NCBI GenBank assembly: GCA_903892905.1
Contig: CAITKI010000113.1
Location: forward strand, 1-44,267
DNA: 44,267 nt
Direction: 5' to 3'
From: an uncultured Microcaldota archaeon
Lineage (GTDB): Archaea; Micrarchaeota; Micrarchaeia; Anstonellales; Anstonellaceae
The notes beneath the pieces were generated by a model. That model was not told where the DNA came from. It saw only the letters and a list, made by a program, of their open reading frames with translations, and ran no database searches. This document shows, one piece after another, positions 1-44,267 of this stretch; position 1 is the stretch's first letter; every line of letters starts with the position of its first letter. The position numbers and the translations under genes are program-made.

Positions 1-263
1 AGCCCGACTTTCACAGCTGCGCGCACGCCCTCCACGAACTTTTCGAGGTTGGCGCGCACCAATGCCTCTGAGGATGGATTGCCAAACTGGTAAGTGCGCG
101 TGTATTTTCTGCCATTATGCAAAATAGAGGTGGCAGGGCGCTCCTTTTTCTCGCGCGTGACGATTATGCCCTCTGGGCTAGGCTTGAACGACAGGCGCTT
201 GTGGCTTCCCTTTGCGCCCATGTTCACTTTTTCCTCAAGGCGCTTCACTTCTTTTTTCTGCAT
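1..263 (-). CDS. Partial hypothetical protein (3' end outside window), reads MQKKEVKRLEEKVNMGAKGSHKRLSFKPSPEGIIVTREKKERP...
   Basis: Open reading frame on the minus strand from ATG at 263 to the window edge; co-directional with dnaG. Confidence 0.55.
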   Translation of the reverse strand, partial: MQKKEVKRLEEKVNMGAKGSHKRLSFKPSPEGIIVTREKKERPATSILHNGRKYTRTYQFGNPSSEALVRANLEKFVEGVRAAVKVG

Positions 264-271
264 GCAAAGCT

Positions 272-311
272 AAGGGGGGAAGAAAATAAAAAGAGGGCGC
301 GCGTGCGCCCC
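272..311 (-). terminator. Possible intrinsic terminator-like hairpin between dnaG and the downstream gene
   Basis: GGGCGC-GCGT-GCGCCC stem (295-310) followed on the minus strand by TCTTTTTATTTTCTT. Confidence 0.4.
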
Positions 312-341
312 ATGATAAAAAAGAAAGGGGGGTTGGGCTGC

Positions 342-1724
342 TTATGTCTTGGTGTGTATCAGCACGCTTGCGGGCTTCCGAAACACGTTGCCCAGCTTTA
401 TGCCGACAACTATGCCGATTTTCTTGTTCTCGGCCAAGTCAGCAAGCCTCTGCGTGATGATTCCGTCGAAGACAATGGAGTAGATGTCCTTCTCGTCCTC
501 AAGCGCTTTCATCATCTCGCGCACTGGCATCTCCTTGGTGGAGACAAGCTCAGCGTTGTAGAAGCGCGCGCGCAATGTGTTCTCAAGCTCGTCAAGCGAG
601 GCGAGAAGCGCAGATGGCACTTCAGCTGGCTTTTGCACAACAGGCGCTGCCGGCGCAACCGGTGCTGCTGCCTGTTCATGCACAGGGGCTCTCGGTGGCA
701 TGTCTGGCTGCACCTGCTGCTCCACTGGCGCTGATTGCGCCTGTGCAGCCTGCTGTTCAGGGGGCAGCGGAGGCATCACATCATGCCTGTCGTCGCGCCT
801 CTGGCGGTTGCGGTCTTCATACCTGCCTCCGCGGTTGTTGCGGTCGCGCTCGCGTCCATATGTGGGGTACTTATCCTTCCTGTCCTCTCCCACCTGGCTC
901 ATGGGCTGGCTGGTCTCGAATGGCACCTTTGACCTCAGGCACTTGATGAGCTCCTTCCTTGTAAGCTCCTCCACTTCCTTGCCTGCAGGCGCGCGGGCCA
1001 CAAAGTCAATGTCAGCCACGCGGGCAAGCTCGTTGAGGATGATGTCCCCTCCGCGGTCGCCGTCCAGGAAAACTGTGACTTCCTTCTCGCGCGCAAGCTT
1101 TGCAATCGCATTGGTGACGTTTGCGCCTCCCACTGCAACCACGTTCTGCACGTCGTTCTTGAGCAGGTTCAGGACATCCGCCCTGCCCTCCACAATCACA
1201 ATGGCATCCATCTTCTCAATGCCTGGGCCGCACGGGAGCTTCTCAGGGCCGTACTCGGATATTTCCGCGACCTTGACCTCCTGGCGCACCATTTCCGAGA
1301 TTTCCTTGCTCTCGGGTATCTCGTGCGTAAGCATGCTCTTGAGCAATGTCTTTGCCCTGTCAACTAGGATCTTTCTCTTGGCATTCCTGGTGTCCTCCAC
1401 CTTCTCAATGCCGATTTTCGCCTCGCAGGGGCCCACGCGGTCCACTGTCTCCAAGGCTGCTGCAAGTATGCAGGTCTCCACCATGTCAAGCGAGGAGGGC
1501 AGCTTTATCTTGCCCACGCTCCTTCCGCCGCGCGGGTTGAGGTCCACCTCAATGCGCCCAATCCTGCCGTTCTTCTGCAGGTCGCGCAAGTCCAGCTCGT
1601 CGCCCAAGAGCCCTTCGGTCTGCCCGAAGATGGCACCCACTACGTCCGGCTTTTCCACCAATCCGTCAATCTCAAGATTAGCGTAAACCAGGTATTTCAC
1701 CGTGTCAATGTATGTCTTTCCCAT
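342..1724 (-). CDS. dnaG: Archaeal DnaG-type primase (TOPRIM domain)
   Basis: 460 aa; MGKTYIDTVKYLVYANLEIDGLVEKPDVVGAIFGQTEGLLG..., TOPRIM-like VIVEGRADVLNLL...FLDGDRGGD. Confidence 0.95.
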   Translation of the reverse strand: MGKTYIDTVKYLVYANLEIDGLVEKPDVVGAIFGQTEGLLGDELDLRDLQKNGRIGRIEVDLNPRGGRSVGKIKLPSSLDMVETCILAAALETVDRVGPCEAKIGIEKVEDTRNAKRKILVDRAKTLLKSMLTHEIPESKEISEMVRQEVKVAEISEYGPEKLPCGPGIEKMDAIVIVEGRADVLNLLKNDVQNVVAVGGANVTNAIAKLAREKEVTVFLDGDRGGDIILNELARVADIDFVARAPAGKEVEELTRKELIKCLRSKVPFETSQPMSQVGEDRKDKYPTYGRERDRNNRGGRYEDRNRQRRDDRHDVMPPLPPEQQAAQAQSAPVEQQVQPDMPPRAPVHEQAAAPVAPAAPVVQKPAEVPSALLASLDELENTLRARFYNAELVSTKEMPVREMMKALEDEKDIYSIVFDGIITQRLADLAENKKIGIVVGIKLGNVFRKPASVLIHTKT

Positions 1725-1768
1725 AAAATTTCCTCCGAAATTTTATGCATTGCCCATCAGGCAATGCA
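1722..1768 (-). promoter_or_regulatory. Two adjacent hairpins at the dnaG start; the start ATG is in a 10-bp perfect inverted repeat and GGAGG is in its loop
   Basis: cataaaattt-cctccg-aaattttatg (1722-1747) and tgcattgcc-catca-ggcaatgca (1746-1768). Confidence 0.6.
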
Positions 1769-1782
1769 CATTTGATTCATCT

Positions 1783-2085
1783 TTATTCCAGTTTGATTCT
1801 CTGTTGCTTCTTGTCATCCTTGTTTTCAAATCCCTTCACAGCTTCCACAATGCGGGATGCATCGCAGTCAGCGGAAAGGGTTTTCCTTTTGCTTGTGTGC
1901 CCTGCCACAATTTGCACGCGGCAGGCTAGCGCTTTTTCAAGCTCCAAAAGAAGGAACCGGTTGGCGCGCCCGTCTTCAGGCGCCTCAGGTATGTCGGCTT
2001 TCAGCACAAGCGGCGACTCCGACACCAGGCAGAGGCGGAGCCTCTTTGCGCCAGGGTGCGCGCGGACTGAAAATACCGTTGCCAT
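1783..2085 (-). CDS. DUF167/YggU family protein
   Basis: MATVFSVRAHPGAKRLRLCLV...LKADIPEAPEDGRANRFLLLELEKAL, a typical DUF167 pattern; start inside the listed ORF. Confidence 0.8.
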   Translation of the reverse strand: MATVFSVRAHPGAKRLRLCLVSESPLVLKADIPEAPEDGRANRFLLLELEKALACRVQIVAGHTSKRKTLSADCDASRIVEAVKGFENKDDKKQQRIKLE

Positions 2086-2428
2086 TGCACTTTCTCCGAA
2101 ATCATGCGAAGCGCGCAAAAGCGCGATACGGCACGTATTCCATCGAAAAGATTTGCCTGCTCAAGCCGGCATGGGCCGGTTGTTCAGCGGCTGCTCGCCG
2201 CCCCCAAACGCGCGAATGCGCGAGGGAAATGAGCGTGAAATCCTTATGATGCCAGCCCGCGCAAGCGCGGGCAATGATGTTCCTTCTTCTTTGTTTGAAA
2301 CCGGAAACCTGCGTTCCCGGAGCGTTAATATCACTGTTTTTTGTGTGCGGCGCGCTGTTGACAGGCAATTCACAGCGGTGAGCTCCTTCTGCCATCCACG
2401 CGCAGCACTCCCTATATGGTTTTGGGGG

Positions 2429-2437
2429 TATATAAAG
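2429..2437 (+). promoter_or_regulatory. Candidate archaeal TATA box
   Basis: tatataaag upstream of the gene starting at 2519. Confidence 0.4.
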
Positions 2438-2518
2438 CCCGCACCCAAGAGGGCGCATTTGGGCGCTTTTGCCCTGCCAGAAAGGCAGGATTTTATCCCT
2501 TCCCCCCAATATACTATT

Positions 2519-4516
2519 ATGCGCAGGCTGGTGGGAGCCATCGCGCTTCTTTTCATCGCCTTCCTTCTCGTTTTGTTCATCCCTCTCCCTGCAATCCCTT
2601 CCCAGCTGGCGCAGGAAAGCGCAAGCGCGAAGCTGGGATTTGGCATAAAATCAGCCGAAATTGCAGATTCTGATGGCTCTGGGGTGGCGCTGCTGCGGCT
2701 GTACCTTGTTTCTGACGGCGCGCGCAACCTGTCTGCCTTCTGTTCCTCTCGCCCCCTCCAAAACAACATCTTGCTGCTCTCCTTTCCCTCTGCGCCTGGC
2801 GTGGATGAGAGCCTTCCTGTGAAAATATCTGCAGCGCTGATGAAAAGCGGGCTTTCCTCCCGCGCTGCTTCCATTGCGGATGCGCTCTCTTCGGAAAACA
2901 CGCTCATAATCGCTTCCACAGGTGCAATTCCCATTCCCCTTCTTCAAAACGCTTCGGCACTTGAGCACCAAAACACCCGCGTGATAGTGCTTGAGGCGCT
3001 TTCAGGCAAAACAATAGACGAAAACGGCAATCTCGCGCAGCTGAACACCAGCCTTCCGAAAAACTTCGTGCTAGTGCATCTTTCTCCCTCTAACGAGGAA
3101 AGCGCAGTGGCAGAGGTGGCAAGGCGCGCGATTTTCCTTCCAGGCCTAGAAAGCGTGCGCGCGTCTTACTTGCCGGGCAACATAACGCTTGTGGTGCCCC
3201 TGAACGAAAGCTCTGCCTATTGCCGTGCAGTGTGCGAGGCTGGCGGAGGCAGGTACAGGTTTTCCGACAGCGGGCTGCTCTCTGCCTCTCCTGGCACGCT
3301 GATGGGGCCTGCAAGGCTTGCAGCAGGGCAAGACGGCATTTACGAATTTTCACTGCCTAATGGGGAAGAAGTGGGAAGGAACCTCAAATTTTTTGCACTG
3401 GCTATTCTTCCTGAAGGCGAGTCATTCAGGCGCGAAATTGCAGGCGGCGAGATAAAGCAAGGCTGGGCAAGCAGGTTCCAGCTGAACTTTTCGCGCGGGG
3501 GCAAGTATGCTGTGCGCGTGATAGACCAGTTTGGCAGGGTGCATGCGTCCGCCTTTGTTTCAGTGCCCGCGCTTTCAGTCACTCCTGTCTCATTCGAAGG
3601 CAGCAGGTACGAATTCCTGGCGCTTCTTGATGGCGTTCCTGTGGAAGGTGCAATATCTGCCCGGCTTGACAACGGCTCTCCAAAAAACTATTCAGTGCAT
3701 GAGGGAAAGCTTGTAATCTGGTCTGCCCCTTCTTCCGGGAATCACACTTTCGGGTTTGAGTTTTCAGGCTCGCGAGCGGATTACCAATTCATCTCCTCCC
3801 CATCTGGCATGGGCGCGCTTATTGACACCTACCTGCGCTTTGGCGTGCCTGCTGCAATCTTTGTGCTTGCGGTCTTCCTATTGCTTCGCGCAGGAAGGCG
3901 CGCGAAATATTCCATCACATTTCCCGAAGTCGCGCTTTTTGACCCTGACGTGGTGAACGTAAGCGCCGAAGAGGTCGTCTCAGCCTACACCCGCGCAGAC
4001 AGGAAGTTCGGGGGCTTTTCCCTGCCATGCTACCCATCGGAAATCGCAGATGGGCTTTTGCAGGAAAAAAACAGGCGTAATGCAATGCCCATAAACGCGC
4101 ACAGTGTGCTTCGCATCCTGCGCAAGCTATCAGCGCAAGGCGTTTTTGCAGAGCATGAAGGTGCATTCATCCCAACTTCCAAGATGGGCGGGTTTTCCGC
4201 GCAAGAGCTTCACATGCTTCGCATTATGCACGAATGCATGCTTGAGCAAGGACTGCGCTTTTCCAGGAAGCCGATTATCACTGTGAAGAAAGGCGAGCTT
4301 GAGCTTGCGCTTTTCAGGGGCAAGAAATCCCTTCTGTCCGGCATTGGGAAGGCATGCCGAGCAGTGGTGTTTGAAAGCAAGGAGGCGCTTGAGAAATTCC
4401 AGGAAGAGCTTGCGGTCCCTGGCTTTGAAAACAACAGGATACGCCTTGCGCTGGGCAACGATTTGCTTGTTTTCGTGGTTGCAAGCAGGGGCTCGCTCGG
4501 TGGCATTCTGCCTTAG
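2519..4516 (+). CDS. Membrane/secreted hypothetical protein with N-terminal signal/TM, one C-terminal TM and a cytoplasmic, possibly winged-helix, tail
   Basis: ORF from MRRLVGAIALLFIAFLLVLFIPLPAIPSQ; TM near AAIFVLAVFLLLRAGRR; the region upstream of this ATG in the ORF track is probably noncoding. Confidence 0.75.
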   Translation: MRRLVGAIALLFIAFLLVLFIPLPAIPSQLAQESASAKLGFGIKSAEIADSDGSGVALLRLYLVSDGARNLSAFCSSRPLQNNILLLSFPSAPGVDESLPVKISAALMKSGLSSRAASIADALSSENTLIIASTGAIPIPLLQNASALEHQNTRVIVLEALSGKTIDENGNLAQLNTSLPKNFVLVHLSPSNEESAVAEVARRAIFLPGLESVRASYLPGNITLVVPLNESSAYCRAVCEAGGGRYRFSDSGLLSASPGTLMGPARLAAGQDGIYEFSLPNGEEVGRNLKFFALAILPEGESFRREIAGGEIKQGWASRFQLNFSRGGKYAVRVIDQFGRVHASAFVSVPALSVTPVSFEGSRYEFLALLDGVPVEGAISARLDNGSPKNYSVHEGKLVIWSAPSSGNHTFGFEFSGSRADYQFISSPSGMGALIDTYLRFGVPAAIFVLAVFLLLRAGRRAKYSITFPEVALFDPDVVNVSAEEVVSAYTRADRKFGGFSLPCYPSEIADGLLQEKNRRNAMPINAHSVLRILRKLSAQGVFAEHEGAFIPTSKMGGFSAQELHMLRIMHECMLEQGLRFSRKPIITVKKGELELALFRGKKSLLSGIGKACRAVVFESKEALEKFQEELAVPGFENNRIRLALGNDLLVFVVASRGSLGGILP

Positions 4517-4523
4517 TGGTATT

Positions 4524-5816
4524 ATGAGAATGGCATTTTTGCTTTTCATCATCGTGCTTTTCGCACCCCTGTTTTCAGTGGCAGAGATGGGGCAGGCGTC
4601 CTCCCAAAACACTGCGCTTGCCCCTTCCCTTCTTGGCGCAGAAAATGCGTGCAGCGCGCCCTCGCGGCTGCCAAGCGAAGATGACATTTTCTCAGTGGCG
4701 GACGCGCGCATCGTCTCCCTCATCCCGCAAGTTGGCAATACGACGTCAGACTTGGCAAACGCATCCATCCTCTGGTCATGGTCTGCAGCTTTTCCAAGCG
4801 AGGCGCGCTTTTCCATCCGCGATGAAGCTCGCTGCCCTGCGGGGGAAATCCGCTATTTCTCCCCCTCCTCCCCAACGCTATCCGGCGCGCTTTCCTATTC
4901 GTACGGAAACTCGACAGAAACCCTGCCTCTCTCAGCAACCAGCGCAAATCCCATTCCCCTGAACCTGTCTGCAACAAAACTGGCCGACGCTGACTTCCTG
5001 CAGCCGTTCGCTTCCCTGTCTTTCATCCTGCGCGCCGATCTTTCCATCATCTATTCATTCTCAAAAAGCAGCTACGCCTATCGCTGCAGCGACATGGACG
5101 GTTACACTGGCTGCGGCTGCGAGAAAAATCATGATAATGGCTTTCGCACCTTCAAGCGCAGCCTTTCCGACGCGCGCAATTTCTCAGTGGAAGTGGGCCC
5201 AAACTCGCTTCTTTGGCTGAATCCCCCTCTTTCCTCCCGCCTTGCAGGCAATGGGGATGGAAAAGTGGCTCTATTTGCCCGCCGCCTTCCTGCAAACCTC
5301 TCGCTTGCTTTCCGCGGAAAAGAAATTGCCAATGCGCAGCCCTATTCATTTTCAGTGGCTACTGGCCCCTGCGGAGAGGCAATAGTGGGCAGGGAATTTT
5401 CATCATCAGACGATGCCGCTACTGGTGTTTTCATCAACACAAGCGCGCCCATTTTCCCCTCGCAGCTTGTGGACAAGAACGCATCCTACCTTCCATTCTA
5501 CCTGGAATTCCCCTGGCAAGCCGATGCTGGCAGGGCAAATTTCACCATTGTTTTCGAGGATGCTTTTTCCCACCAACAGATATTTTCACGCGAGTTTTCC
5601 GTGAGAGAGCCAACGCCTTTCTCTTCATTGCCAGGTGCGGCTGGTGAGGGCGGCGCGATGGAAAAAAGAGAGGCAAGCGATGATGCAACATCGGCAGCCT
5701 ACCCAACGCGGCAGCAGCAGGCTGCGTTTCCGGATTTTTCAATCATCGCCGTGGCATTTGCGTTCCCGCTTGCCATAGGCGCACTTGCGCTGTCGCGCCG
5801 CCTTGAGTGGCTGTAG
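4524..5816 (+). CDS. Secreted/membrane-anchored hypothetical protein
   Basis: MRMAFLLFIIVLFAPLFSVAEMGQ signal peptide, C-terminal TM (FSIIAVAFAFPLAIGALALSRRLEWL); 8 nt after the preceding gene. Confidence 0.75.
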   Translation: MRMAFLLFIIVLFAPLFSVAEMGQASSQNTALAPSLLGAENACSAPSRLPSEDDIFSVADARIVSLIPQVGNTTSDLANASILWSWSAAFPSEARFSIRDEARCPAGEIRYFSPSSPTLSGALSYSYGNSTETLPLSATSANPIPLNLSATKLADADFLQPFASLSFILRADLSIIYSFSKSSYAYRCSDMDGYTGCGCEKNHDNGFRTFKRSLSDARNFSVEVGPNSLLWLNPPLSSRLAGNGDGKVALFARRLPANLSLAFRGKEIANAQPYSFSVATGPCGEAIVGREFSSSDDAATGVFINTSAPIFPSQLVDKNASYLPFYLEFPWQADAGRANFTIVFEDAFSHQQIFSREFSVREPTPFSSLPGAAGEGGAMEKREASDDATSAAYPTRQQQAAFPDFSIIAVAFAFPLAIGALALSRRLEWL

Positions 5817-5846
5817 CGTTTTATTCCTTGCCTTCTTCATCACACC

Positions 5847-6845
5847 ATGCTTGAAATCGACGGCTCACAAGGCGAGGGGGGCGGGCAGGTGCTGCGCACC
5901 GCGCTTTCCCTTTCATGCGTGCTCCAAAAGCCAGTGCACATAACAAGCATACGCGCAGGCAGGAGCAAGCCCGGGCTTGCTGCGCAGCATCTCACCGCCT
6001 GCCATCTCCTTTCCAGCATTTCAGGCGCAAAAATGTCTGGCGCAGGGCTCGGCTCCACAGAGCTTTCATTTTCCCCTGGAAAAATCTCAGGCGGGGAATA
6101 CAAATTCGACATCGGCACTGCGGGCTCGTGCACGCTTCTCCTTCAGGCTGTGCTTCCTGTCCTTGCGCATGCTCCTCGCCCAAGCTCGCTGGAAATAACT
6201 GGCGGCACGCACGTGTCGCACTCGCCAACGTTTGAGTATTTCTCAGAGGTGTTTCTGCCTGCTGTCCGCAAGTTCGGCGTGCGCGCAGATGTGCAAATGC
6301 AGCGCGCAGGCTTTTACCCAAAAGGAGGCGGGAAAGTAACGCTAGCCGTGGAGCCGTCAAAGCTTCGCGGATGCAAATTCCTGCCAGAGGCGCAGCCTGT
6401 GAAATATTCCATCCTCTCCTCCTCCCTTCCCCCTCATGTCCTTCAGCGCGAGGAGAAAGAAGTGAAAAAACTTTTCCCAAACGCAACCGGCGTTGCGCGC
6501 GAGGCAGAAGCATCATGCGCAGGCAACGCGCTTACGGTTTGGAGCGGCTCATTCGGCGCATCCTCGCTTGGCGAGATTGGGAAGCCTGCGGAAAAAGTGG
6601 CGCAGGAGGCGTGCGCAGAGCTCATGCGCGAGATGCCTGCAGCGCCTCATGAGCAGGGCGCAGGCCCTTCTGTTGACTCGCATTTGGCAGACCAGCTTCT
6701 CATATACGCTTCGCTTGCAGATGGGAAAAGCGAATTTTCCACTCCTGTGTTTTCATCGCACCTGAAGACAAACGCGGAGGTCATCCGCGCCATGACAGGA
6801 AGGAATATTAGGCTTGGCAACGACAGGACAGTGTCGGTCGAATAA
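5847..6845 (+). CDS. rtcA: RNA 3'-terminal phosphate cyclase
   Basis: MLEIDGSQGEGGGQVLRTALSLSC...RAGRSKPGLAAQHL signature. Confidence 0.95.
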   Translation: MLEIDGSQGEGGGQVLRTALSLSCVLQKPVHITSIRAGRSKPGLAAQHLTACHLLSSISGAKMSGAGLGSTELSFSPGKISGGEYKFDIGTAGSCTLLLQAVLPVLAHAPRPSSLEITGGTHVSHSPTFEYFSEVFLPAVRKFGVRADVQMQRAGFYPKGGGKVTLAVEPSKLRGCKFLPEAQPVKYSILSSSLPPHVLQREEKEVKKLFPNATGVAREAEASCAGNALTVWSGSFGASSLGEIGKPAEKVAQEACAELMREMPAAPHEQGAGPSVDSHLADQLLIYASLADGKSEFSTPVFSSHLKTNAEVIRAMTGRNIRLGNDRTVSVE

Positions 6846-6858
6846 ATCAGGTGGTAAC

Positions 6859-7488
6859 ATGGCAACGAAGGCAAACGTCGCACTTCTGGATTTTGCAGGC
6901 CTTGGGCTTGCAGCCGTCATGGGCATAATCGTGGCGCTTGTCAACCCTGCTTTTCTCGCAATCATGCTCATTTTCCTCGTGCTTTCCGTGCTTGTGACGC
7001 GCTACGGGTTTGAGAAGAAGCGCGACTTGGGGCTTTACGAGCACGAGAGGAGCTGGGAGAATGTATTGGCAAACGGGCTCATCCCCACAATCTGCGCGGT
7101 TGCAAACCCCTGGATTGGATGGGGCGCCTATGTTGGCTCCATCGCCGCAATCACCGCGGACAAGTTCGCATCCGAGCTTGGCGTGCTTGGCGGCGAGCCC
7201 ATCTCCCTTCTGAACTTCAAGAAGACAAAGGCAGGCAGGAACGGCGCCATCACGGTGTTTGGCACCCTGATGTCTCTTGACGGCGCGCTTCTCATAGGCC
7301 TTGCCGCAATGTTCCTCATTCCCGGCTTAGATCTTAGAAAAGTGGTGGCAATCGGCCTCATTGGCTTTGGAGGCAGCATGGTGGACAGCATAGTAGGCGT
7401 GCTTGAGGAAAAGGGAATAGGCACCAAGGCAACCACCAACGCAGTGTGCGCGCTCTTCGGCGCGATTTGCGGGCTTGCATTCCTGTAG
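6859..7488 (+). CDS. DUF92 (TIGR00297-like) integral membrane protein
   Basis: MATKANVALLDFAGLGLAAVMGIIVAL...ERSWENVLANGLIPTICAV...DKFASELGVL. Confidence 0.8.
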   Translation: MATKANVALLDFAGLGLAAVMGIIVALVNPAFLAIMLIFLVLSVLVTRYGFEKKRDLGLYEHERSWENVLANGLIPTICAVANPWIGWGAYVGSIAAITADKFASELGVLGGEPISLLNFKKTKAGRNGAITVFGTLMSLDGALLIGLAAMFLIPGLDLRKVVAIGLIGFGGSMVDSIVGVLEEKGIGTKATTNAVCALFGAICGLAFL

Positions 7489-7770
7489 TCAGTATTTCAC
7501 TCCAAAAGAAGCATGCGCGCGCTTGCTGATTTCGATTTTTTCCTTTTCTTCCATCTTCTCAACATGTATGCCATTGAGCATGCGAACAGACACTCTGCGC
7601 GCGAGCTCGTCTATTTTCGCTGCCTCTCCTTCGGCGACGATTTCCACCGTGCCGTCAGCTAAATTTTTGGCATAGCCTGAAAGGCCGATGGATTGCCCTA
7701 TCCTGCAAACAAAGTCTCTGAAACCAACACCTTGCACGCGGCCTGATGCAATAAAACAAGCGCGGAACAT
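7489..7770 (-). CDS. acyP: Acylphosphatase
   Basis: MFRACFIASGRVQGVGFRDFVCRIGQSIGLSGYAKNLADGTVEIVAEG, the classical acylphosphatase signature. Confidence 0.93.
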   Translation of the reverse strand: MFRACFIASGRVQGVGFRDFVCRIGQSIGLSGYAKNLADGTVEIVAEGEAAKIDELARRVSVRMLNGIHVEKMEEKEKIEISKRAHASFGVKY

Positions 7771-7789
7771 TGCAACCCTCCCAACACCA

Positions 7790-8725
7790 TCATTCGTTTC
7801 CCTTGGCGGCTTCCACGTAATCCTCGCCCAGCTTCTGCACGAACCAGTCCACGAGCTTATCGAGTTTTTGGGTGTTTTGCGCATATTGGAGCTCTTTCAC
7901 ATAGGGGATGGTGTCCTTTACTTTTATGTTGACGGGCGGATATCCGTTGCGCATGAGGATTAGGCTGGTCAGCAGCCTTGCCACCCTCCCATTGCCATCC
8001 CCGAATGGATGTACTTCGATGAATTTCAGGTGCGTTGTTGCTGCAAGTTCTATCGGATGGAGCTTCACCTTGTTCTTTGCGTACCATGCAAGGAATTCCC
8101 TGAATTTTCCGTTGACTTCCTTTTCGGATGGCGGCATCCAGTTCGCGCCATCTATCGCAACCGGGTAATTCCTTATCCTTCCGCCCTGCTGCTCATCGAT
8201 GTTCGCCATCATCATTTTATGCAGCCGAAGGATGAGGCGCTTTGAGACATCTGCCTTGCATGCCATTATGTAATTCAGCGCTTTTTCCGTGTTGAATATC
8301 TCGTGTATCTCCCTGAGGCTTTTGCCTGACGGCATCACCTTCTTTTCAAGCATTGCCGCTGTTTCAAGAAGGGATACGGAATTGCCCTCTATGGCGTTTG
8401 TGTTGTATGTGAACCGTATGGTGAAGTCGCGCTCCCTCTTTTCAAGCGCAATCTGAGGGTAATTCTTCACTTTCTTCTGGAATTCCCCTATCACAAAATC
8501 AAGCTTTGCCAGCCGCTCGGGGTCAAGATAGGTGTATTTTTTCTTCACAGGTATTTTGTACTTTATGATGAAAAGCTTGGTGAGCTTTTGGAGTTCTGCC
8601 TTATTGGGCATTTTCTTCCCGATGTATTCCCGCAGCGACTTCCACTTTCCCCTATCTGTTCTGAGGTTGTGGGCAAGGTAATAATACGCCACTTTCCCTG
8701 TTTTTTTCCTTGCTACGAAAACCAT
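7790..8725 (-). CDS. Fic/DOC family protein (putative AMP-transferase)
   Basis: Fic motif HPFGDGNGRVARL; upstream TNAIEGN resembles the (S/T)xxxE(G/N) autoinhibitory motif; GTG 8734 is an alternative start. Confidence 0.93.
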   Translation of the reverse strand: MVFVARKKTGKVAYYYLAHNLRTDRGKWKSLREYIGKKMPNKAELQKLTKLFIIKYKIPVKKKYTYLDPERLAKLDFVIGEFQKKVKNYPQIALEKRERDFTIRFTYNTNAIEGNSVSLLETAAMLEKKVMPSGKSLREIHEIFNTEKALNYIMACKADVSKRLILRLHKMMMANIDEQQGGRIRNYPVAIDGANWMPPSEKEVNGKFREFLAWYAKNKVKLHPIELAATTHLKFIEVHPFGDGNGRVARLLTSLILMRNGYPPVNIKVKDTIPYVKELQYAQNTQKLDKLVDWFVQKLGEDYVEAAKGNE

Positions 8726-8778
8726 TGTTACCACAAATCTATAAAACTCAGAAAATTCTTATAAATGTGGTGGTAAGA

Positions 8779-9750
8779 CTACTCTTTCTCCAGAGGGAAC
8801 AGGTCATACTTCACGTTGTGGTCGAAAATTATCGCACTCTCAATCTTTCCAACCCATGGGAATGCCTGCCTCAGCGCTGATACCTGGCGCTGGAATTCCT
8901 TTTGGTCGCGCACTTCCACAATCATCTCAAAATTCCAGCTTCCCAGCGTCTCTAGCAGGAACACCGCGTTCGGGTTTGCCTGCGCATAGCCATAGATTTT
9001 CCTGCGCTTCTCCTCATCCAAGCCATCCACCTGCAGGAAAAGCTGGTAGCACTGATAACCATACTTCTGGCAGCTTACCTGCGGCGATGCGCCCTGCAGG
9101 ATTCCTTTCTCCTCCAGCCTTTTCAGCCTGAAAGCAACCGTGCTTGCAGGCATGCCTGCCTTCTTTGCAATTGCAACAGTTTCCGCGCGCGCAGATTGTG
9201 AAATCGCTTTCAGAATGGCAAAGTCAGCGCCATCCAGTGTCTGTTTTCCAAGCTTCCTGCCAAAGTATGGCGTCTTGGCATTGGCTTTTCGCTCGCCTGC
9301 TGCCAAGTAGTCTCTTGGGAACTGCGTTAGCTCCATCCTGATTGCCACTTCCCAGCCTGCAAGCACATTGCGCGCCTTCTCCTTGATTTTTGTGAAGATG
9401 GAATAGAACTCAAAGTCATCGCGCGCCATCACAGCGAAGGCAAGGTCAAACCTGCCGCCAAAATCAGCGAGCCAATACACACGCGGGTGCGCCACGAGGT
9501 ATTCCAGCATCTCTTTCCTGCCCTCCTCAGACTCAAAGCAGCAGAAAACCCCGTAGCCGATATAGCCAAGCTCAGAGAAATTCACCAGCGCCATGTAGCG
9601 CTTCACCACGCCCTCCTTTTCCAATCGCGCGAGCCTATAGCGCACCACTTCAGGCGAGGATCGCACGGAGCGCGCAATCTGCTTCACGCCCGCGCGCGCC
9701 TTGCCTTCCAGCGCGAGCAATATCTTCCTGTCGAGGGCGTCAAGTTCCAT
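8779..9750 (-). CDS. Lrp/AsnC family transcriptional regulator, double-length (two HTH + RAM-like units)
   Basis: LDALDRKILLALEGKARAGVKQIARSV... and the second unit LDGADFAILKAISQSARAETVAIAKKAGMPASTVAFRLKRLEEKGIL. Confidence 0.9.
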   Translation of the reverse strand: MELDALDRKILLALEGKARAGVKQIARSVRSSPEVVRYRLARLEKEGVVKRYMALVNFSELGYIGYGVFCCFESEEGRKEMLEYLVAHPRVYWLADFGGRFDLAFAVMARDDFEFYSIFTKIKEKARNVLAGWEVAIRMELTQFPRDYLAAGERKANAKTPYFGRKLGKQTLDGADFAILKAISQSARAETVAIAKKAGMPASTVAFRLKRLEEKGILQGASPQVSCQKYGYQCYQLFLQVDGLDEEKRRKIYGYAQANPNAVFLLETLGSWNFEMIVEVRDQKEFQRQVSALRQAFPWVGKIESAIIFDHNVKYDLFPLEKE

Positions 9751-9896
9751 ATTTTCATTTATAGCAAAAAAAGCTTATAAAAGTTGTTGTTTGGCATGAT
9801 TTTTGCTAAAAAGTATAATAAACCACAATAACCACATTGAACAACACAGAACAACAGAACGGAAGAAAAGAAAAACAAAATTGGAGGTGGATTGAA

Positions 9897-10586
9897 ATGG
9901 CATTGATTATGAAGGATGGAAAGGAAATGCGCGTGCCCGGAAGGGCAATTCCTGCGGAAAAGTGCAGGCCGGAACGGGTTCATTTTCCGGAAATGCACTG
10001 CTATGTGGATTTCGGACCAGTCCGTATGCTCGATGCAATGAGCTTCAGTGAATTTAGGAAAGAGCGCACGGTAGCTCAGATTCAAGCACTGGTGGAAGCC
10101 AGGCAGGCAAAAGCGCTTGTAGCGGAGGATACCGGCGATCTAAAGACGGCTTACCTTCTCGTGGTAAAATCTGCGCGGAGCCTAGAGGATGTTTGCAAGG
10201 AGATGATTGCAATACGCCGCAAAGAACACGAAGATTTTGTCAAGTACCATGCAGGCGGCTTTCACATGTTTAACTTCGGAGATATTCATTATAAAATTCT
10301 TCAGGCGTGGGATGCGGCATACGACTACGCAACAAGCCCAGAAGACAAAGCAATGTGTGCTGAAAAAAAAGGGTTCTTCGACCGCTTATGGGTGATTTCC
10401 GGCATTCTGGAAGACACTCGCGTCTCCATCACCCGTAAATCCATGAGCGATGCCGAAAAAATCGAGCTGCTGCGGATGCTTGTGCGCATGAGCGAGATAG
10501 TCGGGCCGGAGTTTTCGACCTACTCGGAGTTCGATGTCAAGGGTGTCAAATCGGAAATTGCCGAGTTGGAAGGGCTCTCGAAGTAG
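9897..10586 (+). CDS. Hypothetical protein (orphan pair member 1)
   Basis: ORF starting MALIMKDGKEMRVPG after TTGGAGGTGGATTGAA (SD + ATG). Confidence 0.7.
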   Translation: MALIMKDGKEMRVPGRAIPAEKCRPERVHFPEMHCYVDFGPVRMLDAMSFSEFRKERTVAQIQALVEARQAKALVAEDTGDLKTAYLLVVKSARSLEDVCKEMIAIRRKEHEDFVKYHAGGFHMFNFGDIHYKILQAWDAAYDYATSPEDKAMCAEKKGFFDRLWVISGILEDTRVSITRKSMSDAEKIELLRMLVRMSEIVGPEFSTYSEFDVKGVKSEIAELEGLSK

Positions 10587-10618
10587 CTAATGCGCTGAAA
10601 AATTGGAGGTTGATTGAT

Positions 10619-11446
10619 ATGATGCAAAAAACCATTGCAACTGGCGGAAAATCCCTGCCCGTCAAGGCATTCATAGAAAAAAACAGCCTTGGCAGCTGGA
10701 GCAAGTTCAGGTCAATGTCCATCAAAGACCAGAACGAAATAATGCTGGGTGCCAAGTGCTACAAGAAGCTTGGGGAAAGAGTGCATGATTACTTGCATGA
10801 AAATCTGGGCGCAGAAGAGGCAAAAGAACTATACTCTCCTGCGAGCCGCCTCAGAAGCATAGTCCACCTTACCAATAAGAAGGCCCTCAAGACTTTTTGG
10901 GATAACAACAAAAAGGAATTTGCCGCCGCAATAAGGTGCGTTTCTGCAAGTGACAGGCTTAGAATAAGCGAATCCATTGCCATCGCCACTGGAAGAAAAA
11001 ATGCCGCATCTGCAGCCCGGTCTAAATTGGACGGCATGATCCTAAATGACGGCCTGGACCGGCTTGTAAAAAGACACGAGAACGCAGAAAATCGCGAAGG
11101 CCGCCGGTGGGGAGATGCTGTGAACAAACTGGCAGCGCAAGAAAGGCCAGTGGATTTGAGCCGGCATGTGGGAGTAATCGATATAATCTTCGAGGCGAGC
11201 CAATGCATGCTAGGTGAAATAAAAGAACACAATAATGAGCGCGTGTCACACGTGTACTTTGTGGGCGTTTTTAATGCAGATGCATGGTATCTTGCGAAGA
11301 AGATTAACGATGTGATCAGGGCACTCAAGAATATCAAAACATCTGGGAACGCATTGCCTGAAAAGACAAAAAATCAAATAAATGGATGGGTGCGTGAGTT
11401 GTCAGATATGCCCATACGCTCATACACTGTCCGTTATGGGATTTAA
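10619..11446 (+). CDS. Hypothetical protein (orphan pair member 2)
   Basis: ORF starting MMQKTIATGGKSLPV after TTGGAGGTTGATTGAT. Confidence 0.7.
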   Translation: MMQKTIATGGKSLPVKAFIEKNSLGSWSKFRSMSIKDQNEIMLGAKCYKKLGERVHDYLHENLGAEEAKELYSPASRLRSIVHLTNKKALKTFWDNNKKEFAAAIRCVSASDRLRISESIAIATGRKNAASAARSKLDGMILNDGLDRLVKRHENAENREGRRWGDAVNKLAAQERPVDLSRHVGVIDIIFEASQCMLGEIKEHNNERVSHVYFVGVFNADAWYLAKKINDVIRALKNIKTSGNALPEKTKNQINGWVRELSDMPIRSYTVRYGI

Positions 11447-11495
11447 ATTGGCAAACTGCCAAGAAATAGCAAAACCGTTCCCTCTTTTTCTTTTT

Positions 11496-12122
11496 TCAAT
11501 CCTTCTTTATCGGCAGCGGGGACGAATAGGGCGCGAGGAGCTTGGCAGCCTGGTTGAGCGCGGCTGAGACGTCTGCCTCGCTTCTCCCTCCCGTGCAGAT
11601 TATCTTGCCGTTCTTGAAGAGAAGCAGCGATGTCTTGGGCACAAGGAACTTCAGGATGGCGCCTGGGAACTGCTCAGGCTCGTATTCCACGTCTGGCACT
11701 TCGGACGCAATCCCGTAAAGGTCAAGCTCCACGCCAAGCGCGGCGGATGCCACGATGTTCTGGATGACGAATTTGGGCTTGAAGTTCTTCGGAGGCGTGA
11801 TTTTCGAGTATTTCTCGAGCATCTTCATGGTGAGCGCAATGGCGTCCGTGACCTCTTTCTCGTTCTTCCCGCCTGCGCAGATGATTTTCCCGTTCTTGAA
11901 AAGCAAAAGCGAGGTTTTCGGGTCTTTCAGCTTCAATATGGCGCCCGGGAACTGCTCAGGCTCGTATTCCACGTCATGAAGCTTGTAGGCAATGGTGTAA
12001 AGGTCAAGCTCAAGGCCCAGCTCGGAAGAGGCGACGATGTTCTCGATCTTGAAAGTAGGTTTTATGGCTATCTGGGGCATGCTGCCTTTCTTAAATTTCT
12101 TTTTGCTTTTGCTCTTTTTCAT
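11496..12122 (-). CDS. tbp: TATA-box binding protein
   Basis: Two-fold repeated domain: IENIVASSELGLELDLYTIAYKLHDVEYEPEQFPGAILKLKDPKTSLLLFKNGKIICAG and IQNIVASAALGVELDLYGIASEVPDVEYEPEQFPGAILKFLVPKTSLLLFKNGKIICTG. Confidence 0.97.
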   Translation of the reverse strand: MKKSKSKKKFKKGSMPQIAIKPTFKIENIVASSELGLELDLYTIAYKLHDVEYEPEQFPGAILKLKDPKTSLLLFKNGKIICAGGKNEKEVTDAIALTMKMLEKYSKITPPKNFKPKFVIQNIVASAALGVELDLYGIASEVPDVEYEPEQFPGAILKFLVPKTSLLLFKNGKIICTGGRSEADVSAALNQAAKLLAPYSSPLPIKKD

Positions 12123-12141
12123 AAAACCCCTCGCAAGGAAA

Positions 12142-13447
12142 CCCACAATTTCAATCGTGGGAGGAATTGCGCTCTCCATATTCTTGAATACATCCCCGAA
12201 CCATCTCTTTTGAATGGAATCTGGTTGTTCCGAAACCCTGAATGTTCTGTTGCAGTTTCTGGAAATTTCACCGGCATCCTACCGTCTGCAAGCCTTTTTA
12301 TAGCCGCAAAATCCTTAATAAAGACATGCTGAAGACCATCCCAACGGCCATCGAGGAATTGCCCGGGCAGCGCGCCATGCTTGATGATACATTGTCTTCC
12401 ATGTCTGACGCCATGAACTTTGCCGTTTCCTCCTGTTATGAACATGAGGAAACCAACGCCTTCCGGATGCACCATTTCAATTATTCTGCCCTTCGCAGAA
12501 AATTTAGCCTTCCTGCCCAGCTTGCAGTTGTTGCCAACAAGTATGCCTGTTCTTCCGTGAAGGAGGCAATCAAAAGAAAAGCCCCAAGACCAAAGTTTTC
12601 CGGCAAGTCTATCCATTACGATGCAAGGAGTAGCAAGATAGACCTCGTGAAGAAAACCGCAAGCCTCCTTACAAAAAACGGGAGGCTCAAGATGAAGCTC
12701 AACGTTCCTGAATATTTCCGGAAGTTTTCCGATTGGAAGGTCAAGGAAAGCAATCTTGTCAAGTGCAGAGATGGGAAGTTCAGGCTGATGATTGCTATTG
12801 AACGCCCAACCATCAAATCCAATGGCACTGGTAAGGTCATTGGGGTGGACCGAGGCATCAACAACATTATCGCCACTTCGGAAGGATGGCTTTACGAAGG
12901 GCACGATGTTTTTTCCAGAAAGCAAAGGTATGTTCTGTTGAGGGCAGGGTTGCAAAGCAAAGGCACTCGCTCCGCCAAAAGGCATCTTGTAAGGATGCGT
13001 GGCAGGGAGAAACGTTTTATGCGGGATGTCAACCACTGCATAAGCAGGGCTTTGATAAGCACTGCAGGACTGAATGGGGTCCTGGTTTTGGAGAACTTGA
13101 AGGGGATAAGAGCCGCAAGGCATCGGCACGAGCAGAACTGGCTCTTTTCCAACTGGGCTTTTTACCAGTTGGAAAGCTTCCTCGCATACAAAGGAGAAGA
13201 AACAGGAGTTGCTGTGAAGTTCGTTCCCGCGAGGGACACTTCCCGTGCCTGTTCCATATGCGGCAGCTTGAAAAGAGGGCAGAGACAAGGCTCTGTCTTC
13301 AAGTGCAAAACATGCGGCGTGATTCTCCACGCCGATTTGAACGCTGCCAAGAACATCCTGCACAGATACACTTCCATCAGCGGGCTGCAGTCAATCTGCC
13401 CATTGCTCCCGACCGGGTCGAGCAAGCCCACGTTTTTAACCGTGAGT
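12142..13447 (+). mobile_element. IS200/IS605-group (IS1341-like, tnpB-only) element, approximate bounds
   Basis: tnpB ORF flanked by related hairpins: left CCCACaatttcaatCGTGGG (12142-12161), right CCCACGtttttaacCGTGAGT (13427-13447); no tnpA ORF seen. Confidence 0.55.
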
Positions 13448-13453
13448 AATTGA
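12326..13453 (+). CDS. tnpB: TnpB / RNA-guided nuclease-like transposon protein (OrfB)
   Basis: RuvC motifs VIGVDRGINNI, GVLVLENLKGIR, HADLNAAKNIL; zinc finger CSICGSLK...FKCKTCG. Confidence 0.95.
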   Translation: MLKTIPTAIEELPGQRAMLDDTLSSMSDAMNFAVSSCYEHEETNAFRMHHFNYSALRRKFSLPAQLAVVANKYACSSVKEAIKRKAPRPKFSGKSIHYDARSSKIDLVKKTASLLTKNGRLKMKLNVPEYFRKFSDWKVKESNLVKCRDGKFRLMIAIERPTIKSNGTGKVIGVDRGINNIIATSEGWLYEGHDVFSRKQRYVLLRAGLQSKGTRSAKRHLVRMRGREKRFMRDVNHCISRALISTAGLNGVLVLENLKGIRAARHRHEQNWLFSNWAFYQLESFLAYKGEETGVAVKFVPARDTSRACSICGSLKRGQRQGSVFKCKTCGVILHADLNAAKNILHRYTSISGLQSICPLLPTGSSKPTFLTVSN

Positions 13454-13586
13454 CATAGAACCAGCCCCATACAAACATTTTTAAACCGTCTGAGATATTT
13501 AAAAGGGCAAGGTATTTAAACTAGACGCAGGGTAATCATCCCCTGGCTGCGGTTCTCGCTGCCAAACGCTATTAAGGTGATGAAAA

Positions 13587-13871
13587 ATGAGACGCTCACT
13601 TGGAAAAATGTCAAAAAGAAGCCGCGCACTTGGCCAGTCCAAGCGCAAGCTCACGATCCCCGGGCTGATAAGCGGGTATTCCATCGGCGACTGCGTGGCT
13701 ATTGACCATCAGTCAAAGTACTCAGGCATGCCGCACCCGCGCTACCGCGGAAGGACAGGCACCATTGTCGCGCAGCGCGGCAAGTCATACGTCGTTGAAA
13801 TAAGCGACATGAATGCCACGAAGCAGCTTATCATCCCCCCGGTGCACCTCAAGGCAGTGGGGAAGAAATAA
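13587..13871 (+). CDS. rpl21e: Large subunit ribosomal protein L21e
   Basis: MSKRSRALGQSKRKLTIPGLISGYSIGDCVAIDHQSKYSGMPHPRYRGRTGTIVAQRGKSYVVEI. Confidence 0.93.
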   Translation: MRRSLGKMSKRSRALGQSKRKLTIPGLISGYSIGDCVAIDHQSKYSGMPHPRYRGRTGTIVAQRGKSYVVEISDMNATKQLIIPPVHLKAVGKK

Positions 13872-13883
13872 ACGGTGGTCCAC

Positions 13884-14327
13884 ATGATAGGAAAAGGCGC
13901 AAACGAAATCCGCCCGGCATTGCTCGCCGAGGTGGAAAAGATACTCGACAAGAGGCAGGGCACGGCCGGCGAGTTCGGCTTCGAGCAGCAGACCACCCTT
14001 GAATACGCCAAGCGCTTTTCCCACCTGAAGTACAACGACGCCAAGGAGATGCTCGACGAGCTCGAGAAGCTCGAGGTGAAGACCGAGACCGCGGTGAAAA
14101 TCGTGGACCTGCTCCCGAAGAACAAGAGCCAGCTCATGCTCATCCTTGTTAAAGACAAAGTGGAGCTTCCAGAGAAGAAAATGGAGAAGGTGGAAGCGCT
14201 CATTGCGGAATACTCGAAAAAGGCAAAGAAATTCGAGCCCAAAGTAGAGGCACTGCCCGATGCGCCCGCGGCCGCGCCAGCAGAGGCGCCAGTCGAGGAA
14301 GCGAAGGAAAAGAAGAAATCCGACTGA
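13884..14327 (+). CDS. rpoF: DNA-directed RNA polymerase subunit F (Rpb4)
   Basis: Follows L21e as in many archaea; TLEYAKRFSHLKYNDAKEMLDELEKLEVKTETAVKIVDLLPKNKSQLMLI. Confidence 0.85.
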   Translation: MIGKGANEIRPALLAEVEKILDKRQGTAGEFGFEQQTTLEYAKRFSHLKYNDAKEMLDELEKLEVKTETAVKIVDLLPKNKSQLMLILVKDKVELPEKKMEKVEALIAEYSKKAKKFEPKVEALPDAPAAAPAEAPVEEAKEKKKSD

Positions 14328-14390
14328 CGCATAGCATTTTATAATGCCTTAAACATAATCCACGTTAACGCAGGTAATGAATAACGCCCG

Positions 14391-14461
14391 ATGATTTTAT
14401 GGAAACACAGCCGCTTTGGCGGCTTATTTCCAAAAATCCAAACGGAATGATTTTATGGAAA
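14391..14461 (+). repeat. 15-bp direct repeat (atgattttatggaaa) at the DUF655 gene start, 56 bp apart, flanking a hairpin
   Basis: Copies at 14391-14405 and 14447-14461; hairpin agccgc-tttg-gcggct between, with an outer tggaaa/tttcca stem. Confidence 0.85.
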
Positions 14462-15018
14462 TGGAACTGTACGCCCGTGTCATTGACTTCATGCCCGAGG
14501 GCAGGCCAACCGACCGCATGCGCGAGCCCATAGCGCAGCTTGTGGGCGAGAAGTTCTTCACCCTGCTTGAGGTTTCCATCATCCGCGGCTCGGCAGTCGC
14601 GCTTGGCCAGCGCCTGTGCATTGGCAAGGAAGGCAGGGTGGAAGTGGAGAAGATAAAAAAGCGCCTCGACTTCCAGGACCTATCCGCAACGTCGAGAAGC
14701 GAGCTTCCCATCGCGGCAAGGAACATAATTTCGGACCGCGAGGCTGATTTCGTTTCATTCTTCAATAAAGCAGGCCCCATCTCCATGAGGCTGCACCAGC
14801 TTGAGCTGCTTTCCGGCATTGGCAAGAAGCACCTTCAGGAGCTTTTGGGCGCGCGCGAGGAAAAGCCTTTCGAGAGCTTCAAGGACATCCAGTCGCGCGT
14901 GTCGCTTCTCCCTGACCCTGCAAACCTCATAGTCTCGCGCGTGAACGAGGAGCTTGGAGGCGTCTCGAAATACTACTTGTTCGTGCGACCCCCGTCCAAG
15001 CACTACGACGAGTTTTGA
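14455..15018 (+). CDS. DUF655 family protein (putative RNA-binding, L21e/rpoF neighbourhood)
   Basis: MEMELYARVIDFMPEGRPTDRMREPIAQLVGEKFFTLLEV...LSGIGKKHLQELL. Confidence 0.88.
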   Translation: MEMELYARVIDFMPEGRPTDRMREPIAQLVGEKFFTLLEVSIIRGSAVALGQRLCIGKEGRVEVEKIKKRLDFQDLSATSRSELPIAARNIISDREADFVSFFNKAGPISMRLHQLELLSGIGKKHLQELLGAREEKPFESFKDIQSRVSLLPDPANLIVSRVNEELGGVSKYYLFVRPPSKHYDEF

Positions 15019-15082
15019 GTTTGCGCGCACAAGGCTGCAGTTCTCATTTTAATCGTTAGTGCCAAACATATGCATGCCTCAT

Positions 15083-15156
15083 GGGTCCGTGTGGTAACCT
15101 GGATAGCCGACGAGGCTTCGAACCTCGGGGTAAGGGTTCAAATCCCTTCGGGCCCG
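15083..15156 (+). tRNA. tRNA-Arg(TCG)
   Basis: Cloverleaf: acceptor GGGTCCG/CGGGCCC, D stem TGGT/GCCG, anticodon arm CGAGG-CTTCGAA-CCTCG (TCG), T arm AAGGG-TTCAAAT-CCCTT, discriminator G. Confidence 0.92.
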
Positions 15157-15178
15157 TTAGTTTCCATCTGGTGGGGAA

Positions 15179-15883
15179 ATGGACCTCCGTTTTCTCCTCA
15201 TTTTCCTGCTTCTTCTGCTTGCGCCAGCAAACGCGCTGTTCCTTGCAGGGCAATCAGAACAAGGGGGGGAAATCTCCGTGCTTTGCGAAGGGCAAAGCAA
15301 AGCGTTCCTGTCCCTTCCCACAGGCGAGCTTCGCGCGCTTGCGCTTGATTCTGATTTCCAGGCAAAATTCATCCCTGACGCAAGCGGCCCCTACACCATC
15401 CAGTGCGGCAATGAGACTCGGACAATTTCAGTCTTGCTGCCTGCGCGCGCGGACTCAGGCGCTTACTCCAGCGGGGAGAACTTTTTCCTCGTGGCAGGGA
15501 TGGCAATTGTTTTCCTCGCCGCTCTTTTGCTTGCCGCAAAAATTCTCCTAAGGCAGCGCACAATCTTTTCAAAGTCATTTAGCGGCGGGCGCGTGAGGCT
15601 CTATCTTCGCGCAGGGGAGGACCTGAGGGACATAAAGATAACTGACTTGCAGGGCGGTTTTGATGGCGCGCCGCTTTCGCTTTCCATCCCGCGCCTTGCC
15701 GCAGGCGCAGAGTGGAGCTGGGAATATGAAATCAGCGCAGGCGAGCCGCTGCTTGCCGCGCGGCTCTCTGCAAAGTGCGCCAAGGGCACCATCTCCCTTG
15801 TTTCAGGCACTGGGGAAAATAACAGCCAAGCGATGGAAAAAAACAAGCGCGAGAAAAGAAAGCTTCCAAAGCATGCGGTCTGA
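15179..15883 (+). CDS. Signal-peptide membrane protein, hypothetical
   Basis: MDLRFLLIFLLLLLAPANALF...; internal TM FFLVAGMAIVFLAALLLAAKILL. Confidence 0.7.
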   Translation: MDLRFLLIFLLLLLAPANALFLAGQSEQGGEISVLCEGQSKAFLSLPTGELRALALDSDFQAKFIPDASGPYTIQCGNETRTISVLLPARADSGAYSSGENFFLVAGMAIVFLAALLLAAKILLRQRTIFSKSFSGGRVRLYLRAGEDLRDIKITDLQGGFDGAPLSLSIPRLAAGAEWSWEYEISAGEPLLAARLSAKCAKGTISLVSGTGENNSQAMEKNKREKRKLPKHAV

Positions 15884-15888
15884 GGTGC

Positions 15889-16227
15889 CTAGTCTCCTGC
15901 GTGCCAGCCGCCTGCCACTATCATCAGAATCACGATGTCCACCAGCGCAAACGGAAGCATGAGTATGGGAAATCGCAGGATAAGCATTATCTGCACCGAA
16001 AGCAGGGAGATTGCGAGTATGACGGTTGCCGCAATGGAGCTTTTCCAGCACAATACCGAGCCTACGAACAGCACCAAAAGCGCGCAGCCAGTCGCCACTG
16101 ACACGGGCAAGTTGAACTGCACGAAAAAGCCAAGCGCGGTTGCGCAAACAAGCAGGATCTCGGCTATCATTGCCACAAGCACGCTGTCTGCAGCCTCGTT
16201 TTTCCTGGAATGGTAATCTGCGCACAT
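15889..16227 (-). CDS. Small polytopic membrane protein, hypothetical
   Basis: Hydrophobic ORF with ~4 predicted TM segments; begins right after the ksgA stop. Confidence 0.6.
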   Translation of the reverse strand: MCADYHSRKNEAADSVLVAMIAEILLVCATALGFFVQFNLPVSVATGCALLVLFVGSVLCWKSSIAATVILAISLLSVQIMLILRFPILMLPFALVDIVILMIVAGGWHAGD

Positions 16228-16232
16228 GTGCG

Positions 16233-17000
16233 TCACCGCGCGGCACAAAGCTGCCGCGCAACCTCAAGCGCCTCCGAAGGCGACATCGAAAAGACTTTCC
16301 TTTCATTGTATTTAAGCGTTTGCGCCATTCTTGCCGCCTCTTTTTTGTCGCGGTTCCCGAACAAGTCCCACCGCGCGTCCACCACGGCGTTCTTCAGGCT
16401 TTTTTTCTTGTGCGAGAAAAGCGCGCCAATCGCCTTTTCCTCGCACTCAGTCATCAAAAAGCCGGTTTTCACAAGCGAGACAATGCACGAGTCCACCTTC
16501 GGGGCTGGCAAAAAAGCAGTCCTTTCCACCAGCGCAAGCGTTTCTGTTGTGTAGGTGAGCTGGGCAAACACAGAAAGCCTTCCGTATTCGCGGCTTCCCG
16601 GCTCTGCCATCATGCGCGCTGCCACCTCTTTTTGCACGCAAAGCACTGCCTTGTCGAAATTCATGCGGGCAAGCTTGAGAAGAATGGGCGAGGTGATGTA
16701 GTAGGGGATGTTGCCCACAATCCTGCCAAAGCGCGCTTTTTCGTCGTAATCTAAAAAGTCGCCCTCATGCACGTGCACGCGCTTGTATGTTGCAAATCGC
16801 ATGCGCAGCTGCTTGGCAAGCTTGGGGTCGAACTCCACCGCGGTGATGTGGCCTGCGCCTGCGGACAATAGCTTCACAGTGAGCCTGCCGTCGCCTGCGC
16901 CGATTTCCAGCACGGAGTTGTTGCGCGCATCCGCGCATTCCGCCTCGTAGGCAAGCACGTTTTCATCAACAAGGAAGTTCTGGCCCAATTTGGCGTGCAT
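16233..17000 (-). CDS. ksgA: 16S rRNA dimethyladenosine transferase (KsgA/Dim1)
   Basis: LGQNFLVDENVL...VLEIGAGDGRLT...VGNIPYYITSPIL. Confidence 0.96.
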   Translation of the reverse strand: MHAKLGQNFLVDENVLAYEAECADARNNSVLEIGAGDGRLTVKLLSAGAGHITAVEFDPKLAKQLRMRFATYKRVHVHEGDFLDYDEKARFGRIVGNIPYYITSPILLKLARMNFDKAVLCVQKEVAARMMAEPGSREYGRLSVFAQLTYTTETLALVERTAFLPAPKVDSCIVSLVKTGFLMTECEEKAIGALFSHKKKSLKNAVVDARWDLFGNRDKKEAARMAQTLKYNERKVFSMSPSEALEVARQLCAAR

Positions 17001-17009
17001 AATTGCGCC

Positions 17010-17987
17010 TCAAATTTTTGTGATCGATTTTGCGGAATCATGCTCCACAATCACGGTGTGCTCGAACTGCGCCACCATTCCCTTGCCAGTGTCGCGAAGC
17101 ACAGGGTAGGGGTGGAGCGCGCCGGAATTCAATAACTCGCGAAGCGCTGTTGCGAGCGTAAGGCGCGACTTGAAAACATTGCGCAGCCAGCGCTCCGCAA
17201 AGGGAAGCGAGAAGTAATTTGCAACAATGTATTCCATGAGCTCGCGCGAATACTTCATGCGGAGGCGGGGAGTTGCCTGGAGCGCGAATATTTCCACCTG
17301 CGATGTGTCTGCCACATGCCCGCTTCCAGTGGAGGCGAACGGCTCGATTGCGAAAATGTCCCCTTCCTGCACCATGTATCCCTGGTGCCCGCCGATGTTG
17401 GGTATGTCCACGCCTGCGTGGAGAAGGTAGGGCTCTATCTTGTGGCCGGTAAGGTTCTCAATGGGCTTAAAGCCGCGCGACACTATTTCCTTCTCAATGG
17501 CCGCGCCGATGTCGCCGACATAAACGCCCGGCTTTATGAAAGCAAGCGCCGCGTCAAGCGCGGCAGAGCTCGCCTCGCACAACTTGCCCTGCTCGCCGGA
17601 CAGGTCCACGGTGACTGCGGTGTCGCCGATGCAGCCGTCTATCTGCGCGCCGATGTCGATTTTCACCACGTCCGTCTCGCCGATGAGTATGGCATTGTCC
17701 GCCTCTGGCGTGAAGTGCGCGGCAATCTCGTTAATCGAAATGCCTGCGGGAAAGCCGGGCTTCCCCCCCGCATCCACAATCATCTTCTCAAGCGACTCTG
17801 CAATGTCAAAGTAGGACTCGCCTGGAAGCACAAGCTTGGGCGCCTCCTTCAGCACAGATGCCGCGATTTTTCCCGCTTTCTCGAAATTCGCGTACATCTG
17901 CGCAATCTCCTCTTCGCTTGGCTCGTCATGGGAATGCACATGCCCCTCATGCCCTTCAGCCCCTGTGGAAACGTCATCATCTGCCAT
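17010..17987 (-). CDS. map: Methionine aminopeptidase type II
   Basis: PAGISINEIAAHFTPE...DVVKIDIGAQIDGCIGDTAVTV...GHKIEPYLLHAGVDIPN...AIEPFASTG. Confidence 0.96.
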   Translation of the reverse strand: MADDDVSTGAEGHEGHVHSHDEPSEEEIAQMYANFEKAGKIAASVLKEAPKLVLPGESYFDIAESLEKMIVDAGGKPGFPAGISINEIAAHFTPEADNAILIGETDVVKIDIGAQIDGCIGDTAVTVDLSGEQGKLCEASSAALDAALAFIKPGVYVGDIGAAIEKEIVSRGFKPIENLTGHKIEPYLLHAGVDIPNIGGHQGYMVQEGDIFAIEPFASTGSGHVADTSQVEIFALQATPRLRMKYSRELMEYIVANYFSLPFAERWLRNVFKSRLTLATALRELLNSGALHPYPVLRDTGKGMVAQFEHTVIVEHDSAKSITKI

Positions 17988-18045
17988 AATATCACGTATG
18001 AATTGGCATCCTCAGCTTTATAAGGGCGCGGGGGGAAATTGCGCC

Positions 18046-18543
18046 ATGGCAAGGGACTTCGCCAAGGGGAAAAAGAGCGAAAATGCAAAAGCGCAAGGGG
18101 CAGCCGGGCATCATAGCGCGCAAGCAGGCGCAAGCGCGCACGCAGGATTGGGCAAGGCAGGCGCCGCGCAGGAAAAAGGCGCAAGCGCGCACGCGATGGG
18201 GCAAGGAGTGTGCATAATCTGCGGGGAAATAAGCACAGGCACCCCCGCCCTGCCCGAGTTCCCAATCCGCGCGGCAAGGAAGCTCCGCGCAATCCTTAAG
18301 CAGCCTGCGAAGCACACCATTGCATGCAAGGAACACCTCGCCGAGGCAAGGCAGCACCGCGCGAAATTCGAGAAAAAGCAGCAGGATTACCTGCTTGGTG
18401 CGGTTGCGTTTTTTGCATTGGTGCTGTTTGGCGGCCTGTTTTTCGGGAAGCTTGGCATCAGCACGTTTTTGCCTGCCATTTTGGGCGCGGCAATCATCGC
18501 ATTCCTTCCTTTCTTCTATTATTTTCCGTCGTTTGGGAAGTAG
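18046..18543 (+). CDS. Hypothetical protein: low-complexity Ala/His/Gly N-terminus, CxxC motif, two C-terminal TM segments
   Basis: ORF MARDFAKGKKSENAKAQG...GVCIICGEI...; TATA-like ctttataagg just upstream. Confidence 0.7.
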   Translation: MARDFAKGKKSENAKAQGAAGHHSAQAGASAHAGLGKAGAAQEKGASAHAMGQGVCIICGEISTGTPALPEFPIRAARKLRAILKQPAKHTIACKEHLAEARQHRAKFEKKQQDYLLGAVAFFALVLFGGLFFGKLGISTFLPAILGAAIIAFLPFFYYFPSFGK

Positions 18544-18565
18544 CTGTTTTTCGCCCCCAAAAAGC

Positions 18566-18574
18566 CTTATAAAC
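18566..18574 (+). promoter_or_regulatory. TATA box of the membrane/Cys-rich gene cluster
   Basis: cttataaac about 25 nt upstream of ATG 18595, compatible with a near-leaderless transcript. Confidence 0.5.
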
Positions 18575-18594
18575 TTCACCACCGCCGTAACAGC

Positions 18595-20235
18595 ATGGGA
18601 GGGGCGTTAGTACCAAAGCACATATTTCTTATCCTACTTCTTGCGCTTTCCCTCGTTCCGATTGCAAATGCCATTGCTTGCCAGGCATTCAATGGAGACT
18701 GCGGGCCGCAGGGCCAGGACCCAAGCCTGCCATGCTGCAGCACCCTTGTCTGCGCCCAGGGGCTGTGCAAGCAGGCATATGGCGGCGCCTGCAGCGCAGA
18801 TGCCGATTGCGGCAGCGGCCTGTTCTGCAGCGGGGGGGTGTGCAAGGGCTGCAACTGCAACACATTGGCAATCTGCAGCGGCGTGGCGTGCAGCTCAGGC
18901 GCGCAATGCTGCAGCGGCTCGTGCGGCGGCAGCCCCTCTGTATGCAAGCGCTGCCTGGGCATCGGCGACTCCTACCAGAACGGCATGGGCGCCTGCTGCT
19001 CGAGCCTCGTGCAGGACCCTGGCAGCGGCAAGTGCATCGAGGCTGCCACGCAAGGCGGCAGCGGCAACTGGTATGACAACATCTACGTCTGGGCGGGCCT
19101 CGCGGTGCTGATGTCCGCAATGTTCCTCGGGCTTGCCTATATGGCATCCCAGCTCTTCCGCGTCCAGGTCCTCGAGGCATGGGTGAGGATTGAGCTTGGC
19201 GAGCTTGTCAAGAGCATGGTGATCGCGGTTTTCTGCGTGGCGCTCATTGCAAGCACGAATGCCGCCGCGCAGTTCCTGTCAGGCGAATCCGGCGCCACCG
19301 ACGTCATCTCCGCCTCGCAGCAGTTCATGGTCACCCTTTACAGCGACGGGCACTCGCTTTACTCCAAGCTCGCCATCGTGTATTTCAACGTGGCGAAAGT
19401 GGCATCGTACTCCTACACGGCAGGCACATCGATTGGCGGCTATGCCACCATAAGCTACTCCTCCTCCCCCGCGTCGGGCATGTCGCCCCTTGTCGCCGAA
19501 GTTGGCCAGGCGCTTGACTCGGTGGCGAACTTCATGCTCCTTGCCGCAGCGCAGGCCGCGTTCCTGAAATTCTTCGGGGCAGCCGCGCTTGTCATGCTTC
19601 CCGTGGGCATTTTCCTGCGCTCGTTCTCATTCACGCGAAAGCTTGGCGCCACCTTGCTTGCCGCGACCATTGCATCCGCAGTCATCTACCCTGCATCCGT
19701 CCTGCTTTCGCAGCAGGTGTACGGCACTTTCTCGCCAGACCTCAAGGCGGGCATCGCGAACGTGGAGGTCACGCCAGCCGAAAACCCGCCCTCCTCCAGC
19801 GTGGTGTGCAACACCTTCATGCAGTATTTCGTGCAAAGCCCCATCCCGTTCCTCGGAGGCGAGATAGGCTGGTGGATAGTGGTGGGCACGCCAATCTGCG
19901 CCATTGCCGCAATCACGGGCGGCGGGTTTGTGGCATGCATGTCCGCGGTATACCAGATAATCAGCATGGTGTTCATGATAATCAAGGCGCTTTTCCCCAT
20001 ACTGCTTTTCGCCTCGGTGTTCATGACAATGGACGAAGGCACCAAGGTCGACAGGCTGATGGATAACTACTACGCGCCCCTGCATGATTACGCGCTGCCC
20101 ACAGTCGCCAAGTTCACCATGCTTTCCCTCACCACTTTCCTCATCCCCATAATAATCACGCTCTCGCTCCTGCGCGGGCTCGCCACTGCATTCGGCGGCG
20201 AGGCGCAGCTTTACGGGCTATCCAAGCTGGTTTGA
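18595..20235 (+). CDS. Cluster membrane protein 1: signal peptide, Cys-rich N-domain, then polytopic membrane domain
   Basis: CCSTLVCAQGLCKQAYGGACSADADCGSGLFCSGGVC...; shared motif LPVGIFLRSFSFTRKLGATLLA. Confidence 0.85.
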   Translation: MGGALVPKHIFLILLLALSLVPIANAIACQAFNGDCGPQGQDPSLPCCSTLVCAQGLCKQAYGGACSADADCGSGLFCSGGVCKGCNCNTLAICSGVACSSGAQCCSGSCGGSPSVCKRCLGIGDSYQNGMGACCSSLVQDPGSGKCIEAATQGGSGNWYDNIYVWAGLAVLMSAMFLGLAYMASQLFRVQVLEAWVRIELGELVKSMVIAVFCVALIASTNAAAQFLSGESGATDVISASQQFMVTLYSDGHSLYSKLAIVYFNVAKVASYSYTAGTSIGGYATISYSSSPASGMSPLVAEVGQALDSVANFMLLAAAQAAFLKFFGAAALVMLPVGIFLRSFSFTRKLGATLLAATIASAVIYPASVLLSQQVYGTFSPDLKAGIANVEVTPAENPPSSSVVCNTFMQYFVQSPIPFLGGEIGWWIVVGTPICAIAAITGGGFVACMSAVYQIISMVFMIIKALFPILLFASVFMTMDEGTKVDRLMDNYYAPLHDYALPTVAKFTMLSLTTFLIPIIITLSLLRGLATAFGGEAQLYGLSKLV

Positions 20236-21230
20236 TGAAATTTCCCCTAGCGCTTGCATTGGTCGTGTTCGCCTCTTCAGGGATTTGGGCAGCCAGCGCG
20301 CCGCCTGCCTACCTCGGCGCCAACTCGACTTGCAGCGTGGAAACCTTCGGCGTGGTGGGCGGGGGCATGGCAGTCTCGCTCATCACAGTCTCGTTCGCAA
20401 TCGTCTCGTTTGGCATTGCGCTTGCCTACATGTACTCCAAGGTGCGCGAGGACGCCGCAACCGGCGTGTGGGCAAAGGACGAGGCATTCAACCTCGTGAT
20501 TTCAGTTCTCCTGTTTGCCGGCCTTCTCATAGTCTTTTCCGCCTCCTGCTCGCTCGCCTATGACTATTCGGGCGGCAACCCCATCTACGCCTCGCAGAAG
20601 TACCTCGACTCGCTCATCTCCTCAAACGGGCTGAACATCCTAAAGACGCTCTCCTCGGACAGCATCACCAACCAGCTGGACGCCACCAAGTACCGCTACC
20701 TCGGGCTCACGCCGTTCTGGGGCGAGGGCGCGGCGCTGCGCTCCAACCGCAAGGCATACTCCGCGCACGAGGAGTACCTGATTGACCTGTACCTGCCCAT
20801 CATCGCCAGCCTCTCCGCGCAGAAATACATAATCACCGGCATTGCCTGGATGGGCGCCTATGTGCTGCTGCCATTCGCCTTCGTGATGCGGCTCATCCCG
20901 CCCACGCGCGACTTCGGCAACGTGCTCATCGCGCTTTTCTTCGGCCTCTACATAGCGGTGCCCACGCTCTACGCCATGAGCGGCAAGGTCTTCATGACGG
21001 ACATAGCGGGAGCAGTGTCGCCCTACACCACCGACTCGTCGCTTGAGAAGTTCTGCTCATACGGGCTGGACAACGCCCAGCCGGGCTCGTGCGGGCCCTC
21101 GAGCGGCACCGTGCTTTACAGGATAGGCTCCACCATCCCTCAGGCGGTGTTCCTCCCCAACCTCGCAATCATCGTGGCAATCAGCTGCATCATGGCGCTT
21201 TCAAAAGCATTGCGCGCGCTAGCGGTGTGA
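20235..21230 (+). CDS. Cluster membrane protein 2: signal peptide + polytopic domain
   Basis: TGATG stop/start overlap with the previous gene; shared motif LPFAFVMRLIPPTRDFGNVLIALFFGLYIAVP. Confidence 0.85.
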   Translation: MKFPLALALVVFASSGIWAASAPPAYLGANSTCSVETFGVVGGGMAVSLITVSFAIVSFGIALAYMYSKVREDAATGVWAKDEAFNLVISVLLFAGLLIVFSASCSLAYDYSGGNPIYASQKYLDSLISSNGLNILKTLSSDSITNQLDATKYRYLGLTPFWGEGAALRSNRKAYSAHEEYLIDLYLPIIASLSAQKYIITGIAWMGAYVLLPFAFVMRLIPPTRDFGNVLIALFFGLYIAVPTLYAMSGKVFMTDIAGAVSPYTTDSSLEKFCSYGLDNAQPGSCGPSSGTVLYRIGSTIPQAVFLPNLAIIVAISCIMALSKALRALAV

Positions 21231-21232
21231 AC

Positions 21233-24200
21233 ATGGAATTTGCAACCGGAAAGAAAAACAGCATCGGAATCCGTTCCCTCCTTTTCCTCAGCCTCGCGCT
21301 TCTCTCGCTCCTCGCCGCGCCGGCGCATGCAGCCGCCGTGACGTGCGGGCAGACCTTTGAGGGCTCAGGCACCTGCACCGGCGGCACCAATTCATTTTCC
21401 TGCTCCACGCTTACCCAAAACGGCATAGGCTGCTGCGAAGAGGCAGGCTGCCAGTGGTCTACTTCCCCGGATCAGGATACCTGCAAGGGCGGCACGCGCA
21501 CCGTGACCTGCTCGGGCTACAATGACAACCCCCAGGGATGCAATGCAATGGGCTGCAAGTTCAACATGAACGCAGGCGCAGGCAGCTGCGGGGGGAGCGT
21601 GGGCGGCAAAGGATATGGGGTGGCATGCAACAGCACAAGCGACTGCGCCAAGTGCCTGGTGTGCGACCCTGTTTCCAGCAAGTGCACGCAGAAGCCAGGC
21701 ATCTGCACCACCATTCCCGCGGAATACGTTCCGCAGGCCCCGCCCCTGGACCAGCCCGGCACAGGCATCACCCCGCAGTCCGCAATCGGGAACCTGGAAA
21801 GCGGCACCACTGGCGGGATGGGCGGCGCAGTGGTGGGAAGCGGGACCAACATCTACAATGCAGGATGGTTCTCGGACTGGAAGGCGATGGGGTTCATTGG
21901 CGTGGCAATCGTGTGCTCCATAATCGCGCTTGCGGCAATGATAGGCATTGCGTTCAACATGCCCGAGGTGCGCGCGTTTGCCAACACCGAGCTTCGGCAG
22001 GCCGTGATTTCGGTGCTGCTCATCGTGTCGCTCATCGCGATGGTCACGTTCTTCAACGAAATCGCGCATGACGCGGTGTATGCCGCAGGCCTGCCGGTTG
22101 CCTGCAACAACGGCGAGCCCTACAACGGCGAGCCCTGCTACGCCACGGCGGCAAAGGCATACCTCGGGCAGATTTATGACACCGGGAACGAGTATGCGCA
22201 GACCGAGCTGCGCGAGTCCATCGTGAACGCCAAGCGCGCGAGCTACGGCTACAACCTCAACCTGAACAAGATATACCTGCTCTTCGCAGGCATGTCCATC
22301 CGCTTCAACGCGGGCGACACGCTGGTCGCGGAGCGGCATGGCGCGCTTTTCACCCAGGCGGCAAAGATGATGTCGAGCATCTACTCGCAGAAGTATTTCA
22401 TCGACGTGATAACATTCGGCGTGGCGCCGCTTTTCATATTGCTTGGCATTGTGCTCCGCACCTTCTTCTTCACGCGCAAGCTCGGCGGGCTTCTCCTGGC
22501 AATGGCAATCTCGCTGTTCATAATCTACCCGCTCACCTATGCGTTTGCCTGGTACACGCTCAATGTCACGGTGTATGGCGAGAGGACGCTTGCTGTCGCC
22601 GACCCCAACTGCCCCGGCGAATGCACAGGCACCTATCCAGTCGCATTCTTCACCTCAAGCACAGGCGAGCTTGTGCAGTTTTCCACCATGCAGTCCATAA
22701 TGCGCGCAGGCATAAACGCGGCCAACTGGCCAAACGGCGGGCCGGGCGGGGCGTTCCCGGGGCTTGTGGCATGCCGCGACCTGGCTGCGATAAACCTGCC
22801 CTCAAGCGTGGCGCCGAATTCCTGCCCTGGCTGCCCTGACTACTGCCGCGACGTGCCGTTCCCCTCAGGCATCCCTGGCTGCAACATAACGCAGTGCTCT
22901 GCATGCAACGCCGGCTGCAAGATAGTGCGCCAGCGCCTCGACTGCCAGACCGACCCGTCCTGCGCAGGCAATTGCCCGCTTTCCTGCCGCACGCGCGTGC
23001 CCCTTGAGAACAAGTGCTTCAGCAACGAGGCCGGCGGCATCATCCCCGCCAACCTCGCAATCAGCTGCTCTGGCTGCGGCAAGTACCCTGCGTGGTGCCG
23101 CTTCCTGAAAAACGAGTCGGGCGTGCTCACGCGCGTCTACAACGACCCGAACAAGGACATGGCGTGCGCAAGGATTGATTCCGATCCCACCTGCCCGCAG
23201 CAGTGCTCCTATGTCACCAGCATGGGCAAGGACCTCACCTGCGACTCGCTTTGCAGCGACCCGATCAGCGACACGGTGTGCCCCAAGGAATGCCGGGTGA
23301 ACGAGCTTCTCAACAGCCCCTCATGGGCCAGCACGTATGACCTCGCCCCGCCCAACCTTACCAGCGCGTGCCGCGAAACGCCGCAGATAGCCGCGGCATG
23401 CTCTGCATGCGCCAACCACCCCGAGTGCCTGGTCACTGCAGGCGCAATCACCGGCTGCTCGAAATACCCAACCATTTCAAACGGCTCGGAGCTCTGCCTG
23501 GACTGCCCTGACTACTGCAGGCGCACCGCAGCCAACTTCAACGTCGTGTTTTCCAGCTTGTCAAACGCGGAGCGCAGCGCCTCCAACTTCCCTGACGTCT
23601 GCGTGCCCACGCAGACCAACAACATAAACTGCAGCGCTTCGGGCAATCCTCCTGCGTGCGCCTTAAACTGCTCGGTCAACGCCTCTCTTAACACGCCGCC
23701 CCAGCTTTGCAGGCCGCTGCAGACGCTTCCTAGTGCGGACAAGACGCTGTGCGGCGCCTGCCCTGATGAAACGCGCTACAGCCTTCGCTTCAACAAGTCT
23801 GGCATATGCCCTGGCGGAGGCTCCAGCACCCAGAACGATAGCGGCAACAATAACATCACGACAGGCGCGCCTGCCGGCGGCTATGACGTCGTCTTCTTCC
23901 CATCTGGCAATAAGATGGCATCTGGCGCGCCTGGCAAGATTGCCGGCACGCTTTGGCTTGCTGGCGGGGCGTCTGTCAACACAATTTCTGCACGCATCGA
24001 CCCTCCCAACCCAAGCAACACCTCCAACCCTGCGGGCTTCTGCAACGGCACAGGGGATGATGGCCAGGGCAGCGGCGGCGCCGCGCCCGCCGATGGCTCG
24101 ATACAATTCCAAGCCCCCACAATCCGGCTTGCAGCCATGAATATCAAGTACGAATACAAGTGGTATCTTGACGGCGTGCAAAACTCAAGCGGGCAAACCG

Positions 24201-25837
24201 CAGGTTCATTCCCGTCCGGCATCGAGGCATATGTCTCAAACCCATCCGGGCCTGTTGCCGTGGGGCAGAACTGGACATTCTCATGCCGCGCATTCAGCGG
24301 CGCCATTTCTGGCTCCTGGAAAAATGCCAGCGTGGTCATCCAGGCACAAAACCCGTCCATGGTCTCCTCGCGCATTTCAGCCGCGGTTCCCCCTGCCACC
24401 GCTGCCAGCACGCTGGTGGGATACTGCAACGGCACTGACAGCGGAGGGGCCCCCTTACTGTATAACTATACATATTACCTGAACGGCGTGGCAAACTCCA
24501 CTGGCCAGACATCATCCGCCCCATCAGGGACGGAGGTGGCGGCGCCCACCAACATCCAGCCGCCGCTTGCCGCAGGCCAAAGTTGGAGCTTCTCCTGCAA
24601 CGCATACAACGGCTCTGCCTATAGCGGCTGGCTTAACAGCACGCCCCTTACTATACAAGGCCCGCTGCCAGAGCCGAACTGCACAGTCACCATCGTGCCA
24701 GTGCTTCTCCAAAGCCAGTATGACTGCGGCCCGCCTGCGTGCAACGACAGCTGCATGGGGCCCATTGTAGAACTTCCAAACCCATCCAATTCGCCATGCG
24801 AGGACGCAAACCTCACGGGCTGCCCCTATGGGTGCCGCGTGAAAGGGGCTGGCGCGGATTACTTGAATGGAAGCTGCGCTGCAGCATGCGCAGGCTTGCC
24901 CGCAGAATGCTTCGTGGACCCGACAGTCCCGGCGCCCGCGCCCTGGCCAATCTGCAGCGAATACCTGGGCAATGGCCCGAAAACCTGCCACAGCACAGAC
25001 TGCATCGGGCTCAACGCCACCACATGCGAATCCCCCGGCACAGGCTGCGCCTGGGATGGGCTGCTTTGCGACAAGGCCGCATGCACTGCCAAGCCCAGCC
25101 AGGCATCGTGCACCGGCACCGCGGGCTGCGTCTGGATGTACACTGCCAAATACGTCCCGATAAACGACAGGCAGGAGCCATACAAAGACAGGACTGCCTG
25201 CCGCCAGTGCCCAGAGGAATGCAGGCTGGCTGGTTACACAGGAAGCTGCGGCGTGACGGGCAACAGCGACGGCAAATACGTGGACTGCAGCGAATCAGAA
25301 TGCCCGCCCACCTGCAGGGTGCCAAAGCCTTCGCCGACGTCCACCCCTGCATACGACAACTGCCAGCCATATCCTGAGGGCAACTACACTGCATGCCAGG
25401 GATGCCCTGCGCTTTGCAGGCGCCAAAGCGACATATCGATCAGCAGCTGCTCTTCCTACCCCAACTGCGCAGTGGGCGATTCGCCCACCAGCTGCACTGG
25501 CGACTGCCTGCTTGAAAACCCGCCCGAGAAGGCGTGCGAAGGCTGCCTGGCCTGCGACTACGACTGCATATACTACCCATCCATCCGCACGGACTGCTCG
25601 AGCATCTGCAGCGACGAGGCGCTGGCCGGGCCTGTCAACATCGAGCCCAACGACTTCATCAAGAGCCTGCCAGGCGCAAAGACTGCGTATGTGGAAACCA
25701 AGAACATCGGCACGCTTTACCTGCCGGCTGTGGTGCTGCCGCTGTTCTGCATAGTGATAGTGATTGCGTTCATCCGCGTGCTCTCGCCAATCCTTGGCGG
25801 CGACATCGAGATACCCGGGCTTGGAAGGATAATATGA
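21233..25837 (+). CDS. Cluster membrane protein 3: ~1534 aa, polytopic domain plus giant Cys-rich/Ig-like ectodomain and C-terminal TM
   Basis: Signal peptide MEFATGKKNSIGIRSLLFLSLALLSLLAAPAHAA; shared motif GIVLRTFFFTRKLGGLLLAMAISLFIIYP; many CPxxCR motifs; C-terminal TM. Confidence 0.85.
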   Translation: MEFATGKKNSIGIRSLLFLSLALLSLLAAPAHAAAVTCGQTFEGSGTCTGGTNSFSCSTLTQNGIGCCEEAGCQWSTSPDQDTCKGGTRTVTCSGYNDNPQGCNAMGCKFNMNAGAGSCGGSVGGKGYGVACNSTSDCAKCLVCDPVSSKCTQKPGICTTIPAEYVPQAPPLDQPGTGITPQSAIGNLESGTTGGMGGAVVGSGTNIYNAGWFSDWKAMGFIGVAIVCSIIALAAMIGIAFNMPEVRAFANTELRQAVISVLLIVSLIAMVTFFNEIAHDAVYAAGLPVACNNGEPYNGEPCYATAAKAYLGQIYDTGNEYAQTELRESIVNAKRASYGYNLNLNKIYLLFAGMSIRFNAGDTLVAERHGALFTQAAKMMSSIYSQKYFIDVITFGVAPLFILLGIVLRTFFFTRKLGGLLLAMAISLFIIYPLTYAFAWYTLNVTVYGERTLAVADPNCPGECTGTYPVAFFTSSTGELVQFSTMQSIMRAGINAANWPNGGPGGAFPGLVACRDLAAINLPSSVAPNSCPGCPDYCRDVPFPSGIPGCNITQCSACNAGCKIVRQRLDCQTDPSCAGNCPLSCRTRVPLENKCFSNEAGGIIPANLAISCSGCGKYPAWCRFLKNESGVLTRVYNDPNKDMACARIDSDPTCPQQCSYVTSMGKDLTCDSLCSDPISDTVCPKECRVNELLNSPSWASTYDLAPPNLTSACRETPQIAAACSACANHPECLVTAGAITGCSKYPTISNGSELCLDCPDYCRRTAANFNVVFSSLSNAERSASNFPDVCVPTQTNNINCSASGNPPACALNCSVNASLNTPPQLCRPLQTLPSADKTLCGACPDETRYSLRFNKSGICPGGGSSTQNDSGNNNITTGAPAGGYDVVFFPSGNKMASGAPGKIAGTLWLAGGASVNTISARIDPPNPSNTSNPAGFCNGTGDDGQGSGGAAPADGSIQFQAPTIRLAAMNIKYEYKWYLDGVQNSSGQTAGSFPSGIEAYVSNPSGPVAVGQNWTFSCRAFSGAISGSWKNASVVIQAQNPSMVSSRISAAVPPATAASTLVGYCNGTDSGGAPLLYNYTYYLNGVANSTGQTSSAPSGTEVAAPTNIQPPLAAGQSWSFSCNAYNGSAYSGWLNSTPLTIQGPLPEPNCTVTIVPVLLQSQYDCGPPACNDSCMGPIVELPNPSNSPCEDANLTGCPYGCRVKGAGADYLNGSCAAACAGLPAECFVDPTVPAPAPWPICSEYLGNGPKTCHSTDCIGLNATTCESPGTGCAWDGLLCDKAACTAKPSQASCTGTAGCVWMYTAKYVPINDRQEPYKDRTACRQCPEECRLAGYTGSCGVTGNSDGKYVDCSESECPPTCRVPKPSPTSTPAYDNCQPYPEGNYTACQGCPALCRRQSDISISSCSSYPNCAVGDSPTSCTGDCLLENPPEKACEGCLACDYDCIYYPSIRTDCSSICSDEALAGPVNIEPNDFIKSLPGAKTAYVETKNIGTLYLPAVVLPLFCIVIVIAFIRVLSPILGGDIEIPGLGRII

Positions 25838-25952
25838 AGATGAAAAAAACGAAGAGGGCGCCTGCAAGGGGCATGGAACGGTAAGGATGATATGAAGGGT
25901 GTGAAACGAAGAGGGCGCCCGGACAAGGGCATGAAGGGTAAGGATGATATGA
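25825..25952 (+). repeat. Tandem ~57-bp repeat at gene junction (aaggatratatga at 25825, 25883, 25940)
   Basis: aacgaagagggcgcc...caagggg/gcatg...ggtaaggatgatatga at 25848-25895 and 25905-25952. Confidence 0.9.
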
Positions 25953-26977
25953 CGGCTGGAAAAACTAAGAAAACGGCATCAATTTTCCGCTTCCTGCTTT
26001 TCGCCAGCATTGCCCTTGCGCTGTCCGGCGGCGCGCTCCACGCTGCAACAGCATCGCCGAACTACACGTACTTCTGGCTCGCGCTTCTCATCCCGACAGC
26101 CATAGTGGCAATCGCCTACATGGCAAGCTATGCTTTCAGCATGCCGCAGCTGCGCGCAATATTGCAGGACGAGCTCCTCCAGATACTTGCAACCGGCGCA
26201 GTGGCGCTCACGCTGGTGGGCACGCAGCTTGTGGTGGACCAGTACGTGGTGGCCACGCTGCAGGCATCCGGCGCAACCGGAAGCGACATCACCGGCGTGA
26301 TGGACGCAGCCTCGCTGAAAATCAACTCGCTTGCCAACAACACCACTGCCGTGCTGCAGAACATGCAGGACGTGAGCATGGCGCTTGGCAAGGAGGCATC
26401 CAAGGGAGTGTTCTGCAACTTCATGGGCGTGGGCTTCTCGCTGTCGAACTGCAGCCCGTTCAACGCCTACCGCGGCAGCCTCACGGCGTCCGCCTTCACC
26501 ACCACGGTGGCTCTTTCCGACACCTATGCGCAGTCCTACATCCTCTCGCTTGCGCGAAGCTACGGCTTCACATTGCTCATCCCGCTTGGCCTGCTGCTGC
26601 GCTGCTTCCGCGCGAGCCGCGGCGCAGGCGGCGCGCTCATCGCAATCGGCTTCGGCTTCTACACGGTCTATCCCGCAGTCATACTTGCCACCGACAACCT
26701 GCTGCACAACGGCACGCCCCCCGGCGCGCCCGCCCTCCCGCTGGTCGGCACCTGCGACCCCCTGGAGACGCAGGTGTCCACATCGCTTTCAGAATTCACG
26801 GACTATGGCGACTCCCTCACGGACTACGCCGCTGCGAAAGCGCTTGCGTATTTCGTGCTGGTGCGCGTGCTGTTCCTGTCCATCCTCAACCTCATAATCA
26901 CGCTGGGGTTCATCCGCGCCTTCGCGCACATGATAGGCAGCGAAATAGACGTGTCCGCGCTGGCAAGGATATCCTAG
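25949..26977 (+). CDS. Cluster membrane protein 4: signal peptide + polytopic domain
   Basis: MTAGKTKKTASIFRFLLFASIALALSGGALHAA; shared motif IPLGLLLRCFRASRGAGGALIAIGFGFYTVYP; in-frame alternative start ATG 25892. Confidence 0.83.
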   Translation: MTAGKTKKTASIFRFLLFASIALALSGGALHAATASPNYTYFWLALLIPTAIVAIAYMASYAFSMPQLRAILQDELLQILATGAVALTLVGTQLVVDQYVVATLQASGATGSDITGVMDAASLKINSLANNTTAVLQNMQDVSMALGKEASKGVFCNFMGVGFSLSNCSPFNAYRGSLTASAFTTTVALSDTYAQSYILSLARSYGFTLLIPLGLLLRCFRASRGAGGALIAIGFGFYTVYPAVILATDNLLHNGTPPGAPALPLVGTCDPLETQVSTSLSEFTDYGDSLTDYAAAKALAYFVLVRVLFLSILNLIITLGFIRAFAHMIGSEIDVSALARIS

Positions 26978-26984
26978 GGGAAAA

Positions 26985-28148
26985 ATGCACATGGCAAACG
27001 AAAAATCCCGCATCGCCCTCTTCGTTTTCCTCAGCCTTGCCGCCCTCCTTCCCCAAGCGCTGCACGCGGGCACGCCCTTCACCTGCGGCTCAGCGAATTT
27101 CAACGACACCATTCAGGTCTGCGCGATTGCCGTGCTTGCAATGTTCGCCCTCATCGCGCTTGCCTACATCGGCGGCGAGGCAATGCAAAGCCCCCGCATG
27201 CTTTCCTGGGCAAAGTCCGAGGCGGTGCAGGCGTTCGCCTCGCTCGTGATAGCGTCCATCCTGATTTTCGTGCTGTTCACGATGTGCAGCTTCCAGGTCG
27301 GCGAGCTGAATTCGGTTTTCGGCTCCGCCATGCCGCTGATATACCAGGATGCGCCGGCGCCCTATGCAGGGGGGCAGGACAGCCTGTACACAGGGGCAAT
27401 GCGCTACACCGAAAACCTCGCGGCGCTCGCGCTTGGCAACATCGCATCGCTGCGCTACGACCTGGGCGCATATGAGCTGCGGACGTCTTTCAACACGTTC
27501 GTGTGCAACGGGGTTTGCATCTTCTCGCTTTCAAGCACCAGCGTGTCCTACTTCGGCGGCGAGAGCATGAACCTGGCAATCTCCAACAACCTGCTTGGCA
27601 TCGCCACGGTCTCCTACCTCTCCGTGATTTTCCAGTACTTCACGCTGGTGTACATCTACAACGGGCTCTTCCTCACCTTCCTGCCGCTTGCGATAATCAT
27701 CCGGTCCATCCCATTCTTGCGCCACTTCGGCGGCTCGCTCATCGCGATTTTCGTGGCGCTTTACATAATGTACCCGCTCATGCTGGTGGCCGACGCCTAC
27801 ATCGCGCCAGGGCTGGCCTCGGGCAGCGGCGCGCCCATAACAATGTACAGCCGCGACGGGCTGAACTGCCAGGGCATCGGCGTGTTCTCCACCGCCGCGC
27901 ACACCGGCGCGGTGTGCAGCCAGGGAAGCAGGCCTGAATGGGACATGGAAGGCAAATGGCAGCAGTCGGACATGACCAATCTGTCTCCAAACACGCTTGG
28001 CAGCGCAATCCAGTTCAACGTGCTCATATTCCTCACCGCGATATTCCTGCCTGCGGTCAATTTCATAGCGATTGCGGCATTCGGCCGCGAGCTTTCGCGA
28101 CTGCTCGGCGAGGAAGTGGACATGTCAAGATTGGGGCAGATGATTTGA
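26985..28148 (+). CDS. Cluster membrane protein 5: signal peptide + polytopic domain
   Basis: MHMANEKSRIALFVFLSLAALLPQALHAG; shared motif LPLAIIIRSIPFLRHFGGSLIAIFVALYIMYP. Confidence 0.85.
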   Translation: MHMANEKSRIALFVFLSLAALLPQALHAGTPFTCGSANFNDTIQVCAIAVLAMFALIALAYIGGEAMQSPRMLSWAKSEAVQAFASLVIASILIFVLFTMCSFQVGELNSVFGSAMPLIYQDAPAPYAGGQDSLYTGAMRYTENLAALALGNIASLRYDLGAYELRTSFNTFVCNGVCIFSLSSTSVSYFGGESMNLAISNNLLGIATVSYLSVIFQYFTLVYIYNGLFLTFLPLAIIIRSIPFLRHFGGSLIAIFVALYIMYPLMLVADAYIAPGLASGSGAPITMYSRDGLNCQGIGVFSTAAHTGAVCSQGSRPEWDMEGKWQQSDMTNLSPNTLGSAIQFNVLIFLTAIFLPAVNFIAIAAFGRELSRLLGEEVDMSRLGQMI

Positions 28149-28211
28149 TGGCGCATGCAAGCAGCTGCAATGCGCGCCAATCCTGGCGGAACAGGCAGAT
28201 GATTTGATGGC
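28135..28211 (+). repeat. 18-bp exact direct repeat (ggcagatgatttgatggc), 59 bp apart, flanking two hairpins
   Basis: Copies 28135-28152 and 28194-28211; hairpins gcgcat...atgcgc (28151-28175) and cgcca-atcc-tggcg (28174-28187). Confidence 0.92.
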
Positions 28212-29376
28212 AAGCGGAAAAGCAACCTTCGGCAGGAAGCCAAACGGCTACCTTCTCCTGCTCAGCGTATTTGCCATCCTTCTCCTTGTGCAGCTTGCAA
28301 GCAGCACCTCTGCGTTCGAGGATTACCTTACAAAGCAGCAGACCTACTTCCAGAACCGCGTGGGCGGCTGGTGGGGCATTGCCGTCACGGCAATACTGAT
28401 ATGCATCGCGTTCAACACGCTGGTGTACATGCTGGGCTTTGCCCTTGAGAGCCAGGAGGTGAAGAACTACGCAAAGGCCGAGTTCCTCCAGGTGAGCGCA
28501 AGCTCGCTGATGATATTCCTCGCAGTCTCCCTCATCTTCACCGTCACCAGCGGAAGCGCGAACGTATCAGGATTTTATTTCATGGGCGACCTGCTTGGCG
28601 ACGGGGCGTCAAGCATAAGCTGCGCGGCCTCGCAGACCGGCAGATTCTACTTCTGGAAAGGCGAGGGCGACTTCGGCCAGGGCCCCATCGGCGCATTCAA
28701 GTGCAAGCTGCAGGAAAAGATAAACGCGCTTGACAACGCATACGCCGACGTCTCGCATGCCAACCTTGCTGTGGAGCAGTACACCTCCATATGCTATTAT
28801 CTTCTCGGCGTGCCTGTCTATTGCGGGGACTGGGACCTGGGCATGCACAAGCGCGTGGAGGAGGCGCACCTGGTGGCGTCCAAGCTCGTGGACCTGCAGG
28901 TGGCGCTGCATTCCGAGTTCGTGCTTGCCGAGTACGTGCAGCGCAACATGCTGTCCGTGTTCCTGCCCTTCGGCCTGGTGCTGCGCATCTTCCCCCTCAC
29001 CCGCGGGGTGGGCGGGCTTTTCATCGCAATCGGCGTGGGCTTTTTCTTCGTCTGGCCCACATTCTTCCTGCTCACCGACCCGACATTCGTAAAGGTGAAC
29101 AACCCGCCCTCGCAGGCAATGCAGCAGGGCGTGTGCTTCACTGGCTTCCGCGGGAGCGCGGTGCTGCTTGCAGGCGTGGTGCAGACGGGCGGCGCAGGGC
29201 AGCAGTCGGACCTGGCGATACTCCAGGGCAAGGACCTGGTGTACCAGATGACAATCGCCACGCAGTTCTACCCCTTCATCGCGCTCGTGCTCACGCTCAT
29301 ATTCATACGCGCCATGACACCGCTTCTCGGCGGGGACATGGGCGAGCTCATGAAAATGGTATCGAGGCTGGGATGA
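28207..29376 (+). CDS. Cluster membrane protein 6: N-terminal TM + polytopic domain
   Basis: Shared motif LPFGLVLRIFPLTRGVGGLFIAIGVGFFFVWP; start ATG in the second repeat copy. Confidence 0.85.
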   Translation: MASGKATFGRKPNGYLLLLSVFAILLLVQLASSTSAFEDYLTKQQTYFQNRVGGWWGIAVTAILICIAFNTLVYMLGFALESQEVKNYAKAEFLQVSASSLMIFLAVSLIFTVTSGSANVSGFYFMGDLLGDGASSISCAASQTGRFYFWKGEGDFGQGPIGAFKCKLQEKINALDNAYADVSHANLAVEQYTSICYYLLGVPVYCGDWDLGMHKRVEEAHLVASKLVDLQVALHSEFVLAEYVQRNMLSVFLPFGLVLRIFPLTRGVGGLFIAIGVGFFFVWPTFFLLTDPTFVKVNNPPSQAMQQGVCFTGFRGSAVLLAGVVQTGGAGQQSDLAILQGKDLVYQMTIATQFYPFIALVLTLIFIRAMTPLLGGDMGELMKMVSRLG

Positions 29377-29445
29377 TGATTTTTGCTTCGCAAAAATGCG
29401 CGCCAAAAGCTGCGCTTTTGACGCTGGTATCGAGGCTAGGATGAT
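29357..29445 (+). repeat. 21-bp direct repeat (tggtatcgaggct[g/a]ggatgat), 68 bp apart, flanking two perfect hairpins
   Basis: Copies 29357-29377 and 29425-29445; hairpins atttttgc-ttc-gcaaaaat (29379-29397) and caaaagc-tgc-gcttttg (29404-29420). Confidence 0.92.
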
Positions 29446-29479
29446 ATATTATGTATTATGTATGATGCGCTGGAATGGT

Positions 29480-29562
29480 GGATGAAAGCATTTGGTTGAT
29501 GCGATGGAAGGCATGGATGACATGCCGGGATGCCGGATGAGAATATTTGGTTGATTTGATGG
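29480..29562 (+). repeat. Imperfect 28-bp direct repeat, 55 bp apart, with a hairpin between, ending at the next gene's start
   Basis: ggatgaaagcatttggttgatgcgatgg (29480-29507) vs ggatgagaatatttggttgatttgatgg (29535-29562); ggcatg-gatga-catgcc hairpin between. Confidence 0.75.
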
Positions 29563-32500
29563 CGGCAAACAAGCAGCACGCATTCGCGCTTCTCGCGCTT
29601 TTGCTAGCCTTGCTCATCCTCGTTTCTGGCTGCACCAGCAGCAAGTACAACCCCTGCTGCATCAAGAGCGGGCTTTACGACGAAACAGGCGCGCAGCTTT
29701 CCAGCCCCAAGTGCTATTTCCCCAACGAAACCCTGTTTGGCGACTGCACTCTTGACGTGGGCGTCAGCGGCGCCGCGAACTGCACGGACCACTCGTCCTG
29801 CGCAAGCATAACAGGCGAGGAGGCATGCTCCCAGACAGCCTCATGCGCATGGAACGAATCCCAATCCCAGAAATGCACTGGTGCGCAGGCAAGCTGGCTG
29901 CTTGCGGTCTGCCAGGACCTGGTGCCGAAAAGCTGCGTGAACAACAAGTGCACCGCCATGGTCTGCGGCTACTCCAGCATCAGGCCCTCGCCTCCCCCTG
30001 CTTCCCAGGACTGGGACGCCAACAAGTCAGCCCAGGACTTCCAGGCAGACCAGCGCACGCTTTCAAACGCCATGCCGCCAAACGACATGATACTGCCTGC
30101 GGTGAACCTGCAGGGAGCGACGTGCGACTTCAACAGCATGAACAAGAAGCTTTACAACAAGATAACCTCCTCGCGCGGCGGGCTGTGGGTGAACTCCTTC
30201 CGCTTCGGCGTGGGCAGCAGCTTTTCCGACTACGAGACCGCCCGCAACTACTTCCCTGCGACCGACCGCGTGTGCGCTGCAAACCCGTACGCAAAAACCG
30301 ACAGGTTCTCGGTCTACCTCAACAGCGCAAACACTTTCTGCCAGCCCAGCCAGTCCTATTACGCCTGCAACAAGCTCTCAGGCGTCAACTTCAAGGACGA
30401 GCGGACGTGCAAGCTTTACTGCGGAGGCGGGGCCGACCCCTACATCTGCAGCCTGATAAGCGACCCTGAGCAAAAGCGCTACATCTGCAACGCCGACGGC
30501 TTTGCCTATGCCAGCAACGACACGTGCATGCAGAAGTGCGGGATAATATCCGATGCCAACGCATGCACGAACAACGAGAGCCAGTTCCCGTTCCTCAACA
30601 CCGACAGCTCGCTCCAGGCGCGCTACAGGCTGAAGTACGTGTCAGACTATGTGGTGGACACCCCGGACCCGACCCAATCGAGCCTCGCCTGCAGGGGCTA
30701 TGGCCAGCCGCAAGGCGATGCGGGATTCAACCAATGGACGGTATTTGACGGCGACATGAACCCGATTGCGTGCAACGACTACACCAGCTGGGGCGACGGG
30801 CCATGGTTCTGGACATACAGCTGCTATGCCGCCGCCGGCTGCACCATCGGGCAGCCCTGCCCTGCCTGCAATGGCGTGAACAAGCTCGGCGAGCTTCGCA
30901 CCTATTTTGACAACCATGCATATTCATCCGTGGACTTTGACTACGAATATTACGTGAAGAACCTTTTCGCCCAGTACCAGGACTCGCCCGACGCGAAGGG
31001 CAAGCTGCAGTTCGAGTGCGAAAGCGGCAGCGAATGCATCTCGGGCAGCTGCGACACCACGTATTACAAGCGCCCCATGTGCGAAAACATCTCCGGCGGA
31101 AGCTCCATGGCATGCGGCTGCTCCAAGGCGCAGTTCGACGACACAAAAGTGTCTTACCCGTCCTGCAACCTCAACAGCCCCCTGGCAATGCCTGCATATT
31201 CCGACACTGGCATGCAAGACCCGGACGCAGGCTCGGGCAGGCCCATAGTTTCCGACCCCATAAACAACTACGGCCCCCTGTTCTACCCATCGCAGTCAGT
31301 CCATCTCCAGAACGGCAGCGCAACCTCCAGCTTCAAGTACTATTTCCCGGCGCCTGACGGGGCATCGTCCCCCAAGCCAGCGCTGTTTGGCACCTGCGGC
31401 GTTGCGCCCGCGCAGGCGGCGCCCAAGAAGATGTGCATACTTTACGACAGGTACTGCGTGGATGTGGGCTTCGAGGAGCCGCGCATCCGCATAACCCCTG
31501 AGAAAATGATATGGCCTGCCGGGTCTGACGGCATATGCCACTACACGATGGAGGGCGAGCCATGCGACATAAACGGCGACAACGGCGGGCCTGGCAAGGA
31601 TTACTGGGAATACATCTTCAACCTCAACAGCGCAAACCAGGCCGACACTGTCAACTCGGCCCACTTCGGCACCTGCAAGATGAACGGCGAGCTGATGGGC
31701 AACTCCCAGACAAACGCCACCGCGCCCTACCTTGCCACGCGCGACCTGGGCTGGTGCGCGCCTTGCACATATGCCACGCTTGCTGTCCAGAAAGTGGACT
31801 TCGGCCCCGCCACCAACCCCGGAGGCGTGGGCGCGCCCCGCCCGCTTAGCTGCTATGAATACCGCGGGCAGTTCAACTATGTCCCAGACGCGCAGACCTA
31901 CCCATATGGCGGGCTCGTGGGTGCAGACCCGGACCCTGCAGGCTTGTATGACGGCCTGGCGCGCTTCGGGACCTCGTCCACCGAGCCTGTGCGCAAGAAA
32001 AGCAACCCGTCCGCATACGAGCAGGACAACGACGGGAACATACTGCAGGGCGGCAACTACGACAACCATTTCAATTACTACTGCCAGGACCAGTGGCATG
32101 GCTCAGGCGGCTGGTGGCCGACGGCAGAGCTTCCCGCGCCTTCAGCGCCATACCTGAAAGAGAAGCTCACCTCTTACCTGCAGTCCAACGTGATGCCCAT
32201 ACTCGACGAGCAAAGCTCGAAAACCTCGCCTGCAGCCTCCGCAGGCTGCGTGTTCGAGGCAGTGGGCGGCAACACCTACAGGTGCACTTCACCCAACTGG
32301 CTCTACACGAACTCCATCACCTGCTCTGCGCACTGCGGCGGTGCATGCACCTGGGAGGGCGGGGTGGGCGAAAGCTGGTACTGCCGCGAGGACGGCAAGG
32401 TTTACCTTGGCGAAACATTCGGCAGCGACGATGCGGCAGGGGTTGCCTGCAATGCCGCCTGCCTTGCATCAGCCACCAAGACCTACGCGCCGCTTTCGGT

Positions 32501-34070
32501 GTGCAACGACATGGGCGGCGACGGCGCAGTGGTGCACGTGATAGGCAACAGCTCCATGCTGGAAGCGGCAGCAGGCGGCTTTGGCTCGGTGCTGCCCGCC
32601 AGCCTGGGCTATGACACGCGCCGCTACATCGGCCTCTCAGAAGCGCCAGGCAGCACACCATCTTCCCTCGGGGGCAGCGCAGCAATAGACGTGCGCGCCT
32701 CATTCCTCAAGCAGGAATGCAACACGCCGCCTCTTACCGGAATCGAGATAATGCCCGGCGAGAATGCCACCACGCTCATAGGCACAGGCGACCTGACCAG
32801 CAAGGACAACCCTGACCGCGGCAAGCTGCACAAGTTCTTCTACAGCGCAACCGAGCCTGGCGACTTTGCCTACCGCACCGCAAACGGCATACCTGACAAG
32901 GTGCCTGGCAGCGTGGACATGCTGCTCCTGGACTGGTACCCGATGTGCAGCGGGACAGGGGTGTTCCCTGGCGATAACGAGCAGTACGAGTTTGACAGCA
33001 AGCTGGAATTCGCGCGCGCAATAATGGCGAACTTCTCCAAGCCCATGCTTGTCTGGAAGTTCGCCTTCCCGCAAAACACCTGGTGCAACACCACGTATTT
33101 CCTCGACTACATGTTCAACAACACCGCGGCAATGGTGGACTCGGGCATGATAGGCGTAATCTACAGCGACTGGATGATGCAAGACGGGCAGGGCTATGGG
33201 CCCTCGTCAAGGCAATACACCGACACCGCGTCCTACGGGGCCGACGCCCACAACTGGCAGGGGCCGATAAGCACAGGCCTTACCACGCAGGCGCCGCCCA
33301 CGGTGCGCGGCTCCAGCGCACTGACCATGACTTTGGACAGCCCGCGCAGCATGTCCGACTCAACGCCTGGCAAGGGCGCCCTGTTCTGCGCGCTGCAGCT
33401 TTTCTCCAAGCGCGCAATCGGCTACATCCCGCTTGCCTACGGACAGAAGCTCTATGCCGAGAACCAGACTTGCGTTTGCCAGGCATGCAGCGACTTCGAC
33501 TACATCACCGGCGCATGCGACGCTTTGGCAAAAGCTTCCACCGACCCAATGCTTCCCCAGATTTACTGCAACGACGGCGCCGTGTGCGCAATGCCCTCCG
33601 GGCGGAGCGATACCGGCAGCTTCCGCTGCGCCGACAGGTGCATGAACGCCACTGCGTGCAAGCTGTGCACAGGCCCTGCGAACGTCGGCCTCTCATCGTT
33701 CTGCAGGATGACGCCTGTTGGCGGCAGCACGTTTGGGACCTCCCGGTGCTACAACTCGATAACCGACGACTACTGGGAATTCCTCGCAGGCCTCTCGCCT
33801 TCGGAGAAATGCTGCCTGCAGGGCAACACCACCGACTTGTCGGACGCGAAATACACCTATACCATGATGACCGGCACCAAGCAGCAGTCCGAGTTCCTGC
33901 AGTTCCCCTCGCACGGCGAGCAGAACATCGACTGCGGAAGGAGCCCCGACACCTCGGTGCTGGAATACTGCAACATACGCGTGCCGATTTCGCAGAAGGA
34001 AATTGCGTGCATGCAGATACACACCCCGCTTTGCAGCACAAGCCCGGAGACCCAGATGTATATCGAGTGA
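29559..34070 (+). CDS. ~1503-aa Cys-rich secreted protein, putative lipoprotein
   Basis: MAANKQHAFALLALLLALLILVSGCTSS: lipobox-like LVSGC; Cys-rich throughout. Confidence 0.85.
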   Translation: MAANKQHAFALLALLLALLILVSGCTSSKYNPCCIKSGLYDETGAQLSSPKCYFPNETLFGDCTLDVGVSGAANCTDHSSCASITGEEACSQTASCAWNESQSQKCTGAQASWLLAVCQDLVPKSCVNNKCTAMVCGYSSIRPSPPPASQDWDANKSAQDFQADQRTLSNAMPPNDMILPAVNLQGATCDFNSMNKKLYNKITSSRGGLWVNSFRFGVGSSFSDYETARNYFPATDRVCAANPYAKTDRFSVYLNSANTFCQPSQSYYACNKLSGVNFKDERTCKLYCGGGADPYICSLISDPEQKRYICNADGFAYASNDTCMQKCGIISDANACTNNESQFPFLNTDSSLQARYRLKYVSDYVVDTPDPTQSSLACRGYGQPQGDAGFNQWTVFDGDMNPIACNDYTSWGDGPWFWTYSCYAAAGCTIGQPCPACNGVNKLGELRTYFDNHAYSSVDFDYEYYVKNLFAQYQDSPDAKGKLQFECESGSECISGSCDTTYYKRPMCENISGGSSMACGCSKAQFDDTKVSYPSCNLNSPLAMPAYSDTGMQDPDAGSGRPIVSDPINNYGPLFYPSQSVHLQNGSATSSFKYYFPAPDGASSPKPALFGTCGVAPAQAAPKKMCILYDRYCVDVGFEEPRIRITPEKMIWPAGSDGICHYTMEGEPCDINGDNGGPGKDYWEYIFNLNSANQADTVNSAHFGTCKMNGELMGNSQTNATAPYLATRDLGWCAPCTYATLAVQKVDFGPATNPGGVGAPRPLSCYEYRGQFNYVPDAQTYPYGGLVGADPDPAGLYDGLARFGTSSTEPVRKKSNPSAYEQDNDGNILQGGNYDNHFNYYCQDQWHGSGGWWPTAELPAPSAPYLKEKLTSYLQSNVMPILDEQSSKTSPAASAGCVFEAVGGNTYRCTSPNWLYTNSITCSAHCGGACTWEGGVGESWYCREDGKVYLGETFGSDDAAGVACNAACLASATKTYAPLSVCNDMGGDGAVVHVIGNSSMLEAAAGGFGSVLPASLGYDTRRYIGLSEAPGSTPSSLGGSAAIDVRASFLKQECNTPPLTGIEIMPGENATTLIGTGDLTSKDNPDRGKLHKFFYSATEPGDFAYRTANGIPDKVPGSVDMLLLDWYPMCSGTGVFPGDNEQYEFDSKLEFARAIMANFSKPMLVWKFAFPQNTWCNTTYFLDYMFNNTAAMVDSGMIGVIYSDWMMQDGQGYGPSSRQYTDTASYGADAHNWQGPISTGLTTQAPPTVRGSSALTMTLDSPRSMSDSTPGKGALFCALQLFSKRAIGYIPLAYGQKLYAENQTCVCQACSDFDYITGACDALAKASTDPMLPQIYCNDGAVCAMPSGRSDTGSFRCADRCMNATACKLCTGPANVGLSSFCRMTPVGGSTFGTSRCYNSITDDYWEFLAGLSPSEKCCLQGNTTDLSDAKYTYTMMTGTKQQSEFLQFPSHGEQNIDCGRSPDTSVLEYCNIRVPISQKEIACMQIHTPLCSTSPETQMYIE

Positions 34071-34137
34071 GTTGCGCGCATGTAAAGGTTTTTAGGCATT
34101 GGGCGAGATTTTAAGCAAAGGGAAGTGCGGTGAACTG

Positions 34138-37100
34138 ATGGAAATTGGAAAAGTGCGGCTGGCAGCTTTCATATTCCTCACAGCGCTCCTTCTCGCCCCA
34201 AGCGCGTTTGCCGCGTCAGCCACGTACGAAGCGAATTGCACTTCGCGGTTCACCGATGAGTGCAACCCCACGGGTGTGAGTGCCGTGACTGGGTTTTTCC
34301 CCATCCAGTGCAGCTATAATGATGGCCTGCCGGCAAACGCAATCGTGGAAAGCGTTTCAGTGGAATCCCACGTGCGCACCATCTCAGGCATGCTATTCTA
34401 CAGCTTCAATGGCGATTTTTTTGGCACATATTCGGGCTCTTCTCCAGCATGCAATGCCCCCACAAACACCGTTTTCGCCCGGAACGATCCGCCATACAGG
34501 GCCCAACAGCAAAATACCATAACAATTTCTGCCAATTGGCTTGATTCGGGCAGCATAGAGGGCGGCGAACCAGTGGGGCTTTCCGCCGGCAAGCATCTCA
34601 AGGTGACGGTCAACTACTCGCTTTCAGCGCCGGCAAACACCAAGCCAAGCGGGGTAACCAAGATTCTGCCATCCGTGCTGGAGCCTGGCACCAGGGGCGT
34701 GAACTGCACCGCCAGGATCATCGACGCCGAGAACCTGGCCCTGAACTACGTGGCAACCCTTTTGGTAAACGGCGCCCCGAACGCCACATCCTCGGGCACC
34801 ATCCAGAACAACACATTTGAGCCTGTCCTTATTGCAACCGCCATCCCTCTGTCGCAAGGCGACACACTGCAGTGCAAGCTGGATTACGACGACGGCGCCT
34901 TGCAGGGGGACACGGCCTATTCTGAAATTGTCGGCCCGCTTCCAGCGCCGGCAAACACCCCGCCAAGCGGCACAACCACGATTTCGCCTGTTGCCCCCTC
35001 CCCTGGAAGCGTGGACATATCCTGCACCGCCAGGATCATCGACGCCGAGAACCTGGCCCTGAACTACGTGGCAACCCTTTTGGTAAACGGCGCCCCGAAC
35101 GCCGCATCCTCGGGCACCATCCAGAACAACTCCTTGCAGCCTGTGCTTTCAGCCCCCAATGTCCAGGTTGCCCAGGGCGACTTGCTGAAATGCCAGCTGG
35201 ATTACGAAGACGGCAGCCTGCCTGGGGCCACTGCCTATTCTGAAACCACGGTCGGCCCAGGAAGCGGCCCTGGGGGCACATGCGGCGCAACGGTTCCCGG
35301 CACAGGGTTTTGCGACGGAGGGCCGGTATCCAATTTCTTGTGCGGCAGCATCTCCAACACTGCCTGCTGCGCCAATGCCACGAGCTGCAAGCTTGTGGGG
35401 GGCGTCTGCACGCAAACCGGCACCACTTCTGCGCTTTGCTCCGACTTCAAAGACAACCAGGCTGGGTGCCAGGCATTTGCATCCGCCGGCTGTTCATGGC
35501 GGGCGGCTGCCCCAAGCTGCGGCGCCATTTCCCAAGGCTCAGGCCAGTGCTCCCCCCGCACAGGAGCGCCATCAATGACATGCACCGATTTGGGCGGCTC
35601 GGACTGCTGCCAGGCATCAGGCTCATATTGCCAGTGGAGCGGCACGGCCTGCAATTACAACAGCCCGCTGCCATCATCCGGCCTCTGCCATTCCTTTGAC
35701 AATAATTATGTTGCCTGCACAATCTCCTCACAATTCTGCACCTGGAGCGCCACCACGTGCGGCATGCCGACCCCCAACACAGGCTGGTGCTTTGCGCTGC
35801 CTGGCAAAACAATGACGTGCGACAAGATAGGCAGCTTTGACTGCTGCCAGAAGGCAAACCCGTACTGCCTGTGGAGCGGCACAACGTCCTGCACCTACAA
35901 CAGCGCACCGCCGTCATCAGACTTCTGCCGCGCATTTGACGACAATTACGCGTCCTGCAGGATTGCCGGGGACTACTGCTACTGGGAAGGCAAGGAATGC
36001 TCAAACGCCAGCGGGTCATGCCAGAGCCCGCGCTTCTGCTGTGCGACGTCCGGCCTGTCATGCGGAAAGACCAACCCATACACAGGCAACAAGATGTGCT
36101 GCCTGGCCGACAACAGCTCAACGGCGTGCAACTACGGCTCGGAATGCTGCAGCGGCATCTGCGACAGCCACGTCTGCCAGCCCTCATTCTGCGACGTGGT
36201 GCCAACAATCCCGTCCTATACCGACGTCACGCTCAACCCTGAGAACGGCTCGATAAGCACCTACACCTACAACCTCTCCGAGGAGAACTACACGAAAACA
36301 GGGCTTCCAAACGCGCTCCTTTTCATGGTCAACCTGACAGACCAGTCCAACATCCAAATATGCTACGATGTCGCCGACTCAAGCGGGCATATGCAGATGA
36401 CTTATGACCCGACTGCGCCTGGCTGCACCGACTACTGGTACATCTTCTGCCCGCGCGGGGACGCCTCAACCAGCTCTGGCCTGAAGTCGCGCGAAATTTG
36501 CCTGAACAGCACCAATATAGATTACAATAAGCTCATCTACCCCCAGCCGGTGCCGTGCGCAGGCGCGACGCCGCCCGCCCCGAAAAGCTACCTCGACCAC
36601 ATACTCTCGCACAACGAACTATACTTCTGCAACAAGGTGACGAAAGACTACGCGCCGCTCTGCTGGCCGCTCATGCTCATACTCGGATTGCTTCTCGGCG
36701 CGAGTTTTGCCGCAGGCAAGAACCCATTCCAATCGTTTGATTTCTCCTCCCCGCGCATGAACCGCGGAAGGCAGTACTCCGCGCGCGTGCAGAACAAGAG
36801 CTTTGACCTCATGAGCTATCTTATGTCAGTGGGCAGCACCGCAGCGAGCTTCGTAAAAGGGAAGACCAAGGATGAAAAGGCGAAAATGGCCGAGGCAAAA
36901 GGCAAGGTCAAGGAAGCGAAGCAGAACCTGAAGGACGGGAAGGGGACAAAAGCTGACGTGAAAACCGCAAGGGCAGGAGTCGGCACCGCAAGGCAAGGAA
37001 TACGGGATGCCCGGCAGCAAAAAAGGCAAACGGCGCGCAAGGAAAAGTACGATTCAAGCGACCATAAGACAGGCATGGGCAAGTTCCTGCACAATGTCGG

Positions 37101-40100
37101 GGCGTTCGTAGGGGTGCGCGACAAGGGGCGGCCCGAACCGTCCAAGGATCAGAAAAAAAAACTGATTGATTTCCTGAAGCCAGTCCCGCCAAAAGACGCA
37201 TTCAGCACTGATACCCAGCAGCGCTCAACAGCGACCAGCTCAACCGGGCAGGTAAACATGGTGGTGTCGCCGCACCAGATCCGCAAGGCAAAGCGCGCTT
37301 CAATTGCCGCGCTCAACAAAAAGATAAAGGAGGCGAAAACGCCTGAGGAGAAAAAGGCGCTGCGCCAGGAAAGGCACGCGCTGAGGCAGGATTTCAGGAG
37401 CATGCGCCAGAACTATGGCGTGGATCCGAACGCGCTGGAAAAGAAGGGAATGAAAATCGAGGATGGGAAGCTGAAAAAGGTCAATGACAATATCGACATG
37501 AAAAAAGTCATAACAAACGTGACTGACAGCGACAGGTTTAGCTCTGCAAAAACCCTCTTCCAAAATCCGTTTGGCACCAACCAGCCCGCCAAGCAAAATG
37601 TGCTTTCAGATGAGGGCAAGGGAACCCAGTTCGGGTTCACCAAATCAAAAGAAACCGTCCTTTCCATGATCACTTCTCCTGGCGAAGGCAAAAGCGCGGA
37701 AAGCCAGTCAGGCAGCAAAACGGGCTCATCTGCCCAAGTAAGGCAGCCAACCACTGGAACTTCAGGTGCACAGGCTACCAGCATGTCTGCTACCGACATA
37801 CTTGGCGTTGGCATTTCAATGTTCAGCAGGGGCTTCTGGTCAAAGGAGGGAATGGCAAACCGCATGAAAGCCACTGGTGTGGATGAATTCTTCAAGGAGG
37901 CGTCAGGCGCCACGGTCGGGGCGGCGCTGGTCATCCTGCTGCGCTTCGTGCTCAAAAAAATGATGGAAAATGCCAAGCTGCGCGACGCGGAAAAAGGCAA
38001 GAACGATGGCTCGAGAGTAAAGACAAACCTGCGCTTCACGAGCCCCACCAAGGCCATCACGAGCCTGTTCAGGATATACGCAGTCATGTCATCGCTTTCC
38101 TCTTTTGTGAAAGGGCTTGGGGCGGCGACAGGCTCCAAATCACTGTCAGGCGGCATCGGCTTCATAGAAGGGGTCAACAGCATCAATATAGGCGGCATAG
38201 GCAAGTACAATCTCAATGTGGCAGAGCTTGCCACCTGGGTCGACCCAAGCCTGAGGGAGACCTATGTCGGAGGAGGCTCAAGCGCAATACCCTATCCGTT
38301 CAATATGGTCCAGACTGCGGTCAGCGGCGCCCTGGTGGGCGGCGACGTGCTGGTGCAGAAGGCGAGCGATGCCCTCAAGCGGGACGTCAAGCTGGCGTTT
38401 GTCCAGGGCGGCGAGGCATTCCTTGTGAAAGTCGACGAGTCCGGCAACATTCTCGATAAGAATGGCAAAGATGTCATGAAGGAAGGCAGCGGCCAGCCGT
38501 TCGCATACAAAAAAATAAACGTGAAGACAGGGGAAGCAACGGACTGCGCCGAAGTCATAGGCCTCTCTCAAACAAAGCGCACCTATGTGGTTGTCAATGA
38601 AGGCAGCTCCCCGAAAGAAACAACCTATTCAGCCATGGGAGCTGGCGCGGCAAGCTTCTATGACAACACGCAGCGAGACCGGGCAGAGACATACTTCAAC
38701 AGCAATTCGTTCGTTTATAGCCTGAAGTCACAGTATGGCGGCAGCAGCCCGACAAAGAGCCTTGTGAAAAACCAGGACGGCAGCTACGTGACAAAGATTA
38801 CGCTAATAGAGGACAAGGTGAACACCTGGGGGGTTGCAAGGAACATACCCGACCTGGCTTCATTGGACGGCAAGGAAGCTGCAAAGTACGTCTCGCTGCG
38901 CAACGCGTGCGAACACCAAGTCCAGCTTATCAATACGTTCCTAGGGGTCATAAACGGCAAAGACGCGCTTGACGTGATATCTCGGCTCCAGGACAGGGTG
39001 AAAATAAACGATGCGCTGGAATCCTTCAAGAACGCCCTCAAGCAATACGAATCGGTAGAATTGGGCAAGCTGACTTCCGATGACAAGCGCAGCATGTCGG
39101 AGCTCGAGGACAAAGTTTCAACGTACGGGCTTGCCCTCGTTGTTTTCGATGCAATGGGCAGCAGCCCGCTCGACATCAGCAAGGACGTGTTTGACAAGAC
39201 GAACGCGACCATCGAGCAAAACATAATAGCAGTCATCGGCTTCACAAACTCATACCTGAACTGCTATTCACAGGCAATTGCAACAGGCAATGACGATGCC
39301 CTCCTGGAAATATCAAAATTCAGAAAGCACGGGGTGGAAAACCTCCAGCAGGACACAGCGGTCCTCAATTCGATGGCCACTGCCATGCAATACTATGGCA
39401 TTGTGCACTTCAACAACGCGAAGGCGGAAAAAGAATACCTTTCAGGGCTCAAGACTATGGTGGACGCCGGCAGCAATTTGATGACTAACGCCAGCGACGA
39501 GAACACACTGGCATTTGCGCAGGCAACCGACAAGCTCTGTGAAACCATGATAAAGGGCGTGAGCTTCGAGGGCAGGTTCGGCAGCAAGGAGAAGGACTTG
39601 AAGAAACTTCTTGAAAATACGAACAAGTTATTGGAGGACATAAACATAAGCCACAAGGCGGGCAATGAAAAATATTCCTATACTGATGATAAGGGCACAC
39701 ACGAAATTGAATACAAGGATGCGGTGCAAAAATGCACCGCCGCATTGTTTACCGTTCTCCAGACTACGGTCTCCTTGCACCAAACATCTAATTCTTATCT
39801 CAATGCTGGATTAGCTGCAAGCGGCTGGCAGAACCGGCCGGCATACCAGGTTTCTCCAGAAGCTGACGCGCTCAACAGGCTGCCTGCTCCTGCGGAGGCC
39901 AGTGGCGAGCGAAATCTTTCAAGAGGATTCTATTCTCCCTCTTTCAACCTGAATAGCATTTCAAATGTAAAATATGGGCCGGGGGCAAGGTTTAACATTT
40001 CTCCAGCTATTTCTATAGAAGCTGCACCTATAGAACCCATCAAAAAAGAAGGATCCTTTCTGGAAGCAACGCAAATAGATGCCAAACCAAACACGGATAG

Positions 40101-40425
40101 CGAACCAAAAAGTGCAAAACTTGACTATGCCCGTACCGCTCTGACATCACAGGCTGCCTTGGATCAATCAACACACAAGCGCATAGAAACGGTGGAGAGC
40201 AGGTTTAACGCAGCAGAACAATCACTCGCAAACTCTATAGGGGGCATTCGGAGCATTTCACCTCCAAAGAACATTCAGAAACAAATAAACAATATAGAAA
40301 AAGAAATCCAAGAGCTCAAAAAAGACCCCCTAAACGAAGATAATGTTCAACGAATTGAATATTACTCGCAACTGCTCCGGCAGATGCACGATGCAGCCAT
40401 TCCTCTTATTAAGAAGAAGAGATAG
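34138..40425 (+). CDS. ~2095-aa membrane protein: signal peptide, two Ig-like repeats, Cys-rich repeats, TM, large Lys/Glu-rich (probably cytoplasmic) C-terminal region
   Basis: MEIGKVRLAAFIFLTALLLAPSAFAA; repeat units ARIIDAENLALNYVATLLVNGAPNA; TM LCWPLMLILGLLLGASFAAG. Confidence 0.85.
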   Translation: MEIGKVRLAAFIFLTALLLAPSAFAASATYEANCTSRFTDECNPTGVSAVTGFFPIQCSYNDGLPANAIVESVSVESHVRTISGMLFYSFNGDFFGTYSGSSPACNAPTNTVFARNDPPYRAQQQNTITISANWLDSGSIEGGEPVGLSAGKHLKVTVNYSLSAPANTKPSGVTKILPSVLEPGTRGVNCTARIIDAENLALNYVATLLVNGAPNATSSGTIQNNTFEPVLIATAIPLSQGDTLQCKLDYDDGALQGDTAYSEIVGPLPAPANTPPSGTTTISPVAPSPGSVDISCTARIIDAENLALNYVATLLVNGAPNAASSGTIQNNSLQPVLSAPNVQVAQGDLLKCQLDYEDGSLPGATAYSETTVGPGSGPGGTCGATVPGTGFCDGGPVSNFLCGSISNTACCANATSCKLVGGVCTQTGTTSALCSDFKDNQAGCQAFASAGCSWRAAAPSCGAISQGSGQCSPRTGAPSMTCTDLGGSDCCQASGSYCQWSGTACNYNSPLPSSGLCHSFDNNYVACTISSQFCTWSATTCGMPTPNTGWCFALPGKTMTCDKIGSFDCCQKANPYCLWSGTTSCTYNSAPPSSDFCRAFDDNYASCRIAGDYCYWEGKECSNASGSCQSPRFCCATSGLSCGKTNPYTGNKMCCLADNSSTACNYGSECCSGICDSHVCQPSFCDVVPTIPSYTDVTLNPENGSISTYTYNLSEENYTKTGLPNALLFMVNLTDQSNIQICYDVADSSGHMQMTYDPTAPGCTDYWYIFCPRGDASTSSGLKSREICLNSTNIDYNKLIYPQPVPCAGATPPAPKSYLDHILSHNELYFCNKVTKDYAPLCWPLMLILGLLLGASFAAGKNPFQSFDFSSPRMNRGRQYSARVQNKSFDLMSYLMSVGSTAASFVKGKTKDEKAKMAEAKGKVKEAKQNLKDGKGTKADVKTARAGVGTARQGIRDARQQKRQTARKEKYDSSDHKTGMGKFLHNVGAFVGVRDKGRPEPSKDQKKKLIDFLKPVPPKDAFSTDTQQRSTATSSTGQVNMVVSPHQIRKAKRASIAALNKKIKEAKTPEEKKALRQERHALRQDFRSMRQNYGVDPNALEKKGMKIEDGKLKKVNDNIDMKKVITNVTDSDRFSSAKTLFQNPFGTNQPAKQNVLSDEGKGTQFGFTKSKETVLSMITSPGEGKSAESQSGSKTGSSAQVRQPTTGTSGAQATSMSATDILGVGISMFSRGFWSKEGMANRMKATGVDEFFKEASGATVGAALVILLRFVLKKMMENAKLRDAEKGKNDGSRVKTNLRFTSPTKAITSLFRIYAVMSSLSSFVKGLGAATGSKSLSGGIGFIEGVNSINIGGIGKYNLNVAELATWVDPSLRETYVGGGSSAIPYPFNMVQTAVSGALVGGDVLVQKASDALKRDVKLAFVQGGEAFLVKVDESGNILDKNGKDVMKEGSGQPFAYKKINVKTGEATDCAEVIGLSQTKRTYVVVNEGSSPKETTYSAMGAGAASFYDNTQRDRAETYFNSNSFVYSLKSQYGGSSPTKSLVKNQDGSYVTKITLIEDKVNTWGVARNIPDLASLDGKEAAKYVSLRNACEHQVQLINTFLGVINGKDALDVISRLQDRVKINDALESFKNALKQYESVELGKLTSDDKRSMSELEDKVSTYGLALVVFDAMGSSPLDISKDVFDKTNATIEQNIIAVIGFTNSYLNCYSQAIATGNDDALLEISKFRKHGVENLQQDTAVLNSMATAMQYYGIVHFNNAKAEKEYLSGLKTMVDAGSNLMTNASDENTLAFAQATDKLCETMIKGVSFEGRFGSKEKDLKKLLENTNKLLEDINISHKAGNEKYSYTDDKGTHEIEYKDAVQKCTAALFTVLQTTVSLHQTSNSYLNAGLAASGWQNRPAYQVSPEADALNRLPAPAEASGERNLSRGFYSPSFNLNSISNVKYGPGARFNISPAISIEAAPIEPIKKEGSFLEATQIDAKPNTDSEPKSAKLDYARTALTSQAALDQSTHKRIETVESRFNAAEQSLANSIGGIRSISPPKNIQKQINNIEKEIQELKKDPLNEDNVQRIEYYSQLLRQMHDAAIPLIKKKR
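34705..34811 (+). repeat. Intragenic 107-bp near-identical repeat, copy 1 (copy 2 at 35023-35129)
   Basis: tgcaccgccaggatcatcgacgccgagaacctggccctgaactacgtggcaacccttttggtaaacggcgccccgaacgcc[a/g]catcctcgggcaccatccagaacaac; I see one mismatch; offset 318 bp. Confidence 0.95.
35023..35129 (+). repeat. Intragenic 107-bp near-identical repeat, copy 2
   Basis: See copy 1 at 34705-34811. Confidence 0.95.
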
Positions 40426-40456
40426 ATGTCTTATGAGGGTTTCTATGGGTGGCATA

Positions 40457-40951
40457 ATGTTGAAAAAAGAAAGCAAGCAACAAAATATACTCAAAAGGCA
40501 TGTTAAGCAAATAAACAAATTTGCAAAAGTGGCAGTCCTCGCAACCGGGCTGACTGTGGCAGCCAATCTTTCAAATGCCCAATCTATAAACACTCCTCCA
40601 GTCAATGCTACTCAAAATATAGAGTACATAAACAAAGCAGATACAACTGTTTCCGGCCTTCTATATCCATGGGTTTATGTCAAAACGCAGGCAATCAAAG
40701 GGCGTAACATAATTCTGACATTTCTTACTGGTGCAAAGATTCATATCAACGAAGACCCAACGGAGCAGATAGTCCTCGGAAATAGAAAATTTAAGATCGC
40801 ATTAAGTATCAAGGACCAAAAACAGCTAAAAGATAGCGTGTTATTGGAAAAAGACGGCTACTATCTTGTTTACTATCGTTCTTGCACAAGTTACAAAGAG
40901 ATTAAAAGTTTCTATGATCGGCTGGACATTTATCAGATAAAGCCAAAATAA
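40457..40951 (+). CDS. Small protein with an N-terminal hydrophobic segment, hypothetical
   Basis: MLKKESKQQNILKRHVKQINKFAKVAVLATGLTVAANLSNAQS...; upstream ATGs at 40433/40445 are alternatives. Confidence 0.65.
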   Translation: MLKKESKQQNILKRHVKQINKFAKVAVLATGLTVAANLSNAQSINTPPVNATQNIEYINKADTTVSGLLYPWVYVKTQAIKGRNIILTFLTGAKIHINEDPTEQIVLGNRKFKIALSIKDQKQLKDSVLLEKDGYYLVYYRSCTSYKEIKSFYDRLDIYQIKPK

Positions 40952-41051
40952 ACCTATATGGCAAATGCTGTGGCGGATTCGCACTTTCCCCGCCCGCAAC
41001 CTTTAAATCCCCTTCCCACCTTATTTTAACACTTACATAGGGGGGGTCGGC

Positions 41052-41603
41052 ATGAACGCACAGAAACTTCAAATTGACAGGGCAAAGGCTATTGGAAAGA
41101 GCGCGAACAGGGCATTCAGGATTCCGCTCGGGACAAAAATCAAGCTCGGGGCGACCATGCTGTTCCTATATTTCGCCTCCAAGCTGATTGCCGAGCCGAT
41201 ATGCAGCAAGGACTCGCCGCAGGACAGGAAAGGCAAGCAGCCGGCTGTGGAAGTGCAAAACCAGAACGACTCTGCAATCATAAAAAGCGCGATGAAAAAG
41301 TACGCGGATAACGCGCTTCAGAGGAATGTCGTCGTTTCGTTCAACCAAGTGTTCAGCGTGAACGTTGTCTTCAATTCCCCTGCATACCTCCCAATTACCG
41401 ACCCAAAAACAGACAACACCGTAGTGAGGCTGTCTCCCGAAGAGCAAAAGAACCTGGAGGCCGGCGGGATGGTCAAGCCCATGGGCAGGCCCTATCTCCT
41501 TATTCTGGTCAAGGGCGCTGACGGAGCCAACAAGGTCTACGTGTATGAACTCAAGCACACCGACATAAAGCAGGCAAAGCCTGATTCGGTCAAAACACAG
41601 TAG
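41052..41603 (+). CDS. Small single-TM protein, hypothetical
   Basis: MNAQKLQIDRAKAIGKSANRAFRIPLGTKIKLGATMLFLYFASKLIAEP...; TATA-like cctttaaatcc upstream. Confidence 0.7.
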   Translation: MNAQKLQIDRAKAIGKSANRAFRIPLGTKIKLGATMLFLYFASKLIAEPICSKDSPQDRKGKQPAVEVQNQNDSAIIKSAMKKYADNALQRNVVVSFNQVFSVNVVFNSPAYLPITDPKTDNTVVRLSPEEQKNLEAGGMVKPMGRPYLLILVKGADGANKVYVYELKHTDIKQAKPDSVKTQ

Positions 41604-41722
41604 TTCTTCTTTTCATTTTTTCTTCTGAAGTTAGCAAAAGCTCGCGCTAAGCAAGGCAAAAATCACTGCCGCGTGTGCATGTTTCCGCTAGGGAAAGCAA
41701 AGGCACATGGAATGCTCGCATT

Positions 41723-42301
41723 TCAGCCAAGCAGCGCCCTCACCCTGTCAGCCAGCCTTCCAGGCACGCGCGCCAGGTAGCCATCCATCACGCCTTTGCG
41801 CACGGACTTTTTCAGGTCCATTGCAAGCTCGCGGGGAAGCGGCTGCCTGAAATGCACAAAATCAATGAGCGTTTTTTCAAGGTCGGAAACAGGCAGCCAA
41901 AAGTCGCCGTATTTCACCATGCCAAACCCGAAGAACATGCTTCTTCCAATGCGCCTCACGATATAGTTGCTTCCAAGGAATTCCCTTCTTCCCGCCCTGA
42001 CCTTCCTGGGCGTAATCACCACCGGCACTGTTTCCTGCTCCCATGAATTGCGGAGCGACAGGGCATCCTGGAGGCCGTAGTAGAACGGCTGGAAGGCAAA
42101 GCCGACAACCTGCGTCTCCTGCCTGAAAGTGTAGACGCCCCTGCCAATCCTTTGCAGCTTCCCCTCTTTCAAAAGCTTGTGAACCATAAGGTTCTGGTAC
42201 CCTTCCGAGAGCCTCCTCCTTTCGAAGAATGTCTTGATGTCGCGCGCGCAAAACGCCGGCTCCTTCTCAAAGCGGAGCCGAAGCTCGGATGTGAATGTCA
42301 T
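41723..42301 (-). CDS. AbiEi-like antitoxin (wHTH regulator) of a type IV toxin-antitoxin system
   Basis: ARDIKTFFERRRLSEGYQNLMVHKLLKEGKLQRIGRGVYTF wHTH; ATGA overlap with the upstream nucleotidyltransferase gene. Confidence 0.75.
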   Translation of the reverse strand: MTFTSELRLRFEKEPAFCARDIKTFFERRRLSEGYQNLMVHKLLKEGKLQRIGRGVYTFRQETQVVGFAFQPFYYGLQDALSLRNSWEQETVPVVITPRKVRAGRREFLGSNYIVRRIGRSMFFGFGMVKYGDFWLPVSDLEKTLIDFVHFRQPLPRELAMDLKKSVRKGVMDGYLARVPGRLADRVRALLG

Positions 42302-42957
42302 CCAAACCGCCTCCTAAGCGCAAGCAGCATCTGCGGAACTGAAGGGACTGCGCCGGAATAGACAAGCGATGACAGGTTCGCCTCGTCAAGCGGCGGCCTG
42401 AAGCCGGAAAGGAGGGAAGATACTGCCGCTTCCGCCCCGGGGCTGCCATCCACCCTTTCGCTCAGGTGGTAAATGTCGTACAAATCGCGCACAAAGCGCC
42501 TGTTCTTGTATGCCGATGCCTTCTCCACCACTAGTTCCTCAGGCGATAAGCAAAGCACATCCATGCGCGAGCCATTCATTTTTTCATATCTTGTTGCAAC
42601 CCCGTTTTTTTTCACAGACGTGTTTATCTCAAGGCGCACCTCAGCCTCGCCGTCGGTTATCTTTGCGAAAATGAGGTTTCCCGTCCTTTTGAGCCTCGAT
42701 AGCGTTAGCGCGCGGGAAGACAGGATTTCCCCCAACCCGTCGGCAATCCTTCCGGGATGCGAGGAATACATGTCCAAATCCTCCGAGAACCTGTTTCCCG
42801 AAAAGCAGCGCCAGATTGCGGTGCCCCCGTGGAAAACAAGCGAGCCGTCGAGCGCGTACGCTGCCTCCATCACTTCGTCCTGCAGCCTGCCGACGTCCAC
42901 ATGCAGGCGCTTCCTCAGCCTTTTTTCAAGCGGGATGTCCATGTTTTGTTTAAGCAA
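42298..42957 (-). CDS. AbiEii-like nucleotidyltransferase toxin
   Basis: VFHGGTAIWRCFSGNRFSEDLDMYS (GG...DxD NTase signature), VEKASAYKNRRFVRDLYDIYHL. Confidence 0.85.
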   Translation of the reverse strand: MLKQNMDIPLEKRLRKRLHVDVGRLQDEVMEAAYALDGSLVFHGGTAIWRCFSGNRFSEDLDMYSSHPGRIADGLGEILSSRALTLSRLKRTGNLIFAKITDGEAEVRLEINTSVKKNGVATRYEKMNGSRMDVLCLSPEELVVEKASAYKNRRFVRDLYDIYHLSERVDGSPGAEAAVSSLLSGFRPPLDEANLSSLVYSGAVPSVPQMLLALRRRFG

Positions 42958-43113
42958 CGAATATTATATAAATATATAAGATTGGTAATGTATAATAATG
43001 GGCAGAATTATTCATTCAAGTGGCAAAACTCGAAATCATGTTTCATTTTTCAGGGGCAAATGATAGTGCAAAATAATGGCATATGTCCGGTTCGCCCAAG
43101 AAATCCAATCCCA

Positions 43114-43280
43114 ATTCGCGCTAAGAAAAATAAAATCACAACCTGCCTGCTTCCGCTAGGGAAAATAAAAATCACTTCCAGCAGAGCCTTTCGGCTCTGC
43201 TAGCTAGCAAACCATTGCTGGTTTGCTATCTTGCAATTCCCATGCCCATAGCGCTTCCGCTAAGAACAATAAAAATCACA
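43114..43280. repeat. Three copies of a ~25-bp intergenic motif YTCCGCTARGRAMAATAAAAATCAC with interspersed hairpins
   Basis: ttcgcgctaagaaaaataaaatcac (43115), cttccgctagggaaaataaaaatcac (43150), cttccgctaagaacaataaaaatcac (43253); hairpins agcagagcc/ggctctgct and agcaaacc/ggtttgct. Confidence 0.75.
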
Positions 43281-43349
43281 ATAGTAAAAGAGAGCGACTG
43301 ATATTCACATGGAGTGAATCTCCCCGTGCTTGCGCACGGAGAAAATAAT

Positions 43350-44267
43350 ACGTTAAAACGGCTTTAGTAGCGACAGGCTGAATGCCTCGCGTAAGCTAAG
43401 CACTTACACCCTCGCCCTATCAAAGTCATCTACTATGACCGCCTACACCACCTAGTTTTGAGATTGACTTCGACCTTAGATGCTTTCAGGTCTTATCCAA
43501 TAACGCGTAGCTGCCCTGCGATGCTTTACACAACAGGTAGACCAGAGGCGTCGGACCCAAGTTCCTCTCGTACTCATGGGTACTTCCTCTCAAGTGGTGA
43601 CACTCCTAGGAGATACTACCGAACTGTCTCGCGACGTTCTGAACCCAGCTCATGTAAGTCTTTAATGGATGAACAACCCAACCTTTGGCGGCTCCTGCAC
43701 CGCCAGGATGACTTAAGCCGACAGCGATGTACCAAACCGCGGGGTCGATGTGTATTTGAGTAAATACAAATCACCAAAACGCACGAATCTTACAGCAATA
43801 TCCCTTATTTTTCTCGTGTACCGGACATCGACGACCGATACAGAGTGTCTCATGCTAAACCTCGACAGGAAACCTTGCTTATGTGCAAAGAGCCGAAGCT
43901 CTTTGCATATGCATTTTCGTTGCTTAAGCGAAAATGCACAAGGGTGGCCCTATCTTCATCAATTTAGGCAGAGAATATTCTTAGGGAATAGAAAGACTAA
44001 TCTTTCGTTTATTGAAGTAAGACTCGCGCGATGAAAAAATCAGATTTGTATCTAACTCTCGCCCGCGACGAGCCTGTTACCCCCAGGGTAGCTTGTCTGA
44101 CAGCTTGGACCCTCACTAAGAAGGTACCAAGGTTCGTTAAGCCCGACTTTCGTCTCTGCATTCCACGCTTTTAAGAATACAGTCAGTCTAGCATTTGTCT
44201 TTAACCCTTACCGGCGGATTTCTAACCCGCCTAAGCTAAACATTGGGCGCCCTTGTTTCCTTATCGA
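43350..44267 (-). rRNA. 23S rRNA, 3' portion (partial, 5' part outside window), interrupted by an insertion
   Basis: Minus strand contains CCTGGGGGTAACAGGCT, GAGCTGGGTTCAGAACGTCGCGAGACAGTTCGGT and CCCATGAGTACGAGAGGAACTTGGG (peptidyl-transferase and sarcin-ricin regions). Confidence 0.96.
43755..44055 (-). other. ~300-nt intron/insertion in 23S rRNA helix 89 (bounds +/- 4 nt), putative BHB archaeal intron
   Basis: Exons GGGTAACAGGCTCGTCGCGGGCGAGAG and TACACATCGACCCCGCGGTTTGG are separated by ~300 nt of non-rRNA sequence; inverted repeat TAGATACAAATC/GATTTGTATTTA at the ends. Confidence 0.85.

Follow-up and report, generated by a model that had tools for sequence, protein, structure and literature searches.

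The window analysed in this work, the whole stretch of 44,267 nucleotides of contig CAITKI010000113.1 from an uncultured Microcaldota archaeon, belongs to a fragmented genome assembly (154 contigs, 88% complete; G000 in the following). At positions 18595-40425 it carries an operon whose products are polytopic membrane proteins, paralogous to one another, and giant Cys-rich proteins; none of those searched gave a Pfam or NCBIfam match, genes 5 and 6 included. The AF2 model of gene 6 reached a pLDDT of 71 and had no PDB match, and relatives of its product occur in 95 of the 99 related genomes. At the junction of these two genes, the sequence GGCAGATGATTTGATGGC forms an exact 18-nt direct repeat (100% identity, two copies only, spacing 59). 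The whole window contains three exact direct repeats of at least 18 nt within 300 nt, compared to none in 20 shuffles. The coordinates of all features are collected in Table 1.

Table 1. Features of the gene 5/gene 6 junction and of related sites (positions in the window unless another locus is named)
Feature	Coordinates	Strand	Description
Sister junction gene 1/gene 2	20233-20237	+	Intact TGATG overlap; G003 keeps the overlap, with gene 2 N-terminally extended there
Gene 3/gene 4 insertion	25838-25951	+	114 nt (2 x 57 nt); GGATRATATGA three times; absent from G003
Gene 5	26985-28148	+	Polytopic membrane protein, unknown family; TGA end within copy 1; ortholog in G003
Copy 1 of junction	28135-28152	+	Gene 5 TGA at 28146-28148, overlapping ATG at 28148-28150
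Putative relay mini-ORF	28148-28207	+	19 codons, MAHASSCNARQSWRNRQMI followed by a stop; opens at copy-1 ATG; overlaps gene 5 and gene 6 by TGATG
Insert between copies	28153-28193		41 nt; two weak hairpins, about 28151-28175 and 28175-28188; absent from G003
Copy 2 of junction	28194-28211	+	Gene 6 ATG at 28207-28209; original upstream context AGATGAT
Gene 6	28207-29376	+	Polytopic membrane protein, 389 aa; 90% identity to G003 ortholog
Gene 6 end duplication	29346-29445	+	29346-29377 and 29414-29445, 68-nt spacing, around two-hairpin element
Two-hairpin family sites	29374-29428; L103:5029-5094(-); L078:6125-6179(-); L161:1501-1548(-); L119:1448-1494(-); L049:16419-16543		

The duplicated stop/start junction that the first-pass annotation had reported at 28135-28211 is confirmed. 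The repeat is exact at both coordinates and, given the open reading frame 26985-28148, copy 1 keeps the stop of gene 5 and copy 2 supplies the ATG of gene 6, for which a TTG at 28204 is the sole other listed in-frame start. From the stop of gene 5 to the start of gene 6 there is a gap of 58 nt, so that the pair itself shows neither a 1-nt nor a 4-nt overlap. Since 59 is 2 mod 3, the copy-1 ATG (28148) and gene 6 lie in different frames, in agreement with the first-pass annotation, and the reading of the sister junction between genes 1 and 2 as an intact TGATG was verified in the window sequence. The frame opened by the copy-1 ATG ends with a TGA (28205-28207) that again overlaps the ATG of gene 6 as TGATG, which gives the order gene 5 - TGATG - 19 codons - TGATG - gene 6 with a -1 spacing at each step.

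The history of this arrangement can be read from the nearest relative, Candidatus Micrarchaeota archaeon isolate LacPavin_0419_WC90_MAG_54_17, a MAG of the LacPavin series (G003; the relevant contig C10 is JAPLWX010000049.1), whose gene 5 and gene 6 products have an amino acid identity to those of the window of 79% and 89% by tblastn, or 80% and 90% over aligned codons. The orthologous junction of G003 reads GGGCAGATGATATGATGGCAAGC, an uninterrupted one-base stop/start overlap (TGATG) whose left side matches copy 1 and whose right side matches copy 2 of the window, both flanks being homologous; the right flank of copy 2, ATGGCAAGC, is common to the gene 6 start of G003. In a global alignment of the syntenic region the window has exactly 59 extra bases at this position. 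The first-pass annotation had predicted an ancestral 1-nt overlap without the insert and a start displaced from the stop by the insertion, and both are borne out by the G003 junction; the opposite pattern, the same spacing in relatives that lack an uninterrupted junction, was not seen. Of the relatives further away, G005, G007 and G014 show a candidate start that forms a 4-nt ATGA overlap with this stop, G006 has an in-frame extension from it and G009 has TAATG, then a short frame. The overlap is therefore likely the ancestral state of the gene 5/6 junction, and since the TGATG of G003 and the ATGA overlaps of G005, G007 and G014 point the same way, the 59 bp are most simply a gain in the lineage of the window. 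Both copies in the window carry ATT as the codon preceding the stop, in comparison to ATA in G003 and several outgroups; the copies are thus younger than that change and the duplication is recent.

The first-pass annotation did not mention that junctions other than gene 5/6 are duplicated as well, both in the operon and elsewhere in the sub-clade. Besides the duplication at the end of gene 6, the window carries an insertion between genes 3 and 4 whose 57-nt units are 75% alike, at a junction that is a simple overlap in G003. At its gene 6/7 junction (L049:16400-16600, corresponding to G003:C10:35399-35599), G003 has further perfect tandem units of 70 nt, two of which encode MIFPSEKCAPNPPDLTLVSRLG followed by a stop, linked by +1 gaps to a shorter frame, after which a last TGATG leads into gene 7, so that an unbroken chain of mini-ORFs reaches gene 7. 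In the aro/trp operon of G003, a 65-nt duplication lies at the junction of a pheA-like and a tyrA-like gene, where the duplicated gene start MRIAIAGIG persists between the copies; this duplication is younger-looking and makes the mechanism class plain. No DNA match to the aro operon junctions of G003 was found in the genome of the window.

In a survey of 305 junctions from sampled stretches, with spacers of 25-200 nt and permuted pairs as the null, stop/start repeats were found six times at a score of at least 12 (0.09 expected) and ten times at a score of at least 10 (1.15 expected). All six of the former are in G000 and G003, the two species that make up the sub-clade. Copies in register on stop and start are thus commoner than among permuted pairs, as in tandem junction duplication. 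Exact 13-mer junction repeats numbered 14 per 644 genes in G000 and G003 vs 1 per about 595 in other relatives (Fisher p = 0.001), a comparison that is partly post hoc, as the window's own operon is included. As separate observations, a start-region repeat, ATGATTTTATGGAAA, is found in both species (window 14391-14461 and G003:C10 about 21162-21286; spacing 56 and 105 nt), in a region with a hairpin-bearing 48-nt length difference between the two, and a second exact 18-nt direct repeat of the window, AGGCGCAAGCGCGCACGC (18126-18143 and 18177-18194; spacing 51), lies in a region with 55- and 20-nt insertions relative to G003.

For the gene 5/6 junction, the reading that we favour, and regard as reasonably probable, is that a recent local duplication split an ancestral TGATG overlap and left a mini-ORF that could hand ribosomes on from gene 5 to gene 6 in the manner of a MIRU. 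Starting from genes that overlapped by one base as in G003, a local event in the lineage of the window would have duplicated an 18-nt stretch that reaches from the stop of gene 5 to the start of gene 6 and includes the initiation context, with 41 nt inserted in between. Neither gene would have been harmed, as the end of gene 5 stays in copy 1 and the start of gene 6 stays with its upstream context in copy 2. Owing to the length of 59 nt, the copy-1 ATG opens the 19-codon frame towards the TGATG of copy 2, and ribosomes might be passed along by two -1 steps. The mutation itself could have been a duplication with filler, e.g. by fill-in of a staggered break or by template switching.

In short-overlap gene pairs of the TGATG/ATGA type, the two genes are coupled through termination-reinitiation (Huber et al., 2019, PMC6728339; 2023, PMC10666635), and the G003 junction as well as the sister junction of the window resemble them. 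Each half of the split junction recreates such a -1 overlap; the window differs in that the overlap is duplicated, with the used stop and start apart. Haloferax no longer reinitiates across a gap of about 20 nt (PMC10666635), and the gap in the window should therefore uncouple genes 5 and 6 altogether unless the mini-ORF relays ribosomes. The weakened coupling suggested in the first-pass annotation is thus not established: an untranslated mini-ORF should abolish coupling rather than weaken it, and a putative relay through the mini-ORF is a serious alternative.

The most serious competitor to this reading shares the same insertion history and comes close to the first-pass annotation, and we see it as possible though considerably less probable: the mini-ORF would be unused, coupling to gene 5 would be lost and gene 6 would be initiated independently at copy 2. 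Copy 2 has its own upstream context and may initiate gene 6 de novo, and direct reinitiation across the gap is abolished by the Haloferax data. Furthermore, the relay is compatible with 98% of shuffled inserts when the junction ends are kept, because the motif places stop codons in two of the frames immediately ahead of the start; being mechanically expected from the junction motif, it is therefore no evidence of selection. Genome-wide selection for relays was likewise rejected, as an excess in a first sample (11 vs 5.8 expected) failed to recur in a fresh one (1 vs 1.8) and relays at duplicated junctions were no better than with shuffled fillers (P = 0.19). Against independent initiation, the SD-like AGATGAT of copy 2 is weak and only a partial match to the archaeal SD, whereas an overlapping ATG followed by an open frame is exactly the known reinitiating arrangement. 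The 16S 3' end with the anti-SD was not found in G000, where the match reaches only to model position 1343, close to the edge of a contig. In the same genome, a 16S rRNA match is split between model positions 828 and 863 by about 700 nt (G000:C88:32490-33186) that may represent an intron.

The remaining alternatives concern the nature of the 41-nt insert. The first-pass annotation had described it as two hairpins, and both are present; however, the one formed by GCGCATGCA and TGCAATGCGC is bulged, in contrast to the perfect CGCCA-ATCC-TGGCG, and the two cannot form fully together because base 28175 is common to both. Folding is modestly better than in shuffles (z = -2.4 for the 41-nt insert, z = -1.35 for the 59-nt unit). 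Known RNA families in the window are limited to LSU rRNA and one tRNA.

It could be argued that the unit is an ordinary old 59-bp tandem duplication whose middle has decayed beyond recognition, all the more as true duplications over most of the unit exist elsewhere in the sub-clade, such as the 57-, 65- and 70-nt examples above. We rate this as rather unlikely. Only 18 of the 59 nt are repeated, and the insert is unlike both flanks save a 13-nt stretch: comparison to the upstream flank gave no resemblance (p = 0.72), and downstream 12 of 13 nt match gene 6 at 28293-28305 (p = 0.003, uncorrected for about nine targets). The fourfold-site divergence between the window and G003, 0.34-0.37, is too low for a duplicate made after their split to have become unrecognisable; such a copy should stay at least about 60% source-like. 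In addition, all 18 core bases are identical, including the unconstrained ones. Flank comparisons and divergence together led us to reject the idea that the insert derives from a flank by decay.

Another origin would be a mobile hairpin element. Both genomes are rich in short hairpins. Perfect hairpins (stem of at least 7, loop of 3-4) reach 1.6-1.7 per kb in intergenic DNA of G000 and G003, vs about 0.09 in shuffles (~19-fold) and 0.24 when the other sampled relatives are pooled; most of these congeners are low, apart from G005 with 1.24 per kb in a small sample. Examples are window 29379-29425 and a single spacer in G000:C66 with four hairpins. The excess is alike in co-directional and divergent spacers, and therefore the hairpins are not simply terminators. 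As a possible driver, a Y1 transposase was considered and dropped: it occurs in G003, G001 and G004 but no copy was found in G000, which leaves no clear link. G000 and G003 also contain a dispersed two-hairpin family, including the gene 6/7 spacer, in which the CGCCAA...TTGACG ends are constant, a C-A mismatch is conserved and the stems covary strongly; 11 pairs show changes in both partners, a value that 0 of 500 shuffles reached, and the counts lean towards the structure because the alignment was collected with a model of that same structure. The hairpin stems of the G003 gene 6/7 junction differ from those of the window only by double compensatory changes. At Rfam gathering scores the window copy has no match. 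Similar two-hairpin units, KMSASADNSPSASRLTK in a Dph2-like gene (L078:6125-6179(-)) and comparable DNA in L193 (G003:C50:12059-12113), are reminiscent of the Rickettsia palindromic elements inserted in genes.

That the gene 5/6 insert is a REP/BIME- or MIRU-like member of such a group, related to the two-hairpin unit at genes 6/7 and inserted with a target duplication, appears quite unlikely. This idea draws on the motif AATGCGCGCC-AATCCT, which is found in the insert and in the G003 gene 6/7 spacer unit, in almost identical register relative to TGATG (0 of 1000 shuffles as high, uncorrected for about nine targets), and on the linker AATGCGCGCCAA between hairpins, which is common to the insert and the two-hairpin family (p <= 0.002 by shuffling, uncorrected for nine targets). 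Yet a leave-one-out covariance model of the family, built without the gene 5/6 insert, did not recover the insert from the window even with E values up to 10 allowed, while the gene 6/7 unit was found at 1e-14. Despite the suggestive linker match, we therefore rejected membership in that family. Searches of the own genome and nine congeners gave only weak, short, chance-level matches to the insert, which rules it out as a dispersed repeat, with no other copy in the genome or genus and no terminal inverted repeats. Finally, an artefact of the metagenome-assembled genome, conceivable for so fragmented an assembly, is very improbable, as both flanks are in frame and functional, similar junction repeats are present in the separately binned G003 and the 18-nt repeat is shorter than the k-mers usual in assembly. 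The most economical reading remains a local duplication with filler, the latter perhaps patched from nearby sequence.

In comparison to known systems, the duplicated junction with its mini-ORF comes closest to the mycobacterial MIRU, in which a spacer with a small ORF at an operon junction acts as an analogous relay (Supply et al., 1997, as described in PMC12548453). Like a MIRU, the unit is a short spacer between co-directional genes with a short ORF that overlaps the flanking stop and start, by -1 on both sides and not by -4, its coupling to the flanking genes being putative. The senX3-regX3 MIRU units of 77 bp and 53 bp (PMC4213456) and the window spacings of 59 and 68 fall without exception into the 2 mod 3 length class, in which such a chain is preserved. 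In contrast, MIRU are dispersed members of one homologous family, for which a -4 spacing has been described, whereas the window unit is without homologous copies, uses -1 spacing and takes its repeat from the local junction. The paired hairpins of REP/BIME resemble the gene 6/7 spacer and other loci, with a dispersed two-hairpin unit and compensatory stem changes; membership of the gene 5/6 insert is unsupported by the leave-one-out model. A MITE-like target-site duplication is alike in the direct repeats that flank an insert and differs in that the window has an 18-nt duplication without inverted termini or a second copy, in which the duplicated bases are the functional stop and start.

Overlapping genes that come apart are rarely caught in the act, and the unsplit junction of G003 provides the before state. 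Duplication of the overlap is a simple one-step separation that leaves both genes intact, and suggests that spacers with a MIRU-like relay can originate on the spot, with no mobile repeat family involved. Both junctions together offer a matched natural pair for chained reinitiation through a 19-codon frame in archaea. Junction duplication across one sub-clade is more interesting than the single gene 5/6 site. Tentatively, we propose that overlapping operon junctions in this sub-clade may be unpacked by recurrent stop/start duplications with spacings of mostly ~50-70 nt, alongside a process that seeds short perfect intergenic hairpins. As each duplicated TGATG or ATGA brings along a start as well as a stop, the spacer would then act as a self-made MIRU-like relay. 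If this doubtful reading is true, it would amount to a one-step route from overlapping to separated genes in which coupling is able to survive.
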